Below are positions 1 through 64,000 of a stretch of 64,000 bases of DNA, piece after piece. The stretch lies in NCBI GenBank assembly GCA_028277985.1, contig JANQFG010000229.1, positions 1 through 64,000 of the forward strand. The letters are read 5' to 3'. The position numbers were made by a program, and so were the translations under genes. The stretch's first letter is position 1; the number at the start of each line of letters is the position of its first letter. Source of the stretch: a bacterium. GTDB taxonomy: Bacteria > Desulfobacterota > DSWW01. The notes under the pieces are model-generated. The model did no database searches, had not been told where the DNA came from, and saw only the letters and a program-made list of their open reading frames with translations.

Positions 1-2
1 TT

Positions 3-905
3 CTGAATTGCCCCTTCCGGGCCTGGGAGACGGATGAAAACGAAGTCCCGAGGATGAAGGAAGAGTACGAGTGCTTCAGCTGCTTCAACTGCATGGTCGC
101 CTGTCCGGTGGACGCGATCTCGGTCGTGGAGCCTTACCATGTTGACTCCGGCTTCTACAAGACCGAGCCGGACGGTCTCCTGCCCATAAAGATGCCCTAC
201 GAACCGAAGGATGCCGAGGGCAACCCGGCCGAGTGGAACTACGCTGAGAAGCTCATCTACGAGCGGAGAAGCGTGCGGAACTTCAAGCCGGACCCTGTCC
301 CCGAACCCCTGATTCGCCGGGTGCTCGAGGCGGGCAGGTTTGCACCGAGCGGCGGCAACTGCCAGCCCTGGCAGTTTGTGGTGGTCACGGACAAGGCCCT
401 GATCACGGAGTTGGACGAAGCCTGCTATGGTGTTCTGAGCATGCTCCACACCACCTATATGAACGATGCGATGGTCAAGGGTCTCGTGCCTATCTATGCT
501 CAAGACCCGAATCCCGGGTTCTTCGATCCTCGCGTGATCATTGGCGGCATGGGGAGCATCACGAAGAAGTATGCCCCAACGTTCCTGGATGCGCCGGTGG
601 TGATCCTGATGGCTTGTGACGAGCGGGCCATCGGCGGGCCGCATATTGCAGCGGGCATTGCCGGGCAGAACATGAACCTTGCCGCCATGTCCCTGGGGCT
701 CGGCTTCTGCTGGATCGGGTTCAGCCAGGTAATCGAAATGGTCCCGCACGTCAAGGAGAAGCTCGGACTCGCGGATCCCTGGAAGATCACCACGGCCATG
801 TCGATCGGGTATCCGAAGTTCAAGCAGGAAGGCATCGTGCCCCGTGAATTCCGCCCCGTCACCTGGTTCCGGGAAGGCGGCAACGGACCGGACATCGAGA
901 AATAA
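3..905 (+). CDS. Ferredoxin-domain nitroreductase family protein (5' end outside window)
   Basis: The frame stays open to the left edge of the window (residues LNCPFRAWE precede the first ATG at 54), so the gene starts upstream and is 5' truncated here. A 4Fe-4S cluster motif of CxxCxxCxxxCP type follows (C-FS-C-FN-C-MVA-C-P, codons about 75-110), then an FMN-dependent nitroreductase domain beginning at the RRSVRNFKPDPVP segment with the typical APSGGNCQPWQF flavin-binding motif. Ferredoxin-nitroreductase fusions are probably flavoenzymes that take electrons from ferredoxin; the substrate cannot be told from sequence. The acyl-CoA ligase 20 bp downstream on the same strand suggests an operon, perhaps for metabolism of an aromatic or other organic acid (inference). 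Confidence 0.85.
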   Translation: MNCPFRAWETDENEVPRMKEEYECFSCFNCMVACPVDAISVVEPYHVDSGFYKTEPDGLLPIKMPYEPKDAEGNPAEWNYAEKLIYERRSVRNFKPDPVPEPLIRRVLEAGRFAPSGGNCQPWQFVVVTDKALITELDEACYGVLSMLHTTYMNDAMVKGLVPIYAQDPNPGFFDPRVIIGGMGSITKKYAPTFLDAPVVILMACDERAIGGPHIAAGIAGQNMNLAAMSLGLGFCWIGFSQVIEMVPHVKEKLGLADPWKITTAMSIGYPKFKQEGIVPREFRPVTWFREGGNGPDIEK

Positions 906-925
906 TCGGATGGAGGAGAATAGAA

Positions 926-2512
926 TTGGTGGAAAGCAACAAGCCGACCATGTACGCGGATCTTATCGAAGAACAGGCAAAGGCTCAGGGCGACAAGCCC
1001 TACGTCCTGCATGAAGATCAGCGAATCAGCTTTCAAGAGTTTGACCGGGCCACGTGCCGGGCAGCAAACGGACTGGCCGCCCAGGGGGCCAAGCCGGGAG
1101 ACGGCATTGCGATCCTGATGGCCAATTGCGTCGAATACCTGTACCTCTTCTACGGCATGCCCCGCGGAGGCTTCTACAGCGTGCCGATCAACGTGGCGCT
1201 CAAGGGGGAAGGGCTCCGGTACATCCTCACCCATTCGGACGTCAAATACCTGGTCGTGGACGACACCCTGTATCCGCGCTTCGCCGAGCTCGAAGCACCG
1301 GTGGGCTCGATCGAAAAGGTCTTCGTCCGTCGAACCAAGGATGAGGCCTTACCGGAAGGCACGATTGCCCTGGAGGATCTTCTCGACGCTCCTTCCGAAA
1401 AGCCCGGGATAGAGCTCGACCCGGAGGCGATGACCTTTCTCATGTATACTTCCGGGACCACGGGATTCCCCAAGGGAGTGGTGAACCGCAATCGTTCACT
1501 CAACATCGACAGGTTCAAGCTTCTGACCTCAATCGTCTACCAGCCGGATGATGTGCTCTACACCTGCCTGCCATTGTTCCATGCAAACGCTCTCATCCTG
1601 ACGGCGGGTTTCGCCATGGTCGCGGGCCTTCCCTTCGGACTGGAGCATCGCTTCAGCGCTTCCCGTTTCTGGGACTCGGTCCGCAAGTACGGTGGGACGA
1701 CCTTCAATGCCCTGGGCGCAATGGTACCGATCCTGATGAAACAGCCTGAGAAGCCGGCCGATTCGACGAACCCGGTCCGCATGGTCTTCTCTGCGGCCTG
1801 CCCGGCAAACCTGTGGGAGGCCTTTGAGAACCGGTTCGGGGTGAAAATCTTCGAGGGGTACGGGGCCGTAGACGGCGGAGGCGTGCTCATCTGGAATCTG
1901 GGAGACGGCCCTGTCGGCTCGGTCGGCAAGGTCATGAACTCGGAGTGGAAGCTCGTCGACGACGACATCAATGAGGTGCCTCAGGGAGAGATCGGCGAAC
2001 TGATCACCAAGGTAGCGGACAAGAAGACGGGCGGCGTAGAGTACTACAAGAACCCGGAGGCGAGCCAGAAGAAGATCCGCAAAGACTGGCTCCATTCCGG
2101 GGATCTCTTCTATGCGGACAAGGACGGCTACCTCTACTTCGTGGACCGCAAGAACGACTGCATGCGCCGAAGGGGAGAGAACATCTCTTCTTTCGAGGTG
2201 GAGAACATCGTGGAGAAGCACCCGGCCGTGGCCGAGTGTGCTGCTTTCGGCGTGCCTTCAGAACTGGGCGAGGACGATGTGATGATTTGGGTGAAGCCCC
2301 GGGAAGGGGTCGAGCTCGATCTCAAAGAGCTGATCAGCCACTGCGCGGAGAACATGGCCTACTTCATGGTCCCGAGCTACATCGATGTGGTCGACGACAT
2401 CCCGAGAACCGGAACGTTCCGTGTGCAGAAGACGAACATGAAGAAGCAGGGCGTCACGGATCGCACCTGGAACCGCGAAAAAGAGATGCCTGATCTCCAA
2501 GTGAAAAAGTAA
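926..2512 (+). CDS. Acyl-CoA ligase (AMP-forming, ANL superfamily)
   Basis: This 528-residue protein matches AMP-forming acyl-CoA synthetases, which activate a carboxylic acid to acyl-AMP and then to the CoA thioester. The ATP-binding motif YTSGTTGFPKGVV is near residue 173. The hinge and C-terminal domain motifs HSGDL...GYLYFVDRKND and RRRGENISSFEVE follow near residues 390-430. The usual YGxTE adenine-binding motif is replaced by EGYGAVDGGG, a variant seen in some CaiC-like ligases. The start is a TTG with a GGAGGAGAA ribosome-binding site just upstream; an ATG lies eight codons later. It is 20 bp behind the nitroreductase gene and probably co-transcribed. The acid substrate is unknown. Confidence 0.9.
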   Translation: MVESNKPTMYADLIEEQAKAQGDKPYVLHEDQRISFQEFDRATCRAANGLAAQGAKPGDGIAILMANCVEYLYLFYGMPRGGFYSVPINVALKGEGLRYILTHSDVKYLVVDDTLYPRFAELEAPVGSIEKVFVRRTKDEALPEGTIALEDLLDAPSEKPGIELDPEAMTFLMYTSGTTGFPKGVVNRNRSLNIDRFKLLTSIVYQPDDVLYTCLPLFHANALILTAGFAMVAGLPFGLEHRFSASRFWDSVRKYGGTTFNALGAMVPILMKQPEKPADSTNPVRMVFSAACPANLWEAFENRFGVKIFEGYGAVDGGGVLIWNLGDGPVGSVGKVMNSEWKLVDDDINEVPQGEIGELITKVADKKTGGVEYYKNPEASQKKIRKDWLHSGDLFYADKDGYLYFVDRKNDCMRRRGENISSFEVENIVEKHPAVAECAAFGVPSELGEDDVMIWVKPREGVELDLKELISHCAENMAYFMVPSYIDVVDDIPRTGTFRVQKTNMKKQGVTDRTWNREKEMPDLQVKK

Positions 2513-2571
2513 AACCTACCTCCGCATGTTTCCCTGCATTGAGCGCCTGCACATTGTTGGCATATCTGTAG

Positions 2572-2643
2572 GGGTCAGGCCGTAACTATAAACCTTTCGG
2601 GAGCGCACAGCAGTAACCTGGGTTGATAGTAACGGCCTGACCC
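2572..2643. repeat. Imperfect inverted repeat (REP/MITE-like hairpin)
   Basis: Two 23-nt arms, 2572-2594 and 2621-2643, are reverse complements at 21 of 23 positions and enclose a 26-nt loop. The arms begin GGGTCAGGCCGT and end ACGGCCTGACCC. The element stands alone between the acyl-CoA ligase and the DUF502 gene and has no T-tract, so it looks more like a REP/MITE-type palindrome than a terminator. No transposase is nearby. Confidence 0.6.
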
Positions 2644-2811
2644 AATTGGCCCCAGAACCATCCGTCTCCTTTTCGCATCTCTCCGTATACGTTATGATGG
2701 GTCGATCGAGTTGTTAGGGCGAGAGAAGACAAGTCACAACGCATGGACGAGTCGGATATTGTCGTGTGGTGGAAAGCGAAGGGGTCGGCTCGACTGATGG
2801 GAGAAGAGTGA

Positions 2812-3507
2812 ATGTCGGACAAGGTCAAGTCGTCAGGTACAGGCAAGAAGCCCGGGTTGCTCCGAAGGATCGCGCAGCCGTTCTTTGCGGGAGTGCTCGC
2901 GGTGTTTCCGTTGGCACTCACGCTGGTAGTCGTGTACGGGTTAGCCAAATTCGTGCATGATCTGCTGGGGCCCAAAAGCGATTTCGGCAGAATGCTCGGC
3001 TCTTTCGGGCTCCAATTCGTCACGAGCGACGTAGTTGCCTACCTGATCGGGTTGGGCGTTGCCCTAGCGCTCATCTATCTTCTCGGCCTGCTCGTCCAGG
3101 CCGGGATGAAGAATCGCTGGAATGTTCTGGTCGACACCCTCATGCACCGCGTTCCGCTCGTAAGCAATGTCTACGACACAGCCAAGAAGGTGATCCAGAT
3201 GTTCGACCAGAAGGGCGAATCGGAACTGAAGGCCATGAGTCCCGTGCTGTGTCATTTCGGCGGGGAGGGGGGAACCGCCGTGCTGGCCCTGATGCCGAGC
3301 GAGCAGCCGATCCACATGAATGGTTCTGCATACCGTGCGGTGCTGATCCCGACCGCGCCGGTTCCATTCGGCGGCGCGCTCCTCTACGTACCGGCCGACT
3401 GGGTGAAGCCCGTCGATTTCGCTGTTGACGGATTGTTCAATGTCTACATGACCATGGGGGTCACGTCGCCGGACTACCTTCCACCGAAGCCGGCATCTCA
3501 GGGATGA
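2812..3507 (+). CDS. DUF502 family membrane protein
   Basis: A 231-residue protein matching the DUF502 family. There are two hydrophobic segments near the N-terminus (FFAGVLAVFPLALTLVVVYGL at about residues 24-44, and VAYLIGLGVALALIYLLGLLV at about 75-95). A soluble domain follows, with the family-typical PLVSNVYDTAKKV segment and a stretch ending VPADWVKPVDFAVDG. The function of the family is unknown. The ATG is preceded by GGGAGAAG. It is followed by a convergent minus-strand gene only 16 bp away. Confidence 0.8.
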   Translation: MSDKVKSSGTGKKPGLLRRIAQPFFAGVLAVFPLALTLVVVYGLAKFVHDLLGPKSDFGRMLGSFGLQFVTSDVVAYLIGLGVALALIYLLGLLVQAGMKNRWNVLVDTLMHRVPLVSNVYDTAKKVIQMFDQKGESELKAMSPVLCHFGGEGGTAVLALMPSEQPIHMNGSAYRAVLIPTAPVPFGGALLYVPADWVKPVDFAVDGLFNVYMTMGVTSPDYLPPKPASQG

Positions 3508-3523
3508 CGGGTTCGGTTGGGAT

Positions 3524-4036
3524 CTATGCTTGCGCCGGCGAGGTTTGTCTGGCTACGGCCCAACGAAGGCATCGCACCCAGAGCCCCCAGCGGGCGGGCT
3601 TGCGCACCGGACCCTCCACCGCGGCTTGGGCCAGGTCGAGGGCATCCTCCACCAGGGCATTGTGCATGGGACGGATCGTGAACCACCACGTCAGCCAATC
3701 TCTGAAACTGCATTCCACGTCGATCACGTGACGTAGCACCGTACCATCCTTTCGTGGAGCCGTCTCGAAGAAATGCAAGCCATCCCATCCTTCCGTCAGC
3801 CCATTGTCCTCGAACTCGAAAGCGGCCCTTCGACCCGGGAAGTACTCGGCCACGCGGTAGCGTACCGGTCCGTGTCCCCCTCGAGCCCCCGGTTCAAGTG
3901 CTGGGTCCAGTTCCATGGGAGGCCACTGGTCGCGAGGCCAGAGACGCTCATCAGGCCCTGACAGGCCGTCTATCAATCGTCCTACGGCTTCGGGTGATGC
4001 GTGGAATCGTCGTTCATGGACGTTGTACACTCTCAT
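3524..4036 (-). CDS. SRPBCC (polyketide cyclase/dehydrase-like) family protein
   Basis: The 170-residue protein has the START/SRPBCC layout: an N-terminal beta strand and helix (HERRFHASPEAVGRLIDGL), a central strand-rich region (YRVAEYFPGRRAAFEFEDNG) and a long C-terminal helix. Such proteins bind a hydrophobic ligand in a cavity. The reading frame extends further upstream, but the ATG at 4036 is chosen because it overlaps the stop of the TetR gene as ATGA, indicating translational coupling. Pairing with a TetR repressor suggests that the protein's ligand or product relates to the effector sensed by the regulator (inference). Confidence 0.65.
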   Translation of the reverse strand: MRVYNVHERRFHASPEAVGRLIDGLSGPDERLWPRDQWPPMELDPALEPGARGGHGPVRYRVAEYFPGRRAAFEFEDNGLTEGWDGLHFFETAPRKDGTVLRHVIDVECSFRDWLTWWFTIRPMHNALVEDALDLAQAAVEGPVRKPARWGLWVRCLRWAVARQTSPAQA

Positions 4037-4614
4037 ATCTTCTCCTCCAGGATTGCCGCAACCGTTTCGAGCACGAGACGGTCCACCATCTTCGGTACCC
4101 GGCCTCCAGCATGCAAATAACGTCGCACAGCCGCAAAAGGGGCATCGATCAATGCGAACTGGACGCGAATGGTGCCTTTTCCACCGGAGCGACCATAGCG
4201 ACGCCTGGTGAAGGCCCGAATCCCGTCTTCCAAGTCCCGCGCCAGGCGTGCAACGCGCACCTTCATATCTTCCGGCCAGTCGCCGGTCATGAAAGTCTCC
4301 CGCCGATAGAGCAGTAACACACGGGCCTCTGCCGGATGGCTGCGGACCCATCGTGGAGTGTGAAGCGCCGCCCCTTCGATATCACCGGCTGCCAAACGTT
4401 TAAGAAAGGGGCCCTGGAACATGTTCACCAGGGTGATCCATAATTCGGCCATCAAGTGGTCCCGTGACGGAAATCGATGATAGAGAGATCCGACCGGGCC
4501 GCTCGCCCGAGCCGCAACGGCCTGCATCGTTACGTCGCCCGGACCGCCCTCGGAGAGGATCTCCAGGGCCGCCCGAACGAAATGCTCTTTGTCGAATCTC
4601 GCTTTTCTACCCAT
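4033..4614 (-). CDS. TetR/AcrR family transcriptional repressor
   Basis: A 193-residue protein with an N-terminal TetR helix-turn-helix (FDKEHFVRAALEILSEGG, then VAARASGPVGSLYHRFPSRDHLMAELW) and an alpha-helical ligand-binding region. The frame also contains an ATG at 4626, but that codon directly abuts the predicted -10 element (4627-4632) and would lie upstream of the transcript start, so 4614 is preferred. The mRNA would then have almost no leader. The stop overlaps the SRPBCC start by four bases. The ABC exporter genes lie directly upstream on the same strand and may also be targets. Confidence 0.85.
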   Translation of the reverse strand: MGRKARFDKEHFVRAALEILSEGGPGDVTMQAVAARASGPVGSLYHRFPSRDHLMAELWITLVNMFQGPFLKRLAAGDIEGAALHTPRWVRSHPAEARVLLLYRRETFMTGDWPEDMKVRVARLARDLEDGIRAFTRRRYGRSGGKGTIRVQFALIDAPFAAVRRYLHAGGRVPKMVDRLVLETVAAILEEKI

Positions 4615-4626
4615 AGTAGAATACAT

Positions 4627-4655
4627 ATATTAGAATATATATTCTAATATGTCAA
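4627..4655 (-). promoter_or_regulatory. Promoter and palindromic operator of the tetR-SRPBCC unit
   Basis: Read on the minus strand, TTGACA (4650-4655) is followed after 17 bases by TAATAT (4627-4632), a good sigma-70 pair. Positions 4627-4650 form a perfect 24-bp palindrome (half-site ATATTAGAATAT) that covers the spacer and the -10 element. A TetR dimer bound here would block RNA polymerase, so autorepression is the simplest reading. The AT-rich block stands out from GC-rich surroundings. Confidence 0.75.
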
Positions 4656-4714
4656 GTCCCTTCTCGATCAGGTTCTCGGTATCGGCTCGGATCAATGAGC
4701 TGGGTGTGGAGGGG

Positions 4715-5953
4715 TTACGTCTGGTGGAACTTGAACCGGGCCAGACCTACACCGAAGGCAACCAGGGAGATCAACATCAGGACGGCCACCTCGGGAAGGA
4801 TGTCTACAACGCCCCGTCCATACCAAAGGATGTCCTTGAAGCCGTCCATTGCCCATGCATTGATGGTAATGATGTGGGCGAGCGTGCGCATGAAGTCGGG
4901 GACGATTTCCAGGGGCCACCAACTGCCCCCCAAGGAAGACATGGCCAATACGACCAGCAACGAGATTCCCGAGAGTTGGGCTTCGGTCTTCACGAATGCG
5001 GCCATCAGGATCGTCAGACTGGTGGCCGCCATGGCAACGGCCGTGCAAACCAGGACCAGGCCCGCAAATGACTGTCCCAGTTCCATTCCGAACACCAGGT
5101 GTCCAAAAGTGAAGAAGACAGTCATCTGCAGAAGGACCGTAAGGAAGGTTGGCGCGAGCTTGCCAACCAGGATGCTTGCCCTTGAAACGGGAGCAATCAG
5201 CAAACGCCGGAAGGTTCCCATTTCTTTTTCGCGGAGCAGCGCTCCTCCCCCTGAGAGCATGGTGAAAAGGGCGAACATGACCGCGTATCCCGGAACGTTC
5301 TGCTTGAAGGGATCCACCCCTCTCCCTCGCACCTCGACCACGTTCGTTGCCTCCACAAGAACCGGCGGGTTTTCCCAGAGTTCTGCCGCACGGTCCTGGA
5401 TGCGGCGGCTAACTTCACTCGGGTCGGCTCGACCTCCACTTGCCGCCATTACCTCCTGCACGCCGATCTTCAGCATCAAGGGATCCGCGGACAGCCGGGT
5501 TGCATAGGCCTCCAGAACGCCCCTCACGATGGTCGTGTTCATCCGCTCTGCAGGATTCTGCAGAACAATGAAGCCGGTTTGCTCACCGGCCTGAATCCTG
5601 TGCCCGAAGCCTGCAGGAATGAGAATAGCCACGGACCGATCCCCACGCTCAATGCGCTGCCTTGCATGTTCTTCCGTCATGGGCCTCACATCGCCGCCGC
5701 GCTCCTCGTAAGTGCTTTCCATGAGCAGGCCCTCCACGCTTTCCAGTTCCGCAAGGACCTTTTTCGAGGTCTCAGTTCCGTCTTCATCAATGCATGGTAC
5801 TCTGACAGCCGATGCGCCTTCCTCGAACAGGCCCCCCAGCGCGAAGCTGGCAATGGTGATGACCACCATGGGCACCAGGAACAGAAGGAGCACCGCCCCA
5901 AGGTCTCGAAACTGAATCTTCAGATCCTTCCAGGCGATCCACCAGGCATTCAT
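4715..5953 (-). CDS. ABC-2 type transporter permease
   Basis: A 412-residue membrane protein. One hydrophobic segment lies near the N-terminus (LLLFLVPMVVITIASFAL, about residues 22-40). A large extracytoplasmic domain of about 180 residues follows, then a block of five membrane segments from VPGYAVMFALF to VLMLISLVAFGVGLA. This is the layout of ABC-2 permeases (YhhJ/DrrB-type exporters). Its start overlaps the end of the ATPase gene by four bases, so the two form a translationally coupled pair. The exported substrate is not evident. Confidence 0.88.
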   Translation of the reverse strand: MNAWWIAWKDLKIQFRDLGAVLLLFLVPMVVITIASFALGGLFEEGASAVRVPCIDEDGTETSKKVLAELESVEGLLMESTYEERGGDVRPMTEEHARQRIERGDRSVAILIPAGFGHRIQAGEQTGFIVLQNPAERMNTTIVRGVLEAYATRLSADPLMLKIGVQEVMAASGGRADPSEVSRRIQDRAAELWENPPVLVEATNVVEVRGRGVDPFKQNVPGYAVMFALFTMLSGGGALLREKEMGTFRRLLIAPVSRASILVGKLAPTFLTVLLQMTVFFTFGHLVFGMELGQSFAGLVLVCTAVAMAATSLTILMAAFVKTEAQLSGISLLVVLAMSSLGGSWWPLEIVPDFMRTLAHIITINAWAMDGFKDILWYGRGVVDILPEVAVLMLISLVAFGVGLARFKFHQT

Positions 5954-6927
5954 TTCCTCAGCCTCTTTCCGGTGAGTTGGAGGAAGACACTGTTCAGGTT
6001 GGGCTCCAGCACCTCGAGGGAACCTACACGGATCTCCAACTGCTCACAGATACCAATGACCTCCACGAGAGTCTGCCTGACTTGGTCCGTGCGGATCGTG
6101 ATCCGGTTTTCAGACACCGTCTCACCTTCTTCTCCCGGTTCATCCCGTTCGAGGCATTGCACTTCGCGGACCCGGGGAAGGGTGCGCAGCGTGTTGATAA
6201 GACCCGGATCGACAGACCGGAGCCCAATGTGTATCAGGCCGTCCCCCATTTGCTCGACAAGCTGTTGCGGGCTGTCCAGGGCAATGAGTCTTCCCTCGTC
6301 AATGATGGCCACTCGGTCGCAAAGTCTTTCCGCTTCTTCCATATAGTGCGTGGTGTAGATCATGGTCATACCCTCGGCTTTGAGGGCCTGTATGTTTTCG
6401 AGGATGTGGTTACGCGATTGAGGGTCCACACCCACCATCGGCTCATCGAGAAGAAGCAGCGTCGGCCGGTGGACCAATCCGATAGCTAGATTGAGGCGCC
6501 GCTTCATCCCGCCGGAGAACTTGTCGACCCTTTCGTTGCGGCGATCCGAAAGCTTGATCATCTCGAGCAGTTCATCCACCCTGTTCCTGAGCTCGAGGCC
6601 TTGGAGACCGTACATGCGCCCATAGAAACCCAGGTTTTCCCGTGCGGAGAGGGTGGAATAGAGGGCAATCTCCTGGGGTACGATGCCGATGAAATGTTTG
6701 ATCTCTTTCGCCTGACGGACGACGTCCATGGAGCGGATCGTGACGTGCCCGGAAGTCGGCTTCAGGAGCGTGGCGAGGACATTGATAAGTGTTGTCTTTC
6801 CGGCTCCGTTCGGTCCGAGGAGGCCGAAGAGCTCTCCCGGAGCGATTTCGAAATTGAGGCCCTTCAGAGCAGTGCGCTCACCGTAACGCCTGATGAGATC
6901 CAGGACCTTCACCATGTGCGGACCCAT
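5950..6927 (-). CDS. ABC transporter ATP-binding protein (exporter)
   Basis: A 325-residue nucleotide-binding subunit. It has Walker A GPNGAGKTT (about residues 38-46), the signature FSGGMKRRL, Walker B LLLLDEPMVGVDPQ and the H-loop region MIYTTHYMEEAERL. The C-terminal extension after about residue 230 is typical of drug- or lipid-export ATPases of the DrrA/CcmA group. The ATG at 6927 has a GGTAGGA site; another ATG at 6915 is possible. It energises the permease encoded next on the same strand. Confidence 0.92.
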   Translation of the reverse strand: MGPHMVKVLDLIRRYGERTALKGLNFEIAPGELFGLLGPNGAGKTTLINVLATLLKPTSGHVTIRSMDVVRQAKEIKHFIGIVPQEIALYSTLSARENLGFYGRMYGLQGLELRNRVDELLEMIKLSDRRNERVDKFSGGMKRRLNLAIGLVHRPTLLLLDEPMVGVDPQSRNHILENIQALKAEGMTMIYTTHYMEEAERLCDRVAIIDEGRLIALDSPQQLVEQMGDGLIHIGLRSVDPGLINTLRTLPRVREVQCLERDEPGEEGETVSENRITIRTDQVRQTLVEVIGICEQLEIRVGSLEVLEPNLNSVFLQLTGKRLRK

Positions 6928-7007
6928 CGCATCCTACCTACTCTTGCCTGCAGGGCGTCATCTCGGCCAAGGGGTCATCACCATCCAAGTTATCGATGTT
7001 TCGGGGC

Positions 7008-7544
7008 TCACTTTGGTTCGAGGATACCTTCCACGAGAAATGCCAGGTAGTTGATGATGTCCCGCGAGGAGAGGATCTTCTCAGGACGGCCGTGCTCATC
7101 CACGAGTGGCAAGTGGCGCAGATCTCCTACCATCATCCGTTGAAGAGCAGAGGCCAACAACTGATCCCCGCGAATGACCTCAGGATCATGGGTCATGTAG
7201 CTGCTTACGGGTTGGTCTGCCAAATCTTCCACCTTTCCTGCCACCTTGTAGAGAAGGTCCCGTTCGCTAAAGATGCCGCAGAGCTTCCCTTCGCGATCCG
7301 TGACGAGCAAGCAGCCGATCTTTCGGTCCCGCATGGTCTGAATGGCCGCATGGAGTGACGTGGCTTCCGGGACCGACAGGGCTTCAACAGGGTTCAGCGT
7401 CTCAACCTTGTCCTCGCTGAGACTGTGTTCGATGGCGCTTTCGATCCTTGCGAGGGGCAAGTCGTCGTGCATCAGAGTGGCATGGCATTCGTCACAGTAG
7501 TCTGCGCCTGGCAGATTGTCGTGGCCGCAGCTCGTGCATCTCAT
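7008..7544 (-). CDS. Zinc-ribbon plus tandem CBS-domain protein
   Basis: The 178-residue protein starts with a zinc-ribbon (MRCTSCGHDNLPGADYCDEC, two CxxC pairs). Two CBS motifs follow: about residues 55-110, containing GCLLVTDREGKLCGIFSERDLL, and about 120-172, containing HLPLVDEHGRPEKILSSRDI. CBS pairs usually bind adenine nucleotides and tune a partner enzyme. The gene lies 12 bp after korB, and a second CBS protein opens the same operon, so a role in sensing energy status for the oxidoreductase is likely but inferred. Confidence 0.85.
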   Translation of the reverse strand: MRCTSCGHDNLPGADYCDECHATLMHDDLPLARIESAIEHSLSEDKVETLNPVEALSVPEATSLHAAIQTMRDRKIGCLLVTDREGKLCGIFSERDLLYKVAGKVEDLADQPVSSYMTHDPEVIRGDQLLASALQRMMVGDLRHLPLVDEHGRPEKILSSRDIINYLAFLVEGILEPK

Positions 7545-7556
7545 CTCGGCTCTCCT

Positions 7557-8585
7557 TTAGGTCTCCACCCGAGGGACTTCCCAGGTTTGACCCTGGCGGT
7601 ACAGTGCGTTCATATCCGGACGGTTCTGAAGCCTGGCCTCCCAGACCTGTTCCAGAAGCATCTGGTCGTGGATCGGTTTGTCGATCGACCGGAAGACGCC
7701 TACCGGAGTGGGAAAATCGGGAGGGCCCATCCTCGAGAGGAAGTAGGCCAGGGTCGGTTCTTCGGCTTCTTCGTCATGAACGAGCAGGTTCTTCTCGCCC
7801 ACCTCTGCCACATCAACCACTTCGGGTTGGAATCCGTTCAGGCGGATCCCCTTCTGACGCTTCTGTCCGAAGCGCATCGGCTCGCCGTGCTCCAGGAAGA
7901 GAACATTGTCCAGTTTGGCGTTCGGGTCGGTCAGGTGTTTCCATGCGCCGTCGTTGAAGATCACGCAGTTCTGGGCGATTTCCACAAGGGTTGCGCCTCG
8001 GTGCTCGGCGGCCCGGTGCAGAACGTTCGACATGTGTTCCTGGAACATATCCACGGTGCGGGCAATGAAGCTTGATTCCGCGCCGATGGCGACGCCGAGG
8101 GGATTGACCGGATTCTCGATCGAGCCCTGAGGGCTCGACTTGGTCCTTTTTCCGATTTCCGATGTGGGTGAGTACTGGCCCTTGGTCAGGCCGTAGATTC
8201 GGTTGTTGAACAGCAGGATGTTGATGTCCACGTTGCGACGAAGGGCGTGGAGGAAGTGGTTGCCGCCGATGGCGAGGCTGTCTCCGTCACCGGTCACGAC
8301 CCAGACCTGAAGGTCGGGCCGGGCGCACTTCAGACCGGTCGCCAGGGTCGGTGCGCGGCCGTGTATCGAATGGATGCCGTAGGTGTTCATGTAGTAGGGG
8401 AAGCGGCTCGAACAGCCGATTCCGGAGACGATCACGAAGTTCTCCCTGGGGATGCCAAGCTTCGGAAGGGTCTGTTGAACCTGGGCCAGGATTGCATAGT
8501 CGCCGCAACCCGGACACCATCGGACCGCCTGGCCGGAAGAAAAGTCCTTCCGAGTGAGGGCTCTGTTTTCTGCTGCATCGGTCAT
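7557..8585 (-). CDS. korB: 2-oxoacid:ferredoxin oxidoreductase, beta subunit
   Basis: The 342-residue protein is the thiamine-pyrophosphate subunit of a 2-oxoacid:ferredoxin oxidoreductase. WCPGCGDYAILAQ carries cluster-ligand cysteines, and the TPP/Mg site is GDGDSLAIGGNHFLHALRRN followed by NNRIYGLTKGQYSPTS. The GLTKGQ(Y/F)SPTS segment is typical of 2-oxoglutarate-type KorB enzymes. The enzyme oxidatively decarboxylates a 2-oxoacid (or runs in reverse) with ferredoxin as electron partner. The start overlaps the korA stop by four bases, so the two subunits are coupled. No separate ferredoxin-like delta subunit is present. Confidence 0.92.
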   Translation of the reverse strand: MTDAAENRALTRKDFSSGQAVRWCPGCGDYAILAQVQQTLPKLGIPRENFVIVSGIGCSSRFPYYMNTYGIHSIHGRAPTLATGLKCARPDLQVWVVTGDGDSLAIGGNHFLHALRRNVDINILLFNNRIYGLTKGQYSPTSEIGKRTKSSPQGSIENPVNPLGVAIGAESSFIARTVDMFQEHMSNVLHRAAEHRGATLVEIAQNCVIFNDGAWKHLTDPNAKLDNVLFLEHGEPMRFGQKRQKGIRLNGFQPEVVDVAEVGEKNLLVHDEEAEEPTLAYFLSRMGPPDFPTPVGVFRSIDKPIHDQMLLEQVWEARLQNRPDMNALYRQGQTWEVPRVET

Positions 8586-10423
8586 GAGAGCATCTCCTCG
8601 ATCTTCTGTTCCACCTCGGAAATGGTGAAGGGACGTCCTTTGATCTTGGTGAGTGAAACCGCGTCGACCAGGTATCTTGCTCGGATGAGCATGGCCAGCT
8701 GCCCGAGGTTCAGCTCAGGGATGAGGATCTTCTCGTAGCTCGAAAGCACCTGTCCCAGCCCCCTGGGGAAGGGATTCAGGTGACGGAGGTGTAGATGGGC
8801 CACCGCTCTTCCCTTTGCGCGGACCTCCTGGCATGCGCTGTACACGGCCCCAAAGGTCCCACCCCAGCTCAAGACGAGCAGATCTCCTTCCTGCGGGCCG
8901 TCGACCCTCGCCTCGGGCACGAAATCCGCTATCCGATCGACTTTTTCGGCCCGAAGACGGCACATGTGCTCATGGTTGTCCGGGTCATAGCTCACCGCGC
9001 CCGTGCCGTCCTGCTTTTCCAGACCCCCCAATCGATGCTCCATTCCGGGCGTGCCGGGAATGACCCAGGGCCGAGCCAGGGTCGCATTATCCCGTCCGTA
9101 GGGGAGAAACCCTTCCGGGTCGGACAGGTGGGCAACCTCGATCGGTTCCAGGTCCTGGAATCGAGGAATCCGCCAAGGTTCTGCGCCGTTCGCAATGTAG
9201 CCGTCGGTGAGCATGAAGACCGGGGTCATGTGACGCACCGCAATCCGGAAGGCCTCGATGGCCACGTCGAAGCAGTCGGCCGGATTCGCCGCAGCCAGGA
9301 TCGGAACCGGGCTCTCTCCGTTCCGGCCCGCAAAAACCTGCAGCAGATCCGCCTGCTCCGTCTTTGTAGGCATGCCCGTCGAAGGACCGCCCCTCTGCAC
9401 GTTCAAGATGACGATCGGCAACTCTAGCATAATCGCCAGATTGATCGCCTCGCTCTTCAAACAGACCCCGGGCCCGCTGGTCCCTGTGAGGGAGAAGGTC
9501 CCGCCAAAGGCGGCGCCGATGGCCGAGCCCATGGCCGCGATTTCGTCTTCGTACTGAATGGTCCGTACGTCCAGGTGCTTGAGCTTCGCCAACTCGTGCA
9601 GGACATCGGTGGCAGGCGTGATCGGGTACGAGCTGTAAACCAGGGGCTTGGCCGCCAGCCGCGCGGCAGTCGCGAACCCGAGGGCACTCGCCTCGTTCCC
9701 GTTGACGATGCGGTAGGTGCCCGGTTCTGTGGGGGCCTTGGCAACGTGATAACTGACGGCAAAGGACTCTTCGGTTTCGCCCAATCGGTAGCCTGTTTCC
9801 AGGGCCCTTCGGTTCGCCTCTGCCACTTGCGGGGCCTTGGAGAACTTTTCGTCGATCCAGCGAAGCGTGGCATCGAGGGGGCGGCCGTAGAGCCAATAGA
9901 CCAGGCCGAGGGCAAAGAAGTTCTTGCATCGCTTCTTGCCCCTGGATTCGATCTCCACGTCCTCCAGAGCGCGGACGGTCAGGGTCGTGATCGGCACCCT
10001 CTTGAGTCGGAATTGGTCCGCCAATTCGGTGCCCTCCAGGGGATTCTCCTCGTACCCGGCCTTCTTCAGGTTGGCATCGGAGAAGGCATCCTCGTTGACG
10101 ATCAGCATCCCCTTCGGTTTGAGCTTGGGCAGATAGACCTTAAGGGCGGCCGGATTCATCGCCACGAGCGTGTCCGGGGTGTCGCCGGGGGTGTGAATCG
10201 GCATGCTGGAGAAGTTGAGCTGAAAGGCGGAGACGCCGGCCAGTGATCCGGCCGGGGCGCGAATCTCGGAAGGATAGTCGGGGAAGGTGCTGACGTCGTT
10301 TCCGAACAGGGCCGACGTGGACGTGAACTGAGAGCCGGTGAGTTGCATCCCGTCCCCGGAGTCGCCGCAGAAAAGAATGGTTACACGATCCAGTTCCTCT
10401 TTCCGTAGGGATGATTCGGTCAT
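8582..10423 (-). CDS. korA: 2-oxoacid:ferredoxin oxidoreductase, fused gamma-alpha subunit
   Basis: A 613-residue protein. The N-terminal gamma domain (VTILFCGDSGDGMQLTGSQF) is fused to the alpha domain, which has the pyrimidine-binding region (YSSYPITPATDVLHELAKL) and a C-terminal transketolase-like part (LLVLSWGGTFGAVYSACQEV). The ATG at 10423 is chosen because AGGAGG precedes it at good spacing, although the frame remains open further upstream. It forms an alpha/beta enzyme with KorB and is preceded after 7 bp by a CBS protein gene whose 3' end contains the korA ribosome-binding site. Confidence 0.92.
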   Translation of the reverse strand: MTESSLRKEELDRVTILFCGDSGDGMQLTGSQFTSTSALFGNDVSTFPDYPSEIRAPAGSLAGVSAFQLNFSSMPIHTPGDTPDTLVAMNPAALKVYLPKLKPKGMLIVNEDAFSDANLKKAGYEENPLEGTELADQFRLKRVPITTLTVRALEDVEIESRGKKRCKNFFALGLVYWLYGRPLDATLRWIDEKFSKAPQVAEANRRALETGYRLGETEESFAVSYHVAKAPTEPGTYRIVNGNEASALGFATAARLAAKPLVYSSYPITPATDVLHELAKLKHLDVRTIQYEDEIAAMGSAIGAAFGGTFSLTGTSGPGVCLKSEAINLAIMLELPIVILNVQRGGPSTGMPTKTEQADLLQVFAGRNGESPVPILAAANPADCFDVAIEAFRIAVRHMTPVFMLTDGYIANGAEPWRIPRFQDLEPIEVAHLSDPEGFLPYGRDNATLARPWVIPGTPGMEHRLGGLEKQDGTGAVSYDPDNHEHMCRLRAEKVDRIADFVPEARVDGPQEGDLLVLSWGGTFGAVYSACQEVRAKGRAVAHLHLRHLNPFPRGLGQVLSSYEKILIPELNLGQLAMLIRARYLVDAVSLTKIKGRPFTISEVEQKIEEMLS

Positions 10424-10430
10424 GGGATGA

Positions 10431-10898
10431 TCATCCTCCTTCCGGTGTCTCGGGCACGTTGTCCGGGTCGGGTGGCAGGTTGAGCACATGATGTGCGAAG
10501 TGCTCGACCAGGTAGTGCACGATATCCTTGTGCCGCACACAGGTGATGATCTTGTCCCGCTCGTCCAGGATGGGGACGTTGCGGAAACCTCCCTTGTGCA
10601 TGTGCATGACCGCGTTACGAATCGGGTCTTTTTCGTGGACGTGGACCGGATCGTGGGTCATCAGGTCGGAAATCGGTTTGTTGAGCGCGCCCTCGATGCC
10701 GACTACCTTGGTGAGTACATCCCGTTCGGTGAAAATGCCGGAGAGCCTGCCTTCGCGGCAGAGCAGAGCGTAGCCGGATCGCTTCTCCTGCATCTTGCCG
10801 ACGACTTCCTTCACAGATACCGTCTCGTCTAGGACGACGGGCGGGTCCATCTTCAGGGCCACCACCTCGACGTCCCTCACGCTCTTCGCGATGGTCAT
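10431..10898 (-). CDS. Tandem CBS-domain protein
   Basis: A 155-residue protein made almost entirely of two CBS motifs: VVLDETVSVKEVVGKMQEK to IFTERDVLTKVV, then PVHVHEKDPIRNAVMHM to IITCVRHKDIVHYLV. The ATG at 10898 has AGGAGG eight bases upstream; the longer open frame is not needed. It is the first gene of the CBS-korA-korB-CBS operon. It resembles the second CBS protein but lacks the zinc-ribbon. Such modules typically bind AMP/ATP or related nucleotides; a regulatory role on KorAB is inferred from position only. Confidence 0.85.
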   Translation of the reverse strand: MTIAKSVRDVEVVALKMDPPVVLDETVSVKEVVGKMQEKRSGYALLCREGRLSGIFTERDVLTKVVGIEGALNKPISDLMTHDPVHVHEKDPIRNAVMHMHKGGFRNVPILDERDKIITCVRHKDIVHYLVEHFAHHVLNLPPDPDNVPETPEGG

Positions 10899-11111
10899 GT
10901 TCGCGTTCCTCCTGTTTGCCCGTCCGGCACAGGGAACGGCGGGCGCTTTGCAGTCCGCATTCACGAATTGAACTTAAAGGGGATGGACCTGCTTGTCAAA
11001 GGAGGGGGCGACTTGACGTCGATTCTGCCGGGAGCCTATAAACGGATTCGGACGGAACGATCTCATGAGGTGCCAACCGGAAAGTGTATGCCTTTCCGAC
11101 GGGGTGGGTTG

Positions 11112-12749
11112 ATGCATGCCCAAATAGAAAGCCGTGAAGCCATACCGGCCCGGTCCAGGAGCATACGGCGCAGGCTCTTTCGCGATCTCGCGATTCTGTT
11201 ACTGGTCGTCGCAGGGTCGATCCTGGTGGCGTCTGTCGTCCTGAGTGCCTGGGTGAAAACCGGGATTGCAACATCCTGGATTGAAAGGACCACACTGGAG
11301 TCCCAGAAGAGCTTCCGGGGATATTTCGATTCCCTGGAGAGTGGCTTGACCATTGCCCGGAGGTGGGGACAATCCGGGTTGCTCGATCTGGCCGACGTTC
11401 CCTCGTCCAACGCGAAGTTCATCCCCATCCTGGACGAGATGCAAATCCAGGCGGTCATGATCGGCCGGTCGGATGGAGCCTCCTATTACCTTCGCAGAGA
11501 GCGTGATGCCTGGCTGACCCGGACCACCCGACCCGACCCGGCGGCGAGCGAGGAACATTGGCGACGTTGGAGCGAGAAAGAGCAGATTCTGGCGACATGG
11601 ACGGAGGACTCCGGGTACGATCCACGAGAGAGGCCATGGTTCAAGGGAGCTCTGGCCACGGAGAAGACCAACCAGGCCTTCTGGACGAGGCCCTATCTCT
11701 TCGCCTCTACCCGGACGCCCGGCATCACCGTTTCGTTGTCCTGGCGTGTTGCAGAGGCGCCGGACCATGTGAGCGTGATCGGCTTCGATGTCCCTTTGGG
11801 CGTGGTCTATGATCTCTTGTCCGGGCTCGAGGTGAGCGGGCAGGGAAGGGCGTTCCTGTTCACCGAGGAGGGCCTGGTCTTCGATCCGAGACAGCGAAAT
11901 GAATCCGATGGGGTCGTTTCGGAACCCGGCTCCTATCTCGTTCCTGCGGATCGATACGAGATCCCGGTCGTCAGGGCGGCCATAGACCAGTTCAGAGGAC
12001 GTAGAGGTTCGGGAGACGGGCCGAGGGCGTTTGTGTCCGGGGGAACGGATTGGTGGGTAGGTTTCAGTCCCTCGTCGCCCGAAGCCGGGTCACTCTGGTT
12101 CGGGATCGTGGTGCCCGAAGAAGACTTCCTCGGCGCGATGGCAAAGAGCCGTTATCTGGCGGTCTCCCTCCTGCTCGGCATCCTGGCTGTAGGTATGGTG
12201 ATGGCGATTCTCCTGGTACGCAGGTACAGCCACAACCTGAGGGATCTTCCGAAACAGACCCTGGACCGTGGCGATCTGGAGAATTCCCTCCTCTCCCTGA
12301 TTGAGGAAGGGGAAGGCAATACGGTGGAGTTCAAGACCACCATGCGCACGAACCTGAAGACCGGAAAGCAGGCCAAAGAAATCGAACTGGCCTGGCTGAA
12401 GACCGTTGCAGCCTTCATGAACACGGATGGAGGGTACCTTCTGATCGGGGTGGATGACGACGGCAACATTCAGGGAATCGAGGCCGATGGGTTCGCCAGC
12501 GAGGACAAATGCAGGCTCCATTTCAAGAACCTCATCGCCCAGCACATCGGAATCGAGCACTCCGGGTCCCTCCACTTCGGCATCCACACGGTGAAGGGAA
12601 GGCAGGTTGTTCTCGTCGAATGCGAGCGATCTGAAAAGCCCGCTTTCGTTGCCCATCGAAATGAGGAGGATTTCTACATCCGGAGCGGGCCCGCGAGCGT
12701 CAAGATGCCTGTGAGCAAGGTGCTCAAGTACCTCGAGCGCCGGAAGTGA
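11112..12749 (+). CDS. Membrane Cache sensor fused to an AlbA_2 (Schlafen AlbA_2/AAA_4) domain
   Basis: A protein of about 545 residues. A transmembrane helix lies near the N-terminus (LFRDLAILLLVVAGSILVASV). An extracytoplasmic domain of about 290 residues resembles dCache sensors (YDPRERPWFKGAL is a recognised Cache-type motif, as are GFDVPLGVVYDLLSG and VFDPR). A second transmembrane helix follows (LAVSLLLGILAVGMVMAILLV), and then a cytoplasmic domain with the hallmarks of AlbA_2/divergent AAA_4: NTVEFKTTMRTN, VAAFMNTDGGYLLIGVDDDG, and a C-terminal FYIRSGPASVKM. The start is uncertain; ATG 11088 and the upstream in-frame ATG 10968 are alternatives. The output domain family is linked to nucleic-acid binding, so this looks like a one-component transmembrane sensor (inference). 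Confidence 0.8.
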   Translation: MHAQIESREAIPARSRSIRRRLFRDLAILLLVVAGSILVASVVLSAWVKTGIATSWIERTTLESQKSFRGYFDSLESGLTIARRWGQSGLLDLADVPSSNAKFIPILDEMQIQAVMIGRSDGASYYLRRERDAWLTRTTRPDPAASEEHWRRWSEKEQILATWTEDSGYDPRERPWFKGALATEKTNQAFWTRPYLFASTRTPGITVSLSWRVAEAPDHVSVIGFDVPLGVVYDLLSGLEVSGQGRAFLFTEEGLVFDPRQRNESDGVVSEPGSYLVPADRYEIPVVRAAIDQFRGRRGSGDGPRAFVSGGTDWWVGFSPSSPEAGSLWFGIVVPEEDFLGAMAKSRYLAVSLLLGILAVGMVMAILLVRRYSHNLRDLPKQTLDRGDLENSLLSLIEEGEGNTVEFKTTMRTNLKTGKQAKEIELAWLKTVAAFMNTDGGYLLIGVDDDGNIQGIEADGFASEDKCRLHFKNLIAQHIGIEHSGSLHFGIHTVKGRQVVLVECERSEKPAFVAHRNEEDFYIRSGPASVKMPVSKVLKYLERRK

Positions 12750-12826
12750 AGTTTTTGGCCGAGGAGCGTGCTGCTAGCACAGCATGATGGCAGAATGGGA
12801 GGTAGGGAAGGCCTCGTCCGTGGTAT

Positions 12827-14245
12827 CTATCCCGCCTGCTTCTCCGCCTGGATCTTCTTCAGCTTCTTCCACAGGTCTTCGACCTGTTTCTCTGTCTCTG
12901 CCAGATCCTTCTCGTTGTTGATCACGAAGTCGGCGAAACCGACCTTCTCATCGATGGGGAGCTGGGCGTCGAGAATGCGCCCCGCCTCCACCTTGGTGAT
13001 GCTGTCCCGCTCTACCAAGCGCTCGACCTGGGTTTCTCTCGGCGTGTAGACGAGCAGGATCTTGTGAAACAGATGCTGCAAGTTCGCCTCGACCAGAAGC
13101 GGGACCCCGACCTGGATGATCGCATTCGGATCGGCCGCTGCGATCTCGGTGGCCTTCTGGAAGAACTCGACGCCGATCTGCGGGTGAGTGAAGCTCTCGA
13201 GCTTCTTCCTCTTCTCCATGTCCTGGAACACGATGTCCGAAAGCTTCTTCCTGTCGATGGTCCCGTCTTCGGCAAGAACCTGCTCACCGAAGAAGGCCTT
13301 GATCTGCTCGTAGGCCGGCTTTCCGGGCTCCACCACCTCTCGGGCCAGGACGTCGAAATCGATGAGCGGCGCTCCAAGCTCTTCGAGCATCTTCGAAACG
13401 GTGCTCTTTCCGGTTGCGATCCCTCCGGTCACTCCGAGAAGGAGCCGGTTATCGTTACCGCGCAGGGCCTCCAATTGCTCGATGCCTCCGTATGCCGCAG
13501 GAAAGGCCTTGGTCACGTCCGACTCGGCGCCCGCATAACTGATCGGATAGCGGATGCCTCTTCGGTAAAGCATCTCCAGGCCGCGCAACGCTTTGTCCAT
13601 CATTCCGGCCGGGATGGCCATCACCAGGTCTTCATCCTGGGCGTGCCCGTACCGTCGTTCCCCGTAACAGGGAATCGTCATGGAGGGCTTGCCGGTGAGA
13701 TAGCATTTTGCGATTGCATCCGAGCAGGAGGATTCTCCTACGCAGGAAAACTCCATGACTTCATAGTCCTCGAACTGGAGAGCGTTGATCAGTAGGATCA
13801 TCTGGGCAGGGTTAGCGTATATCAGAACGATATCCGGATCAAAGGGATTGTATACCAGCGGGGCCATGACCACGGCTTCGTACTTGCCGAGGGGAATCCT
13901 GGGAATCGAGGCTTCGAATTTCTTTCCGTCTTCCTTGGTCTGTACCCATACGATGCTCCGGAAGGTCCCATCCTTGACCGCGTCCGGGATATCGGTCAGG
14001 CCGATGATGGAGGGGCACATGGGAGAGAGGAAATTGTCCAGATCTGCTCCGACGGTCCAGTCGAAGTTCCTGACGAGCGTGATCATCTGGCACATGGTCA
14101 TCTTGTTTTCCGGCCTTCGCATGAAGGGAATCTCGCTCAAGGCCTCCTTGTTCTCCAGCATCTTGAAGGCCACCGGGAAGGACTTGAGCCTCAGCAGGAG
14201 CTCCATCCTTCGAATCGGTTTCTCCCAGTCCCGTGCCGTTGCCAT
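12827..14245 (-). CDS. coaE: DUF169 domain fused to dephospho-CoA kinase
   Basis: A 472-residue fusion. Residues 1 to about 250 match DUF169 (COG2043-type): VAFKMLENKEAL, CQMITLVRNFDW, a central EFSCVGESSCSDAI and IPCYGERRYGHAQDED. Residues about 267-472 are a complete dephospho-CoA kinase with P-loop GVTGGIATGKS (271-281), the IDFDVLAREVVEPG substrate region, THPQI and VGVPLLVEANL. CoaE carries out the last step of CoA synthesis and is normally about 200 residues and free-standing. No stop or frameshift separates the two parts. DUF169 proteins are poorly understood and cysteine-containing. The gene is convergent with the Cache-AlbA_2 gene. Confidence 0.88.
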   Translation of the reverse strand: MATARDWEKPIRRMELLLRLKSFPVAFKMLENKEALSEIPFMRRPENKMTMCQMITLVRNFDWTVGADLDNFLSPMCPSIIGLTDIPDAVKDGTFRSIVWVQTKEDGKKFEASIPRIPLGKYEAVVMAPLVYNPFDPDIVLIYANPAQMILLINALQFEDYEVMEFSCVGESSCSDAIAKCYLTGKPSMTIPCYGERRYGHAQDEDLVMAIPAGMMDKALRGLEMLYRRGIRYPISYAGAESDVTKAFPAAYGGIEQLEALRGNDNRLLLGVTGGIATGKSTVSKMLEELGAPLIDFDVLAREVVEPGKPAYEQIKAFFGEQVLAEDGTIDRKKLSDIVFQDMEKRKKLESFTHPQIGVEFFQKATEIAAADPNAIIQVGVPLLVEANLQHLFHKILLVYTPRETQVERLVERDSITKVEAGRILDAQLPIDEKVGFADFVINNEKDLAETEKQVEDLWKKLKKIQAEKQAG

Positions 14246-14299
14246 GCCGCTTCCTCCTGCGGAAAGAATGAGTATGGACAGCGCTTGCTCAGGTAGGGG

Positions 14300-15481
14300 C
14301 TATGACTCCGAAGGCCCGGCCCCGATCTGCTTCACTCCCTGAAAGGTAATGGGCGAATACGCGCCACTTTTCAATGCCTCGACCAGATCCTGTTCGTTCC
14401 TGATCTCTTCATAGAACTCGGTAGCATACATCCCGACCTCTTCCACCTCGTGTGCGTCGCTGCCTCCGGTGCCTGAAAGGCCGAGACCTTCTGTGACGGT
14501 CAGCGCGAAATCGTTCTCCTTATCCGTGACCTTCCCGTTCAGGATCTCGACGGCATCCACGTAGTTGAAAAGCGGCCGCTCCATCGCTTTCTCCGGAGTC
14601 AGACCAGCCTCGTCGACGCCGACCACGAGAAAACCGCGAAAGGGGTGAGCCACGATCATGAAACCGTTCGCCTCGTCCACTTCTCGCCGTAGCTCCTTCA
14701 GGTCGATGATTCCCTGAATGTTTTTGTCGAGACCGAACACAAGGACGTCCCCCTGGTTCGTGGTGATTTCATTGCCCCTGAGGACCAGAAACCCATGCTT
14801 CTGCCGCAACTCCTCCACCCGGGTCGCGTCCCAGACGTGATTATGGTCGGTCAGACAGATCCCGTCCAGGCCGATTCTCTTCGCCTCTTCGATCAGCGCG
14901 TCCACCGAGGCGGAACTGCATGGTGAAGCGGGAGATGTGTGAACGTGTAAATCGATCGTCATCGTTTTCGTCGAGCAGTTCCTGTCCGGCTTGCGAATGG
15001 GTTTTGAGCGAGGCCTGGGCACCTCCTCTGCCGGGGTGGACTCGACGGCAAGCGGCGTTTCCCCCAGAGGGGCCGCCTCCTGACGGTATTCCTCCAACTC
15101 GAGGTCCGGGTTCTCGGTCTTTGCCTTCTGCCAGTCGAGGACGCTCACGGCCTCTTTGGTGGAGTGGCAACACTCGAGCAGAAGGTTTGCGAAATGTCGG
15201 CAGCCCTTTCGACCGATCACCTTGTGCACCTTCGGGCCAAACCCCTCCTCTCCGATCCGGAACCCGACCGCCTCTTGAAGCGGCTGGATGGCCCGCGGGC
15301 ATCCCGGCGTGGTCCACCTGTGCCACCTTCCTACTATGCTCAGTATTTCCAGGTCGGCGATCCGTATCTCGAGATCGAGTTCCACACTGTAGATATCGTC
15401 GTCCAGGATGCCGTGAACGGCAAAGGTGTCCATGTCTTTCAGGCTGACGTCCACAATCTTGTTCCGCGCGAACTTGAGCAT
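14300..15481 (-). CDS. DUF2889 domain fused to PHP-type metallophosphoesterase
   Basis: A 393-residue fusion. Residues 1 to about 130 resemble DUF2889 (MLKFARNKIVDVSLKDMDTF, IADLEILSIVGRWHRW, GCRHFANLLLECCHS). A linker rich in Pro and Glu leads to a PHP domain from about residue 174, with metal ligands HVHTS (179-183), TDHNH (211-215), IVAHPFRG and SGTGGSDAHE. PHP domains hydrolyse phosphate esters. An internal ATG at residue 174 could start a PHP-only product, but the frame is continuous. The next upstream gene, three bases away, encodes a DUF2889 protein, so the DUF2889 part is duplicated here. Confidence 0.8.
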   Translation of the reverse strand: MLKFARNKIVDVSLKDMDTFAVHGILDDDIYSVELDLEIRIADLEILSIVGRWHRWTTPGCPRAIQPLQEAVGFRIGEEGFGPKVHKVIGRKGCRHFANLLLECCHSTKEAVSVLDWQKAKTENPDLELEEYRQEAAPLGETPLAVESTPAEEVPRPRSKPIRKPDRNCSTKTMTIDLHVHTSPASPCSSASVDALIEEAKRIGLDGICLTDHNHVWDATRVEELRQKHGFLVLRGNEITTNQGDVLVFGLDKNIQGIIDLKELRREVDEANGFMIVAHPFRGFLVVGVDEAGLTPEKAMERPLFNYVDAVEILNGKVTDKENDFALTVTEGLGLSGTGGSDAHEVEEVGMYATEFYEEIRNEQDLVEALKSGAYSPITFQGVKQIGAGPSES

Positions 15482-15484
15482 GAT

Positions 15485-16000
15485 TCAATGATCTCCCTGA
15501 TCCTGTGGGGGCTCGATCCCCTCCACCATTGGGCTTCCCGGTGCGAAAGCGGCGCAGCGGTTGTAGAGTCGGATGTTCTGCTTGACCATCTCTCGGTAGA
15601 ATTCGGCCGGGACCTCCGAGCCCGGGGGGGCGGCAGCGAGCTGGTCCCTGGTCATGGACAGGATGACCCCGTGGCAGCATTCCTCCACCATGAAGGCAAG
15701 CTGGCTGCAGGTTGAGACCTCTCCGATCAGGCCCTTGATGATCTTGAGCATGCCAGAGCCGATCCGGACCCCGATCATCTTGTCGAGCGCTTCCTTTGTC
15801 CGGAGACATTCTCTTTCCGGGGTGCGAAGGAACTCTGCCGTTGCGGCCGCGATTTCGAGATCCGGCAACCGTACTCGAATCTCGACCCGGGCATCCGTGC
15901 GTGTGTCTTGAAGACGGCAGGTGGACCTGAGGTTTTTGTCATCGAGCACTTCCACGGAGGTGCATCGATTGCGGGAGAAACAGGTGATGTTCGGCGGCAT
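15485..16000 (-). CDS. DUF2889 family protein
   Basis: A 171-residue protein with the DUF2889 pattern seen in the N-terminus of the downstream PHP fusion: FSRNRCTSVEVLDDKNLRST, a VRLPDLEIAAATAEFLRTP segment, and SQLAFMVEECCHGVI, which parallels ANLLLECCHSTKEAV of its neighbour. The ATG at 16000 is chosen for the TAAGGAG upstream; the frame is open for 23 more codons. Function is unknown. The three-base gap to the PHP fusion implies co-transcription. Confidence 0.75.
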   Translation of the reverse strand: MPPNITCFSRNRCTSVEVLDDKNLRSTCRLQDTRTDARVEIRVRLPDLEIAAATAEFLRTPERECLRTKEALDKMIGVRIGSGMLKIIKGLIGEVSTCSQLAFMVEECCHGVILSMTRDQLAAAPPGSEVPAEFYREMVKQNIRLYNRCAAFAPGSPMVEGIEPPQDQGDH

Positions 16001-16442
16001 GTCGAGGAGCTCCTTACAGGGTTTGCTCAGGCCTGCGTGGTGCGGGCGAGAAAGAGAGCAGGTTACCATAATCGCGGGACAACGAAAAGCATTCGACCGT
16101 GGAGTCCATTCGCAACGATGAAGATCTCCTACTTAGTACAAGGGTATGCTTTTGCTCACGAACGAACACACGCCTGCTGGCCTGTCAGAAGAAACCTCTG
16201 TATGATAAGCGCGGATATCCACTGGGCTGCAGCCAATCCGCTACTACGGCATTCCCGTCGCCACCTGAGAATTGTGGGGACAGGCTCCGGCGGAAGTCCC
16301 TCATCACATTGAGCTAGGGGGCTGCCACGCTTCGCTCGCAGCATCCCATGTGAGGGACATTGCGAGGAGGCGAAGCCGACGCGGCAATCCCCCGCCACGG
16401 AAGTCGGGGTGCCCAGGACGAACCAGGAGGAAAGGGGAAGGA
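16001..16442. other. Gene-free stretch before the selenoprotein gene
   Basis: No convincing coding frame with a ribosome-binding site was found here. It must hold the divergent promoters for the DUF2889 gene (minus) and the reductase gene (plus). Its distal part contains a short palindromic repeat (16354-16393). No tRNA fold was recognised. Confidence 0.5.
16354..16393. repeat. Interspersed palindromic repeat (ATTGCGAGG...GCAAT type)
   Basis: The segment reads GGGACATTGCGAGG, then GGCGAAGCCGAC, then GCGGCAATCCCCC. The ends (ATTGC/GCAAT, with flanking GGG/CCC) are inverted. This matches a dispersed GC-rich repeat of the ATTGCGAGG-GAAGC-GCAATC type that I recall from many bacterial genomes. 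Only one clear copy was seen in the window. Confidence 0.55.
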
Positions 16443-17804
16443 ATGCCAAGAAGACCAAGGCTTATCATCGTTGGAGGTTCTGCAGCCGGTCCGAGTGCGG
16501 CTGCAAAGGCGAAGAGAGTCAACCCGGATCTGGAAGTCATGATCTTTGAGCAGGGGGACTTCGTCTCCTATGGCTCTTGAGAGACCCCCTACTACATCGG
16601 TGATGTAGTCAAGGATCACGAGACGCTGCTGGTGAGAAGGCCGGAGGAGTTCAAGGAGAAACAGGGGATCGATGTCTTCCTGCGGCACAAGGTGAACAAG
16701 TTGGATCCGACGACCCGGAAGGTCGAGGTCGAAGATCTGGAGGAGGGCGAGAAGAAGATCCTGGATTTTGACAAGGCCGTTGTGGCCTCCGGCGCTCGAT
16801 CCCGTAGACTGGGTATTCCCGGCGAGGAAGCGCCGAATCTGTTCACCCTCAAGGATCTCGGAGATGCCATTCGTGTGAAGCAGTACCTGGATCAGAAGCG
16901 TCCGAGTCGGGTGGCCATTCTCGGGAGCGGTTACATCGGGCTGGAGATGGCCGAGGCGTTTCGAGAGAGGGGGCTGGAGACGACCATCTACTACAGGGGC
17001 ACACGACCTGTTTCCCATCTGGAACCGGAAATCAGCGAGGCGGTGTTACGGGAGCTGGAGGAGAAGGGTGTCGAGTTCCTTCAGGAACACGCACCGGTCG
17101 CGCTTCACAAGAACGGAGGCGAGGAGATTGCGGCCCTGGAGACGTCCAAGGGGCGGTACCCCGTGGACCTGGTTTTGAGTGCCTTGGGGGTTGTGCCGAA
17201 CGCCGAGATCGCTCACGAAGCCGGCCTTCGGATCGGCAGGACAGGCGCGATCTGGACCGATCCCGGACAGAAGACGGATCATCCGGACATCTATGCCGCC
17301 GGAGACTGTTGTGAGGTTCAGCATCAGATCCTCGATGACTTGGTCTATATGCCTCTCGGCGATGTGGCGAACAAGCAGGGCAGGGTGGCGGGCGAGAACG
17401 CTGCGGGCGGGCAGGCGACCTTCGATGGTGTGATCGGGTCGATGTGCTTCCAGGTCTTTTCGCTGGAGGTCGCGACCACGGGGCTCACGGAAAACTCGGC
17501 CAAGGACAAGGGGCTGGACGTGGGCGTGCAGAAGATCAAGGCATCTTCCAAAGTACACTACATGCCGGGCGCCAAGCCGCTCGAGTTGAAGATCGTCTTT
17601 GAAAGGCCTTCCGGCAGGCTCCTGGGCGGGCACATGGCGGGCAAGGAAGGTGTAGCGAGGCGGATCAACACCCTGGCCGTGGCGGTCCAGAGCCGGATGA
17701 CGGTGCAGGCCCTGTCGAGGATGGATTTTGCCTATGCGCCCCAGTTCTCGGCCCCCTTCGATCCGATTCTGATCGCGGCCGAGCAAGCACTGAAGAAGCT
17801 CTAG
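16443..17804 (+). CDS. CoA-disulfide reductase-like flavoprotein with predicted selenocysteine (in-frame TGA at 16578-16580)
   Basis: The frame from ATG 16443 is interrupted only by TGA at codon 46; reading through gives 453 residues. Before the TGA is the FAD-binding start (LIIVGGSAAGPSAAAKAKR, about 7-25) and IFEQGDFVSYGS. After it come ETPYYIGDVVKD and VRRPEEF. In CoA-disulfide reductases/NADH oxidases this site reads ...C-x-x-P-Y-x-I-G with the redox-active Cys about residue 43, so the TGA sits exactly at that cysteine. The NAD(P)H-binding motif VAILGSGYIGLEMAEAF and FAD motif IYAAGDCCEVQHQI are intact, and a C-terminal dimerisation domain is present. A perfect hairpin starts 11 nt after the TGA. 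The likely role is NAD(P)H-dependent disulfide, persulfide or peroxide reduction. The start has GGAGGAAAGGGG upstream. Confidence 0.88.
16581..16610 (+). promoter_or_regulatory. Bacterial SECIS-like hairpin after the in-frame TGA
   Basis: ACTACATC (16591-16598) and GATGTAGT (16602-16609) pair perfectly over 8 bp around the loop GGT (16599-16601). The loop begins 18 nt after the TGA. A short stem just 3' of UGA with a small G/U-containing apical loop at about this distance fits the general bacterial SECIS description. The hairpin lies inside the coding sequence, as expected for bacteria. Confidence 0.75.
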
Positions 17805-17830
17805 TATCTTGCTGAAGGATACATGCAAAC

Positions 17831-19168
17831 ATGTGTGACACCTTCGTAGTCCTGCCGCCGTATACATCCGACGGGTCCGTGATCTTCGGTAAGAACAGCG
17901 ACCGTGAGCCGAACGAAGCCCAGGCCCTGGAATTCCACCCTGCGGTTTCTCATCCTGCCGGAGAGACGGTGAAGTGCACGTACCTGGAAATTCCGCAGGT
18001 GAGGGAGACCCACGCCGTGCTTCTCAGCCGCCCTTTCTGGATGTGGGGTGCGGAGATGGGTGCGAACGAGAAGGGGGTGGTCATCGGCAACGAGGCGGTC
18101 TTCACCAAGATGCCGCTCGACAGGAAGCCCGGCCTGATCGGGATGGACATGCTGCGCCTTGCCCTGGAGAGAGCGGACACGGCAGACCAGGCGGTGGAGA
18201 CCATGATTCAACTTCTGGCCGACCACGGACAGGGAGGGCTCTGCGGGTACGAGGACAAGCGGTTGACCTATCACAACAGCTTCATCTGTGCGGATCCGGA
18301 GGGGGCATGGATATTGGAGACCGCCGGTCCGTTCTGGGTCAGACGGAGGGTGGATGGATTTGCGTCGATCAGCAATGGTCTCACCACCGGTGAGGCGTTC
18401 GATGCCTGCCACCCGGATGCGATCGAAACCGCGAGACAGAAAGGTTGGCTCAAATCGCGGGAGGCGTTTGATTTCTCCAAGTGTTTCTCAGACTGGTTCT
18501 ACACGACCTTTTCAGCCTGTCGCAACAGGCAGGGCCGCTCCTTCGGACTGATTGGCAAAGCGGAAGCCGAAAAGAACGGGCAGGGGATCGACGTTCCCTA
18601 TGCCCTGAGCGTCCTCAGGGATCATGGGGGAGACGGTTATCGTCCGGACGGACATCTTCTGTGTGATCGGCTGTGCGCCCACGCAGCAAACAAGCTCTCT
18701 CGGAACGCGACCCAGTCGACCGGGTCCCTGGTTGCACACCTGAAACGTGACCTCCATTCCTTCTGGGCCACAGGCACATCCGCACCATGCACCGGGATCT
18801 TCAAGCCACTCTGGTTCGGTCCGGGCCCCCTGGAGGATCCCGGTCCGGCGCCGGGAGCTACCTTTCACCCCGATGCTCTGTGGTGGCGGCACGAGATGCT
18901 TCACCGGAGCGTCCTGCTCGACTACCCTGCCCGGATCGATGCCTACTCGGATGAGCGCGATGCCCTCGAGCGAGAGTTCTTCGACCAGGCGGGCCGGGTG
19001 CGGCAGGAAGAGCGGTCGGAACTGAGCCGGAACGCCTTCGCGCGCGCACGTGATGCAGTTGACCGCTGGACCGATCGGGTTCGGTCTGTTCCGATCCAAG
19101 GCCGGACCGGCTGGATCTATCGCCGCTACTGGGCAGGCCAGAACCGCAGAGCAGGCATCCGGGTCTGA
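17831..19168 (+). CDS. C69-family peptidase (secernin/dipeptidase-like Ntn hydrolase)
   Basis: A 445-residue protein beginning MCDTFVVLPPYTSDGSVIFG, where Cys2 is the likely N-terminal nucleophile, followed by KNSDREPNEAQ. These features fit the C69 peptidase/secernin branch of Ntn hydrolases. Further family-like segments are WMWGAEMGANEKGVVIGNEAVFT and AWILETAGPFWVRRRVDGFASISN. The absence of a long signal peptide and the nucleophile at position 2 suggest a cytoplasmic enzyme processed only by methionine removal. It may hydrolyse dipeptides or another amide. It starts 26 bp after the reductase gene, so co-transcription is likely. Confidence 0.82.
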   Translation: MCDTFVVLPPYTSDGSVIFGKNSDREPNEAQALEFHPAVSHPAGETVKCTYLEIPQVRETHAVLLSRPFWMWGAEMGANEKGVVIGNEAVFTKMPLDRKPGLIGMDMLRLALERADTADQAVETMIQLLADHGQGGLCGYEDKRLTYHNSFICADPEGAWILETAGPFWVRRRVDGFASISNGLTTGEAFDACHPDAIETARQKGWLKSREAFDFSKCFSDWFYTTFSACRNRQGRSFGLIGKAEAEKNGQGIDVPYALSVLRDHGGDGYRPDGHLLCDRLCAHAANKLSRNATQSTGSLVAHLKRDLHSFWATGTSAPCTGIFKPLWFGPGPLEDPGPAPGATFHPDALWWRHEMLHRSVLLDYPARIDAYSDERDALEREFFDQAGRVRQEERSELSRNAFARARDAVDRWTDRVRSVPIQGRTGWIYRRYWAGQNRRAGIRV

Positions 19169-19620
19169 AAAGGGACATTCGCCTTGTATGGGAGCGAGAC
19201 GCTAGCCGCTTGGATCGTCCTGCAACTCCGGGTGCGAGTAGTCCCCGCCCCTGGATGCCCTTCTCAACAGCTTCTGCAGCAGACGTCGATTCGAGAGTAC
19301 ATACTTGGCAGGCGTGTATCCGAAGATGCCGTTAAAGGTCTTTCTGAGGAGCGCTGTTTTCCACCCGTTCCGTCCCGGGAAGATGAAATTGCCCAGCTTG
19401 TTGGTGGAGATAGCGTTCAGCAGTATTCTCTCGAGACCGTCCTTCGGCACGAAGTGCATTTGAATCCTTTCCATACGGATATCGGAAGACCACAGAATCC
19501 TACAGAATCGGGTCGGACCATGCTATCTATTGAATATTCAACTGGAAAGGACCCAGGAGGGCCTCATTTACGGTCTTGGGATGCAAATGGGGGGGTGAAT
19601 CCGGCGGGTTCAGCGAGGGA
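19169..19620. other. Intergenic stretch with one doubtful small ORF and a palindrome
   Basis: No confident gene. A minus-strand frame at 19202-19474 is listed separately. A perfect 12-bp palindrome TTGAATATTCAA is at 19530-19541 and could be an operator. The composition is less GC-rich than the flanks. Confidence 0.4.
19202..19474 (-). CDS. Doubtful small hypothetical ORF
   Basis: A 90-residue frame on the minus strand with no clear ribosome-binding site. The C-terminal part (LLRKTFNGIFGYTPAKYVLS) vaguely recalls the last helix of an AraC-type domain, but the rest does not fit, so this may be a gene remnant or not a gene. No function is proposed. Confidence 0.22.
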   Translation of the reverse strand: MERIQMHFVPKDGLERILLNAISTNKLGNFIFPGRNGWKTALLRKTFNGIFGYTPAKYVLSNRRLLQKLLRRASRGGDYSHPELQDDPSG

Positions 19621-19872
19621 CTACTGAGGTGAGTTGGGGAGAACAAACCAGAGCACGGCGAGGGCAACCGCCAACACTATATAGATGAGCTTCTTTGCTC
19701 CCTTCTGCAACGAGCCGTCTTCCTTTACAGAGATTTCCATATTGCGCATTCGCCCAAGGAATCGTTGGAGGGGACTGTTCGTGTCAAAGCCCTTGTCCAC
19801 GAAGGCGAGACCGATTGCGGCTATTGTAAGGATGACTGTTGCCAACAGCTTCGGCATGACGTACTCGGGCAT
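19621..19872 (-). CDS. Small two-helix membrane protein
   Basis: An 83-residue protein with two hydrophobic helices (LLATVILTIAAIGLAFV near the N-terminus and LIYIVLAVALAVLWFVL near the C-terminus) joined by a polar loop. The ATG at 19872 is preceded by GGGAGGT; an upstream ATG would add five residues. No family was recognised. It lies upstream of nothing on its own strand for several hundred bases, so it is probably monocistronic or the tail of the amidohydrolase unit 140 bp upstream. Confidence 0.55.
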   Translation of the reverse strand: MPEYVMPKLLATVILTIAAIGLAFVDKGFDTNSPLQRFLGRMRNMEISVKEDGSLQKGAKKLIYIVLAVALAVLWFVLPNSPQ

Positions 19873-20011
19873 GGCGACCTCCCGCATCTTGCTGCACGCA
19901 CTATCCGAATCAGTATTCGGCAGTTCTCACCTTTTGCATGATCCCCGGGGAGTCGATCTTGACGTACGAAACCTCGAATACGTCCATTCTTCTTTTGGGG
20001 GGCGACCTGAA

Positions 20012-21733
20012 TCAGCCCATCCGGTCGAAGACGACCCTGCCGCCTACGATGGTCATGAGTACCGGAATTCCTCCTATGTCGTGAGGGTCCACGGACAGGA
20101 TGTCGTCGCCGATAATGCAGAGATCGGCGACTTTGCCCACCTCGATGGAGCCTTTGACGTGTTCCATATGATCCTGCCAGGCGCCATTGATGGTATAGGT
20201 TCGAACGGCCTCTTCAACGGTGATGCATTCTTCGGGGCCGCTCACCTTGCCCGAAATCAGGCCTTCCCTCAGGACGGCCGCCTGAACGCCCATCCTCCAG
20301 TTCGGATAGGTCACCGGCGCGTCCGAATTGCTCGTGAGATTGACCCCGGCGTCGAGCACGGTTCGAGTCGGCCACTCATAAGCCGCGAGAGCCTCTCCCA
20401 CGATGGCGGGCTCGATGTCTGAGATCATGGCTCCGATATAGGGCTGCATGGAGATGCCACACCTGTGTTCGGCAAGGATTCCGGCCTTTTCAGCGCTGAT
20501 GAAATCACCGTGGATAATGTAGTGTCGTGGGTCGCCGTCCCCCTTCTCCTCGAGGGCCTTGGCAAAGCCATCCACTGCGGCATCGATCGCCCGGTCGCCC
20601 GTGGCGTGCAGCCCGATCTGATAACCGTAGCTGTGGACGAGTCGGATCATTTCGACCAGGCTGTCCCACTGCTCCTGATCTGTCTCTCCGGGAATCACAG
20701 ATCTCCCGTGACCTGCATCGCCACTGACATAGTCCTCGTTCATCCACGAGGTGTAGGTCATGGGGATGCCGTCGGCGAATATCTTGACGCCCGGGAATTG
20801 CAGCCACGTGGTGTCAAGACCGGTTGGCGGCTTGAAAGTTTCCAACCCCTGCTTCAAATCCTCGTAAGTGAATGCGCCGTATTCTCCCAGCAGCAGAAGT
20901 GCGGTTACCCTGGCCGTCAGCTCGCCCTCGGCTAACAGTTCCTGGTAGAGTTCCACACACTCTGCACCCATGACACCGTAGAGGTACGCCTCACCTCCCG
21001 GGCCGATGGCCGCATCCGTGAAGCTGGTTACCCCATTCGCGTTGAGATGGCTTAGAGCTGTCAGCAGGGCAGTCTTCTTCTCCTCTCTGCTCAAGAGCGG
21101 GACGTGGGCCGATACCAGGAGCTGCCCCCCTTCCTTGAAGATTCCGGTCGGCTCTCCGTTTTCGTCCCGTTCCATCTCTCCGGAGATTGGATTCGGCGTA
21201 TCCTTGTTGACCCCGGCGAGTTCCAATGCCTTGCTGTTCACGAGGAGCGTGTGACAGGAAAAGTCGGTGAAAGCAATCGGGTGGTCCGGTGACACGGCGT
21301 CCAGGTCCCATTTGCGCGGCAGCCTGGAAGGATCGCTCTTGCACTCCTTAAGGGAACCCTGATCCCATCCGAATCCTCGAATCCACTCACCCGCCGGTGT
21401 CTCCGCAACCTTCTTGTCGAGTGCAGCCACCATGTCCGGAATCGATGTGATGGCCGGATAGGTCAGATCCAGTGAGAGCGGAGGTCTCGTGGCACCAAAG
21501 AAGGCCGTATGCATGTGGCATTCGTTTATGCCCGGCAGCACCGGCTTGCCTTTCAAATCCAGAACCTGGGTGCAGGGACCTATGAGAGGCTTCACATCAT
21601 CGTCCGTGCCGACGGCAGCGATCTTCCCATCCTTGATAGCGACCGCTTGCCGGATGCTGAACTCTCTGTCCACCGTGATGACCTTGGCATTGATGATGGC
21701 CAGGTCTGCAGCTTGCCCTTGCGTCGATCCCAT
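20012..21733 (-). CDS. Amidohydrolase family protein (YtcJ-like)
   Basis: The 573-residue protein starts LAIINAKVITVDREF...VLDLKGKPVLPGINECHMHTAF, the N-terminal composite domain and first metal-ligand pair (HMH) of the amidohydrolase superfamily 3 (YtcJ/exoenzyme-regulatory type). Later ligands appear in YQIGLHATGDRAIDAAVDGF (His and Asp region) and HYIIHGDFIS, with SNSDAPVTYPNWRMGV near the C-terminus. These metal-dependent enzymes hydrolyse amides or related bonds; the substrate is unknown. The start has GGGAGGAAGG. No signal peptide is evident. Confidence 0.88.
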   Translation of the reverse strand: MGSTQGQAADLAIINAKVITVDREFSIRQAVAIKDGKIAAVGTDDDVKPLIGPCTQVLDLKGKPVLPGINECHMHTAFFGATRPPLSLDLTYPAITSIPDMVAALDKKVAETPAGEWIRGFGWDQGSLKECKSDPSRLPRKWDLDAVSPDHPIAFTDFSCHTLLVNSKALELAGVNKDTPNPISGEMERDENGEPTGIFKEGGQLLVSAHVPLLSREEKKTALLTALSHLNANGVTSFTDAAIGPGGEAYLYGVMGAECVELYQELLAEGELTARVTALLLLGEYGAFTYEDLKQGLETFKPPTGLDTTWLQFPGVKIFADGIPMTYTSWMNEDYVSGDAGHGRSVIPGETDQEQWDSLVEMIRLVHSYGYQIGLHATGDRAIDAAVDGFAKALEEKGDGDPRHYIIHGDFISAEKAGILAEHRCGISMQPYIGAMISDIEPAIVGEALAAYEWPTRTVLDAGVNLTSNSDAPVTYPNWRMGVQAAVLREGLISGKVSGPEECITVEEAVRTYTINGAWQDHMEHVKGSIEVGKVADLCIIGDDILSVDPHDIGGIPVLMTIVGGRVVFDRMG

Positions 21734-21812
21734 TCCTTCCTCCCTTGCTTCGGCTTCTGCTCAGCTTCCTTGCTCGAGCTCGGAGATTCCCGCATTCGCG
21801 GGCATTACATCT

Positions 21813-22886
21813 TCAGCCCAGGATAATTCCTCCTCCCAACAAGACTTCACCCTGGTACCAGACAGCGGACTGGCCGGGTGCGACGGCCTGATCATGGTCC
21901 GGCAGGGCTACCTGAACCGCCTCGGCGCTCCGCACGTGTATGTTCCCCTGCACGGCCCTGGTCCTGTAGCGGAGTTCCACGTCGGCTTCGACCATCGCGC
22001 CCGCCGAAGGGTAGGGCATGGAGACCCAGTTGACCCGGTTCACGACAAAGGACCTCTTACACAGGGCCTCCCGGGGCCCAACCACGAGCAAGTTCTCCTC
22101 TACGACCTTATCGATCACATACAGAGGTATGCCTGCCGGAACTCCAAGCCCTTTCCTCTGGCCGACCGTATAGAAGGGCAGTCCCTGGTGTGTCCCCAGA
22201 ACGTTCCCTTCCGTGTCCTGAATCGGACCGGGCAGCACGGACAGCCGACGAGCAAGGAAGGTGCGGTAGTTCCCGTCGGGAATGAAACAGATGTCCTGGC
22301 TCTCCTCGACTCCGGACGTGGGCAGGGATGCTTGTTCCGCTTTCACGCGTGCTTCCTCCTTTGTCATCGAACCGAGGGGGAAGAGCGTCCTTTCGAGGGC
22401 TGTCTGGGAGAGCGCGTACAGCGCGTAGGACTGATCCTTGCCTCGGTCGAATCCTCGCAAGAGCTGAACCCTGCCCCCTTCCTTTCGGGTTTGCGCATAG
22501 TGGCCAGTAGCAATGTACAAACAGTCCAGGGCTGAAGCAGCCTCGAGCAGGCTCGGCCATTTGATGGAGGCATTGCACTGAACACAGGGATTGGGCGTGC
22601 TGCCCGCCTCGTATTCTCCGCAGAAGGGCTCAATGACCTGCTTGTCGAAGTTTTCGGTTTGGTCGATGAAGTGGTGCGGGACCTCGAGCTGTCGGCAGAC
22701 CTGCCTCGCTCGTTCCGTTGCATCCACCGATGAGCAACCCGAAGAGGCACCGGGATCGCACCCCTCAGCGCGGACGAATTGAAAGGTAACACCATGGACG
22801 TCGTAGCCCTGATCCTTGAGAAGCAGCGCAGAAACAGAGGAATCTACACCGCCGCTCATTGCCACCAGGACGCGTCCGCGATTCAT
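21813..22886 (-). CDS. mnmA: tRNA-specific 2-thiouridylase MnmA
   Basis: A 357-residue protein with the PP-loop ATP motif VAMSGGVDSSVSALLL near the N-terminus, the catalytic-cysteine segment STPNPCVQCNASIKW (about residue 100) and the second cysteine in ESQDICFIPDGNYRTFL (about 200). These identify MnmA, which thiolates uridine-34 of tRNAs for Glu, Gln and Lys. The ATG at 22886 is preferred over the in-frame TTG at 22892 because GAGGGG sits eight bases upstream. It is divergent from surE. Confidence 0.95.
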   Translation of the reverse strand: MNRGRVLVAMSGGVDSSVSALLLKDQGYDVHGVTFQFVRAEGCDPGASSGCSSVDATERARQVCRQLEVPHHFIDQTENFDKQVIEPFCGEYEAGSTPNPCVQCNASIKWPSLLEAASALDCLYIATGHYAQTRKEGGRVQLLRGFDRGKDQSYALYALSQTALERTLFPLGSMTKEEARVKAEQASLPTSGVEESQDICFIPDGNYRTFLARRLSVLPGPIQDTEGNVLGTHQGLPFYTVGQRKGLGVPAGIPLYVIDKVVEENLLVVGPREALCKRSFVVNRVNWVSMPYPSAGAMVEADVELRYRTRAVQGNIHVRSAEAVQVALPDHDQAVAPGQSAVWYQGEVLLGGGIILG

Positions 22887-23079
22887 ATCCAACCCCTCGG
22901 GGTGAGCATTTCCACGTTTCTCACCGCATGCCTCAGGAACGGGTCATTAAGCCCTCGATCTTGAAAGGCATTCTAGCTTCTGATACCATCTCGCTCAATA
23001 CTTTGGTTTCGTGGAGGACTTTGTCTTCCCGGGACCCCTGGTTTTCCTGGAACGCTTGTTCCTATTCTTGGATGAGGAC

Positions 23080-23895
23080 ATGACGAAGAAGCGACCGCTG
23101 ATCCTCCTTTCGAACGACGACGGAATCACTGCCGAGGGGCTCGCTGCCCTGGAGAAGCACGTGCAGGCCCTGGGAGATCTCTACGTGGTTGCCCCCGACG
23201 GGGAACGCAACGCCTCCAGCCACAAAATCAGCCTGAAACAGCCCATTTACGTGCACCAGGAGAGCGAGAAACGGTTTTCTGTCTCGGGCACCCCGGCGGA
23301 CTGCGTGAATATCGGGGTCCACCGCCTGCTCCCTGCAAGACCGGACCTGGTCGTTTCCGGCATCAACCACGGAGCGAATCTCGCGGGAGATATCAGCTAC
23401 TCTGGAACCGTGGGAGCTGCCCGGGAGGCGCGATTGCTCGGCATTCCATCCATCGCGTTCTCTCTGATGTCCCGCGACCCCCTCTTCTACGATGCTGCCG
23501 CCCGTGTGGGCTGCGATCTGGCGCGCTGGGTGCTCGCGAACGGACTTCCCCCAGAGATCTTCCTGAACGTGAATTTCCCGGATCTGGTGGATGGGTACCC
23601 TCCGAGAATCCGGTGGACGAGAATGGGGCACAAGTTCTACGGTGATTTCCTGGAAGAAGGGACCGACGACGAGGGGAGGCCCTGCTTCCGGTTCGGCAGG
23701 GATGCCCTGCAGTACGACGAGAATGACCATGAGGACGCCGATTGGAGGGCGGTGGAAGCGGGATGCGTGTCCGTCACACCGCTCCGCTTGAACTTCACAG
23801 ACGAAGGCTCTCTCCACTCTCTGAAGGCGATCTATGACGGGGATGCCCACGCTCGACAGTCCGGAGCTCACACGACTCCGGAGAAGGATGCTTGA
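23080..23895 (+). CDS. surE: 5'/3'-nucleotidase SurE
   Basis: A 271-residue protein with the SurE signature ILLSNDDGITAEGLAAL (metal-binding DD), VVAPDGERNASSHKIS, the VSGTPADCVNIG segment and VVSGINHGANLAGDISYSGTVGAAREA. SurE removes phosphate from nucleoside monophosphates. The ATG at 23080 is taken as start; the frame remains open upstream. Its end overlaps pcm by 62 bases, and the surE-pcm-nlpD order found in many proteobacteria is retained with two genes inserted. Confidence 0.95.
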   Translation: MTKKRPLILLSNDDGITAEGLAALEKHVQALGDLYVVAPDGERNASSHKISLKQPIYVHQESEKRFSVSGTPADCVNIGVHRLLPARPDLVVSGINHGANLAGDISYSGTVGAAREARLLGIPSIAFSLMSRDPLFYDAAARVGCDLARWVLANGLPPEIFLNVNFPDLVDGYPPRIRWTRMGHKFYGDFLEEGTDDEGRPCFRFGRDALQYDENDHEDADWRAVEAGCVSVTPLRLNFTDEGSLHSLKAIYDGDAHARQSGAHTTPEKDA

Positions 23896-24493
23896 AGATT
23901 TCGTAGCGGCCCGGGGCATTCAGGATCCCCTTGTCCTGCGAGCGATGGAGAAGGTGCCTCGTCACCTCTTCGTGGACGAGGCCTTGCGCGAAAGGGCCTA
24001 CGGCGACTATGCCCTGCCCATCGGCGACAAGCAGACGATCAGCCAGCCCTACATCATTGCTCAGACCACACAGGCCCTGGAACTGCAAGGCGGGGAGAAG
24101 ATTCTTGAGATCGGAACCGGCTCCGGATACCAGTCGGCCATCCTGGCGCAGATCGTGGACCATGTCTACTCCCTGGAGAAGATCCCTCAGCTCGCCCGAC
24201 GGGCGAGGAAGGTGCTCGATCTGCTTGGCTGCCACAACGTGGCGATCCGGATACTGGACGGCACCTATGGGTGGAAAGAGGAAGCCCCCTTCGACGCCAT
24301 CCTCGTGAGCGCGGTTTCCGACTCGATTCCGGGTACACTTCTCGATCAGGTGGCAGAAGGGGGGCGGCTCGTTCTGCCTTTGGAGGAAGGGGCATCCCAA
24401 CATCTTGTCCGTTTACAGAAGACCGGGGCAGACTGGAAGAAAGAGGTCCTTGGCCCCTGCCGATTTGTGCCTCTCATCGGCTCCGCCCCTTGA
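23834..24493 (+). CDS. pcm: Protein-L-isoaspartate O-methyltransferase
   Basis: A 219-residue protein of the PCMT family. The motifs are VLRAMEKVPRHLFV, the QTISQPYIIAQTTQAL substrate segment, SAM-binding LEIGTGSGYQSAILAQI (motif I) and GRLVLPLEE near the end. The enzyme methylates damaged isoaspartyl residues to start their repair. The chosen ATG has GAAGG upstream and lies 62 bp inside surE; an ATG three codons later is possible. Overlap with surE implies a shared transcript. Confidence 0.94.
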   Translation: MTGMPTLDSPELTRLRRRMLEDFVAARGIQDPLVLRAMEKVPRHLFVDEALRERAYGDYALPIGDKQTISQPYIIAQTTQALELQGGEKILEIGTGSGYQSAILAQIVDHVYSLEKIPQLARRARKVLDLLGCHNVAIRILDGTYGWKEEAPFDAILVSAVSDSIPGTLLDQVAEGGRLVLPLEEGASQHLVRLQKTGADWKKEVLGPCRFVPLIGSAP

Positions 24494-24528
24494 GGGGCAA
24501 GCGGACGCGACCCTGAAAGAAGGAAGAC

Positions 24529-25044
24529 ATGCGCGAGTCCATACTGCAGTTCATCGAAAGCTTCGGCTTGTCACCCGAGGTGGTGGTCCTGCTCCTCGCC
24601 ATGCTGCCGATCTTTGAGCTCCGCGGGTCCGTACCCGTGGGCATTCTCCTGTTCCAGCTCTCCCCGGCCCAGACGGCGGCCTTTTCCATCGCGGGCAACA
24701 TGATCCCCATTCTGCCCATCCTGCTCCTTTTTGATCCTGTGCATCGCTGGCTGTCGCGTTACCCGGCCTTTGAGAGGCTCTTCGAATGGATCTTTCGAAG
24801 GACGCGGAGGAAGGGCAAGTTGATCGAACGGCTCAAGGTGGTGGGGTTGGTCCTGTTCGTTTCCATTCCTCTGCCTGTCACCGGCGCATGGACCGGCTCG
24901 GTGGCGGCCTTCCTGTTCCGGATACCTTTCTGGCAAGCACTCCCGGCCATCCTGTGCGGGGTGATGATCGCCTGCGTCGTGGTGACCCTGGCGTGTCTCG
25001 GGGTCATTCAGTTGCCAGGCATCTTCGGAGTTTCTCCGCCCTGA
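24529..25044 (+). CDS. Small multidrug export protein family (PF06695-type) membrane protein
   Basis: A 171-residue membrane protein with the family-typical LLAMLPIFELRGSVPVGI near residue 22. Further hydrophobic helices are at FSIAGNMIPILPILLLF, VVGLVLFVSIPLPVTGAWTG and ILCGVMIACVVVTLACLG. The family name is historic and real substrates are not established. It sits 35 bp behind pcm and before a LOG-like gene on the same strand. Confidence 0.85.
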   Translation: MRESILQFIESFGLSPEVVVLLLAMLPIFELRGSVPVGILLFQLSPAQTAAFSIAGNMIPILPILLLFDPVHRWLSRYPAFERLFEWIFRRTRRKGKLIERLKVVGLVLFVSIPLPVTGAWTGSVAAFLFRIPFWQALPAILCGVMIACVVVTLACLGVIQLPGIFGVSPP

Positions 25045-25068
25045 GGCAGCGCGCAGAAGGGGGACGTG

Positions 25069-25542
25069 ATGTCGAAGCGAGTTCAGATCGGCGTGCTCGG
25101 GGCCTCATCCTGTGGGCCGGATATCGAAGAGGCGGCTTACCGGGTCGGCAAGGAGATCGCCCGACAGGGAGCGGTTCTCCTTTGTGGTGGGCTGGGAGGC
25201 GTGATGGAGGCAGCGTCCAGAGGAGCGAAGGAAGCCGGCGGGCTCACCGTCGGGATCCTTCCCGGGGCCTCCGCGTCGGATGCGAATCCTTACGTAGAGC
25301 TCAAGATCGTTACCGACATGGGACACGCCCGCAATGTGGTGCTCGTAAGGTCTGCAGATGCGGTGATCGCCGTTTCCGGCGGCTACGGCACGCTTTCCGA
25401 GATCGCCATCGCAAGGAAGATCGGCGTCCCCTGTGTCGGGCTTCAGACCTGGGATCTGGACCCAGGCGTGGTCCGTGCGGACGGGCCGGAGGAGGCAGTC
25501 CGTTGCGCCATGGAGAAGATCCGGGAACGGGGAGCCTGCTGA
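25069..25542 (+). CDS. TIGR00725 (LOG/lysine decarboxylase-like) family protein
   Basis: A 157-residue Rossmann-like protein: VQIGVLGASSCGPDIEEAAY, LLCGGLGGVMEAASRGAKEAGG, GHARNVVLVRSADAVIAVSGGYGTLSEIA. The GGLGGVMEAASRG and SGGYGTLSE motifs are those of the TIGR00725 branch of the LOG-like superfamily, whose role is unclear. ATG at 25069 is used; an adjacent GTG at 25066 is an alternative with the same GAAGGGGG site. Its stop overlaps the next gene in the form CTGA. Confidence 0.82.
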   Translation: MSKRVQIGVLGASSCGPDIEEAAYRVGKEIARQGAVLLCGGLGGVMEAASRGAKEAGGLTVGILPGASASDANPYVELKIVTDMGHARNVVLVRSADAVIAVSGGYGTLSEIAIARKIGVPCVGLQTWDLDPGVVRADGPEEAVRCAMEKIRERGAC

Positions 25543-26324
25543 GTCCAAGGCGGCAGCGAACCTTTGCCCTCATCGTTTGTGCCTTGATGGTGGTCGGGGT
25601 GGGCCTTGGGGGGTGCGCCCTTTCCCCTTTCAAGACGAGAAAAGGGGTCTATCACAAGGTCCGCAAGGGGGAGACCCTTTGGAGAATCTGCTACACGTAT
25701 CAAGTGAACATGAAGAAGGTCTGCAGGCTCAACCGGATCAAGGATCCCGGGCATGTCGAGGCAGGGCAGAAGATCTTCATTCCCGGGGCGGAGTCGGTTC
25801 GATGGGTCAAGGTGCCGTCGACACAGGCCGACTCCTCGGTTACGAGCCCGAAGAAGAAGTCGGCTTCAGCCAAGAAGAAGAAGGCAAGCAAGCCATCGGC
25901 CAGGGCCACACCTGCCAAGCCTTCTCGACCCAAGCCGAGCGCCTCTGCCGCAAGGCTGCGCTTCATATGGCCCGTTAAGGGGAACGTTACGTCCTGGTTC
26001 GGGCCACGAAAGGGTCGGCCCCACGATGGAATCGACATCGCCGCCCCAAAAGGCACCCGCGTCCTCGCCGCGGAGAAAGGGAAGGTGATCTACAGCGACA
26101 ACGGGATCTCCGGGTACGGAAACCTCATCATTATCGAGCACAGCGGAGGCTTCCACACCGTATACGGGCACAACTCGCGGAATCGTGTGGATGTGGACGA
26201 ACGGGTGAACAAGGCACAGGTGATCGCAGAGGTCGGAAATACGGGACGAGCCACAGGCTACCATCTGCACTTCGAGATTCGAAAGAACGAACGAGCCGTG
26301 GATCCTATGCACTATCTGCCGTAA
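25539..26324 (+). CDS. nlpD: LysM/M23 peptidoglycan-associated lipoprotein (NlpD-like)
   Basis: About 261 residues. The lipoprotein signal peptide ([20 protein letters not shown], lipobox LGGC) is followed by a LysM domain ([20 protein letters not shown] to AGQKIFIPG), a Lys/Ala/Ser/Pro-rich linker, and an M23 domain ([55 protein letters not shown]). The H-x-H pair (HLHFEIR) is kept, so the domain may be an active peptidase or, as in NlpD, an amidase activator. The first ATG (25587) would cut the signal peptide in half. CTG at 25539, overlapping the previous stop as CTGA with GGGGAG upstream, gives a full one and is proposed as start. Synteny with surE-pcm supports NlpD. Confidence 0.85.
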
Positions 26325-26358
26325 CGAAAGACATGAACCTGAAAAAGGGGCGAAAAGG

Positions 26359-26880
26359 ATGGAAGAGCTGAAAAAGGTCATTCGAGAAGTTCCGGATTTT
26401 CCCAAGGAAGGCATTCTCTTCTACGACATCACCACACTGCTGAAGGATGGGCCCGCCTTTGCGAAAGCTGTGGACATATTGTGTGAGCGATGCGAGGGGA
26501 AGGAAATCGACGGCGTGGTGGCCATCGAGGCAAGAGGGTACATTTTCGGCCCCGCGGTGGCCTACCGGCTGGGTGTGGGCTTCGTGCCGATGCGCAAGCC
26601 CGGTAAGCTTCCCGCCAAGACGATCCAGGAGACCTATGACCTGGAGTACGGTACGGACACGATCGAGATGCACGAGGACGCGGTGCAGGCCGGGCAGAAG
26701 ATCCTGGTAGTGGACGATCTTCTCGCTACGGGTGGTACAGCCGCGGCGGCCTGTCGACTCGTAGAAAAAGCGGGCGGCCAGGTCGTGGAGTGCTGTTTCC
26801 TGATCGAGCTGTCTTTTCTGAATGGGCGGGACAAGCTTGGATCCCGGGAGGTGTTCAGTCTGCTCAAGTATGACGAGTGA
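26359..26880 (+). CDS. apt: Adenine phosphoribosyltransferase
   Basis: A 173-residue protein of typical APT length. It starts [21 protein letters not shown] and carries [34 protein letters not shown] and the PRPP-binding loop [19 protein letters not shown]. It converts adenine and PRPP to AMP (purine salvage). It follows the nlpD-like gene by 34 bp on the same strand and is convergent with a thioredoxin-fold gene. Confidence 0.95.
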
Positions 26881-26895
26881 CCGGGAACCTTTGCC

Positions 26896-27330
26896 CTATT
26901 TTGCCAGCTGGTCGAGAACTTGAGGGTTGAAGCCCAGCAGGATCCTACCGTTGATATCCAGGACGGGAACGCCCCTGTATCCACCCACCTTCTTGACCAT
27001 CTCCTTCATGTACTGCTCGTTCCTCTCAACGTCCTTGACGACGAAGGGGATCTTCTTCTTCTTCAGGTAATCCGTGGTCATCCTGCAGGCGGGGCACCAG
27101 GAGGTAACGTAGACGGTCACCTCGTTCTCAGGCTTGTCCGCCTTCGATGAGGCCTCCTGCTTCTTGGAGTCGTCTGCCACGGCGAGGTTGAGTGAACCTG
27201 GAACGGACCGATCATGCGCCCCGGGCAACCCGTTGATGAGCAGGGCGAGGAGGAGCGCGAAGGCAAGCACGGAAAGAGTCACGAGAAGCTTCAGCTTACC
27301 GGGGCTCCGGGACAGGCCAGGGGATTTCAT
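26896..27330 (-). CDS. Membrane-anchored glutaredoxin-like protein
   Basis: A 144-residue protein with one N-terminal membrane helix or signal anchor (LLVTLSVLAFALLLALLI) and a thioredoxin-fold glutaredoxin domain from about residue 70. The redox motif is CPAC (C79, C82) in VTSWCPACRMTT, and the cis-proline region is GVPVLDINGRILLGF. It probably acts as an extracytoplasmic thiol-disulfide oxidoreductase. Convergent with apt (15 bp apart). Confidence 0.85.
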   Translation of the reverse strand: MKSPGLSRSPGKLKLLVTLSVLAFALLLALLINGLPGAHDRSVPGSLNLAVADDSKKQEASSKADKPENEVTVYVTSWCPACRMTTDYLKKKKIPFVVKDVERNEQYMKEMVKKVGGYRGVPVLDINGRILLGFNPQVLDQLAK

Positions 27331-27503
27331 GGATGAGGGCTCCTTGTATTCCGACCTTTGGAATGCTTAGATAACGTGGCAGCACGCAACCATACGTACC
27401 GATCATGAAACGTAGTCTAGCATACGACGATTTGTTAATCCAAATCGTTGGATGCGTGAAAAACGTGAAGGGGTTTCGACCCCGAAGAGGAGGAAAGAGA
27501 CGA

Positions 27504-28067
27504 ATGAAGGCCCTTGTAGATTTTCTCTATGAAGCGGGCTTCCTGAAACGACTTGCACGAACCGGGTATCCGTACCTGGGTTCGGGGGATGAATCCGTTG
27601 CGGACCACACCTGCCGCACACTTTTCGCTGCCTATGTCCTCGGCCAACTTTCCGAGGGGATCGACATGGGCAAGTTACTGAAGATGTGCCTTTTTCACGA
27701 TTTCCCGGAGGCGCGCATGGGAGATCTGAACTATGTGCAGAAGAAGTATGTAGAGGCAAACGAGGAGAAGATTCTCGCAGAGGTGTCGGATCGATTGCCC
27801 TTTGGTGAGGAGATCGCTGCCCTGGTGCGTGAATTCAACGACAAGGAGACGCCGGAAGCGATCCTGGCCAATGATGCGGACCAGCTGGACCTGCTCTTCC
27901 ACGTCAAGGAGCAAGGGGACTCGGGGAATCCCCAGACCGGTCCCTGGCTAGAGTACGCTTACGAGAGGCTTACCACGGAAACCGCACGAAAGCTTGCTCG
28001 CCTTGCCATGGAGACCGATTCCACGGACTGGTGGCTCGAAGGTCGGAACGATCCGCCCAGGACGTGA
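27504..28067 (+). CDS. HD-domain phosphohydrolase (YfbR-like)
   Basis: A 187-residue HD protein. The metal ligands are in SVADHTCRTLFAAYVLG (first His), CLFHDFPEARMGDLNYV (HD pair) and LANDADQLDLLFHVKEQG (Asp). The HD_3/YfbR group includes 5'-deoxynucleotidases. The ATG at 27504 has GAGGAGGAAAG upstream; the frame extends a further 33 codons. A terminator hairpin follows at 28096-28130. Confidence 0.85.
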   Translation: MKALVDFLYEAGFLKRLARTGYPYLGSGDESVADHTCRTLFAAYVLGQLSEGIDMGKLLKMCLFHDFPEARMGDLNYVQKKYVEANEEKILAEVSDRLPFGEEIAALVREFNDKETPEAILANDADQLDLLFHVKEQGDSGNPQTGPWLEYAYERLTTETARKLARLAMETDSTDWWLEGRNDPPRT

Positions 28068-28095
28068 GAGAAGAACCGGGCATTCCCCAAAAAGA

Positions 28096-28130
28096 GAGAG
28101 GGCCGCATCCGTACGGGATACGGCCCTCTC
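28096..28130 (-). terminator. Rho-independent terminator between convergent genes
   Basis: GAGAGGGCCG (28096-28105) pairs perfectly with CGGCCCTCTC (28121-28130), and an inner ATCC/GGAT pair extends the stem. On the minus strand the stem is followed by CTCTTTTTGGGG, a U-run that suits termination of the MopE-like gene. It may also stop the HD gene coming from the other side. Confidence 0.8.
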
Positions 28131-28154
28131 GATCGTTTGATTCGCGTATGCCCC

Positions 28155-29186
28155 TTACCTCCTCCTTATGACCCTCCTGAAGAGAACCACGGCGCCGACC
28201 GGCACCAGGAACGAGAAGAGGAGGTTGGAGAGCTTGGACCCTTCCGGAGAAGAGGCACCAAGGACGGAGGCGTTGGCCGACTCGGAGGGTGCCCACCCGG
28301 TCTCCGGAACACAACCGGCATCTTCAAGATCCGTGTAGCCGTTGCAGTTGTTGTCGATTCCGTCCGTGCAGATCGGATCCTCGGGCGGTGCCTCGAACAC
28401 ACCGGGATGAACGTTCGGGTCCGAGTCGTTACAGTCATTGCCGCCGCACGCCTCGCCCGGGAAGGTGTCGCCGTCCTGATCCGTGTTGTCCACGTGCACG
28501 CACTCGTTGTTCACACAATCGTCCTCTGTGCACGGATTTGCGTCGTCGCAGTCTCCGGGCACGGTGCACTCGAGACAACCGTTGTCCTGCATATCGATGA
28601 GATCGTCGCAGTCATTGTCCACCTGATCGGAACAGACCGGGTCTCCATAGGGAGCCTCCGTCGCCCCGGGGTTGATGGCGGCGTCCGAGTCGTCGCAGTC
28701 CGTTCCGCCACACTGGTCGCTCGTGTAGCCGTCTTGGTCCGCATCGAGAGGATCTCCGGAACAGTCCCCGTTCGCGCAGACATCGTTGGCCGTGCAGGCA
28801 TCGCCGTCGTCACAGGGGGCGGTATTGTTCACGTACTCGCAGACATTCCCGACGCACAGATCGTCGGTGCACGGATTCCCATCATCACAATCCTGAGGGG
28901 ACGTGCACTCGAAGCAGCCTGCGTCCAGCATGTCGACGGTGTCGTCGCAGTCGTTGTCCACGCCATCGCTGCAGGTCGGGTCACCGTAGGCCCCCTCGGT
29001 TGCACCGGGGTTGATGTCCGGGTTCGTATCATCGCAGTCGTACTGATTCGGGTAGGGGCATTCGTCGAGGAACGCGACTCCGTATCCGTCCTGATCGTTG
29101 TCTATGCAGCAGGCGAGTGCATGCTGAGCCACCAAGGCGAGCAAGAAAACCGGGATCCAGGATAGTACAAAGAGCGTCTTTTTCAT
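28155..29186 (-). CDS. Secreted Cys/Asp-rich MopE-like protein with C-terminal anchor
   Basis: A 343-residue protein: signal peptide (residues 1-25, ending QHALA), then repeated MopE-type metal-binding units of the form DxDxDGY...DCDD...INPGATE...YGDP.CSD..DNDCDD. Full copies start near residues 29, 149 and 236. Between them are EGF-like CxxxDCDDGNPCTDD segments. The C-terminus (317-343) is a hydrophobic helix with a basic end (LLFSFLVPVGAVVLFRR), like a sorting or anchor signal. MopE proteins bind copper or calcium at the cell surface; here the ligand is unknown. ATG 29186 has GGAGAG. It lies downstream of a sigma-70 promoter and a c-di-GMP-type riboswitch. Confidence 0.85.
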   Translation of the reverse strand: MKKTLFVLSWIPVFLLALVAQHALACCIDNDQDGYGVAFLDECPYPNQYDCDDTNPDINPGATEGAYGDPTCSDGVDNDCDDTVDMLDAGCFECTSPQDCDDGNPCTDDLCVGNVCEYVNNTAPCDDGDACTANDVCANGDCSGDPLDADQDGYTSDQCGGTDCDDSDAAINPGATEAPYGDPVCSDQVDNDCDDLIDMQDNGCLECTVPGDCDDANPCTEDDCVNNECVHVDNTDQDGDTFPGEACGGNDCNDSDPNVHPGVFEAPPEDPICTDGIDNNCNGYTDLEDAGCVPETGWAPSESANASVLGASSPEGSKLSNLLFSFLVPVGAVVLFRRVIRRR

Positions 29187-29315
29187 CTTCTGCTCTCCTC
29201 TAGAGGCGGGCGATGAGGGAGTATCCCTTCTCGGCAGCCTCCAACGGGGTGTGCTCGACACCCTCCTTCATGGGTGCAAGAAATGAAACCTTATCCGTTC
29301 GTGCGCTATGTGACT

Positions 29316-29397
29316 GGCAGCCCGGCGATCTCGGAGGGTGAAGCCGAGGAAGGGGAGACCCGTGGCTTTCCGACCCGGCCTCACGGCCGGTGTGGCT
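29316..29397 (-). ncRNA. Cyclic-di-GMP-I (GEMM-I) riboswitch
   Basis: On the minus strand the element has a P2 stem CCGGCC/GGCCGG capped by the GNRA tetraloop GTGA, then GGTCGGAAAGCCACGGG, resembling the GEMM-I core GGGACGCAAAGCCaCGGG. The P3 partner GATCGCCGGGCTGCC resembles the 3' half AGcCGGGcUGCC. The order and spacing fit the cyclic-di-GMP-I class (some relatives bind cGAMP). It sits about 50 nt after the predicted transcript start and about 130 nt before the MopE-like start codon. Whether it activates or represses is not evident. Confidence 0.82.
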
Positions 29398-29444
29398 TTT
29401 TCTTGTCTCCAGACAGAGAGGGATATATGTAAAGAAACAAGTTA

Positions 29445-29474
29445 ATAATAAATCAAAAGCATATTTTTTGTCAA
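29445..29474 (-). promoter_or_regulatory. Sigma-70 promoter of the MopE-like gene
   Basis: On the minus strand TTGACA (29469-29474) is followed after 18 bases by TATTAT (29445-29450), or after 17 by TTATTA. A consensus -35 in an AT-rich patch, directed at the riboswitch, supports the call. Confidence 0.75.
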
Positions 29475-29485
29475 GCCCTTTTTCT

Positions 29486-29501
29486 AAACAATATATTGTT
29501 T
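29486..29501. promoter_or_regulatory. Perfect palindrome upstream of the promoter (possible operator)
   Basis: AAACAATATATTGTTT is a perfect 16-bp inverted repeat ending 12 bp before the -35 element. It also lies between the dehydratase gene end and that promoter. It may bind a regulator of the MopE-like gene; no partner is known. Confidence 0.45.
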
Positions 29502-29519
29502 TAAAATGGCGGAAGGTGT

Positions 29520-30644
29520 TTACATGCAGATCATTTCCAGAAACGCCTGCATGCGGGTACGGATCTGACCCGACCCGGTGGTCTGGTACTCCCGTTCCAG
29601 GTCCAGAAGGGGGATGTGGTCCTTGTCCAGGGCCTCGGTGAGCAGCTTTCGGTAACCGGCCCAGTGATCGCAGAACTTGAGGCGGGCGCAGACCACGCCG
29701 TCGATTCGAAAGTCACGGACGGTCTGCATCAGGAGGTCATGGTTCCGGTCGAATGCGTTCATGATGGAGGGGCACGCCATGCGTCGCGCGTGTCTGTTGG
29801 CGATCGCGTGAAGGGGGTCCTCCGCCTCTTCGTCGGCGTACGCCTGGTAATAGCGTGAGCCGAAACAGAGACCGTCCGCTACGACCCATGCCCCGCCCTG
29901 TTCGAGAAAATCGACGAATCCCGGGGCGTCGCAGGCGCCTCCGACCAGCATCAGGCGCGGCCGGCCGTTTCCCTCGATCTGCCTCTGCTCGAGGTCGGGG
30001 ATCAGATCTTCCAGTTTCTCGCAGAAGCGTTCTTTCGGAACCGACATGCCGGTGAGCGCGATATTCAGGAACTCGGCGCCGCTCAGGCGCGGTGGATCTT
30101 CCTTTCTGAGCTCGTTGAGGCGTGTCATCAGGGTGCGAACACGGTCAACCGCGTTCATGGACTGGCAGAGATCCTGATCCGAGACCGTCGTTCCGAACGC
30201 GGACTCCAGGTGCTCGATCATCTTCCTCATTTCCATGACGAACCACCGGGTGGATGCGTCTCCCAGAGTGTGGTACATGGAGAAGTAGTGGACAAAGGGA
30301 AAGCGCTTGTTCGCCTCGAGTTCGCCGGCGAGACGAAGCATGTGGTCGCAGGTGTTCGTGGTCACCAGGCCGTCCAGGAAGTCGAGTTGCTCCGAGAGCA
30401 GAAGCTCGAGCACGGAGCGCGTGTAGGAGCAATTGATCCGGTGCATGTGCGAATCCGCATTGGCCGTGTCCTCGATGCCGGGCGCGCGGACCCGCAGGGA
30501 AAGGATCCCGGCCGCCTGAAGAATCTCGTCCGGTATGCTCGTGCAGACGCTGCCGACCACCCGTTTGCCCGTCTGTTTCCAGGCCTGGACCTCCTCGTTG
30601 TCCAGCCGGGAGGCGATTTCCTCGAAATAGCGTAGGCCTTCCAT
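29520..30644 (-). CDS. 2-hydroxyacyl-CoA dehydratase / benzoyl-CoA reductase family subunit (HgdB/BcrC-like)
   Basis: A 374-residue member of the 2-hydroxyacyl-CoA dehydratase subunit D family. It begins GKRVVGSVCTSIPDEILQAAG (first conserved Cys), then INCSYTRSVLELLL and DGLVTTNTCDHMLRLAGEL (second Cys region), and ends with VCARLKFCDHWAGYRKLL and LLDLEREYQTTGSGQIRTRMQAFLEM. These cysteines hold a 4Fe-4S cluster used in radical dehydration or aromatic ring reduction. The ATG at 30644 is chosen; the open frame upstream overlaps the partner gene. It is 11 bp after the partner subunit. The activating ATPase is not in the window, so the exact reaction is open. Confidence 0.85.
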   Translation of the reverse strand: MEGLRYFEEIASRLDNEEVQAWKQTGKRVVGSVCTSIPDEILQAAGILSLRVRAPGIEDTANADSHMHRINCSYTRSVLELLLSEQLDFLDGLVTTNTCDHMLRLAGELEANKRFPFVHYFSMYHTLGDASTRWFVMEMRKMIEHLESAFGTTVSDQDLCQSMNAVDRVRTLMTRLNELRKEDPPRLSGAEFLNIALTGMSVPKERFCEKLEDLIPDLEQRQIEGNGRPRLMLVGGACDAPGFVDFLEQGGAWVVADGLCFGSRYYQAYADEEAEDPLHAIANRHARRMACPSIMNAFDRNHDLLMQTVRDFRIDGVVCARLKFCDHWAGYRKLLTEALDKDHIPLLDLEREYQTTGSGQIRTRMQAFLEMICM

Positions 30645-30655
30645 TGGTTTCCCCC

Positions 30656-31948
30656 CTATGCCATGACCGTGGTAAAGAAATCCTCGATCTGACTGCGCAA
30701 GAGCTCTTTCGAAAGAATCCGGTCGTCGTTGTAGTCGTGCTCGATGAACAGAACCGGGATGTCTCTGTCGCGGCAGACCTTGCGGATCATTCCCTGCGCC
30801 CCGCAGATGCTGTTGCAGCCCACGTGCTGCGTGACGATCATGCAGTCGCAACGGTAGTCCTCGTACGTGTTCAGGGAGAACTGAATGAGCTTCTCCGTGT
30901 CGTACCGCATGATGGACATCGTCATGTCGAGGCCCTGCCACGCGATCCCCTCGAGCATCGACTCCAGGCTCGTCGTGTCGATCGGCTCCAGGATGGCGGA
31001 ACTGGACACCGAGTTCGATACGACCATGGCACCGAACTGCTCCTCCATCCATTCGAACAGCTCCACGTCGAAAGTCGGGGCCACGTGTACCCACAGGGCC
31101 CTGTGCTTCTCTTCGAAGGGCCCCTGCGTACGGCCTTCCCGGACTCTCTGTGTCGCATCCTCGCTCAAGAGGCCCAGGGTCCGGGTCGTCCCCGGAAGGC
31201 CGGCGCCGGAGATGTAGATCAGGAAAGGGATGAGCCTGAGGAAGCCGTTGTGGGGTGCGGGAAGCACCTTGTACGTGTCATGGAGGTTAACGAGGTTCTC
31301 GTAGGCCCTGTTCGACTCCTCAACGACTTCTCGAAATCGATCGAGGTCGAATCTTCTGCCCGTGACCTTCTCGAGAAATGGGAGAAGCTCCTCTTTCAAT
31401 TGTTCCGCATAGTATCGCACTGCCTCCAGGTCGTAGCGGAAGGGTGCATCGAGGTAGAGCATGGGGGCTGGGTACATCCGCTCAAGGATCGGGTACGCAA
31501 TTCGTGTCCCGTCGCAGGGTGCGGAGGAGGTGACAAAGAACGAGTTGTCAGGAAGCTCTCCTTTTGCCGCCGCGCCGATGATGAACCGGTCGGTAGAGCA
31601 GGTCTCGGATGATACGCCCGCCGACTCCGCGGCCTCGATGAATTCGTACACGGTCTCCATGTTGGTCCGCGTGAAGAAAAGCGGGTACGTCTCGAGGCAC
31701 AGTGTTGCACAACCGAAGGCGAGAAAGGGTTGCGGGACCAGTCCGAACTCGAAGAGAGCCACTTTTCGGCTCGAGTCGTTCATCGCCTCGGCGATTCCCT
31801 CGTACCTCTCCACGTTCTCCGCCACCGCGGCGGAGTAGAGGTGCCCGAGATGCTCGAAAGGCGCAGGCATCTCGTCCCTGAAGACGTCGATCATCGGCTT
31901 CAGGAAGCCCTGTGTGACCTCCATGGTCCTTTGAAAGCTGGTTCCCAT
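30656..31948 (-). CDS. 2-hydroxyacyl-CoA dehydratase family subunit (partner, BcrB/HgdA-like)
   Basis: A 430-residue partner in the same superfamily. Cys-containing segments at expected places are FGCATLCLETYPLFF, VTSSAPCDGTRIAYPILE and MIVTQHVGCNSICGAQGMIRK, followed by VPVLFIEHDYNDDRILSKELLRSQIEDFF, the typical C-terminal IE-D...R..ql..fle pattern. ATG 31948 has GGGAG upstream; an extension of 30 codons is open but improbable. It forms a two-subunit enzyme with the downstream gene. The substrate could be a 2-hydroxyacyl-CoA or an aromatic acyl-CoA. Confidence 0.82.
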   Translation of the reverse strand: MGTSFQRTMEVTQGFLKPMIDVFRDEMPAPFEHLGHLYSAAVAENVERYEGIAEAMNDSSRKVALFEFGLVPQPFLAFGCATLCLETYPLFFTRTNMETVYEFIEAAESAGVSSETCSTDRFIIGAAAKGELPDNSFFVTSSAPCDGTRIAYPILERMYPAPMLYLDAPFRYDLEAVRYYAEQLKEELLPFLEKVTGRRFDLDRFREVVEESNRAYENLVNLHDTYKVLPAPHNGFLRLIPFLIYISGAGLPGTTRTLGLLSEDATQRVREGRTQGPFEEKHRALWVHVAPTFDVELFEWMEEQFGAMVVSNSVSSSAILEPIDTTSLESMLEGIAWQGLDMTMSIMRYDTEKLIQFSLNTYEDYRCDCMIVTQHVGCNSICGAQGMIRKVCRDRDIPVLFIEHDYNDDRILSKELLRSQIEDFFTTVMA

Positions 31949-32255
31949 CGCACCTGTCTCCCTTGTTCCATTCGAGGGGCTGTCGATAGAAGGGCATCCG
32001 GATCGCGACCAACATACCAGAAGGCCGCGTATTCTCAAATTGATAACAATTCTCGGTCCGACCCTGCATTTTGATAAAAGCGCCCGGGGTGAAACGGATC
32101 CGGCCCGAGATCTTGAAAGAAAAAAAATACTGCTATTCCAGTCATTTAAGGTGGTTTTCTCCGTATTAGAACGAGTTGGTAGTGATCTTGCAATAAAGGC
32201 CTCCCATAGAGCTATTGAGGATTCTGGACAACAAGGGAATCAAGAGGGAATAGAG
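31949..32255. other. Divergent regulatory region between dehydratase and pilY1-like genes
   Basis: No gene is supported here. The right half is AT-rich with a predicted sigma-54 site (32176-32192). An open frame crosses it in phase with the pilY1-like gene, but codon content and the lack of a good start argue that it is untranslated. Confidence 0.5.
32176..32192 (+). promoter_or_regulatory. Predicted sigma-54 (-24/-12) promoter
   Basis: TTGGTAGTGATCTTGCA keeps the invariant GG and GC with exactly 10 nt between them and the TTGCA -12 box; the -24 box is weaker than TTGGCACG. Transcription would start near 32203, about 50 nt before the chosen pilY1-like start. Sigma-54 use is common for type IV pilus genes. 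Confidence 0.5.
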
Positions 32256-35200
32256 ATGAGAACGACGGACGGCGTTCAAATAGAGAGTCTTCTAGACGCG
32301 GAGGACTTGCATATCATGGAAACAGAACGGGCGCGATGCAACAAGGAAACGAGGACGGTGATTGCCATCCTCGTGGTCGGTGTCATCACGGTCCTCGCCT
32401 TGACGTTTGCTCCCCGCATCGCGATGGGAGACACGGCGACCATAGCGGACTATGCTGCATTTCCGCCCTTCATGTCCGCAACGGTCGAGCCGAACGTCCT
32501 CGTGATCCTCGACAATTCGGGGAGCATGAACGAGTTCGCCTACAAGGAAGTCGGGGGCAACATCTGTTCAGCCGCCACCGCCTTCACGGGATTCCAGGAA
32601 GGCATCAAGTACTACGGGTATTTCGATTCCGACACCTGCTATGAATACGACAATGTGGACAACTGTTTCGTCCCGGTAGGACCCGTGGTGGACGATCCGT
32701 CAACGCCGGGCATCCTGGAGCGGTCCGCAGGATTCGATGCGGACCCGCGGCGTTTTTCCGGTAACTGGCTCAACTGGTGGACCATGCGCCGATTCGACGT
32801 GGCCAAACGGGTCCTGACAGGCGGACGGCTTGCCTCGGACCCCGGGGACTATGTCCTCCTGGCCACCCCTACCGAGAGGGACAACCGGCGGATCTTCAAT
32901 GACTACACGGCCGCCACAGACCCTTTTGGCGTCTCCACCAAGAACGTCTACTACACGCCCTTTCGCCAGGGAATCTACTCCTTCTTCTTCAACGCCAAGC
33001 GGAACGGCGAGTTCACCATCATGTTCAACATCGTCGAGGCTCAGTTCGATGACCCCTCTGACCTTGGAGGCGGCGGTTGTGCGGACACAGACCCGGACGG
33101 GGATTCCCTCGAGAACTTCCTTGCCGATGATCCGGCTTACCAGAACTTGGGCGAATCCTCTCCTCCTCATCCTTCCCCTGCCTACTATGCGGCCGTGAAG
33201 AGAGGAACCGTCGGTGTCGACCTTCCCCCCGATGGGATCGTCCAGAGGATGTCGGACCGGGTCCGGTTCGGTTACATGCAGTTCAACCTCGGGCCGGGGC
33301 CCGGGGAGGGACACACCGGTCACCATGGGTCGTGGGACATCGACGGCGACGGCACGAACGATCTGGACTGGGGGTATGCGGACGGTGGACGTGTACGGAA
33401 CTACGTCGGAGACAAGAGCACAGTGGTTTCGCCGCAAGGGGACACGATTCTCGAAACGGTGGACAACATCAACCGGCAGATGATCAAGATGTGGACCCCC
33501 CTGGAAGAGGTCCTGAATGAAGCCATTCGATACTACCGCCAGGACGCGCCCTGCTACACGCCGGATTATCCGGATACGCCTCCCAACAACAATGTTGACT
33601 TCGAGGTCAATACGGACTGGGACCCCTATTATTTCAACGACTATTACGGGCCCGGGCTCGGTGAGTGGGTTCCGTGCGCAAAATCCTTTGTGATCCTGAT
33701 CACCGACGGAGAGCCGAACCAAAACAGTGGTGCCCAGTCCTGCGGGGGCTTTGACGACACCTTCGATGGTGACGGGGCCGGCCTGCTGGACGACCTTGGC
33801 TTCCTGATGAACACCACCGATCAGCGGACGGATCTGCCGGGCATGCAGAATATCTCTCTTTACACCATCTTCACCTTCGAGGCGCCTAATCAGACGGCCG
33901 TCGCTACCAATTACCTGAAGCGTGCTTCCCGGGCTGGTGCCTTCACCGATATGGATGGGGACGGCGAGCCTTTCTGCGAAAGCAATTGTGGTGACTGGGG
34001 CACGAGCTTCTTCGAGGGGTCCTGCGGATCGAGAGACGGAACCGGCTCCTGTACGGCACACGCACTCTGCAACGAGTGGGACCGGAACTGCGACGGCGAT
34101 CCGGACACCTTCTACTGGGCCCCGAACGGAGATGAGATTGCCTACAACATGCTCCTCGCCCTGACCGACATCTTGAGGAGAAGCGCTTCCGGGACCGCCG
34201 TGTCGATTCTGTCGACCAGTGCCCACGGAGAGGGCTCTCTGTTCCAGGCCTATTTCAAGCCCCAGGAGATCACATCCATGTCCGGCAACACGGCGGAGGC
34301 GAACTGGCTCGGCTACCTTCATGGCCTCTGGGTGGACGACCATGGAAACCTGCGGGAAGACAACGGGGACTTCGAACTAGTCTTCGAGGACGACGACATC
34401 ATCCAGTTCTACTTCGACGAAACGAACGGAACGCGGATTCAGCGGGACTACGTGTCGGCGGCTAATCCATATGGGGACGGCACATGGGACGAGACGAACA
34501 TCTCGATGAATGACCTGCGCTCCATGTGGGAGGCAGGCAAGAAACTGGCCCTGCGCGACCTGGCGGCAAACCCGCGGAAGATCTTCACGACCTTGGACAA
34601 AGCAGGCCTCGTGGAGTTCGATCCGGTCAATGCGCCCGCGCTTCAGCACTACCTACGCGCGCCGGACGTAGCCAGTGCAGAGGACCTGATAAGGTATATC
34701 GGCGGTGAGGATCTGCCCGGCATGCGTTCGAGGACGATCTTCGTGGATACGGATGGCGACACCGTCGCGGATCAGCAGGGGATCTGGCGGATGGGGGACA
34801 TCATCTATTCGACACCCGCCGTGGTCTCACGTCCGATGGAGAACTACGACGACATCTACAGCGATCCGAGCTACGAGGAGTTCGAGAGGGCCTACACTCG
34901 AGGGACGGGTGCCACGATCCGACCCAGGCCCACAGTTGTCTACGTGGGAGCGAACGATGGAATGCTCCACGCGATCAATGCAGGAGTTTACAAGGCAGGC
35001 GACGAAAGGACGACGGCCGGCACCACCGAGCACGGACGGTACACGACGGATTATCCCGCCTATTTCACGGCCGCACTCGGGTATGCGCCGGAACTGGGTG
35101 AGGAAATCTGGAGCTTCATCCCCCACAACCTGCTTCCTCACTTGCAGTGGCTGAGCGATCCGAACTACTCCCACGTCTATTACGTGGACCTGAAGCCGAA

Positions 35201-36569
35201 GATCGTGGACGTCCGGATCTTTCCTGACGATGCGTACCATCCCGACGGATGGGGCACCGTGCTGATCGGCGGGCTGCGGTACGGCGGCAAGAACTACGAA
35301 ATCGATGACTGGAACCAGGACGGTGTGGCGGACGATCCGGCTGTCTTCTCGTCCTGCTACTATGCGCTGGACATCACGAATCCGGGCGCCCCGAAGCTTC
35401 TATGGGAGTTCAACGATCCGGACAACCTGGGACTGACCTCCTCCTATCCGGCCGTGGCCCGAGTGGGTCGTGCCGACGAGCGGGGCGACTGGTATGTGGT
35501 CTTCGGGTCCGGACCGACCGACTACGACGGCACGAGCGACCAGATGGCTTCCGGCTTTGTGCTCAATCTCAAGACCGGCGTTCTGGAGAGACGTTTCGGC
35601 TCGAACCCTGGAGCCGACAGTTTTCCGGAGAACCCGGTCGTGGAATTTCACGGCTGGGTCGGCGGGCTTGCGTCGATGGACATGAATCTGGACTACCAGA
35701 CGAATGCGATCTACGCGGGTGCGAGCTATGAGGTGTTCGGGATCGTGACCTTCGGCAAGATGTACCGCATCCTGATCGGCACGCCGGACATGGATGTCTA
35801 TCCGCCTCCTGCGAGCTGGGAGATCTCTGTGCTGGCCCACACCAAACCGGAACAGCCGATCGTGGCCCCGCCCGCCATCGCCTCGGACCACACGAACACC
35901 CCCTGGATCTACTTCGGTACGGGCCGGTTCTTCAACGACGCAGACAAGGCGAGTCTCGCGACCCAGAGCTTCTACGGGGTCAAGGATCGAACCCTTTCGG
36001 AAGGGGACCCGGCACAGGGGAAGATCCCGGCTCAGCTCATAGACGTGACCAATGTGGAGGTGAGCTTCGGCGAGCCGAGCACGGTGACAGGATCGAGCGT
36101 GGTTGGAGCGGACAGCAGTTGGGACGCCATGCTGGCGGCCATGCGCGGAGACGAAGTCACGCCGACCTACGGATGGGTGCTCGACCTGGTGGATATTGCC
36201 GGCGCAGGGACCGGAGAAAGGGTCCTCGAGAAGCCGAGCGTCCTCGGCGGTCTGGTCATGTTCAGCTCCTTCAAGCCGAACGTGGATATCTGCCAGTACG
36301 GCGGGGATGGAAGGATTTACGGGCTCTATTACGAGACCGGCACCGCATACAAAAAGGATATCTTCAGCCTCTGGGACCCGGGAATCGGGACCAAGCTGGC
36401 CCGTTCGCTGGACCTCGGCCAGGGGCGGCCCTCCGGGTTGGCGATTCATCTGGGTCAGCAGAAGGGCGGAAAGCTCTATATCCAGCAGAGCACCGGGACG
36501 ATCGAAGAGATGGTGATGAAGGCCCCCTTTGCCATCAAGAGCGGGGCCATGATGTGGTACGAAGACTAG
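32256..36569 (+). CDS. pilY1: PilY1-like type IV pilus/adhesin protein
   Basis: A protein of about 1437 residues. After an N-terminal membrane helix or signal (VIAILVVGVITVLALTFAP) comes a von Willebrand A domain with MIDAS motif VLVILDNSGSMNEF and SFVILITDGEPN; it is interrupted by long acidic insertions. The C-terminal half is the PilC/PilY1 beta-propeller (VVYVGANDGMLHAINAGVY, EIWSFIPHNLLPHLQWL, GTVLIGGLRYGGKNYE, WIYFGTGRFFNDADK). Calcium-like DxDxDG loops occur (DMDGDGEPF, DTDGDTVAD). PilY1 sits at the pilus tip or outer membrane and affects pilus extension and adhesion. ATG 32256 (GAGGG upstream) is chosen; ATG 32316 is the alternative. No pilin or minor pilin genes adjoin it. Confidence 0.9.
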   Translation: MRTTDGVQIESLLDAEDLHIMETERARCNKETRTVIAILVVGVITVLALTFAPRIAMGDTATIADYAAFPPFMSATVEPNVLVILDNSGSMNEFAYKEVGGNICSAATAFTGFQEGIKYYGYFDSDTCYEYDNVDNCFVPVGPVVDDPSTPGILERSAGFDADPRRFSGNWLNWWTMRRFDVAKRVLTGGRLASDPGDYVLLATPTERDNRRIFNDYTAATDPFGVSTKNVYYTPFRQGIYSFFFNAKRNGEFTIMFNIVEAQFDDPSDLGGGGCADTDPDGDSLENFLADDPAYQNLGESSPPHPSPAYYAAVKRGTVGVDLPPDGIVQRMSDRVRFGYMQFNLGPGPGEGHTGHHGSWDIDGDGTNDLDWGYADGGRVRNYVGDKSTVVSPQGDTILETVDNINRQMIKMWTPLEEVLNEAIRYYRQDAPCYTPDYPDTPPNNNVDFEVNTDWDPYYFNDYYGPGLGEWVPCAKSFVILITDGEPNQNSGAQSCGGFDDTFDGDGAGLLDDLGFLMNTTDQRTDLPGMQNISLYTIFTFEAPNQTAVATNYLKRASRAGAFTDMDGDGEPFCESNCGDWGTSFFEGSCGSRDGTGSCTAHALCNEWDRNCDGDPDTFYWAPNGDEIAYNMLLALTDILRRSASGTAVSILSTSAHGEGSLFQAYFKPQEITSMSGNTAEANWLGYLHGLWVDDHGNLREDNGDFELVFEDDDIIQFYFDETNGTRIQRDYVSAANPYGDGTWDETNISMNDLRSMWEAGKKLALRDLAANPRKIFTTLDKAGLVEFDPVNAPALQHYLRAPDVASAEDLIRYIGGEDLPGMRSRTIFVDTDGDTVADQQGIWRMGDIIYSTPAVVSRPMENYDDIYSDPSYEEFERAYTRGTGATIRPRPTVVYVGANDGMLHAINAGVYKAGDERTTAGTTEHGRYTTDYPAYFTAALGYAPELGEEIWSFIPHNLLPHLQWLSDPNYSHVYYVDLKPKIVDVRIFPDDAYHPDGWGTVLIGGLRYGGKNYEIDDWNQDGVADDPAVFSSCYYALDITNPGAPKLLWEFNDPDNLGLTSSYPAVARVGRADERGDWYVVFGSGPTDYDGTSDQMASGFVLNLKTGVLERRFGSNPGADSFPENPVVEFHGWVGGLASMDMNLDYQTNAIYAGASYEVFGIVTFGKMYRILIGTPDMDVYPPPASWEISVLAHTKPEQPIVAPPAIASDHTNTPWIYFGTGRFFNDADKASLATQSFYGVKDRTLSEGDPAQGKIPAQLIDVTNVEVSFGEPSTVTGSSVVGADSSWDAMLAAMRGDEVTPTYGWVLDLVDIAGAGTGERVLEKPSVLGGLVMFSSFKPNVDICQYGGDGRIYGLYYETGTAYKKDIFSLWDPGIGTKLARSLDLGQGRPSGLAIHLGQQKGGKLYIQQSTGTIEEMVMKAPFAIKSGAMMWYED

Positions 36570-36582
36570 AAGGAGAAGCACG

Positions 36583-37023
36583 ATGCATACAGAAGAGCGG
36601 CCGGCGAGTATCCAGATTCAGATTGCAGTGGTTGCGGCCTTCTTCCTGTTGTTCCTCGCGCTGAGCGTGGTCGACCTGACTGCGCGCGAAAAGGACGCGA
36701 TGCGCAGCGAGCTCGAATCCCGCTGGCCCATGTACACGGGTGAGAGATTCGACGAGGATCAGGTCATCGTGAAGTCCCTCAAGTCCCACGAGGACAGGCT
36801 CTACGTGAACGACGAACCGTTCATCGTCACCCACCAGACATCCATCGTGGACGAAAGGGGTCGCAGGCTCCGGCCGGGGATCATGTGGGTGGGCTGGCTG
36901 GTCGAGCTCCGATACCGGACGGGCCGCACCTCCGAGGGTCGTGCCTACGGTCCGGACCAGAAGGTCCTCGTGCGGATGCGGGTCCTCAAGCGACTCCCGG
37001 GCAAGACAGAGGAGGATTGGTAG
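36583..37023 (+). CDS. Hypothetical membrane-anchored protein downstream of pilY1
   Basis: A 146-residue protein with one N-terminal membrane helix (QIAVVAAFFLLFLALSVVDL) and a mixed, basic soluble part (GERFDEDQVIVKSLKSHEDRLYVND). It is not recognised. It starts 13 bp after the pilY1-like gene with AAGGAGAAG upstream and is followed by a terminator, so it completes that operon and may assist export or anchoring of the large protein (inference). Confidence 0.7.
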   Translation: MHTEERPASIQIQIAVVAAFFLLFLALSVVDLTAREKDAMRSELESRWPMYTGERFDEDQVIVKSLKSHEDRLYVNDEPFIVTHQTSIVDERGRRLRPGIMWVGWLVELRYRTGRTSEGRAYGPDQKVLVRMRVLKRLPGKTEEDW

Positions 37024-37114
37024 GCCCTCCTTCCCGCACTTGCTCCGGACGGGTGCGGATCCCTCAACATCACGCCGCTATTGCCTTTCTCAGCCCAAAG
37101 GCCGATAAGGATAG

Positions 37115-37136
37115 AGGAGCCCCGAGGCTCCTTTTT
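37115..37136 (+). terminator. Rho-independent terminator of the pilY1 operon
   Basis: AGGAGCC (37115-37121) pairs with GGCTCCT (37126-37132) around the loop CCGA, followed by TTTTT. Confidence 0.85.
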
Positions 37137-37180
37137 CGGGTCGGTCCACCCTGCTGAGGGTCGAAGCGCTGAAGCGAATC

Positions 37181-38566
37181 TTGTATTGCAGAAAGGTCCT
37201 CCCGGGATTTCTTGCCGGGGGGCTGGTCATTCTTCACGTCCTGGTGGTCCTGTCTTCGGCAGGTGCGGACGCATCTGCGTGGAAACCGGATCATTTTCGG
37301 CCCGGTTTCTACCTGGGCCAGCGATTCAGGTTCGAACGGGAGCTGCCCACGGATCTGGGCCTTCATGAAGAGCCGTCGAGTCGTGAGCTCTACCAGGCCT
37401 ACGCGGTGCTGTCCCTGGATTTCGACTGGTACTCTTTTGGCGCCGTATCCATCGTGATGGACAGCGGCGAGCTGTCCGAGGACACGATTCAGGACGGAAA
37501 ACTGGAAAACGACAGGTCCGAGGACATCTTCTTTCAGGAGGGGTATTTCGAGAGCTATTTCCTGGATTCCAAGGGTTTCAGCTTCAAGGTGGGACAGCAG
37601 CGTTACGTTTCCGGGGAGAGCTATATTCTGGATGATTTCCTGCTGGCCGGTCAGGTGGGCCTGAATCTGCACAAGATGATCGATCTCCCCTTGGAATTGT
37701 ATGCGAGTGTGTCCCGGGTCGAAGGATCCAGTCTCTATTTCCAGCTCAGGGCGGTCCACCCCTTCTCCTCCTACGAGCGGGTCAGCCTGTCGGTTGGCTG
37801 GCTCCATGACACGGAAGGCTTCCTGGTGGGCATACTGGATGAGGTCTTCAGCCAGCTTCCCGACCTGCAGGGGGCGGGACTTTCCTTCCAATCGGACGGA
37901 GAACTCCTCTGGGTGGCCCTTTCGGCCCACAAGTCGATTGGCGCCTTCCGCTTGACCACGGTCGGGATTCTCAATACAGGCAAGATTTCATGGTACGCGA
38001 GCGATTCCTCGGGTCCCAGGACCCAGCAGGATGTGACCGCAATGGGATACCTGTTCGATGTCCAGTTGGCAAGGAACCTGACCGAGAAGCTCACCCTGGA
38101 GGTCTTCTACCTGATGGCGAGCGGAGACGACGACCCCTACGGTGAGGTCAAACGAGGGGGAACCTTGAATGCCTACCTGGCGATCGTTCCCTTCATCACA
38201 CGGCTGAATATCTTCTTCAACGGAGGAATCAACGAGAACCTCTCCACGCGCTCCCTCGGCGTGGCAGGGCTGACTGCACGGGGATTCGGTGTGCCCGGTC
38301 TGACGTTGCGCTACGATTTTCTCGATAACCTGTGGGTGGTCTGGAAAGGTGCCTACCTCTTCGCGGTTGCGTCGCCACCGGAGAAGGCCGCCGGCAGGGA
38401 GTATGGTTGGGAGACGGATCTGATGGCAACCTGGGATGTTGGGAAACATGTCCGGCTGAGCGTGGAGGCGGACGTCCTGCTGCCCGGAAGCTTCTTCGAG
38501 CGCGCCGATCGGCCCGACCCGGATCCTGCCTATCGCGTTATCGGGGGGCTGGACATCTTCTTCTGA
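37181..38566 (+). CDS. Outer-membrane beta-barrel protein (porin-like)
   Basis: About 461 residues with an N-terminal signal peptide (FLAGGLVILHVLVVLSSAGADA) and many alternating amphipathic strands, ending in GGLDIFF, the terminal aromatic of an outer-membrane barrel. Segments such as LSLDFDWYSFGAVSIVMDSG and LTLEVFYLMASGDDDPYG are typical strands and loops. It may be an alginate-export-like or general porin. There is no ATG at the front: TTG 37181 or CTG 37169 (GAGGG upstream) must be used. A terminator separates it from the pilY1 operon, and the ECF sigma gene follows 63 bp on. Confidence 0.75.
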   Translation: MYCRKVLPGFLAGGLVILHVLVVLSSAGADASAWKPDHFRPGFYLGQRFRFERELPTDLGLHEEPSSRELYQAYAVLSLDFDWYSFGAVSIVMDSGELSEDTIQDGKLENDRSEDIFFQEGYFESYFLDSKGFSFKVGQQRYVSGESYILDDFLLAGQVGLNLHKMIDLPLELYASVSRVEGSSLYFQLRAVHPFSSYERVSLSVGWLHDTEGFLVGILDEVFSQLPDLQGAGLSFQSDGELLWVALSAHKSIGAFRLTTVGILNTGKISWYASDSSGPRTQQDVTAMGYLFDVQLARNLTEKLTLEVFYLMASGDDDPYGEVKRGGTLNAYLAIVPFITRLNIFFNGGINENLSTRSLGVAGLTARGFGVPGLTLRYDFLDNLWVVWKGAYLFAVASPPEKAAGREYGWETDLMATWDVGKHVRLSVEADVLLPGSFFERADRPDPDPAYRVIGGLDIFF

Positions 38567-38629
38567 CGGGTCGGTGCATTTCGCCTGCCCGGACCGAAAC
38601 AAACCGGAAGGAATTGGGTTAATAAGAGT

Positions 38630-39244
38630 ATGGGGAACCCCGAAGACATCCAGGACATGCTCTCCTTTCAGCGGGGCGACGAGCAGGGATTCCATCGGCT
38701 TTTTCAGCGCTACAAGGGTCCCCTCGTGCACTATCTGTTCCGCTTCACAGGGGATCGGGCCGTGGCCGAGGAGCTGATGCAGGAGACATTCCTGCGGTTG
38801 TGTCGGGGCGCCCGAAGGTACGAGCCGAGGACGGCTTTCCGGACCTGGCTGTACCAGATCGCGACGAATGTGGGCAGAAACGAGGTGCGAAAAAGGGAAT
38901 ATTCCGTGAGGAAGGAACCGTTAAACGACCTTTCGCCTCAAAAGCTGCCCGGTGTCGGGGAGGGCGGAGGCCGGCCGGAGTCCGGATCGCCGGAAGGCAT
39001 GGCCGAGGCAAGACAAACAGAGGAGATCGTGCAGATGGCTCTCGGCCGCATGCCGGACAAACAACGGGCCGCCCTGCTCCTCAGCCGCCATCATGGGCTG
39101 TCTTATCAGGAGATCGCCGACACGATGGGTCTCAGGGTGGGGGCCGTGAAGAGTCTGATCCACAGGGCCACGGAGTCGATGCGCAAACACCTTTCGCCCT
39201 ATCTTCAGGAGTTTCCTCCAGAGGAGGAGAGACATGCGATGTAG
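38630..39244 (+). CDS. ECF-type RNA polymerase sigma factor
   Basis: A 204-residue sigma-70 family protein. Region 2 is FHRLFQRYKGPLVHYLFRFTGDRAVAEELMQETFLRL with FRTWLYQIATNVGRNEVRKR; region 4 is ALGRMPDKQRAALLLSRHHGLSYQEIADTMGLRVGAVKSLIHRA. Its stop overlaps the anti-sigma gene by 11 bp, the usual coupled arrangement. It likely controls the secreted proteins encoded just downstream and itself. Confidence 0.93.
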   Translation: MGNPEDIQDMLSFQRGDEQGFHRLFQRYKGPLVHYLFRFTGDRAVAEELMQETFLRLCRGARRYEPRTAFRTWLYQIATNVGRNEVRKREYSVRKEPLNDLSPQKLPGVGEGGGRPESGSPEGMAEARQTEEIVQMALGRMPDKQRAALLLSRHHGLSYQEIADTMGLRVGAVKSLIHRATESMRKHLSPYLQEFPPEEERHAM

Positions 39245-39731
39245 CAGAGTTCAGAAGGATCTGACCGCCTTCCTGGACGGCGAGGTCGACAAGAAGAGCA
39301 GGGCAAGGATCGAAGAACACCTTGCCGGTTGCGACGCCTGCCGGTTGGAACGAGCGAGTCTGGAGAGGGTGCGGCACGCCATGGACAGCTTGGAAGCCCC
39401 CAAAATCGAATCATCCGTATCCGCCGAAGCCATTCTGGATCGGGTGCGGTCCGAAAGACGCCCTGCTGGAGCAAGACAGAGGGCGGATCGGGGATGGGGA
39501 CTCCTGGGGATGCCGGTGGGGCTGCGGCCCGCCGCAGCAGTGGCGACCGGGATGCTGGTCGTGGCAATCGTCTGGGGAATTCCCTTCCTCCGGTCGATTC
39601 CGCTCCCGACCGATCAGGAGGTCTTCATGGTGGAGAGAATGGAGCTGTTCGAAAACCTCGACCTGATCAGCGACCTATCCCTCTTGGAAGGTCTGGAGCT
39701 CGAGGACGGTCAAGGCGGAGAACTGAGCTGA
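39234..39731 (+). CDS. Anti-sigma factor with zinc-finger domain
   Basis: A 165-residue protein. The N-terminal anti-sigma zinc finger (FLDGEVDKKSRARIEEHLAGCDACR, an H-x3-C-x2-C motif) is followed by a membrane helix (AAAVATGMLVVAIVWGIPFL, about residues 99-118) and an acidic tail, MELFENLDLISDLSLLEGLE. It would hold the upstream sigma factor at the membrane until a signal arrives. The 11-bp overlap couples the two. Confidence 0.9.
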   Translation: MRCSRVQKDLTAFLDGEVDKKSRARIEEHLAGCDACRLERASLERVRHAMDSLEAPKIESSVSAEAILDRVRSERRPAGARQRADRGWGLLGMPVGLRPAAAVATGMLVVAIVWGIPFLRSIPLPTDQEVFMVERMELFENLDLISDLSLLEGLELEDGQGGELS

Positions 39732-39749
39732 ACACACGGGGACAAATAC

Positions 39750-40043
39750 GTGGGTAGCAGAAAGGTTCTGCGAGTCGGGTTGTTAAGGGGCGTCATGTGC
39801 GCTGCATTCTTCTGGTGCACAAGCGTTTCCGGGACCGAGCTCGAAGGGGTTGCCGCCGATCCGGAAGGGCAGGGTGGGACGCAGGTGCCCTCCACGGCAG
39901 ATCCGGATGACATCGAGGCGCCACCGATGGAATGGATTGCGGAGATCATGGAGAACCAGGAGATGCTCGAATCCCTCGATCTTCTGGAGACACTCGAGCT
40001 TTTCAAGGAGGAGAACCGGTTCTCCTCCCACCGTTTTGAATAG
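39750..40043 (+). CDS. Small secreted acidic protein in the sigma operon
   Basis: A 97-residue protein from a GTG start with a hydrophobic N-terminus (LLRGVMCAAFFWCTSVSG), probably a signal peptide. The C-terminal MENQEMLESLDLLETLELFKEE closely resembles the acidic tail of the preceding anti-sigma factor. No family is recognised. Position between anti-sigma and DUF3106 genes is like other ECF clusters that carry a small protein with an LDLLExLE motif. Confidence 0.65.
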   Translation: MGSRKVLRVGLLRGVMCAAFFWCTSVSGTELEGVAADPEGQGGTQVPSTADPDDIEAPPMEWIAEIMENQEMLESLDLLETLELFKEENRFSSHRFE

Positions 40044-40091
40044 ACCGGGTCGGGCGACCGGAAGTGCCCGCCGCCGAAGAAGGGGACGACC

Positions 40092-40628
40092 ATGAGGCAG
40101 ACCAAAGGAGTGACCACCCTGTTGATGCTGGGGTTCCTCCTGATCGTGTTCGGAGGAACGCTTCTCCCGTGTTCCAATGCTTTTGCTGAGGATGAGGGCG
40201 TGGGCAGCACTTCCGCGGCCGATTCGAACAGCGAAGAACTCCGGCAACGCTGGGAGGAGCTGGAGCCGGAAAAGCGGCAGGCGCTGCTTCGGAGATACCG
40301 GCAGTGGAGGCAGATGCCCCCGGAGCGGAGGGAAACGATTCGCCGCAACCTCGAGCGTTTCAAGTCTCTCTCCCCGGAGGAGAAGAAAAGGATCCGCGAC
40401 CGCTACCGCAGGTTTCAGACCCTGGCTCCCGAGGAAAAGCGAGAGCTCCTGAAGAACTACGACCGGTGGCAGTCCCTGAGCCCCGAACAGAAAAAGAGGC
40501 TTCGGGATCGATACCAGAAATACATCCAGCGGCTCAGCCCGGAAGAGAAGAGACGCCTGCGTGAATACTACAAGCGTCACCAGCGTCTTCCGCCGGCTGT
40601 CAGACAGAGAATCCGAAAGAACAACTAA
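40092..40628 (+). CDS. DUF3106 family secreted helical-repeat protein
   Basis: A 178-residue protein with a signal peptide (LLMLGFLLIVFGGTLLPCSNAFA) and then six to eight copies of a charged helical repeat of about 22 residues: W..L.PE.R..L...Y..w..L.PEEK...R..Y. (for example LSPEEKKRIRDRYRRFQTLA). This is the DUF3106 pattern. Such proteins are often found with ECF sigma/anti-sigma pairs; the role is unknown, perhaps envelope-stress related. It is the last gene of the operon. Confidence 0.85.
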   Translation: MRQTKGVTTLLMLGFLLIVFGGTLLPCSNAFAEDEGVGSTSAADSNSEELRQRWEELEPEKRQALLRRYRQWRQMPPERRETIRRNLERFKSLSPEEKKRIRDRYRRFQTLAPEEKRELLKNYDRWQSLSPEQKKRLRDRYQKYIQRLSPEEKRRLREYYKRHQRLPPAVRQRIRKNN

Positions 40629-40651
40629 CGCTGCCGGGGTTGGGTGGCAGG

Positions 40652-40687
40652 GCCTGACCCCCGACCCCTGATCCCTGAACCCCCTAC
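40652..40687. repeat. Degenerate CTGACCC heptamer repeat, copy A
   Basis: Five successive heptamers close to CTGACCC (CTGACCC, CCGACCC, CTGATCC, CTGAACC, CCCTACC). The core 40654-40677 is identical over 24 nt to copies at 42972-42995 and 55537-55560. It lies 26 bp after the DUF3106 stop. Confidence 0.85.
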
Positions 40688-40769
40688 CAGCCTTCCCCTT
40701 TCTCCTTTCCGTTCTTTTTTTCATTTCCCCCCGTAACCTTTTCTGCCGAGGTGGGTTTAACGGGACATA

Positions 40770-40816
40770 CATCGGGCAATGCCAAGCCGGTGGGCGAAGG
40801 AGGGCGAATCCCGATG
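40770..40816 (+). other. Possible structured RNA leader before the 40938 gene
   Basis: CATCGGG (40770-40776) can pair with CCCGATG (40810-40816); GTGGG/CCCAC inside and beyond compete. Compared with common riboswitch classes, no match was found. It is 120 bp before the next start codon. Confidence 0.25.
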
Positions 40817-40937
40817 GCCCCACTCGCGAGGGGACGGAAGGCGCGCAACCGAAAGGCAACAAGGGAAAGGAGGGCCTCTGGGCCCAGGGAGTCAACGAGC
40901 AGACCAATGATGAAGACGTAGAGAAAAGGAGAAGACC

Positions 40938-41453
40938 ATGAGACGACAGGGAAGGATCGTTTGCATGATGCTCGCCGGGCTGCTTGCCCTTTTCGTGGTG
41001 GCCGGTGCGGGTGTTGCGAACAGTGCCGAACAAGGATTCAAGATCATCCGGGGAGAGGGGTCGGTCTGTGCAGCCGGCCATGGCGTGGTCCAGTTGCACG
41101 GAACGGGTGATCTGGTTGCACAGATCGCGAAGGGCCAGCTCATCGTCAGCGACGAGAGTGCAGTCGTCCAGATTCGAGGAAAGGGAGTGAAGCACCGGTT
41201 CCCGAACGGAGGCGTGCTGTACCAGGGTCTCGAGGGTGTGGTCCATCTGAGAGGCGAGCATCTGTTCGCCCAGATCATAGGCAAGGGCATTCGCATGAAG
41301 GTGGAAGGGGACGGCATCGTTATGTTGATGGGCCGGGGAGCGTATCGGTCGCCCTGCGACGCCCCGGAGGAGCCCTGGGGTTTCTTTGACGAGAATGGGA
41401 TCTCGGTGGAGCTGGGTGAATATCTGTCCGAACCCGAGGAGCTCATCGAGTAA
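40938..41453 (+). CDS. Secreted beta-rich hypothetical protein
   Basis: A 171-residue protein with a signal peptide (IVCMMLAGLLALFVVAGAGVANSA) followed by repeating Gly-rich beta segments of about 20 residues (GEGSVCAAGHGVVQLHGTGDL, GKGVKHRFPNGGVLYQGLEG, GKGIRMKVEGDGIVMLMGRG), suggesting a single-stranded beta-helix-like fold. The C-terminus is acidic. No family is recognised. The ATG has AAGGAGAAG upstream, and a terminator follows. Confidence 0.7.
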   Translation: MRRQGRIVCMMLAGLLALFVVAGAGVANSAEQGFKIIRGEGSVCAAGHGVVQLHGTGDLVAQIAKGQLIVSDESAVVQIRGKGVKHRFPNGGVLYQGLEGVVHLRGEHLFAQIIGKGIRMKVEGDGIVMLMGRGAYRSPCDAPEEPWGFFDENGISVELGEYLSEPEELIE

Positions 41454-41481
41454 CGTGGACTCGGTGGGATGATGGAAGAAG

Positions 41482-41520
41482 CGGCCCCGGGGAACTACCC
41501 CCCACCCGGGGCCGTTTCAT
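41482..41520 (+). terminator. Rho-independent terminator
   Basis: CGGCCCCGGG (41482-41491) pairs with CCCGGGGCCG (41505-41514), a 10-bp GC stem followed by TTTCATTT. It closes the 40938 gene. Confidence 0.85.
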
Positions 41521-41580
41521 TTCCATTGACGGGCGCGATCCACTCGAAACCCAGCCGTAGTATTGGTTTCACACGCGCAG

Positions 41581-41610
41581 GTGAAAGGTCAAAGGTGAAA
41601 GGCGAAAGGG
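41581..41610. repeat. Degenerate purine-rich heptamer repeat
   Basis: Four tandem heptamers GTGAAAG, GTCAAAG, GTGAAAG, GCGAAAG run from 41581. It is different in sequence from the CTGACCC repeats but has the same period. Confidence 0.7.
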
Positions 41611-41955
41611 ATGGACGAAGAATGGATGAAGAGACTCGTGAATTCTGCCCCGCCATCCCTCGACCGACGTCTCTTCCTACGAGGTGACCCTTTTCATATC
41701 GCAATCCTCCCCATTGCCCTTTTCCCTTGACCCCTTGCCCTGTGTCTGCTGACCCATCACCCCTGGTTGCGACCTGACAGCAGATTCTTGTGTTGGGCGT
41801 TTCTGGTGTGCTAGATTCTCGCCTGTCCTGCCGGAAGGGGAACCTCCTGGAGGGTAGGGTTCATCCAAGAGAAAGATTCCGTAGGAAGACTGCGTCCTTT
41901 AGGCCAAGATTCCAGGGCAGGAAGCGGAGATCGAAAACCCGTTAGGAGAGAGAAG

Positions 41956-42300
41956 ATGAATGATCCGCACAGGATGGGAAGATACGTCGGAAGGTCGTTG
42001 CTCGTTGCGCTGCTCGTCGGTTCGATGTTGACCGGGACGGGTCTGATGGGGACCTGCCTCGCCGAAGAGACGGAGAAGGAGGAGAGCTACGTCCGCAACG
42101 TGGAATCTTCGACATCCCTCGCGGACACAGAGAGAGGGCCCGGCTGGTCCTACAATCCTGACTATCTGTTTGCCATTTCCAGGGCGGTTCGTGATTCGAG
42201 CGTGCATCCTGCGGGCAAGGTATTCCTGTTCATTCCCTCGATTCCCTTGGATATCGTCCTGTCGCCCTTTGCTGCGATAGCGGGCCTGTTCGGGGATTGA
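41956..42300 (+). CDS. Small secreted YceK-like hypothetical protein
   Basis: A 114-residue protein with a signal peptide (SLLVALLVGSMLTGTGLMGTC) and a C-terminal motif FIPSIPLDIVLSPFAAIAGLFG recalling the proline-containing D-P-x-S-x-V-x-D-T end of YceK/YidQ small envelope lipoproteins. The lipobox is imperfect (LMGTC), so lipidation is doubtful. ATG has TTAGGAGAGAG upstream. It is convergent with the first lpoB paralogue, 12 bp apart. Confidence 0.65.
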   Translation: MNDPHRMGRYVGRSLLVALLVGSMLTGTGLMGTCLAEETEKEESYVRNVESSTSLADTERGPGWSYNPDYLFAISRAVRDSSVHPAGKVFLFIPSIPLDIVLSPFAAIAGLFGD

Positions 42301-42312
42301 TTCGTTCTCCTT

Positions 42313-42915
42313 TCACCAACCGATCATCGGCCTCTTCTGGCCTTTACGGATCTCCTTGTCTTCGGCCCACCGGATGAGGCCCGTTTCGAGCTCGACCAGG
42401 TTCAGAGTGATCTTGAAATAGAGGTCGGTCTCGCGACCCGCCTTCTTGCGGATCGAGGTGATCTCCCCCATGAGGAGGTAGCCGGGGCCCACGAGTTTGC
42501 CGATCCGCTTCCTGCTTTCAGGGTCAACGAATCCGCTGTCGGCCTGGTACCGCAGCTCTTGCATGACCTCCTCGCGTACCTCGTCGGCTACGAACCGGAC
42601 CGTTCCCGACCGGACCAGCGTGGTACGGATCTTGTCGGTGATCGCCTTCATGTCAATGTGTTCGTCCGTCTTGTTGCGAACCCGGCTCACCAGGATGACC
42701 GGGTGGTCGCCCTGGTGAACGGTAGGGGAGGCGAGGAGGGATTGCACCATCTTCTCGGCAATCATCTGCAGGTCGGTCGAGCCGAAGTCGATGGTGAGGG
42801 TTTCTGTTGCGGTCGGGTCCCCATAATCGACCCGCTTGGAGCAGGCCCCGAGGCAAAGCGTGACAATCAAAAGGTTGATCAAGGCATGCAGTAGGCACAG
42901 CTTGTGTGATGGCAT
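42313..42915 (-). CDS. lpoB: LpoB-like penicillin-binding-protein activator lipoprotein (paralogue 1)
   Basis: A 200-residue lipoprotein (lipobox LGAC about residue 25) of the LpoB family: FGSTDLQMIAEKMVQSLLASP, VSRVRNKTDEHIDMKAITDKIRTTLV, GPGYLLMGEITSI and YFKITLNLVELETGLIRWAEDKEI. LpoB activates a bifunctional peptidoglycan synthase from the outer membrane. ATG 42915 is used; a TTG nine codons upstream is possible. It is about 60 per cent similar by eye to the adjacent paralogue and lies at the end of a four-gene lipoprotein operon. Confidence 0.88.
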   Translation of the reverse strand: MPSHKLCLLHALINLLIVTLCLGACSKRVDYGDPTATETLTIDFGSTDLQMIAEKMVQSLLASPTVHQGDHPVILVSRVRNKTDEHIDMKAITDKIRTTLVRSGTVRFVADEVREEVMQELRYQADSGFVDPESRKRIGKLVGPGYLLMGEITSIRKKAGRETDLYFKITLNLVELETGLIRWAEDKEIRKGQKRPMIGW

Positions 42916-42964
42916 CTGATAGCTTCCCCACTCCCTTTCCAATGGCTGGTCCGGGCGGAGGGGG

Positions 42965-42999
42965 CCTGCCCCCTGACCCCCGACCCCTGATCCCTAGTC
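42965..42999. repeat. Degenerate CTGACCC heptamer repeat, copy B
   Basis: Heptamers CTGCCCC, CTGACCC, CCGACCC, CTGATCC, CTAGTCC. Core 42972-42995 is identical to copies A and C. Its end overlaps the last two bases of the stop codon of the second lpoB paralogue (42994). Confidence 0.85.
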
Positions 43000-43569
43000 C
43001 TCTCTCTTGCGGATCTCCTTTTCGTCCGCCCAGGCAATCAGGCCGGTCTCGAGATCCACGAGGTTCAGCGTGATCTTGTAATAGGCGTCCTTCGTGCCGC
43101 CCCGCGATTTCTTTATGGCGGCGATCTCTCCGGCCAGGAGATAGTCCGTACCGACTTGTTTTCCGACAGGCTTGCGAGTCGCAGGATCCACATACCCGGA
43201 CTGCCGCTGGTATTCGAGCTCGTCCAGCACCTCCTGCCGGAGCTCGGCCGCGGTGAATTGTACCTTGTTCGAGTTGAGCAGGGTCGTGCGGATCTTGTCG
43301 GTGATCGACTTGGTGTCGATGTGCTCGCTCGTCTTGTTCTTGACCGTGGCGACCTGCAGGACCGGGCGGTCCTGCTCCTGGATAACGGGTGCGGAAAGCA
43401 GTGACTGCACCATCTTCTCGGCGATCATTTGCAGGTCCGTGGAGCCGAAGTCCACGGTGAGGGTCTCCACCGCGGTTGGGTCCCCATACTGGACTTTCGT
43501 TCCGCAGGCGCCCAGCGACAGGGCAAGTACGATGAGGATGGGCAGGAACCGTTTCGTTCCGGGTCTCAT
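42994..43569 (-). CDS. lpoB: LpoB-like lipoprotein (paralogue 2)
   Basis: A 191-residue LpoB paralogue with lipobox LGAC, then CGTKVQYGDPTAVETLTVDFGSTDLQMIAEKMVQSLLSAP, VATVKNKTSEHIDTKSITDKIRTTLL, and YYKITLNLVDLETGLIAWADEKEIRKRED. The match to paralogue 1 extends over nearly the whole length, including the YGDPTA and FGSTDLQMIAEKMVQSLL segments. ATG 43569 has AGGAGAG. It is 68 bp after the YcfL-like gene. Confidence 0.9.
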   Translation of the reverse strand: MRPGTKRFLPILIVLALSLGACGTKVQYGDPTAVETLTVDFGSTDLQMIAEKMVQSLLSAPVIQEQDRPVLQVATVKNKTSEHIDTKSITDKIRTTLLNSNKVQFTAAELRQEVLDELEYQRQSGYVDPATRKPVGKQVGTDYLLAGEIAAIKKSRGGTKDAYYKITLNLVDLETGLIAWADEKEIRKRED

Positions 43570-43636
43570 TGGAGTACTCTCCTTTCTTTGCACTGCAAAA
43601 ACCGCAGACCCTGAAGCCTTGGGTCTGCTTGATTTC

Positions 43637-44098
43637 CTATTTTTCGACGGGATTCGGTCTGCGGATCATGACCTTGAATCCCTTCGCCTTCGGCTTGGGG
43701 CAGAGGGCCTTGATCCACTTGGATTCTCGCCCGTAGAGGAGGTCCGGGGTCCAGTGGACCACGTTCGATTCCACGGGGTAGCCTTTTTCATCGTACCACT
43801 CGAACCGGTATTCGAAGTCGACCGTGTATTTTCTCCGGTTCTGTACTACCGCAAGACCTTCCAGAAAATCCCCCATGTATCTCGCCTTGACATCCGTGAC
43901 CTGAATCTGTTTCGCCAGAGGCTTGTCCTTGATGATGTAGTCCTTTTCCAGCGTTTCGGCCCCGTCGGTTTCCCAGACCTCGCCGACCGCCACGTTGGAC
44001 GTGGTATGCGAGGAACAGGAGACCAGCGGCACGGCCCCGATAAGGGCCACAAGGATCACGAGAACCCCTGCCCAATGGTTTTCCGATCTGATAGTCAT
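43637..44098 (-). CDS. YcfL-like (DUF1425) lipoprotein
   Basis: A 153-residue lipoprotein (signal VLVILVALIGAVPLVSC) with the DUF1425/YcfL pattern: LAKQIQVTDVKARYMGDFLEGLAVVQN, RRKYTVDFEYRFEWYDEKGYPVES, W(T)PDLLYGRESKWIKALCP. In E. coli ycfL is directly next to lpoB; the same pairing here supports both calls. ATG 44098 has GAGGAG. Confidence 0.85.
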   Translation of the reverse strand: MTIRSENHWAGVLVILVALIGAVPLVSCSSHTTSNVAVGEVWETDGAETLEKDYIIKDKPLAKQIQVTDVKARYMGDFLEGLAVVQNRRKYTVDFEYRFEWYDEKGYPVESNVVHWTPDLLYGRESKWIKALCPKPKAKGFKVMIRRPNPVEK

Positions 44099-44141
44099 CG
44101 TCGTCTCCTCAATGGTTGTCCGTGAATCTTGTCGCAGCATC

Positions 44142-45617
44142 TCATTCTACCCCGCTACCTCTTCCCGGGCCAAGCTGGAACACATCGAAGCCGATCAGAT
44201 CCCAAGGACCGGAGCGGGCGTTCACAAAGATGGTTTCACCCGGCCGGACGTCCAGAACGAATTCCCTGTCCTGGGCCCTGCCGCCCATATTGCCGTGAAG
44301 GGTGAAGACAAGGTCGTGTCTGCCAGAGGGCAGAGGGATCCGGGCCACCTGCAGGTTCTGGGGCAGGGTCTGCCAGCACCGCAGATCGGCCTGTTCGGTG
44401 AGCACATTGTAAAGATTGGCGATCACTTCCGCAGCGACGCCACCCTCGTCTCTGGCAGCCTTCACCATGGTGCCCTTGACCGCCGATCGGAGCACCTGTT
44501 TCAGTGCGAGCGACGTCATCCGGTCGTCCAGGTTCCGAATGGCGGTCGCCTCCAGGTTGGTCAGGACATAGGTTCTGCCGTGAAGATTGCCCTGGCGGTC
44601 GTAGACAGCCCCGTAGCGAACCGGATTCGGCACGGGCTCGTACTTCGGAAAGGCCAGAGAGATGATCCCCACGTCCGGTATCGGAATCGAGATCTTGACC
44701 TCTGTTTTCCGAGGAGCCATTCCGGAGCCGAAGACGACCACGAGCTCGCCCTCTCTGGCCGAATCGAGCATACGGGGGCCTCTTCCAAACCTGTTCGTGT
44801 GCTCCTTCAGTTCGTCTCTCAGCCCGGAGAGCCTGGCCATCCTCAGGAGATCGTTTTCCACAGGAGGAATCCCGGGCCTCAGGGCCTGCACCTTTTTCAG
44901 ATCGATGTAGGCATCGTTGTACTCACGGTTCAGCTCGTACACGATAGCGGACAGATAGTACGCAAAGGCGTCCTCGTACAGATTCTTCACGCTCCGGACG
45001 ATCTGCTGCTGGTCCGCGTATTGGGCATCCACTGCCCGAAGGACCCGGCGTGACGAGATCCCTCTGCTCCTGGCCTCGTCTTGGATGCGCTCGACCTCCT
45101 TCTGGTGCCTCTTCTCGTTCTCCCTTTGGCGGGCGAAGCTCCTCCGGATCTCCACCCGGGCCCCTTCGTAGTCGTGAAGAAAGAGATAGTTCGCCGCCTT
45201 GAAGGTGTTGACGAGAACCTTCTCGAAGGGCTCTCCGCTGTAAGGCAACGTCTTCTCGTTGACGAAAACGCTGCCTACCTGGGCCGTACCTTTGGACAGG
45301 CTGACGACTGCCTTCTCCTCATGGTGCCGGATGACCGCCTCGGCCTCGTCGAATTCGGCATTGCTCTTCTCGAGTTCTCCCCGGGTGTGGAGGATCATCC
45401 CTCCCTCCAGCAGGTAGGCCAGCTTGTTCAGTCCCTTGTTCGAATGCTTGTCCGCCTGCCTGTACGCTTCGTTCGAGCTGCCCCCCTCGAAGTCGCTCAC
45501 GAGGTCCCTTGTCTCGACAGGGTAGCTCGTCAACGTGGAGCAGGCCGCTAGGATCAGTAGAAGAACGGGGGCAAGCCTTGCGGACCATCGGCGGCCGCCT
45601 CTCCAGTCTTTGCTCAT
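44142..45617 (-). CDS. COG3014-type lipoprotein
   Basis: A 491-residue lipoprotein (RLAPVLLLILAAC). The N-terminal helical region (NKLAYLLEGGMILHTRGELEKSNAEFDEAE, tetratricopeptide-like) is followed by a linker with an R/E/K-rich coiled stretch (RRSFARQRENEKRHQKEVERIQDEA) and a C-terminal beta-rich part (GELVVVFGSGMAPRKTEVKISIPIP). This matches COG3014 proteins found near lpoB/ycfL. It heads the operon and is followed after 43 bp by the ycfL-like gene. A role in cell-wall synthesis is inferred from neighbours. Confidence 0.82.
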   Translation of the reverse strand: MSKDWRGGRRWSARLAPVLLLILAACSTLTSYPVETRDLVSDFEGGSSNEAYRQADKHSNKGLNKLAYLLEGGMILHTRGELEKSNAEFDEAEAVIRHHEEKAVVSLSKGTAQVGSVFVNEKTLPYSGEPFEKVLVNTFKAANYLFLHDYEGARVEIRRSFARQRENEKRHQKEVERIQDEARSRGISSRRVLRAVDAQYADQQQIVRSVKNLYEDAFAYYLSAIVYELNREYNDAYIDLKKVQALRPGIPPVENDLLRMARLSGLRDELKEHTNRFGRGPRMLDSAREGELVVVFGSGMAPRKTEVKISIPIPDVGIISLAFPKYEPVPNPVRYGAVYDRQGNLHGRTYVLTNLEATAIRNLDDRMTSLALKQVLRSAVKGTMVKAARDEGGVAAEVIANLYNVLTEQADLRCWQTLPQNLQVARIPLPSGRHDLVFTLHGNMGGRAQDREFVLDVRPGETIFVNARSGPWDLIGFDVFQLGPGRGSGVE

Positions 45618-45804
45618 GTCTTGTTGTCCTGGCCCTTTCGTGATTGCAGAACCGTGAAACCGTGCGTGCGCTCCCGGGCTCTAAGGGTTAGACTGTAGGA
45701 GGCTCCTCTTTGGATGTCAATTGGGGGTGATTTGACGAGAAAAACCAGCTATATTATGTGGTTGGAACCAACCCTGAACCACATCGCGACTGGAGTCCTG
45801 TTTT

Positions 45805-46533
45805 ATGGAGAATACCTCTTTGTATGCTGCCTTCACCGCCGGGCTGCTCTCGTTTCTTTCTCCCTGCATTCTGCCTCTGATTCCCGCCTACCTGAGTTTC
45901 ATCTCGGGCGTGTCCTTGAACGAGATGCGTGGGGAGGAATCGGACCGGAAGTCCTCTGGGAGGGTCTTTTCCAACGCCTTGATCTTCGTTCTCGGGTTCT
46001 CGTTCGTGTTCGTGGCCCTGGGGGCGTCGGCCACAGTTCTCGGGAAGTTTCTGCTTACGGAGCTGGTGATCCTGCGCAAGATCGCCGGCGTGCTCGTGAT
46101 CCTGCTCGGGTTGCTCGTTCTTGGCGTGTTTCGCATCGGGTTCCTGGATCAGGAGAAACGCTACCACCAGAAGACGAAGTCCTTCGGCCTCTTCGGCTCC
46201 TTCCTGGTCGGGATGGCCTTCGCCTTCGGCTGGACCCCGTGCATCGGCCCGATCCTCGCTGCGATTCTGGTCGTGGCGAGTACCCAGGAGTCCGTTTCCC
46301 AGGGTGTCGGACTCCTGGGTGTCTACTCGGCCGGGCTTGGCATCCCCTTTTTGCTGTCTGCGGTTGCGGTCGACCGGTTCATACACGTCTCTTCCTGGAT
46401 CAAGAGGCATTTCCTGGCGATCAGAATCACCAGCGGGCTTCTGTTGATCGGGGTCGGCATTCTCATGTTGACGGACGATCTCACCCGCATCACGCAGTTC
46501 CTGATGAAGCTCATGGCTGGGTTCCAAGGTTGA
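45805..46533 (+). CDS. ccdA: Cytochrome c biogenesis protein CcdA
   Basis: A 242-residue membrane protein with six predicted helices, starting FTAGLLSFLSPCILPLIPAYLSFISG (first redox Cys) and with FAFGWTPCIGPILAAILVVAS (second redox Cys), the CcdA/DsbD-beta hallmarks. It passes reducing equivalents across the inner membrane for cytochrome c maturation and disulfide exchange. No partner thioredoxin is adjacent, though the glutaredoxin-like protein at 27 kb could be one (speculation). Confidence 0.92.
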   Translation: MENTSLYAAFTAGLLSFLSPCILPLIPAYLSFISGVSLNEMRGEESDRKSSGRVFSNALIFVLGFSFVFVALGASATVLGKFLLTELVILRKIAGVLVILLGLLVLGVFRIGFLDQEKRYHQKTKSFGLFGSFLVGMAFAFGWTPCIGPILAAILVVASTQESVSQGVGLLGVYSAGLGIPFLLSAVAVDRFIHVSSWIKRHFLAIRITSGLLLIGVGILMLTDDLTRITQFLMKLMAGFQG

Positions 46534-46668
46534 CAAGTACGGCGGATCCTTTCTACCTTGAGAACATCGGCTTACCTGGACGTGCCGAAGAGCTGCTGCA
46601 GGACGGGTCGGTTGAAGGGAGTCGGATCGTTTCGTGAGTTGTGAGCCTTATTCAGAAGGGGTTCTGAT

Positions 46669-47919
46669 GTGAGCAGCACTCGTGTGGTCGTGACCGGAAT
46701 GGGCTTGGTGACCCCCCTGGGAGTGGGTGTGGATCGAAACTGGGAGGCCATCTGCCAGGGCAGATCGGGCATTCGAAGGATCGACCGTTTCGACGTGTCG
46801 GACCTTGCCAGCCAGATTGCAGGCCTGGTCACGGATTTCGATCCGGAGCAGTTCATGGACAGGAAGGAGGTCCGAAGGAACGACCCGTTCGTACATTTCG
46901 GGATGGCGGCAAGCGAGCTCGCCGTGGCCGAGGCCGGCCCGTTTGTTCGCAACGGGAATGCCGACCGGGTGGGGGTCGTCTTCGGCACAGGCTTTGGCGG
47001 GCTCCAGACATGCGAGCATGCCTATCACGTGCTGGACGAGAAGGGGCCGGGCCGGATGTCGCCCTTCTACGTACCCATGATCATCCCGAATCTCGCTCCC
47101 GGCCAGATTGCGATCCGCTTCGGTGCCAAGGGGCCCAACCTCTGCTTCTCCACGGCCTGCAGTGCGAGCACACACAGCATCGGCCATGCCTTCCGTCTCA
47201 TCCGAGGGGGTGAGACGGACGTGGTGATTGCAGGGGGAGCGGAGGCGGCCGTCACGCGCCTCGGGGTCAGTGCTTTTGCCGCCATGCGGGCCCTCTCGCG
47301 ACGAAACGATGATCCGGAAAAAGCTTGCCGCCCCTTTGAAAGAGACCGGGACGGCTTCGTCATGGGTGAAGGGGCCGGTGTGCTGATCCTGGAAGAGCTC
47401 ACTCACGCCCTGGCAAGGGGAGCGCCCATTCGAGGCGAGATCGTCGGTTACGGGCAGAACGGGGATGCCCATCACATTACCGCCCCGTCACCGGAAGGGG
47501 AAGGCGCAACCGAATGCATGCGTGCCGCCCTGAGGGATGCAGGCATCGAGCCCGAGGCCGTGGGATACATGAATGCCCACGGAACCGGGACCGCGTACAA
47601 TGACCTTGTCGAGACCCAGGCGGTGAAGAAGCTGTTCGGGGCCCATGCGGGCAAACTGCTGGTCAGTTCGACCAAATCCATGACCGGTCACCTGCTCGGT
47701 GCGGTGGGAGCGATCGAGGCAATCTACACCCTTCTTTCACTCGAACGAGGTGTCCTGCCGCCCACGATCAACTACGAAAACCCGGACCCGGAATGCGACC
47801 TCGACTACATTCCGAACCAGGCCCGAGAGGTACCGATCCGCGTAGCCATGTCGAATTCCTTCGGGTTCGGCGGGACCAACGGCTCGCTCGTGTTCCAGAA
47901 ATACTCCGAACAAGACTGA
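46669..47919 (+). CDS. fabF: Beta-ketoacyl-ACP synthase II
   Basis: A 416-residue FabF: VVVTGMGLVTPLGVGVDRNWE at the N-terminus, catalytic Cys in CFSTACSASTHSIGHA, the first His in NAHGTGTAYNDLVET and Lys/second His in SSTKSMTGHLLGAVGAIEA, with the C-terminal SNSFGFGGTNGSLVF. It extends acyl-ACP in fatty acid synthesis. The GTG at 46669 has AGAAGGGG upstream. No acyl carrier protein gene lies adjacent, unlike many fabF loci. Confidence 0.95.
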   Translation: MSSTRVVVTGMGLVTPLGVGVDRNWEAICQGRSGIRRIDRFDVSDLASQIAGLVTDFDPEQFMDRKEVRRNDPFVHFGMAASELAVAEAGPFVRNGNADRVGVVFGTGFGGLQTCEHAYHVLDEKGPGRMSPFYVPMIIPNLAPGQIAIRFGAKGPNLCFSTACSASTHSIGHAFRLIRGGETDVVIAGGAEAAVTRLGVSAFAAMRALSRRNDDPEKACRPFERDRDGFVMGEGAGVLILEELTHALARGAPIRGEIVGYGQNGDAHHITAPSPEGEGATECMRAALRDAGIEPEAVGYMNAHGTGTAYNDLVETQAVKKLFGAHAGKLLVSSTKSMTGHLLGAVGAIEAIYTLLSLERGVLPPTINYENPDPECDLDYIPNQAREVPIRVAMSNSFGFGGTNGSLVFQKYSEQD

Positions 47920-48019
47920 TCCGTCTGTCTGATGAAAATTCCATATATTACAATAGATTATAATTGTTTATTCAACAATCGCCTTAACTGGATCCCGGTC
48001 TTCGACAGGGGGTGAACGA

Positions 48020-49228
48020 TTGAAATACATCATCCTGGTGGGGGACGGGATGGCGGACGAGCCTCTCGAGGAACTCGGAGGCCGGACCCCTCTCGAAGCG
48101 AGCCATACCCCGAACATGGATTTCTTCGCACGGAATGGGAAGGTGGGACGGGTCCGAACCATCCCCGAGGGGATGCCTCCGGGCAGTGACGTGGCCAACA
48201 TGTCCTTGATGGGCTACTCGCCTCGAACCTATTACACGGGCAGGGCACCGTTGGAGGCTGCAAGCATGGGGCTGGATCTGGGACCCGACGATGTAGCCTT
48301 CCGCTGCAATCTTGTGACGCTGGAGGAACGCCATGAAGGACTCTGCATGGCGGACTACAGCGGGGGAAGCATTTCCACCGACAGGGCGAGAAGGTACATC
48401 GAGGTCCTGAACGAAGCGTTCGCAGGACCGGACTACGAATTCCATCCCGGCGTGTCCTACCGGCACATACTCTTGTGGCGGGAGGGTCGTAAAGGCTTCG
48501 AGGGCCTCGAGACCACACCGCCTCATGACATCACCGGGCAACCCGTCGAGCCTCACCTGCCATCCGGGGCCGGCAACGAGCCGTTGAGGCGATTGATGGA
48601 TGAGGCGAGAGACCGGTTGCGCAGCCGACTTGTGTCGCACGACGGTGCGGGCCCTTCGGGAGATGCGAATGCCATTTGGCTCTGGGGAGAGGGCCACAAG
48701 CCGCAGATGCCTACGCTCCGTGAGCGCTTCGGAGTGACCGGAGTGACCGTGTCCGCCGTGGATCTGATCAAGGGGCTGGGAAGGTGCGCCGGACTGGAGA
48801 CGATCGATGTGCCGGGGGCAACCGGGGACCTGGAAACCAACTACCAGGGGAAGGTATATGCCGTGCTGACTGCTCTCGATAAATTCGATTTCGCCTTTCT
48901 CCACGTGGAGGCGCCGGACGAGGCGAGCCATAGGGGCAACCTCCAGGAGAAGCTCGAGGCGATCGAGAGGCTCGACGAAGAAGTGCTGGGTGTGCTCAGA
49001 AAAGGACTCTCGAAGCTCAAGATGAAATACCGGCTCCTGGTGTTGCCGGACCACCTGACGCCGCTCAGGATCCGTACGCACGACGAAGCACCCGTGCCGT
49101 TCCTCCTGTATCCGGAGGAGCCGGGCCTCGGGACTGCCTACACCGAGAAGGAAGCAGAGAAGAGCGGCATCCTCATAGAGGACGGAAGCAGGATTCTGGA
49201 CGTTCTTTTCCAAAAACAGTCCATTTGA
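48020..49228 (+). CDS. apgM: Cofactor-independent phosphoglycerate mutase (archaeal ApgM type)
   Basis: A 402-residue alkaline-phosphatase-superfamily enzyme. Metal-binding start is YIILVGDGMADEPLEELGG; the phospho-acceptor region is GSDVANMSLMGYSP; FAFLHVEAPDEASHRGN and VLPDHLTPLRIRTHDEAPVPF give the remaining ligands. It interconverts 3- and 2-phosphoglycerate. The start is a TTG (48020) behind AGGGGGTGA. Upstream is an AT-rich patch (47936-47975) likely to hold its promoter. Confidence 0.93.
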   Translation: MKYIILVGDGMADEPLEELGGRTPLEASHTPNMDFFARNGKVGRVRTIPEGMPPGSDVANMSLMGYSPRTYYTGRAPLEAASMGLDLGPDDVAFRCNLVTLEERHEGLCMADYSGGSISTDRARRYIEVLNEAFAGPDYEFHPGVSYRHILLWREGRKGFEGLETTPPHDITGQPVEPHLPSGAGNEPLRRLMDEARDRLRSRLVSHDGAGPSGDANAIWLWGEGHKPQMPTLRERFGVTGVTVSAVDLIKGLGRCAGLETIDVPGATGDLETNYQGKVYAVLTALDKFDFAFLHVEAPDEASHRGNLQEKLEAIERLDEEVLGVLRKGLSKLKMKYRLLVLPDHLTPLRIRTHDEAPVPFLLYPEEPGLGTAYTEKEAEKSGILIEDGSRILDVLFQKQSI

Positions 49229-49557
49229 AGTCCTGCTTGAGCCCGCGGACTCCTGGTCCTAGGAAAAGAATTCACAGAAAAAGGAAAGGAATTTCCCAGC
49301 CATAGCCGGCCCGTTTGGCCTCGCAGCCCCTCTGCCCGGCCAGGGGTGAACCCTTTCCCAACTCCCTGCCCGTGACACCTACGTGCCCCCTCGAGGACGC
49401 AAATCGACCGTATTCAAGCACGATTCGGCCTTCGGCACCTGTGTGGAAAGAAACCATGATCCGTGGCCGGGAGGTGTTGCGGGGCCGGTGAAAGCCTCCC
49501 CGGCAAGGGAATTGCAGAACGCCTCCTATGCCCTGGTTCTCTTTGGGGGGGGGTGCT
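49229..49557. other. Gene-free stretch between apgM and the small zinc protein
   Basis: Frames here lack start sites and family features. Nothing structural was recognised except the run of nine G (49545-49553) at its right end. Confidence 0.4.
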
Positions 49558-49749
49558 GTGATTACGATATGCTCGAGATGCAAGCAGACAATCAGCAAGA
49601 CCTTTGACGAAGGCTCCGAGAAAAAGGTGAGCCATGGGATCTGTGCGGGCTGTTTGACCATCCTGGAAAGCGAGATCCGGGAGAGCTCAAAGGCGAACGA
49701 AAACGGTCCGAAATCAGACGCGATTCCCCTTCACGCTGAAGAGCCCTGA
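49558..49749 (+). CDS. Small Cys4 zinc-motif protein
   Basis: A 63-residue protein from GTG 49558: ITICSRCKQTISKTF and VSHGICAGCLTILE. The pair CxxC ... SHGICxxC is the compact zinc motif that often ends PAS/response-regulator signalling proteins, but here it stands alone. A run of nine G (49545-49553) doubles as an extreme ribosome-binding site. The role is unknown. Confidence 0.6.
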   Translation: MITICSRCKQTISKTFDEGSEKKVSHGICAGCLTILESEIRESSKANENGPKSDAIPLHAEEP

Positions 49750-50054
49750 GTACGCCGTCCGTCCTCCGGAACGGACTCCTCCAGGCTTCATCTCCTCCCC
49801 ACTTCTTTCCTGTGATCCGTTGTCTCCTTCCGGCACTCCTGCGTTGCACAATTCCCAGGTACACTGCCTCGTGGCGAGCGGCAATGTCACATCCCTGTTT
49901 TTCGTCGTCGATCCGAATCGGTGACGGGTCCCGGATCCTTGCCCACGTCAGGAGCGTGCTCCCTCTTTTTTCCTTTTTCCCATTGGAGGCGGGTGGTGTC
50001 GCTGATAAGATCGTGGTGTGGGCACTTTGCTGTTGACTGCCGCGAGGAGTGGCG
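49750..50054. other. Gene-free stretch upstream of the radical SAM gene
   Basis: No coding frame or repeat was recognised; it should contain the promoter of the radical SAM-rtcB pair. Confidence 0.4.
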
Positions 50055-51065
50055 ATGAAAGAGGCGATGTTCTACGACACGGCTGCGGGGGGCACAGTGG
50101 TATGCAATCTCTGCCCGCATCGCTGCCGTATCAAGCTGGGCAAACGGGGGGCGTGCGGGGTGCGGGAGAATCAAGGGGGACGACTCCTGACGCTCGTGCA
50201 TTCCAAGGTGGTGGCCGCCAACGTCGACCCGATCGAGAAGAAGCCCCTGTTCCACTTTCATCCAGGGACTCTCTCCTTCTCCGTGGCAACCGTGGGGTGC
50301 AACATGCACTGCCTGCATTGCCAGAACGCAGAGATTTCACAGATGCCCTTCGACCGAGGGAAGATCGCGGGGCGGGATCTTTCCCCCGAGGAGACCGTTT
50401 CGGAGGCCCTCAGGGGCAATTGCAGGACCCTTTCCTTTACCTACACCGAGCCGACGGTCTACTACGAGTACGCCTACGATACGGCCCGGCTGGCGACGGA
50501 AGCGGGCCTGGAGAATGTCTTCGTGACCAACGGCTACATCGAGGCAGACCCCCTGGAGGCGATACAGCCCTGGCTGCATGGCGCAAACGTCGACCTGAAG
50601 TCCTTTCGGGACTCTTTCTATCGCCGGATATGCAAGGCCAGGCTTGCGCCCGTGCTGGACACGTTGGGGCGAATGCGTTCCCTGGGGATCTGGCTCGAAG
50701 TGACCACGCTGCTCATCCCGGGACGAAACGACGAAGAAGAGGAGCTCAGGGACATCGCACGTTTTCTGCGTGAGTTGGGGGAGGAGGTTCCCTGGCACGT
50801 GAGTGCCTATTACCCCACGTACAAGATGACCGATCGTCCGAGAACGCCTGTCAAGACACTGAGGCGTGCCTGGGAGATCGGCAGGGAGGAAGGTCTCCTG
50901 TTCGTTTACACGGGCAATGTGCCGGGAGACGAGGCAGAGAACACGTTTTGTCCGAACTGCGGGGCGTGTGTGATTCGACGGCACGGCTTCCAGGTGGTAT
51001 CGATGGATCTCGAGCAGGGAAGATGTCATCAATGTAACAGGGAATTGCCATTACGGGCGGACTGA
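50055..51065 (+). CDS. amrS: AmmeMemoRadiSam system radical SAM enzyme
   Basis: A 336-residue radical SAM protein. An N-terminal cysteine cluster (VCNLCPHRCRI, GKRGACGVREN) precedes the SAM-cluster motif CNMHCLHC (C82, C86, C89) and TLSFTYTEPTVYYEY. The C-terminus is a zinc-ribbon-like CPNCGACVIRR...CHQCNREL. This is the AmrS/PflA-like type that accompanies AMMECR1 and MEMO1 proteins; neither is in the window. ATG 50055 is preferred because GAGGAG lies five bases upstream. rtcB starts one base after the stop. Confidence 0.88.
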   Translation: MKEAMFYDTAAGGTVVCNLCPHRCRIKLGKRGACGVRENQGGRLLTLVHSKVVAANVDPIEKKPLFHFHPGTLSFSVATVGCNMHCLHCQNAEISQMPFDRGKIAGRDLSPEETVSEALRGNCRTLSFTYTEPTVYYEYAYDTARLATEAGLENVFVTNGYIEADPLEAIQPWLHGANVDLKSFRDSFYRRICKARLAPVLDTLGRMRSLGIWLEVTTLLIPGRNDEEEELRDIARFLRELGEEVPWHVSAYYPTYKMTDRPRTPVKTLRRAWEIGREEGLLFVYTGNVPGDEAENTFCPNCGACVIRRHGFQVVSMDLEQGRCHQCNRELPLRAD

Positions 51066-51066
51066 T

Positions 51067-52524
51067 ATGCAGGAAAAGAACGAACCGATCCATTTGAATC
51101 GAATCGACGAGTTTCTCTGGGAGATCCCGGTAACCGGGCGAATGCGGGTTCCGGGCAGGATCTATGCGGATGACCGCCTGATCCGGGCCGGACAGCAGGA
51201 CCGGAGCATCGCGCAGGTTGCCAATGTCGCCGAGTTGCCCGGGATCGTGGGCTACAGCCTCGCCATGCCGGACATTCATTGGGGATACGGGTTTCCCATC
51301 GGTGGCGTCGCCGCAACAAGGCTGGAGGGTGGCGTGATCTCGCCGGGGGGTGTCGGCTACGACATCAACTGTGGGGTTCGACTGGTCGCGACCGACCTTC
51401 AGGAGGCAGAGGTTCGGGAACGAATCCGCGATATAGTGCACGCCTTGTATCGACACGTCCCCTGTGGTTTGGGTTCCCACGGGGCGATCGAGAAGCTCTC
51501 GGACAAGGCCCTGCGACAGGTGCTCAGAAAGGGGAGCCGCTGGGCCGTGGATAAGGGCTACGGGAACGAGAAAGACCTGGAGAAGACCGAGGATACGGGA
51601 TGCATGGAAGGCGCGGATCCTGCCAAGGTGAGCGAACGGGCGGTCAAGCGCGGGCTCAGCCAGCTCGGGACCCTCGGCTCGGGCAACCATTTCCTCGAGG
51701 TGGGAGTCGTGGATACGGTTTACGATCCGAGGCTGGCCGGAGTTCTGGGGCTGGAACCTGGACAGGTCACCATGCTGATCCACACGGGCTCCAGGGGGTT
51801 CGGCTACCAGGTTTGCGACGATTCACTGAAGGTGATGCTCCACGTTGTTCGAAAGCACGGGATCGACCTTCCGGACCGACAGCTCGCCTGTGCACCGCTC
51901 GACTCGCAGGAGGGAAAGGACTATCTGGCCGCCATGGCCTGCGCTGCGAACTACGCCTGGGCGAATCGGCAGATCATCATGGCCCTGGCCACGAGGGCCT
52001 TGGGAGAAGCCATGCAGGCTACCCCTTCAGAGCTGAAGGCGCGCCTCGTCTACGACGTAAGCCACAACATGGCCAAGCTCGAGGAGCACGTCTGGAAGGG
52101 CAAGCCCCTGAAGGTCTGTGTCCACAGGAAGGGAGCGACCCGTGCTTTTCCCGGGGGGAACCCGAAGGTTCCTTCCCCCTACCGTGACGTGGGGCAGCCG
52201 GTTCTGATTCCAGGCGACATGGGGAGAGCCTCTTTCGTGTGTGTGGGTACGGACAAGGCCATGGAGAAGACCTTTGGATCCACGTCCCACGGCGCAGGGA
52301 GGGTGATGAGCCGCTCTCAGGCAAAGAAGGCGGCCAAGGGGCGGAGCCTCGCGCGCGAGCTGGAGGACAAAGGGATTCACGTGATGGCGGAGGGCCGCAC
52401 CACGCTGGCCGAGGAGATGCCCGAGGCGTACAAGGATGTGGAGAGTGTGGTGGACGTGATGCACTCCGCCGGGATCAGCAAGAAGGTGGTCCGTCTCCGC
52501 CCCATCGGCGTGGTCAAAGGCTGA
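51067..52524 (+). CDS. rtcB: RNA-splicing ligase RtcB
   Basis: A 485-residue RtcB. Metal ligands and active-site motifs are MPDIHWGYGFPIGGVAA, GGVISPGGVGYDINCGVRL, TLGSGNHFLEVGVV, HTGSRGFGYQV, YDVSHNMAKLEEH, CVHRKGATRAFPGG (Lys/His near guanylation site), IPGDMGRASFVCVG and STSHGAGRVMSRSQAK. It joins 2',3'-cyclic phosphate or 3'-phosphate RNA ends to 5'-OH ends. Tight spacing with amrS implies one transcript. Confidence 0.96.
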   Translation: MQEKNEPIHLNRIDEFLWEIPVTGRMRVPGRIYADDRLIRAGQQDRSIAQVANVAELPGIVGYSLAMPDIHWGYGFPIGGVAATRLEGGVISPGGVGYDINCGVRLVATDLQEAEVRERIRDIVHALYRHVPCGLGSHGAIEKLSDKALRQVLRKGSRWAVDKGYGNEKDLEKTEDTGCMEGADPAKVSERAVKRGLSQLGTLGSGNHFLEVGVVDTVYDPRLAGVLGLEPGQVTMLIHTGSRGFGYQVCDDSLKVMLHVVRKHGIDLPDRQLACAPLDSQEGKDYLAAMACAANYAWANRQIIMALATRALGEAMQATPSELKARLVYDVSHNMAKLEEHVWKGKPLKVCVHRKGATRAFPGGNPKVPSPYRDVGQPVLIPGDMGRASFVCVGTDKAMEKTFGSTSHGAGRVMSRSQAKKAAKGRSLARELEDKGIHVMAEGRTTLAEEMPEAYKDVESVVDVMHSAGISKKVVRLRPIGVVKG

Positions 52525-52533
52525 GTCCCCCGG

Positions 52534-53967
52534 CTAGGGTCTCGATGAGCCTGCGCAGCCGAAGAGCGGGCAGGGGTTCGCAGGCCCGGGGCATATATCA
52601 CCCACACCATCATTGTCCCCATCTTCCTGGCCCGGATTGCTGTCGTAAGGGCAATTGTCCCGGTGGTTCAGGACCCCGTCCCCGTCCCGGTCGGAATCGT
52701 AAGCAGGGTTCGGATCGTTTGCCACGGCCCGGTAGGCGTTCAAACGGCCGCCGGTGCTCGTCTTTCCGTTCAATGAGCTTACGGGGTCCACGTTGATGAG
52801 AACCCGGTCGATCAGCTGATCCACGGTGAGACTTGGGTTGGCCGCCAGCGTGAGGGCGAGCACACCGGACAGATGGGGGCAGGCCATGCTGGTTCCACTC
52901 AGGTAGGTATAGCTATCGAAAATGACGGTGCTGTAAACGTTGTTCCCGGGCGCGCCGAGCTCGCACAATGAACTTCCGTAGTTGGAAAAGGAGGCGATTG
53001 TGTCCGAGCTGGTCGTGGCCGCAACGGCAATGACATTGCTCTCGTTGATCGCCGCAGGGTGTATCACGCACTTGGAGGAATCGATGTCGAAGCTATCGTT
53101 GCCTGCCGCGCAGGTGAACACGATGCCCGCATTCCTGGCCCGCACGATGGCGGCCCTGAGAGCCGGACTCGGCCCGTATCCGGACCAACTGTTGGAGAGT
53201 ACGCGCACGTCTGCGCTGCCGGCGTTCTTGGTGGCGATGGCGTAGTCGATGCACTCGATCGCATCCGAGTCGAGGCCAAAGCCCAGATCGTTTATGAACC
53301 TGAGCGCCATGATGCGGACCGACCAACAGGCGCCCACACCGCCCTGGCCGTTGTTTGCGACCGCACCGATCGTGCCGGAACAATGGGTGCCGTGGCCGTC
53401 GAAATCCGATGGGTCCGGCGTACCGGCGACAGCGTTCCAGCCATGGATGTCATCAACGTATCCGTTAAGGTCATCGTCCACACCGGGCGTTCCCGAGACC
53501 TCGGCCGCGTTGTGCCAGAGGTTGGCCAAGAGGTCCGGGTGGTCCAGGTCCACGCCCGTGTCGATCACACCCACTGTGATGGAGGCATCCCCCGTCGAAA
53601 CATCCCACGCCCTAGGGGCCTCGATCTTCGGCCATCCCCACTGCAGGTCATATCCCGGGTCGGTGGGGATCGTTTCCGAAGGCCATCGTTTGTAGTTGGG
53701 ACACGCGTAGTTGACGTTGGGGATCTTTTCCAGGAGGGCGACTGCCGCCCGAACCGTGATGCCGGGCTTCAGTGTAACCAGTCGATCCCCGGAGCGGCCG
53801 ACAGAGGTGACAGATTTCACACTGACGCCGGAAAATGCCATCAGCATCGCCTCCGTGGCACCGTTCACGATGACCTGGTCCGGTGCATATTCCTGAGCCG
53901 GCAGAGATCCTGCAGAGCCCAGCACGAGCAGCAAGACGATAGCATTGACCTTGAGTGTCCTGTTCAT
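52534..53967 (-). CDS. Secreted subtilisin-like serine protease (S8)
   Basis: A 477-residue protease: signal peptide (AIVLLLVLGSAGSLPA), short pro-region (about 27-98), catalytic domain with Asp136 (VGVIDTGVDLDHPD), His192 (DGHGTHCSGTIGA) and Ser360 (SGTSMACPHLSG), and C-terminal thrombospondin type-3 calcium repeats (DSDRDGDGVLNHRDNCP, EDGDNDGVGDICPG). There is no C-terminal membrane anchor. It would digest protein outside the cell. The gene is convergent with rtcB (9 bp). Confidence 0.93.
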   Translation of the reverse strand: MNRTLKVNAIVLLLVLGSAGSLPAQEYAPDQVIVNGATEAMLMAFSGVSVKSVTSVGRSGDRLVTLKPGITVRAAVALLEKIPNVNYACPNYKRWPSETIPTDPGYDLQWGWPKIEAPRAWDVSTGDASITVGVIDTGVDLDHPDLLANLWHNAAEVSGTPGVDDDLNGYVDDIHGWNAVAGTPDPSDFDGHGTHCSGTIGAVANNGQGGVGACWSVRIMALRFINDLGFGLDSDAIECIDYAIATKNAGSADVRVLSNSWSGYGPSPALRAAIVRARNAGIVFTCAAGNDSFDIDSSKCVIHPAAINESNVIAVAATTSSDTIASFSNYGSSLCELGAPGNNVYSTVIFDSYTYLSGTSMACPHLSGVLALTLAANPSLTVDQLIDRVLINVDPVSSLNGKTSTGGRLNAYRAVANDPNPAYDSDRDGDGVLNHRDNCPYDSNPGQEDGDNDGVGDICPGPANPCPLFGCAGSSRP

Positions 53968-54066
53968 CTTCTTGCCCCTCCTCCTACGCGTGTTGTGTCT
54001 GGGCTCGATTCATTCCCGTTTCGCGGCCGGTACATTCTCAAAAGCATAGCACATTCGTCGGTCAGG

Positions 54067-54168
54067 GTGCACGAGAACACGCTACGAACCACGCGTGGCG
54101 TTCTCGGAGATGTCTTGCTGCCGTTGGGCGCGCTTGTCGCCCTCAGGCTCTGGCGCAGAAATCGGTAG
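54067..54168 (+). pseudogene. Possible remnant of a C-terminal membrane-anchor tail
   Basis: A 33-codon plus-strand frame from GTG 54067 reads GDVLLPLGALVALRLWRRNR before a stop: a short hydrophobic helix then RR, much like the anchor tail of the MopE-like protein at 28 kb. It lies between the divergent proA 3' end and subtilase promoter, so it may be a gene-end remnant or chance. Confidence 0.2.
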
Positions 54169-54187
54169 AAATCACTTCCCGCACCGG

Positions 54188-55435
54188 CTACTCGCGGATC
54201 TGGCCCTCTCCCCGGACGATGAATTTCGTCGTGGTCAGCTCCTTGAGCCCCATGGGGCCGAAAGCATGAAGCTTGCTCGTGCTGATGCCGATCTCGGCGC
54301 CGAGGCCGAATTCGAAGCCGTCGCTGAAACGGGTGGAGGCATTGACCATGACCGTGGAGGACTGCATTTCCCTCAGGAACCGTTCCGCGCGCCCGGCATC
54401 CCGGGTAACGATCGATTCCGTGTGGAGCGATCCGTAGCAATCTATGTGCTCCATGGCCTCTTCCATGCTGCCCACCACCTTCACGGAAAGGATCAGATCC
54501 AGGTATTCTGTTCCCCAATCCTCCTCGGTTACCGGCTTTGCGTCCGGCACCTGTGAGAGGGTGGCCGGGCAGCCTCGAATCTCGACGCCCTCTGCCATCA
54601 GGGCGGCCGCTATCGTCGGCAGCAGGGTTCCCGCCTCTTTCTCGTGGATGAGCAGCGTCTCCATGGAATTGCACACACCGGGCCTTTGCACCTTCGCGTT
54701 CACGCAGATGCTCGTGGCCATTTCCGTGTCGGCTCCCTCGTCCACATAGACGTGGCAGACGCCTTTGTAGTGTTTCAGTACCGGGATCATGGAGTTCTCG
54801 ACCACGAAGCGGATCAGGCCTTCTCCTCCCCTCGGTATGATGAGATCGATGAGCTCCTCCTGTTTGAGCATCTCCAGGACGGCTGCCCGATCGGTGGTCC
54901 CGATCAGCTGCACGGTCTCTGCGGGAAGGCCGGCGGCCTGGCAGGCTCGTGCCAGCAGGGCGGCAAGTGCCAGGTTGGAATGGATCGCCTCGGAGCCGCC
55001 GCGCAGAACCACCGCGTTGCCCGACTTCAGGCAGAGTGCGGCAGCGTCCACCGTGACGTTGGGCCTGGACTCGTAGATGATCCCGATCACGCCGAGGGGA
55101 ATGCGCATCTTGCCGATCTCCAGCCCATTGGGTCTCTTCCAGGTGCTTACGATTTCTCCCACGGGATCCGGAAGGGCCGTCACCTCTTCCAGGCTCGTGC
55201 AGATCTGTGTAAGGGTCTTGTCCGAGAGGGTGAGTCGATCGACCATGGCCTCGGGCAAGCCCTGTTCCCTGGCCGCGGCCAGGTCCTTCCGATTCGCCTC
55301 CTTGAGGGATGCCGTGTTCTCCCGGATCTCATGGGCGGCCTCGAGGAGGGCCTGGTTCTTGTCGTCGGTCGGGATATTGGCGAGCCTGCGAGAGGCCTCG
55401 CGGGCCTTCTGTGCCATTGTCACGATGTCGGTCAT
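54188..55435 (-). CDS. proA: Gamma-glutamyl phosphate reductase
   Basis: A 415-residue Pro[34 protein letters not shown] (substrate/NADPH binding), GGSEAIHSN, and the catalytic Cys in [20 protein letters not shown]. It converts glutamyl-5-phosphate to the semialdehyde in proline synthesis. It is 90 bp downstream of proB on the same strand with GAGGAG upstream. Confidence 0.96.
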
Positions 55436-55480
55436 TTTCTACTCCTCACGGCCCGTGCGCCTGCCCGTGCCCGAATTCGA

Positions 55481-55513
55481 GGACGAGGACGACGACAAGG
55501 ACGAGAACGATTG
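55481..55513. repeat. GAC/GAG triplet low-complexity tract between proB and proA
   Basis: The tract reads as repeated GAGGAC and GACGAC triplets, preceded by GTGCGCCTGCCCGTGCCC. It is untranslated spacer between the two genes. Confidence 0.5.
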
Positions 55514-55525
55514 ATTCTTGCTTCT

Positions 55526-56686
55526 CTAGCCTGACCCCTGACCCCCGACCCCTGATCCCTTTGTCATCACCACCAGCTCGTCCCGATGAATGAGCTCGTC
55601 CCGGAGCCTGTACCCGAGAACGGATTCGATCTCCGAGCTCTTTCTGCCCGCGATCTCACGAATCTCCTGAGAGGAATAGTTGGTGATTCCCCGGGCCCAT
55701 TCGGTGCCGTTCTCATCGAGGCACACCACCATCTCTCCGTTGTCGAACCGACCTCGCACCTCGACGACCCCGGAGGAGAGAAGGCTCTTTCCCCGATGCA
55801 CGATCGCCTGGACGGCCCCTTCATCCAGGACCAGTTCCCCCTTCTTCTGCAGGGAATAGGCGATCCAGTGCTTCTTGTGGGTGAGTCGATCCTTCAGGGG
55901 CGCGAAGAAGGTGCCGATCGGCTCCCCTTGCAGGATCCCCGTGATCACCGAGGGCAGCCTTCCGTCCGCGATCACGGCCGCGTGGCCCGCCTCGGTCGCG
56001 ATCCGGGCGGCCTCGATCTTTGTGGCCATTCCGCCGGTGCCCAACGGGTCGGAAGGCCCCTTGGCCAGATCGCGCAGCTCCGGGGTCACCTCCTTTACGA
56101 ACGGGATCGGGTTTTGCTCCGGCTTCCCTTCGTCCGTCCAGGCGCAGAGTCCGGGTGCATCCGTCAGGAGGACCAGGAGGTCTGCATCCACCAGGATGGT
56201 CACCCGTGCCGAGAGGCTGTCATTGTCACCGAACTTGATTTCCTCCACCATGACCGTGTCGTTCTCATTCACGATCGGGATGACCGAGAATTGGAGAAGC
56301 TTGAAAAGCGTGTTTCGCGCGTTCAGGTAACGCCTTCGGTGGCTCAGGTCGTCACGGGTGAGCAACACCTGGGCGGCTCTCCTGCCGTGACGGTCCAGCG
56401 CCCTCTGGTACATACCCATGAGCTGTGTCTGTCCGATTGCGGCAAGCGCCTGCTTTTCCGGGATGCTGGTGTTCGGGTGGGTCGGCTCGAGCAGGGTGCG
56501 TCCGGCCGCAATGGCGCCAGAAGAGACGAGCACGACCTCCTTGCCCATTTCGGAGAGTTGGATCACCTGGTTCACGATCGTGTCGAAAACCGTGGTGGAT
56601 AGCCCTCCCTCGTCGCCGGTGAGTACGTGGGTGCCGATCTTCACGACGACCCGGTGCACCGTTTCGAGGTAGCGAGTGCGCTCCAT
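55526..56686 (-). CDS. proB: Glutamate 5-kinase
   Basis: A 386-residue ProB with amino acid kinase domain (VVVKIGTHVLTGDEGGLS, VSSGAIAAGRTLL, NENDTVMVEEIKFGDNDSLSA, GTGGMATKIEAARIA) and a C-terminal PUA domain (VRGRFDNGEMVVC...ARGITNYSSQEIREIAG). It phosphorylates glutamate and is usually feedback-inhibited by proline. The normal end is near LIHRDELVVM; the last eleven residues (KGSGVGGQGSG) are encoded by heptamer repeat copy C, so the gene runs into the repeat. Confidence 0.95.
   Translation of the reverse strand: MERTRYLETVHRVVVKIGTHVLTGDEGGLSTTVFDTIVNQVIQLSEMGKEVVLVSSGAIAAGRTLLEPTHPNTSIPEKQALAAIGQTQLMGMYQRALDRHGRRAAQVLLTRDDLSHRRRYLNARNTLFKLLQFSVIPIVNENDTVMVEEIKFGDNDSLSARVTILVDADLLVLLTDAPGLCAWTDEGKPEQNPIPFVKEVTPELRDLAKGPSDPLGTGGMATKIEAARIATEAGHAAVIADGRLPSVITGILQGEPIGTFFAPLKDRLTHKKHWIAYSLQKKGELVLDEGAVQAIVHRGKSLLSSGVVEVRGRFDNGEMVVCLDENGTEWARGITNYSSQEIREIAGRKSSEIESVLGYRLRDELIHRDELVVMTKGSGVGGQGSG
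55529..55563. repeat. Degenerate CTGACCC heptamer repeat, copy C (inside proB 3' end)
   Basis: Heptamers CTGACCC, CTGACCC, CCGACCC, CTGATCC, CTTTGTC; the core 55537-55560 is identical to copies A and B. It encodes the Gly/Ser tail of ProB on the minus strand. Confidence 0.85.
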
Positions 56687-56906
56687 CTTCCTGCTTTCTT
56701 CTCCGCTGCGTTGAAGGATGAACGAAACAGCCGAAAGGGCGATTTATGGCCGAAGGGAGTTTCAACGGGAATTTCATAATAAGAGAAAGCGGATTTCCCG
56801 GTCAATAACAAGCGGGAGGGAGGGGTCATTGCCAGCCCGGTTCCCCCTGTGCTAAAGACCTGAGTTGGAGAGGGACGCTGTCTGGCATCGTGAAAGGGGG
56901 CAGAAG

Positions 56907-57779
56907 ATGACGGAAGATGGAAATATACCGGTATTGTTCGTTCGCGGCACCACCCTGCCGGAGGGCTGGGAGAAGAGTGTCCTCGCCGTCTGGGAACAGG
57001 GGGGGAGCTATCCCACTGAATACGACCAGGAGGGGGAGGCCCCGAGCCTGGATGCCACGATGACACTGGTCATCGACAAGCCTTTTGAAGAACCACGCCT
57101 TCACCGGGCCTTCCCCGGAGCCATAGAGGATCTCGAGAAGTACCGGCTGGAAGTTGTCGAAGGGGTTCATGATCACTGGATCCGGCCCGAAGAGGGCAAA
57201 TGGACGTACACCTACCACAAACGGCTCTTTGACTATCAAGTGCAGGAAGATCTTGCCAGGGGAGGGCAGGGGCCCTTCGCCGGGGTGGCGCAGATGGATT
57301 ATCTCGTGGACAAGCTTGCCCGCGTTCCTCACTCACGCCGGGCCCAGGCGATCACCTGGATGCCCACCCTGGATCCGAAGACCGACGACCCTCCCTGCCT
57401 GCAGAGAATCTGGTGCCGTCTCGCAGAGGGTGGGGACGGCCGGCTCTACCTGAACATGAACACCCATTGGAGGAGTCGGGATGCCTACAAGGCTGCCTTC
57501 ATGAACATCTACGCACTGACCGACCTGCAGCGGGTCATCGCAGACGAGATCGCGGAGAAGATGGCAAGACCGGTCGAAGTGGGAAGATACGTGGATATCA
57601 CCGATTCCTACCACATCTACGGTTCCTACATCGAAGAGGTGGAGGAGCGCTTCCTCCGAAGTATCCGCGACCGGTCCTTCGAGCAGAGGACATGGCGTTC
57701 CGACAACAAGATCATCCAGGATGGAATCCAAAGGGGAAGGGATTTGATCGAGCAGGAGAAGCAGGCCGAGAGTTCCTAG
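56907..57779 (+). CDS. thyA: Thymidylate synthase family protein (methanogen type)
   Basis: A 290-residue protein with thymidylate-synthase landmarks: WIRPEEGKWTYTYHKRL, SRRAQAITWMPTL (143-), the active-site Cys164 in DDPPCLQRIWCRL, WRSRDAYKAAFMNIYAL (dUMP-binding Asn/Asp region) and DITDSYHIYGSY. The pattern matches the longer-diverged methanogen-type enzymes rather than E. coli ThyA. It would methylate dUMP to dTMP or a related pyrimidine. ATG 56907 has GGGGGCAGAAG. mutL follows after 37 bp. Confidence 0.8.
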   Translation: MTEDGNIPVLFVRGTTLPEGWEKSVLAVWEQGGSYPTEYDQEGEAPSLDATMTLVIDKPFEEPRLHRAFPGAIEDLEKYRLEVVEGVHDHWIRPEEGKWTYTYHKRLFDYQVQEDLARGGQGPFAGVAQMDYLVDKLARVPHSRRAQAITWMPTLDPKTDDPPCLQRIWCRLAEGGDGRLYLNMNTHWRSRDAYKAAFMNIYALTDLQRVIADEIAEKMARPVEVGRYVDITDSYHIYGSYIEEVEERFLRSIRDRSFEQRTWRSDNKIIQDGIQRGRDLIEQEKQAESS

Positions 57780-57816
57780 CCGAATCAAATCAAATTTGAA
57801 ACAGGGATAGCACTCT

Positions 57817-59634
57817 ATGGGTATTCGGATTCTTCCCCGCGACTTGACCGAAAAGATCGCTGCCGGCGAGGTGGTCGAGAGGCCGGCTTCGGTTGTCAAG
57901 GAGCTCGTCGAGAACGCGCTGGACGCACAGGCCACGAACATCCTGATCGTTATCGGGAAGGATTCGGTCGAGCACCTCGAGGTCGTGGATGACGGCACGG
58001 GCATGCGCCCGGATGATATTCCTCTGGCCTTGCAGCGGCACGCCACGAGCAAGATCGCCTCATACGAGGACCTGTCCAGAATCGCATCTCTCGGGTTCCG
58101 GGGGGAAGCGCTGCCCAGCATTGCCGCGGTCGCCGACCTGGAGATCGAGACGAAAACCGAGGATGCCCCCTTCGGGGTCCGCGTACAGATGAAAGCCGGC
58201 AGCGAACCGGTTCACCAGGAGATCGGCATGCCGAGGGGAACGCGCATCATCGTTCGAAACCTGTTTCGAACAACCCCGGCCCGACTCAAGTTCCTTCGGT
58301 CCAAGCAGACCGAGGAAGGGCACATACTCGACACGGTGCTCCGGCTTTCCCTGTCCCAGGTGAATGTGTCCTTCCAGCTCAAGCGCGCCGGGAAGCTCTG
58401 GCTCAACGCCCCCCGCTCCGATGACCTCCGCCAACGGGTGGCCCAGCTGCTTGGCTGGGAGTTTGGAGAGGGGCTGCAGCCGGTGGCAGGGAGCAAGGAC
58501 GGGTACCGGGTGGAGGGTCTCGTCGGACCTTCGGACCTCCACAGGGTCACCTCCAGGGGTATGTACCTTTTCGTCAACGACCGGCCTGTTCGTGATCAGC
58601 AGCTCCAGCGCGCCATCCGGGCTGCCTACAGCGGGCTCCTGCCCAAGGAGCGATTTCCCGTGGCTGTGCTGTTCTTTACCGTGCCGTACGACGAGGTGGA
58701 CGTGAACGTTCACCCGACCAAGATGGAGGTCCACTTCTCGCAACCCCAGAAGTTGCGTGAACTGCTTCGCGCCTCCCTTTCGGACGCGGTCCGCAAGACC
58801 CCCTGGCAGGAAGCCGGAGCGGCTTGGCAGGATGGCCCTGCCGCGGAGCCGAAGAGTACCGAAGGAACGGTGCCATCTCAGACCCCTTCGCTCTCTGACC
58901 CCTCTGCTATGCCATCACCTGCCAGGTCCTACGAGCCGCCTCGGTCGGTACCACCCGTTGTGGAGCACGCGGTTCGAGAAGAGATCATCCCGCCACCTGA
59001 ACCGAACGCGGATGGAGGAGAAGCGTACGTGAAGGGCAGGGCGGAAGAGCCTCTCTTCTCGAGCTTCCGAATCATAGGCCAATACAGGGACGCCTATCTG
59101 ATTTGCGAGTACCGAGATCGCCTCGTTCTGATCGACCAGCATGCGGCCCACGAGCGAATCGCTTTCGAGAAACTCGAGGAGGCCTGTGCAAGCCAGGGAG
59201 TCTCGCGTCAGCTCCTCCTCGTTCCCCAGGTGGTAGAGCTGCCCCCCAGGGAGGCCGAGTGCCTGAAGAGACATCTGGACGCACTGACCGAGTGCGGGCT
59301 GGAGGCGGAGTTCTACGGAGGCAGGAGCTTCGTGGTCAAGGGCCTGCCCGTCCTGCTTGGCAGAACAGACCCCGCACCGCTTCTACGGGATATTGCGGAA
59401 GAGCTGGCCGAACTCGAGCGAACCAAGCAACTCGACCTTCTTCGCACGAACGTACTTGCGCGCATCGCGTGCCATTCCGTCATCCGTGCGGGACAAACGA
59501 TGGAGTGGTGCGAAATGGAGGCTCTGCTGCAACAGCTCGATGAGAAGCCGGGTCTTCTCAGCTGCCCCCACGGGAGGCCCGTGATGATCTTCTGGTCCCT
59601 CCAGGAAATCGAAAAGAAATTTCACAGGACGTGA
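57817..59634 (+). CDS. mutL: DNA mismatch repair protein MutL
   Basis: A 605-residue MutL. GHKL ATPase motifs are AAGEVVERPASVVKELVENALDA, VVDDGTGMRPDDI, ATSKIASYEDLSRIASLGFRGEALPSIA and RGTRIIVRNLFRTTPARLKF. A poorly conserved Pro/Ser-rich linker (about residues 335-405) leads to the C-terminal dimerisation domain with QHAAHERIAFEKL, CLKRHLDAL, RIACHSVIRAGQ and CPHGRP. The QHAAHERIxFE motif indicates an endonuclease-type MutL. It overlaps or closely abuts miaA. Confidence 0.96.
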   Translation: MGIRILPRDLTEKIAAGEVVERPASVVKELVENALDAQATNILIVIGKDSVEHLEVVDDGTGMRPDDIPLALQRHATSKIASYEDLSRIASLGFRGEALPSIAAVADLEIETKTEDAPFGVRVQMKAGSEPVHQEIGMPRGTRIIVRNLFRTTPARLKFLRSKQTEEGHILDTVLRLSLSQVNVSFQLKRAGKLWLNAPRSDDLRQRVAQLLGWEFGEGLQPVAGSKDGYRVEGLVGPSDLHRVTSRGMYLFVNDRPVRDQQLQRAIRAAYSGLLPKERFPVAVLFFTVPYDEVDVNVHPTKMEVHFSQPQKLRELLRASLSDAVRKTPWQEAGAAWQDGPAAEPKSTEGTVPSQTPSLSDPSAMPSPARSYEPPRSVPPVVEHAVREEIIPPPEPNADGGEAYVKGRAEEPLFSSFRIIGQYRDAYLICEYRDRLVLIDQHAAHERIAFEKLEEACASQGVSRQLLLVPQVVELPPREAECLKRHLDALTECGLEAEFYGGRSFVVKGLPVLLGRTDPAPLLRDIAEELAELERTKQLDLLRTNVLARIACHSVIRAGQTMEWCEMEALLQQLDEKPGLLSCPHGRPVMIFWSLQEIEKKFHRT

Positions 59635-59645
59635 AGGCCGTTGCC

Positions 59646-60572
59646 ATGGACCCGAAGAGGATCCTCGTACTCGTGGGGCCGACGGCCGTAGGAAAGACCT
59701 CCCTCGCCCTTCGGCTCGCTCCCGCGTTGAATGCGGAGATCGTTAGCGCGGACTCCATGCAGATCTACCGGGGCATGGACATAGGGACGAGCAAGCCCAC
59801 GCTCGAAGAAAGGCAGCGGGTCGAGCACCACCTCGTCGACATCGTGGATCCGGACGAGTCGTTCGATGCGGTGCAATTCAAGGAGAAGGCGGATAGCGCC
59901 ATAGAAGACATCCACGCGCGTGGAAAGATCTCCATGATCGTGGGAGGGACGGGCCTGTACGTGAAAGTGCTTCTCCACGGTCTCTTTTCCGACCCGGGTG
60001 TCGAGAAGTTCTACAGTTGGGATGAAAAACTCAATCATTACAAATCATTAGGGGAAAACCCTTATAAGACACTTGAGTCCCTTGATCCGGACGCGGCCGA
60101 GCGCATTCACCCGAACGACCAGGTGCGAGCCCGCAGAGCGCTCGAAGTGTTCCTTCGAACCGGCAAGAGTATAGGCGAATTGCAGAAGCAGCACGGTTTT
60201 CGCCGGGACCGCTACAACGCCCTTGTCATCGGGCTGAATATGGATCGGGAGCAACTCTTCGATCGGATCAACGCGCGGGTGGATGTGATGGTCCGCTCCG
60301 GGCTGGAGCAGGAGGTGAGGGCCCTCCTGGCAAAGGGGTACTCGGCCGAACTGCCGTCCATGCGGAGCCTGGGGTATCGACACCTGACAGAGGTCCTCCG
60401 GGGCGAGTTGGACATGAGCGAAGCGATCCGCCTGTTCAAGAGGGACACCCGGCGCTACGCAAAGCGCCAGTTCACATGGTTCCGCAACCAGGAGAAGGTG
60501 GACTGGATCATGGCCCCATTCGAGGGAGAAAAAATCCTCGAGACAATTCGGGCCTTTCTGAGAGCGGTGTAA
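59646..60572 (+). CDS. miaA: tRNA dimethylallyltransferase MiaA
   Basis: A 308-residue MiaA with P-loop VLVGPTAVGKTSLALRLA, SADSMQIYRGMDIGTSKPT, HHLVDIVDPDESFDAVQF and GGTGLYVKVLLHGLF. The C-terminal part has SLGYRHLTEVLRGE and KRDTRRYAKRQFTWFR. It prenylates adenosine-37 in tRNAs. ATG 59646 has AAGG eight bases upstream; GTG 59631 overlaps the mutL stop as GTGA and is the alternative. Confidence 0.95.
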   Translation: MDPKRILVLVGPTAVGKTSLALRLAPALNAEIVSADSMQIYRGMDIGTSKPTLEERQRVEHHLVDIVDPDESFDAVQFKEKADSAIEDIHARGKISMIVGGTGLYVKVLLHGLFSDPGVEKFYSWDEKLNHYKSLGENPYKTLESLDPDAAERIHPNDQVRARRALEVFLRTGKSIGELQKQHGFRRDRYNALVIGLNMDREQLFDRINARVDVMVRSGLEQEVRALLAKGYSAELPSMRSLGYRHLTEVLRGELDMSEAIRLFKRDTRRYAKRQFTWFRNQEKVDWIMAPFEGEKILETIRAFLRAV

Positions 60573-60642
60573 AAGCAGTTTGTCGAGAAACCGGGATCTT
60601 GGAGAAATTACTTTAACGACAGGGGGTTCGTTCATAACTCCC

Positions 60643-60670
60643 TTGATTTTTGAATTCGTATCCATATAAT
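60643..60670 (+). promoter_or_regulatory. Sigma-70 promoter of the pheA-tyrA-aroA run
   Basis: TTGATT (60643-60648), 16-nt spacer, consensus TATAAT (60665-60670). It is followed by a 55-nt leader with a small AGAACC/GGTTCT hairpin before pheA. Confidence 0.65.
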
Positions 60671-60730
60671 TTCTCTAACGTTTCTCCTCGGGGGCAAAAG
60701 GGCAGAACCCTTATAACGGTTCTAGGAATC

Positions 60731-61933
60731 ATGGCTACCAAAGCGAAAACCAAGAAGAAAAAGCGTCCGAACAAGCCGAAGACCGGTGGCAGCGCCTCGA
60801 AGAAGAAGCAGCCTGCCGGGGGCGATATTGGCGTATTCAGGGAGGAGATCGACAGGATCGATGACGTAATCCTTGAACTCCTCAACAAGCGCGCCAACCT
60901 GGCCATTGAGATCGGCAAGGCAAAGGCGAGCCGGAACCTCGAGTTCTATTCGTCCCAAAGGGAAAGATCGATTTTCGAGAGACTCTCCACGAACAACGAT
61001 GGTCCCTTTCCGAACGAAGCGCTTCGGGCCGTGTTCCGGGAGATCATGTCCGCATCCCTCTCGCTGGAGAAGCCTCTGAAGGTATCGTTCCTGGGGCCCC
61101 GCGCAACGTTTACACATCTTGCCTGCCTGCAATTCTTCGGACGTTCCAGTCAGTTCATTCCGGAGAAGAACATCCGGAATGTATTCGAGGGTGTGGAACG
61201 AGAGAGAGTGGACTACGGTGTCATCCCGATCGAGAACTCGACCGAAGGCGTGATCGCACATACTCTCGACCTGTTCATGGAATGCGATGTGAGAATCTCT
61301 GAAGAGATCATGATCGAGATCAGCCTCGATCTTCTTTCGACTTCAGAGAACTTGGACGACATCCGCCGCGTGTACTCCCATCCCCACGCAATCGCACAGT
61401 GCCGGAAATGGCTCGAAGACCGGCTGGAGGACGCGGAAATCATCGACATGCCGAGCACGGCCAAGGCGGCGGAGATCGCTTCGACGGAGCACCACAGCGC
61501 GGCGGTCGCGAGCAGCTATGCGGCGAAGCTCTACGATCTGAACGTTCTGGAGAAGAGGATCCAGGACATCCCCCACAACTACACCCGGTTCCTGGTGATC
61601 GGAAAGAGGGATCAGGCGCCGACAGGCCGTGACAAGACTTCCCTCATGTTTTCCTTGAAGGACAACGTGGGCGCCCTGTACAACGCACTCAAGCCCTTTG
61701 CGGAGAACGGGGTGAACCTCACGAAGATCGAGTCCAGGCCGAGTAAGGGGCATCCGTGGGAGTATATCTTTTTCGCCGATCTGGAAGGTCATCATACGGA
61801 TGAGAAACTGGTCGCCGCCCTGGACGAGTTCCGGGAAGGCTGCAACGATCTGAAGCTCCTCGGCTCCTATCCGCAGGGGCGGCAGGAACACGCCGAGGAA
61901 GCTTCCCCTTTCGACAAGAATGGATCCTCATGA
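60731..61933 (+). CDS. pheA: Bifunctional chorismate mutase/prephenate dehydratase (P-protein)
   Basis: A 400-residue protein. A lysine-rich N-terminal tail (about 30 residues, KTKKKKRPNKPK) is followed by a chorismate mutase domain (FREEIDRIDDVILELLNKRANLAIEIGKAK), the prephenate dehydratase domain (VSFLGPRATFTHLACLQFFG, GVIPIENSTEGVIAHTLDL, DIPHNYTRFLVIG) and a C-terminal ACT domain (DNVGALYNALKPFAENGVNLTKIESRPSKG) for phenylalanine feedback. ATG 60731 has AGGAA; the frame is open further upstream through the leader. Its stop overlaps tyrA as ATGA. Confidence 0.96.
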   Translation: MATKAKTKKKKRPNKPKTGGSASKKKQPAGGDIGVFREEIDRIDDVILELLNKRANLAIEIGKAKASRNLEFYSSQRERSIFERLSTNNDGPFPNEALRAVFREIMSASLSLEKPLKVSFLGPRATFTHLACLQFFGRSSQFIPEKNIRNVFEGVERERVDYGVIPIENSTEGVIAHTLDLFMECDVRISEEIMIEISLDLLSTSENLDDIRRVYSHPHAIAQCRKWLEDRLEDAEIIDMPSTAKAAEIASTEHHSAAVASSYAAKLYDLNVLEKRIQDIPHNYTRFLVIGKRDQAPTGRDKTSLMFSLKDNVGALYNALKPFAENGVNLTKIESRPSKGHPWEYIFFADLEGHHTDEKLVAALDEFREGCNDLKLLGSYPQGRQEHAEEASPFDKNGSS

Positions 61934-62847
61934 ATCGATCGGACCCGAAGCCAGGGGCCTCGCAAGGGGCTGCCGGGCCGCTGTTCGAAACGGCTGCGAT
62001 CGTCGGCGTCGGGCTGATCGGCGGCTCCCTGGCCAGAGCGGCTAGAGAAAAAGGACTCATCTCGAGATTCATCGGTCTCGGCAGGGGGCAGGAGAACCTT
62101 CGCAAGGCGGTTGATCTCGGCGTCATCGACGCGATGGAGACCGACTGGGAGAAGGGGCTTCGGGACGCGGATCTGGTCGTCCTCGCCACCCCGGTCGAGA
62201 GCATCATTCAGCTCTTTCCAAAAATCGCGACCCTGTGCCGCGAAGACGCCGTCGTGACCGATGTGGGGAGCGTCAAGGGATCGATTGTCGAGGAGGCGGA
62301 GCGGGCGCTTCCCGTGCCGAGCCGTTTCGTTGGAGGCCATCCGATCGCGGGCACCGAGAATTCCGGTGTGGAGGCGAGCTTCCCCAGCCTTTTCACGGAT
62401 CGAAAGACCATTCTCACACCCACCGAAAGGACGGACGCCGGAGCGCTGGATCGGGTGCGCCGCCTCTGGGAGGGGGTCGGATCCAACGTGGTGGTCATGG
62501 ATACCGAGAACCACGACCGGGTCATGGGCTTTGTCAGCCATCTGCCTCACATCGTGGCCTACACCCTGGTCCACACGATCTACAGCGAAGATCAGCCGGA
62601 GGGAAACCTCGCCAGGTTTTCGGCAGGGGGCTTTCTCGACTTCACGCGGATTGCCTCCAGTCATCCGGAGATGTGGAGAGACATCTGTGTGATGAACCGG
62701 GAAGCCTTGTTGGTAGCCATTGATTCCTTCGCCCGCACGTTGGAGCGGTTCAGGGCCCTGATCTCCGCCAAGGACGGCAAGGGGCTGGAAGAGCACTTTG
62801 TCGAATGCCGGCGTGTCCGGGCAGACCTGCTCAAGAAGAAGAAATGA
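61930..62847 (+). CDS. tyrA: Prephenate dehydrogenase
   Basis: A 305-residue TyrA with the NAD-binding motif AAIVGVGLIGGSLARAARE, VVTDVGSVKGSIVEEAE, GGHPIAGTENSGVEAS and HLPHIVAYTLVHTI. It oxidises prephenate to 4-hydroxyphenylpyruvate for tyrosine synthesis. The ATGA overlap with pheA shows coupling. Followed by aroA after 15 bp. Confidence 0.95.
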   Translation: MNRSDPKPGASQGAAGPLFETAAIVGVGLIGGSLARAAREKGLISRFIGLGRGQENLRKAVDLGVIDAMETDWEKGLRDADLVVLATPVESIIQLFPKIATLCREDAVVTDVGSVKGSIVEEAERALPVPSRFVGGHPIAGTENSGVEASFPSLFTDRKTILTPTERTDAGALDRVRRLWEGVGSNVVVMDTENHDRVMGFVSHLPHIVAYTLVHTIYSEDQPEGNLARFSAGGFLDFTRIASSHPEMWRDICVMNREALLVAIDSFARTLERFRALISAKDGKGLEEHFVECRRVRADLLKKKK

Positions 62848-62862
62848 AATAGGAAGGCGGAT

Positions 62863-64000
62863 TTGAGAGAACCTCCCCAAAACGATAACCCCTCCAATGC
62901 AGGTTCAACCACGGAAGAAGATCCTCCTCTCGCCCTGGAGCCGGTGCGGGGCCTTTGCGGATCGACCACCGTTCCGGGGGACAAGTCCATCTCCCACCGG
63001 GCCCTGATCCTGGGGTCCCTTTCCTCCGGGGAGATGAAGATCGAGAATCTTTCCACGGGGGAAGACGTTCAGAGCACACGGAGATGTATGGACCAGCTCG
63101 GCGTGCCCATCGAAGGGTTCGGAGAGGAGCTGCGTCTCAGCGGAATCGGGCAAGGGCCTCTGAAAGAACCGGAATGCGTGCTGGATGTGGGCAACTCCGG
63201 AACGACGTTCCGGTTGCTGGCGGGCCTGCTTTCCGCCCAGCCGATCTTCTCGACTCTGACCGGAGACGGCTCACTGAGAGCAAGGCCCATGGACCGGATC
63301 GTCAAACCGCTCCGGCAGATGGGCGCCCGGATATGGGGGAGGGAGGATGGCCGCTTTGCGCCTATCGCGATTCAGGGCGGCCCCCTGAGCCCGATCCGGT
63401 ACGACTCCCCGATTGCCAGCGCCCAGGTGAAGACCGCCCTGATTCTTGCGGGGCTGTATCTCCAGGGCGAGACCACCTTTGTCGAGCCCTACCTGTCGCG
63501 GGATCACACAGAACGGATGCTTCGATACATGGGCGCGGATCTTGTCTCCGACAGAAGCACCGTCCTGCTTCGGGGCGGGAGCAGGATCGAGGCAAGGGAT
63601 ATCGAGGTGCCCGGCGATCCTTCCTCGGCGGCCTTCCTCGTGGTGGGAGCATTGATCACCACGCGTTCGGAACTGGAGATCCGGCAGGTCTGTGTGAACC
63701 CGACCCGCATCGGATATTTGAAGATCCTGGAGCGGATGGGCGCATCCGTGGAATTGGGTCGCCCCAGGGAAGTGTGCGGTGAGCCGGTAGCGGACCTGGC
63801 GGTGCGTTCCAGCGCGTTGAGAGGAACGACGATCCAGGCGGAGGAGATTCCCGGGTGTATCGACGAGATTCCGATTCTCTGCGTGGCCGCCGCCTTTGCC
63901 AAGGGTAAGACGATCATCACCGGGGCCGAGGAGTTACGTGTCAAGGAATCGGACCGGATCGCTGCCATGGCATCCAACCTGGCCGAGATGGGGGTGGTCG
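62863..64000 (+). CDS. aroA: 3-phosphoshikimate 1-carboxyvinyltransferase (3' end outside window)
   Basis: The frame starts at TTG 62863 with AGGAAGG five bases upstream and runs off the right edge. About 25 extra N-terminal residues precede VRGLCGSTTVPGDKSISHRALIL, the EPSP synthase phosphate-binding start. Further motifs are DVGNSGTTFRLLAGLLSAQP, GDGSLRARPMDRIVKPL, SAQVKTALILAGLYLQGET, GDPSSAAFLVVGALI and EEIPGCIDEIPILCVAAAFAKGKT. It joins shikimate-3-phosphate and PEP. The trailing EELRVKESDRI motif is complete at the edge. Confidence 0.96.
   Translation, partial: MREPPQNDNPSNAGSTTEEDPPLALEPVRGLCGSTTVPGDKSISHRALILGSLSSGEMKIENLSTGEDVQSTRRCMDQLGVPIEGFGEELRLSGIGQGPLKEPECVLDVGNSGTTFRLLAGLLSAQPIFSTLTGDGSLRARPMDRIVKPLRQMGARIWGREDGRFAPIAIQGGPLSPIRYDSPIASAQVKTALILAGLYLQGETTFVEPYLSRDHTERMLRYMGADLVSDRSTVLLRGGSRIEARDIEVPGDPSSAAFLVVGALITTRSELEIRQVCVNPTRIGYLKILERMGASVELGRPREVCGEPVADLAVRSSALRGTTIQAEEIPGCIDEIPILCVAAAFAKGKTIITGAEELRVKESDRIAAMASNLAEMGVV

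Follow-up and report, generated by a model that had tools for sequence, protein, structure and literature searches.

Selenocysteine (Sec) forms of the flavoenzyme family that comprises CoA-disulfide reductase, NADH oxidase and persulfide reductase have been known since 2006, when one was tabulated as an 'NADH oxidase' of Geobacter metallireducens (Zhang et al., 2006; PMC1794560). A single occurrence of the Sec form in ocean metagenomes followed in 2008 (PMC2398784), and recent reviews name it 'CoA-disulfide reductase', with the motif UGxP and the G. metallireducens protein accession WP_011365774.1 (PMC9312934, PMC13188914). The gene described here, which lies in a 64,000-nucleotide stretch of a Desulfobacterota draft genome (contig JANQFG010000229.1; hereafter the window), is an additional member. 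Its product shares with the Geobacter Sec protein (COG0446) the flavoenzyme family and a Sec motif (U before xxP) compatible with the position of the redox Cys. In place of the published UGxP, members of the window lineage usually carry U-[E/D/S/P/L]-x-P before YYIGD, and they share a Sec insertion element (SECIS) at +18 nt; the two are set apart by the published motif description, and we infer that Sec was acquired separately in each.

Reading frame and catalytic column

The selenoprotein gene forms one frame of 453 residues ending in TAG, in which TGA at codon 46, flanked by VSYGS on the N-terminal side and ETPYYIGDVV on the C-terminal side, is the sole internal stop (Table 1). Translation thereby bore out the preliminary description, which had also expected automatic gene callers to split or truncate the gene: an ordinary ORF search returned only a 102-aa ORF stopping at the TGA and a 390-aa ORF from GTG 16632, the latter lacking the FAD-binding GGSAAG motif that lies 5' of the TGA. 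The Pfam domain Pyr_redox_2 spans the TGA (residues 6–294, E 1.2e-58) and Pyr_redox_dim covers residues 338–436; with matches on both sides of the TGA, the N- and C-terminal parts make up one protein.

Table 1. Features of the selenoprotein locus and its surroundings (window coordinates)
Feature	Position	Strand	Evidence
AGGAGG ribosome-binding site, 12 bases 5' of the ATG	16425..16430	+	read directly in sequence
Selenoprotein gene: 453-residue FAD/NAD(P)H-dependent disulfide-reductase-like enzyme, predicted Sec46	16443..17804	+	translation, domain and profile matches, structure homologues
N-terminal FAD-binding glycine motif GGSAAG	16473..16490	+	translation; Pyr_redox_2 match begins at residue 6
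TGA predicted to be read as selenocysteine, redox-active Cys column	16578..16580	+	frame translation, alignments
SECIS hairpin ACUACAUC / GGU / GAUGUAGU	16591..16609	+	8 Watson-Crick pairs; folding, covariation, bSECIS constraints
C45/C69-like Ntn hydrolase gene, 26 bases downstream of the selenoprotein gene	17831..19168	+	ORF list, domain/profile matches
DUF169-dephospho-CoA kinase (CoaE) fusion	12827..14245	-	
Two adjoining DUF2889-type proteins	14300..16069	-	
c-di-GMP-I-GGC riboswitch aptamer	29312..29405	-	Rfam RF03167, 62 bits

The TGA occupies the place of the redox-active Cys, as had been proposed. Residue 46 aligned to the catalytic Cys column of homologues and to the Cys before x-x-P-Y in the solved enzymes (Thermus NADH oxidase 6ruz, NoxA-3 6pfz, and the CoA-disulfide reductases 4fx9 and 3kd9). 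This column was divided equally among 56 aligned genes, the window gene included, with TGA in 28 and Cys in 28. The reading frame, the retention of TGA at the Cys column, a covarying SECIS and the presence of selA, selB and selD were established computationally, and together they support the earlier proposal that codon 46 is read as Sec. We consider it very likely that this codon encodes selenocysteine at the active site, the actual insertion of Sec into the protein being predicted from sequence.

Enzyme family and predicted substrate

With high confidence in Sec46, we regard the window protein as homologous to the single-cysteine pyridine-nucleotide-disulfide oxidoreductases, with Sec in place of the redox Cys. 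It resembles CoA-disulfide reductase (TIGR03385, NF007123; 4fx9, 3kd9, 1yqz) in domain order, length, active-site column and full-length alignment, but has Sec for Cys and does not reach either curated cut-off (TIGR03385, 406.3 bits vs 578.8; NF007123, 405.7 bits vs 458). The label of CoA-disulfide reductase initially given to it therefore stands as a family resemblance and not as an identity. The cut-off of the H2O-forming NADH oxidase model NF046103 was not reached either (262.1 bits vs 600). Thermus NADH oxidase 6ruz is the closest solved sequence, aligning over residues 6–449, but it carries Cys where the window protein has Sec, and the likeness is one of sequence, not of functional equivalence. 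The same flavoenzyme core is found in CoA-persulfide reductase with a C-terminal rhodanese domain (8a56; 3ntd group), a domain that the window protein lacks. The same genome also encodes a paralogue (L016) that has Cys and a rhodanese domain; it is 36% identical to the window protein and shows that the Sec enzyme is not the sole member of the group there.

The window protein probably works like the CoA-disulfide reductase/NADH oxidase group, and among predicted substrates one of the disulfide or persulfide type is somewhat favoured. Judging from the family, NAD(P)H would supply electrons to FAD and, through it, to the Sec46 selenolate. The selenolate would in turn reduce a disulfide, persulfide or polysulfide of low molecular weight via a selenenylsulfide. 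A possible but rather doubtful alternative, which touches the substrate and not the Sec reading, is a Sec flavin NADH oxidase/peroxidase that cycles via selenenic acid. The best solved relative is indeed an NADH oxidase (6ruz, 8.5e-106) and the literature names the family both ways, but the CoA-disulfide reductase models score higher (406 bits) than the H2O-forming NADH oxidase model (262), and a CoaE (CoA synthesis) fusion gene 2.2 kb away gives a hint, though only a hint, in the direction of reduction of a disulfide or persulfide.

Genomic neighbourhood

The selenoprotein gene and the C45/C69-like Ntn hydrolase gene that follows it are possibly co-transcribed. Their adjacency was seen within the genus only, and none of four neighbour genes tested occurred in the 1.5-kb flanks of the loci from other families. 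The DUF169-CoaE fusion is a single 472-aa frame with a counterpart at the same place in a same-genus genome, and the gene order of the two DUF2889-type proteins, one with a fused PHP domain, is kept in the congener. Apart from the riboswitch aptamer, nothing in the window matched Rfam over threshold. No convincing second selenoprotein was seen when the other TGA-interrupted frames of the window were scanned by eye.

Selenocysteine machinery and an additional tRNA

The preliminary description had pointed to the sel genes elsewhere in the genome as a check on the Sec reading. Three of them exceeded their cut-offs in the window's own genome, at 593 bits for selA, 372 for selB and 392 for selD. 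The selD gene (L149:4881-5810; G000:C19) itself encodes a selenoprotein, with TGA in the GGUACK motif, giving a second and independent instance of Sec use here. The 8.85 Mb draft was also searched for canonical selC (UCA), with the Rfam model (150 of 1357 candidates scored), with a tRNA-Sec pattern, and by BLAST, whether the query was the congener's gene or the 3 kb around it; none of these searches recovered it. An initial selC pattern with three mismatches returned only chance matches and ordinary tRNAs. Both congeners, one of them with the same TGA gene, have tRNA-Sec(UCA); in each it lies on a short contig, near the contig end, with a tRNA-Thr-Tyr-Gly-Thr cluster some 2 kb away. Such a cluster usually precedes tufB. 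The window's genome (stated completeness of the assembly 95.7%, contamination 7.9%) yielded one EF-Tu gene, via the selB search, that reaches the contig end with no tRNA cluster on its contig. Because the congeners' selC lies by the tRNA cluster near contig ends and the EF-Tu gene found here is at a contig end, we infer that the missing selC is an assembly gap, the second tuf region and selC having not been assembled or binned.

The only match over threshold to the tRNA-Sec model in the window's genome (47.2 bits) was an extra tRNA-Cys(GCA) (L001 1501-1592; G000:C46:27654-27745), encoded in addition to an ordinary tRNA-Cys(GCA). Its variable arm is long, and U73 precedes a CCA that is encoded in the gene. 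In these features and in its Cys anticodon it is like the selC-like tRNA-Cys of Mukai et al. (2017; as summarised in PMC7609411), which is also characterised by an 8/4 acceptor branch and an A51a bulge, with a selB-like gene downstream in some groups. The acceptor stem of the L001 tRNA has eight positions with a U-U mismatch, the T stem is apparently of 5 bp, and no selB was present within 1.1 kb downstream, up to the contig end. The same locus holds a long near-perfect inverted repeat (L001:115-168; GGGGTCAGGGCTACACTCTTGACAAG and its complement) that gave only a sub-threshold miRNA match.

According to the summary in PMC7609411, selC-like tRNA-Cys with an opal anticodon is reported from some deltaproteobacteria, and such a tRNA could decode the TGA as cysteine. 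The extra tRNA and the absence of canonical selC from the draft would fit this, but the GCA anticodon reads UGC/UGU and cannot read UGA, and the L001 tRNA does not, for this reason, explain the window gene. No UCA version of it was found, a supposed second SelB (L007) was rejected as EF-Tu, and the congeners have a normal tRNA-Sec(UCA), leaving decoding as cysteine highly improbable and selenocysteine the preferred reading of the TGA.

The SECIS hairpin

Selenocysteine would be inserted during translation when SelB with Sec-tRNA binds the hairpin just 3' of the UGA. The published bacterial SECIS (bSECIS) model has a 3–9 nt loop with G within the first two positions, an upper stem of 4–16 bp, and a distance of 16–37 nt after the UGA (PMC13188914). 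The window hairpin fits this model with 8 bp and a GGU apical loop that begins 18 nt past the UGA, and every TGA gene (n = 28) had a hairpin inside the constraints, weak in the case of L064. In 23 of the 28 TGA genes the same 3-nt loop is closed by at least seven Watson-Crick pairs, vs 0.3 genes expected from synonymous codon draws counting Watson-Crick pairs only. Two further genes (L122 and L051) form the +18 hairpin using a G-U pair and another (L133) forms it with the loop widened to 5 nt, bringing the shared placement to 26/28. A synonymous-codon null with G-U pairs allowed gave 18% and was replaced by the Watson-Crick-only null, being uninformative because the encoded peptide itself favours a hairpin.

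With 26 distinct sequences compared, 95% of cells are paired. Changes on both sides occur at three stem pairs, in 13 cells altogether, a number reached in none of 500 shuffles; slid versions of the structure failed the covariation test. Some compensation alters the protein: the third base of the Tyr codon (TAC/TAT) varies together with Val/Ile across the stem, and in L127 a change of Tyr to His is accompanied by GTA to GTG. GTA, a rare codon that accounts for 8% of those for Val in a count over eight window genes, stands at the stem in 24 of the 28 TGA genes. In the same structural scan most Cys homologues had no SECIS-type hairpin; a few have unrelated stems elsewhere (L137, L143) or a weak G-U-rich stem (L142), as chance allows. 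Folded singly, the window sequence was unremarkable (z -1.4), and its hairpin would arise under synonymous codons alone with a chance of 1–3%. We therefore take the evidential weight of the hairpin to lie in the comparison across genes and not in the single sequence.

Conservation of the TGA among relatives

Among 395 sampled genomes of the phylum, all 23 top-scoring matches contained exactly one TGA, as did, by our own count, about 54 of the roughly 130 matches listed, the position of the TGA itself being checked in 28 genes. A same-genus genome has TGA at the identical codon in a protein of 78% identity. Protein conservation was unbroken across codons 46–63 in the homologue alignments. This continuity bears on whether the locus makes not one protein but two, either separately or by re-initiation: a short peptide of 45 residues and, starting at GTG 16632, a protein of 390 aa. 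Both are listed by the ORF finder, but the 390-aa form would be without the FAD-binding N-terminus common to homologues and conservation runs continuously through the region between them, making two products extremely improbable. The last alternative, a pseudogene or a TGA that is a sequencing error for TGC/TGT (the assembly is a draft and one base change would yield Cys), has next to no probability left and appears already refuted by the comparative data, since the same TGA recurs at 27 other loci in separately assembled genomes from about 14 families, which excludes sequencing error, and since a conserved SECIS and purifying selection on both sides of codon 46 (dN/dS vs the congener 0.03 over the 45 codons before the TGA, with dS saturated, and 0.11 over the 407 codons after it) argue against a pseudogene.

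Evolution of Sec and Cys forms

A quick, midpoint-rooted tree was built without the Sec/Cys column, from loci picked by similarity to the window and with groups named by the Sec/Cys trait itself, and on it five Sec/Cys changes were needed, four of them forced by well-supported branches. Holding all Sec rows together was rejected (AU p 0.0002; p 1e-8 leaving out L064). One strongly supported clade comprised 26 Sec rows and two Cys rows (L026 and L140). The widespread lineage that includes the window gene has the loop at +18 nt from the UGA and the SECIS-shaped peptide YYIGD. The nested L026 and L140 have no SECIS-type hairpin, and L140 retains YYIGD, perhaps as a relic; the two are best read as reversions to Cys in which the hairpin was lost. 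Two further Sec genes, L059 and L064 (both 1501-2832), fall outside the main clade, with hairpins at +22 and +27, not +18, that of L064 being weak (P 0.16). These positions suggest separate SECIS origins. We consider it rather probable that Sec and Cys were swapped several times in the family, with SECIS arising more than once and L026 and L140 reverting.

Significance

What is new in this long-known family is a broadly distributed Sec lineage whose SECIS is conserved, along with evidence for several Sec/Cys changes, with hairpins at differing places. As gene callers drop the FAD-binding N-terminus together with the active-site residue, a large group of these proteins in the phylum is likely mis-annotated. 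The family is a natural experiment in which close Sec and Cys enzymes, repeated switches and traceable gain and loss of SECIS occur together, and pairs of Sec and Cys enzymes would permit a direct test of the contribution of selenium to a disulfide-reducing flavoenzyme.
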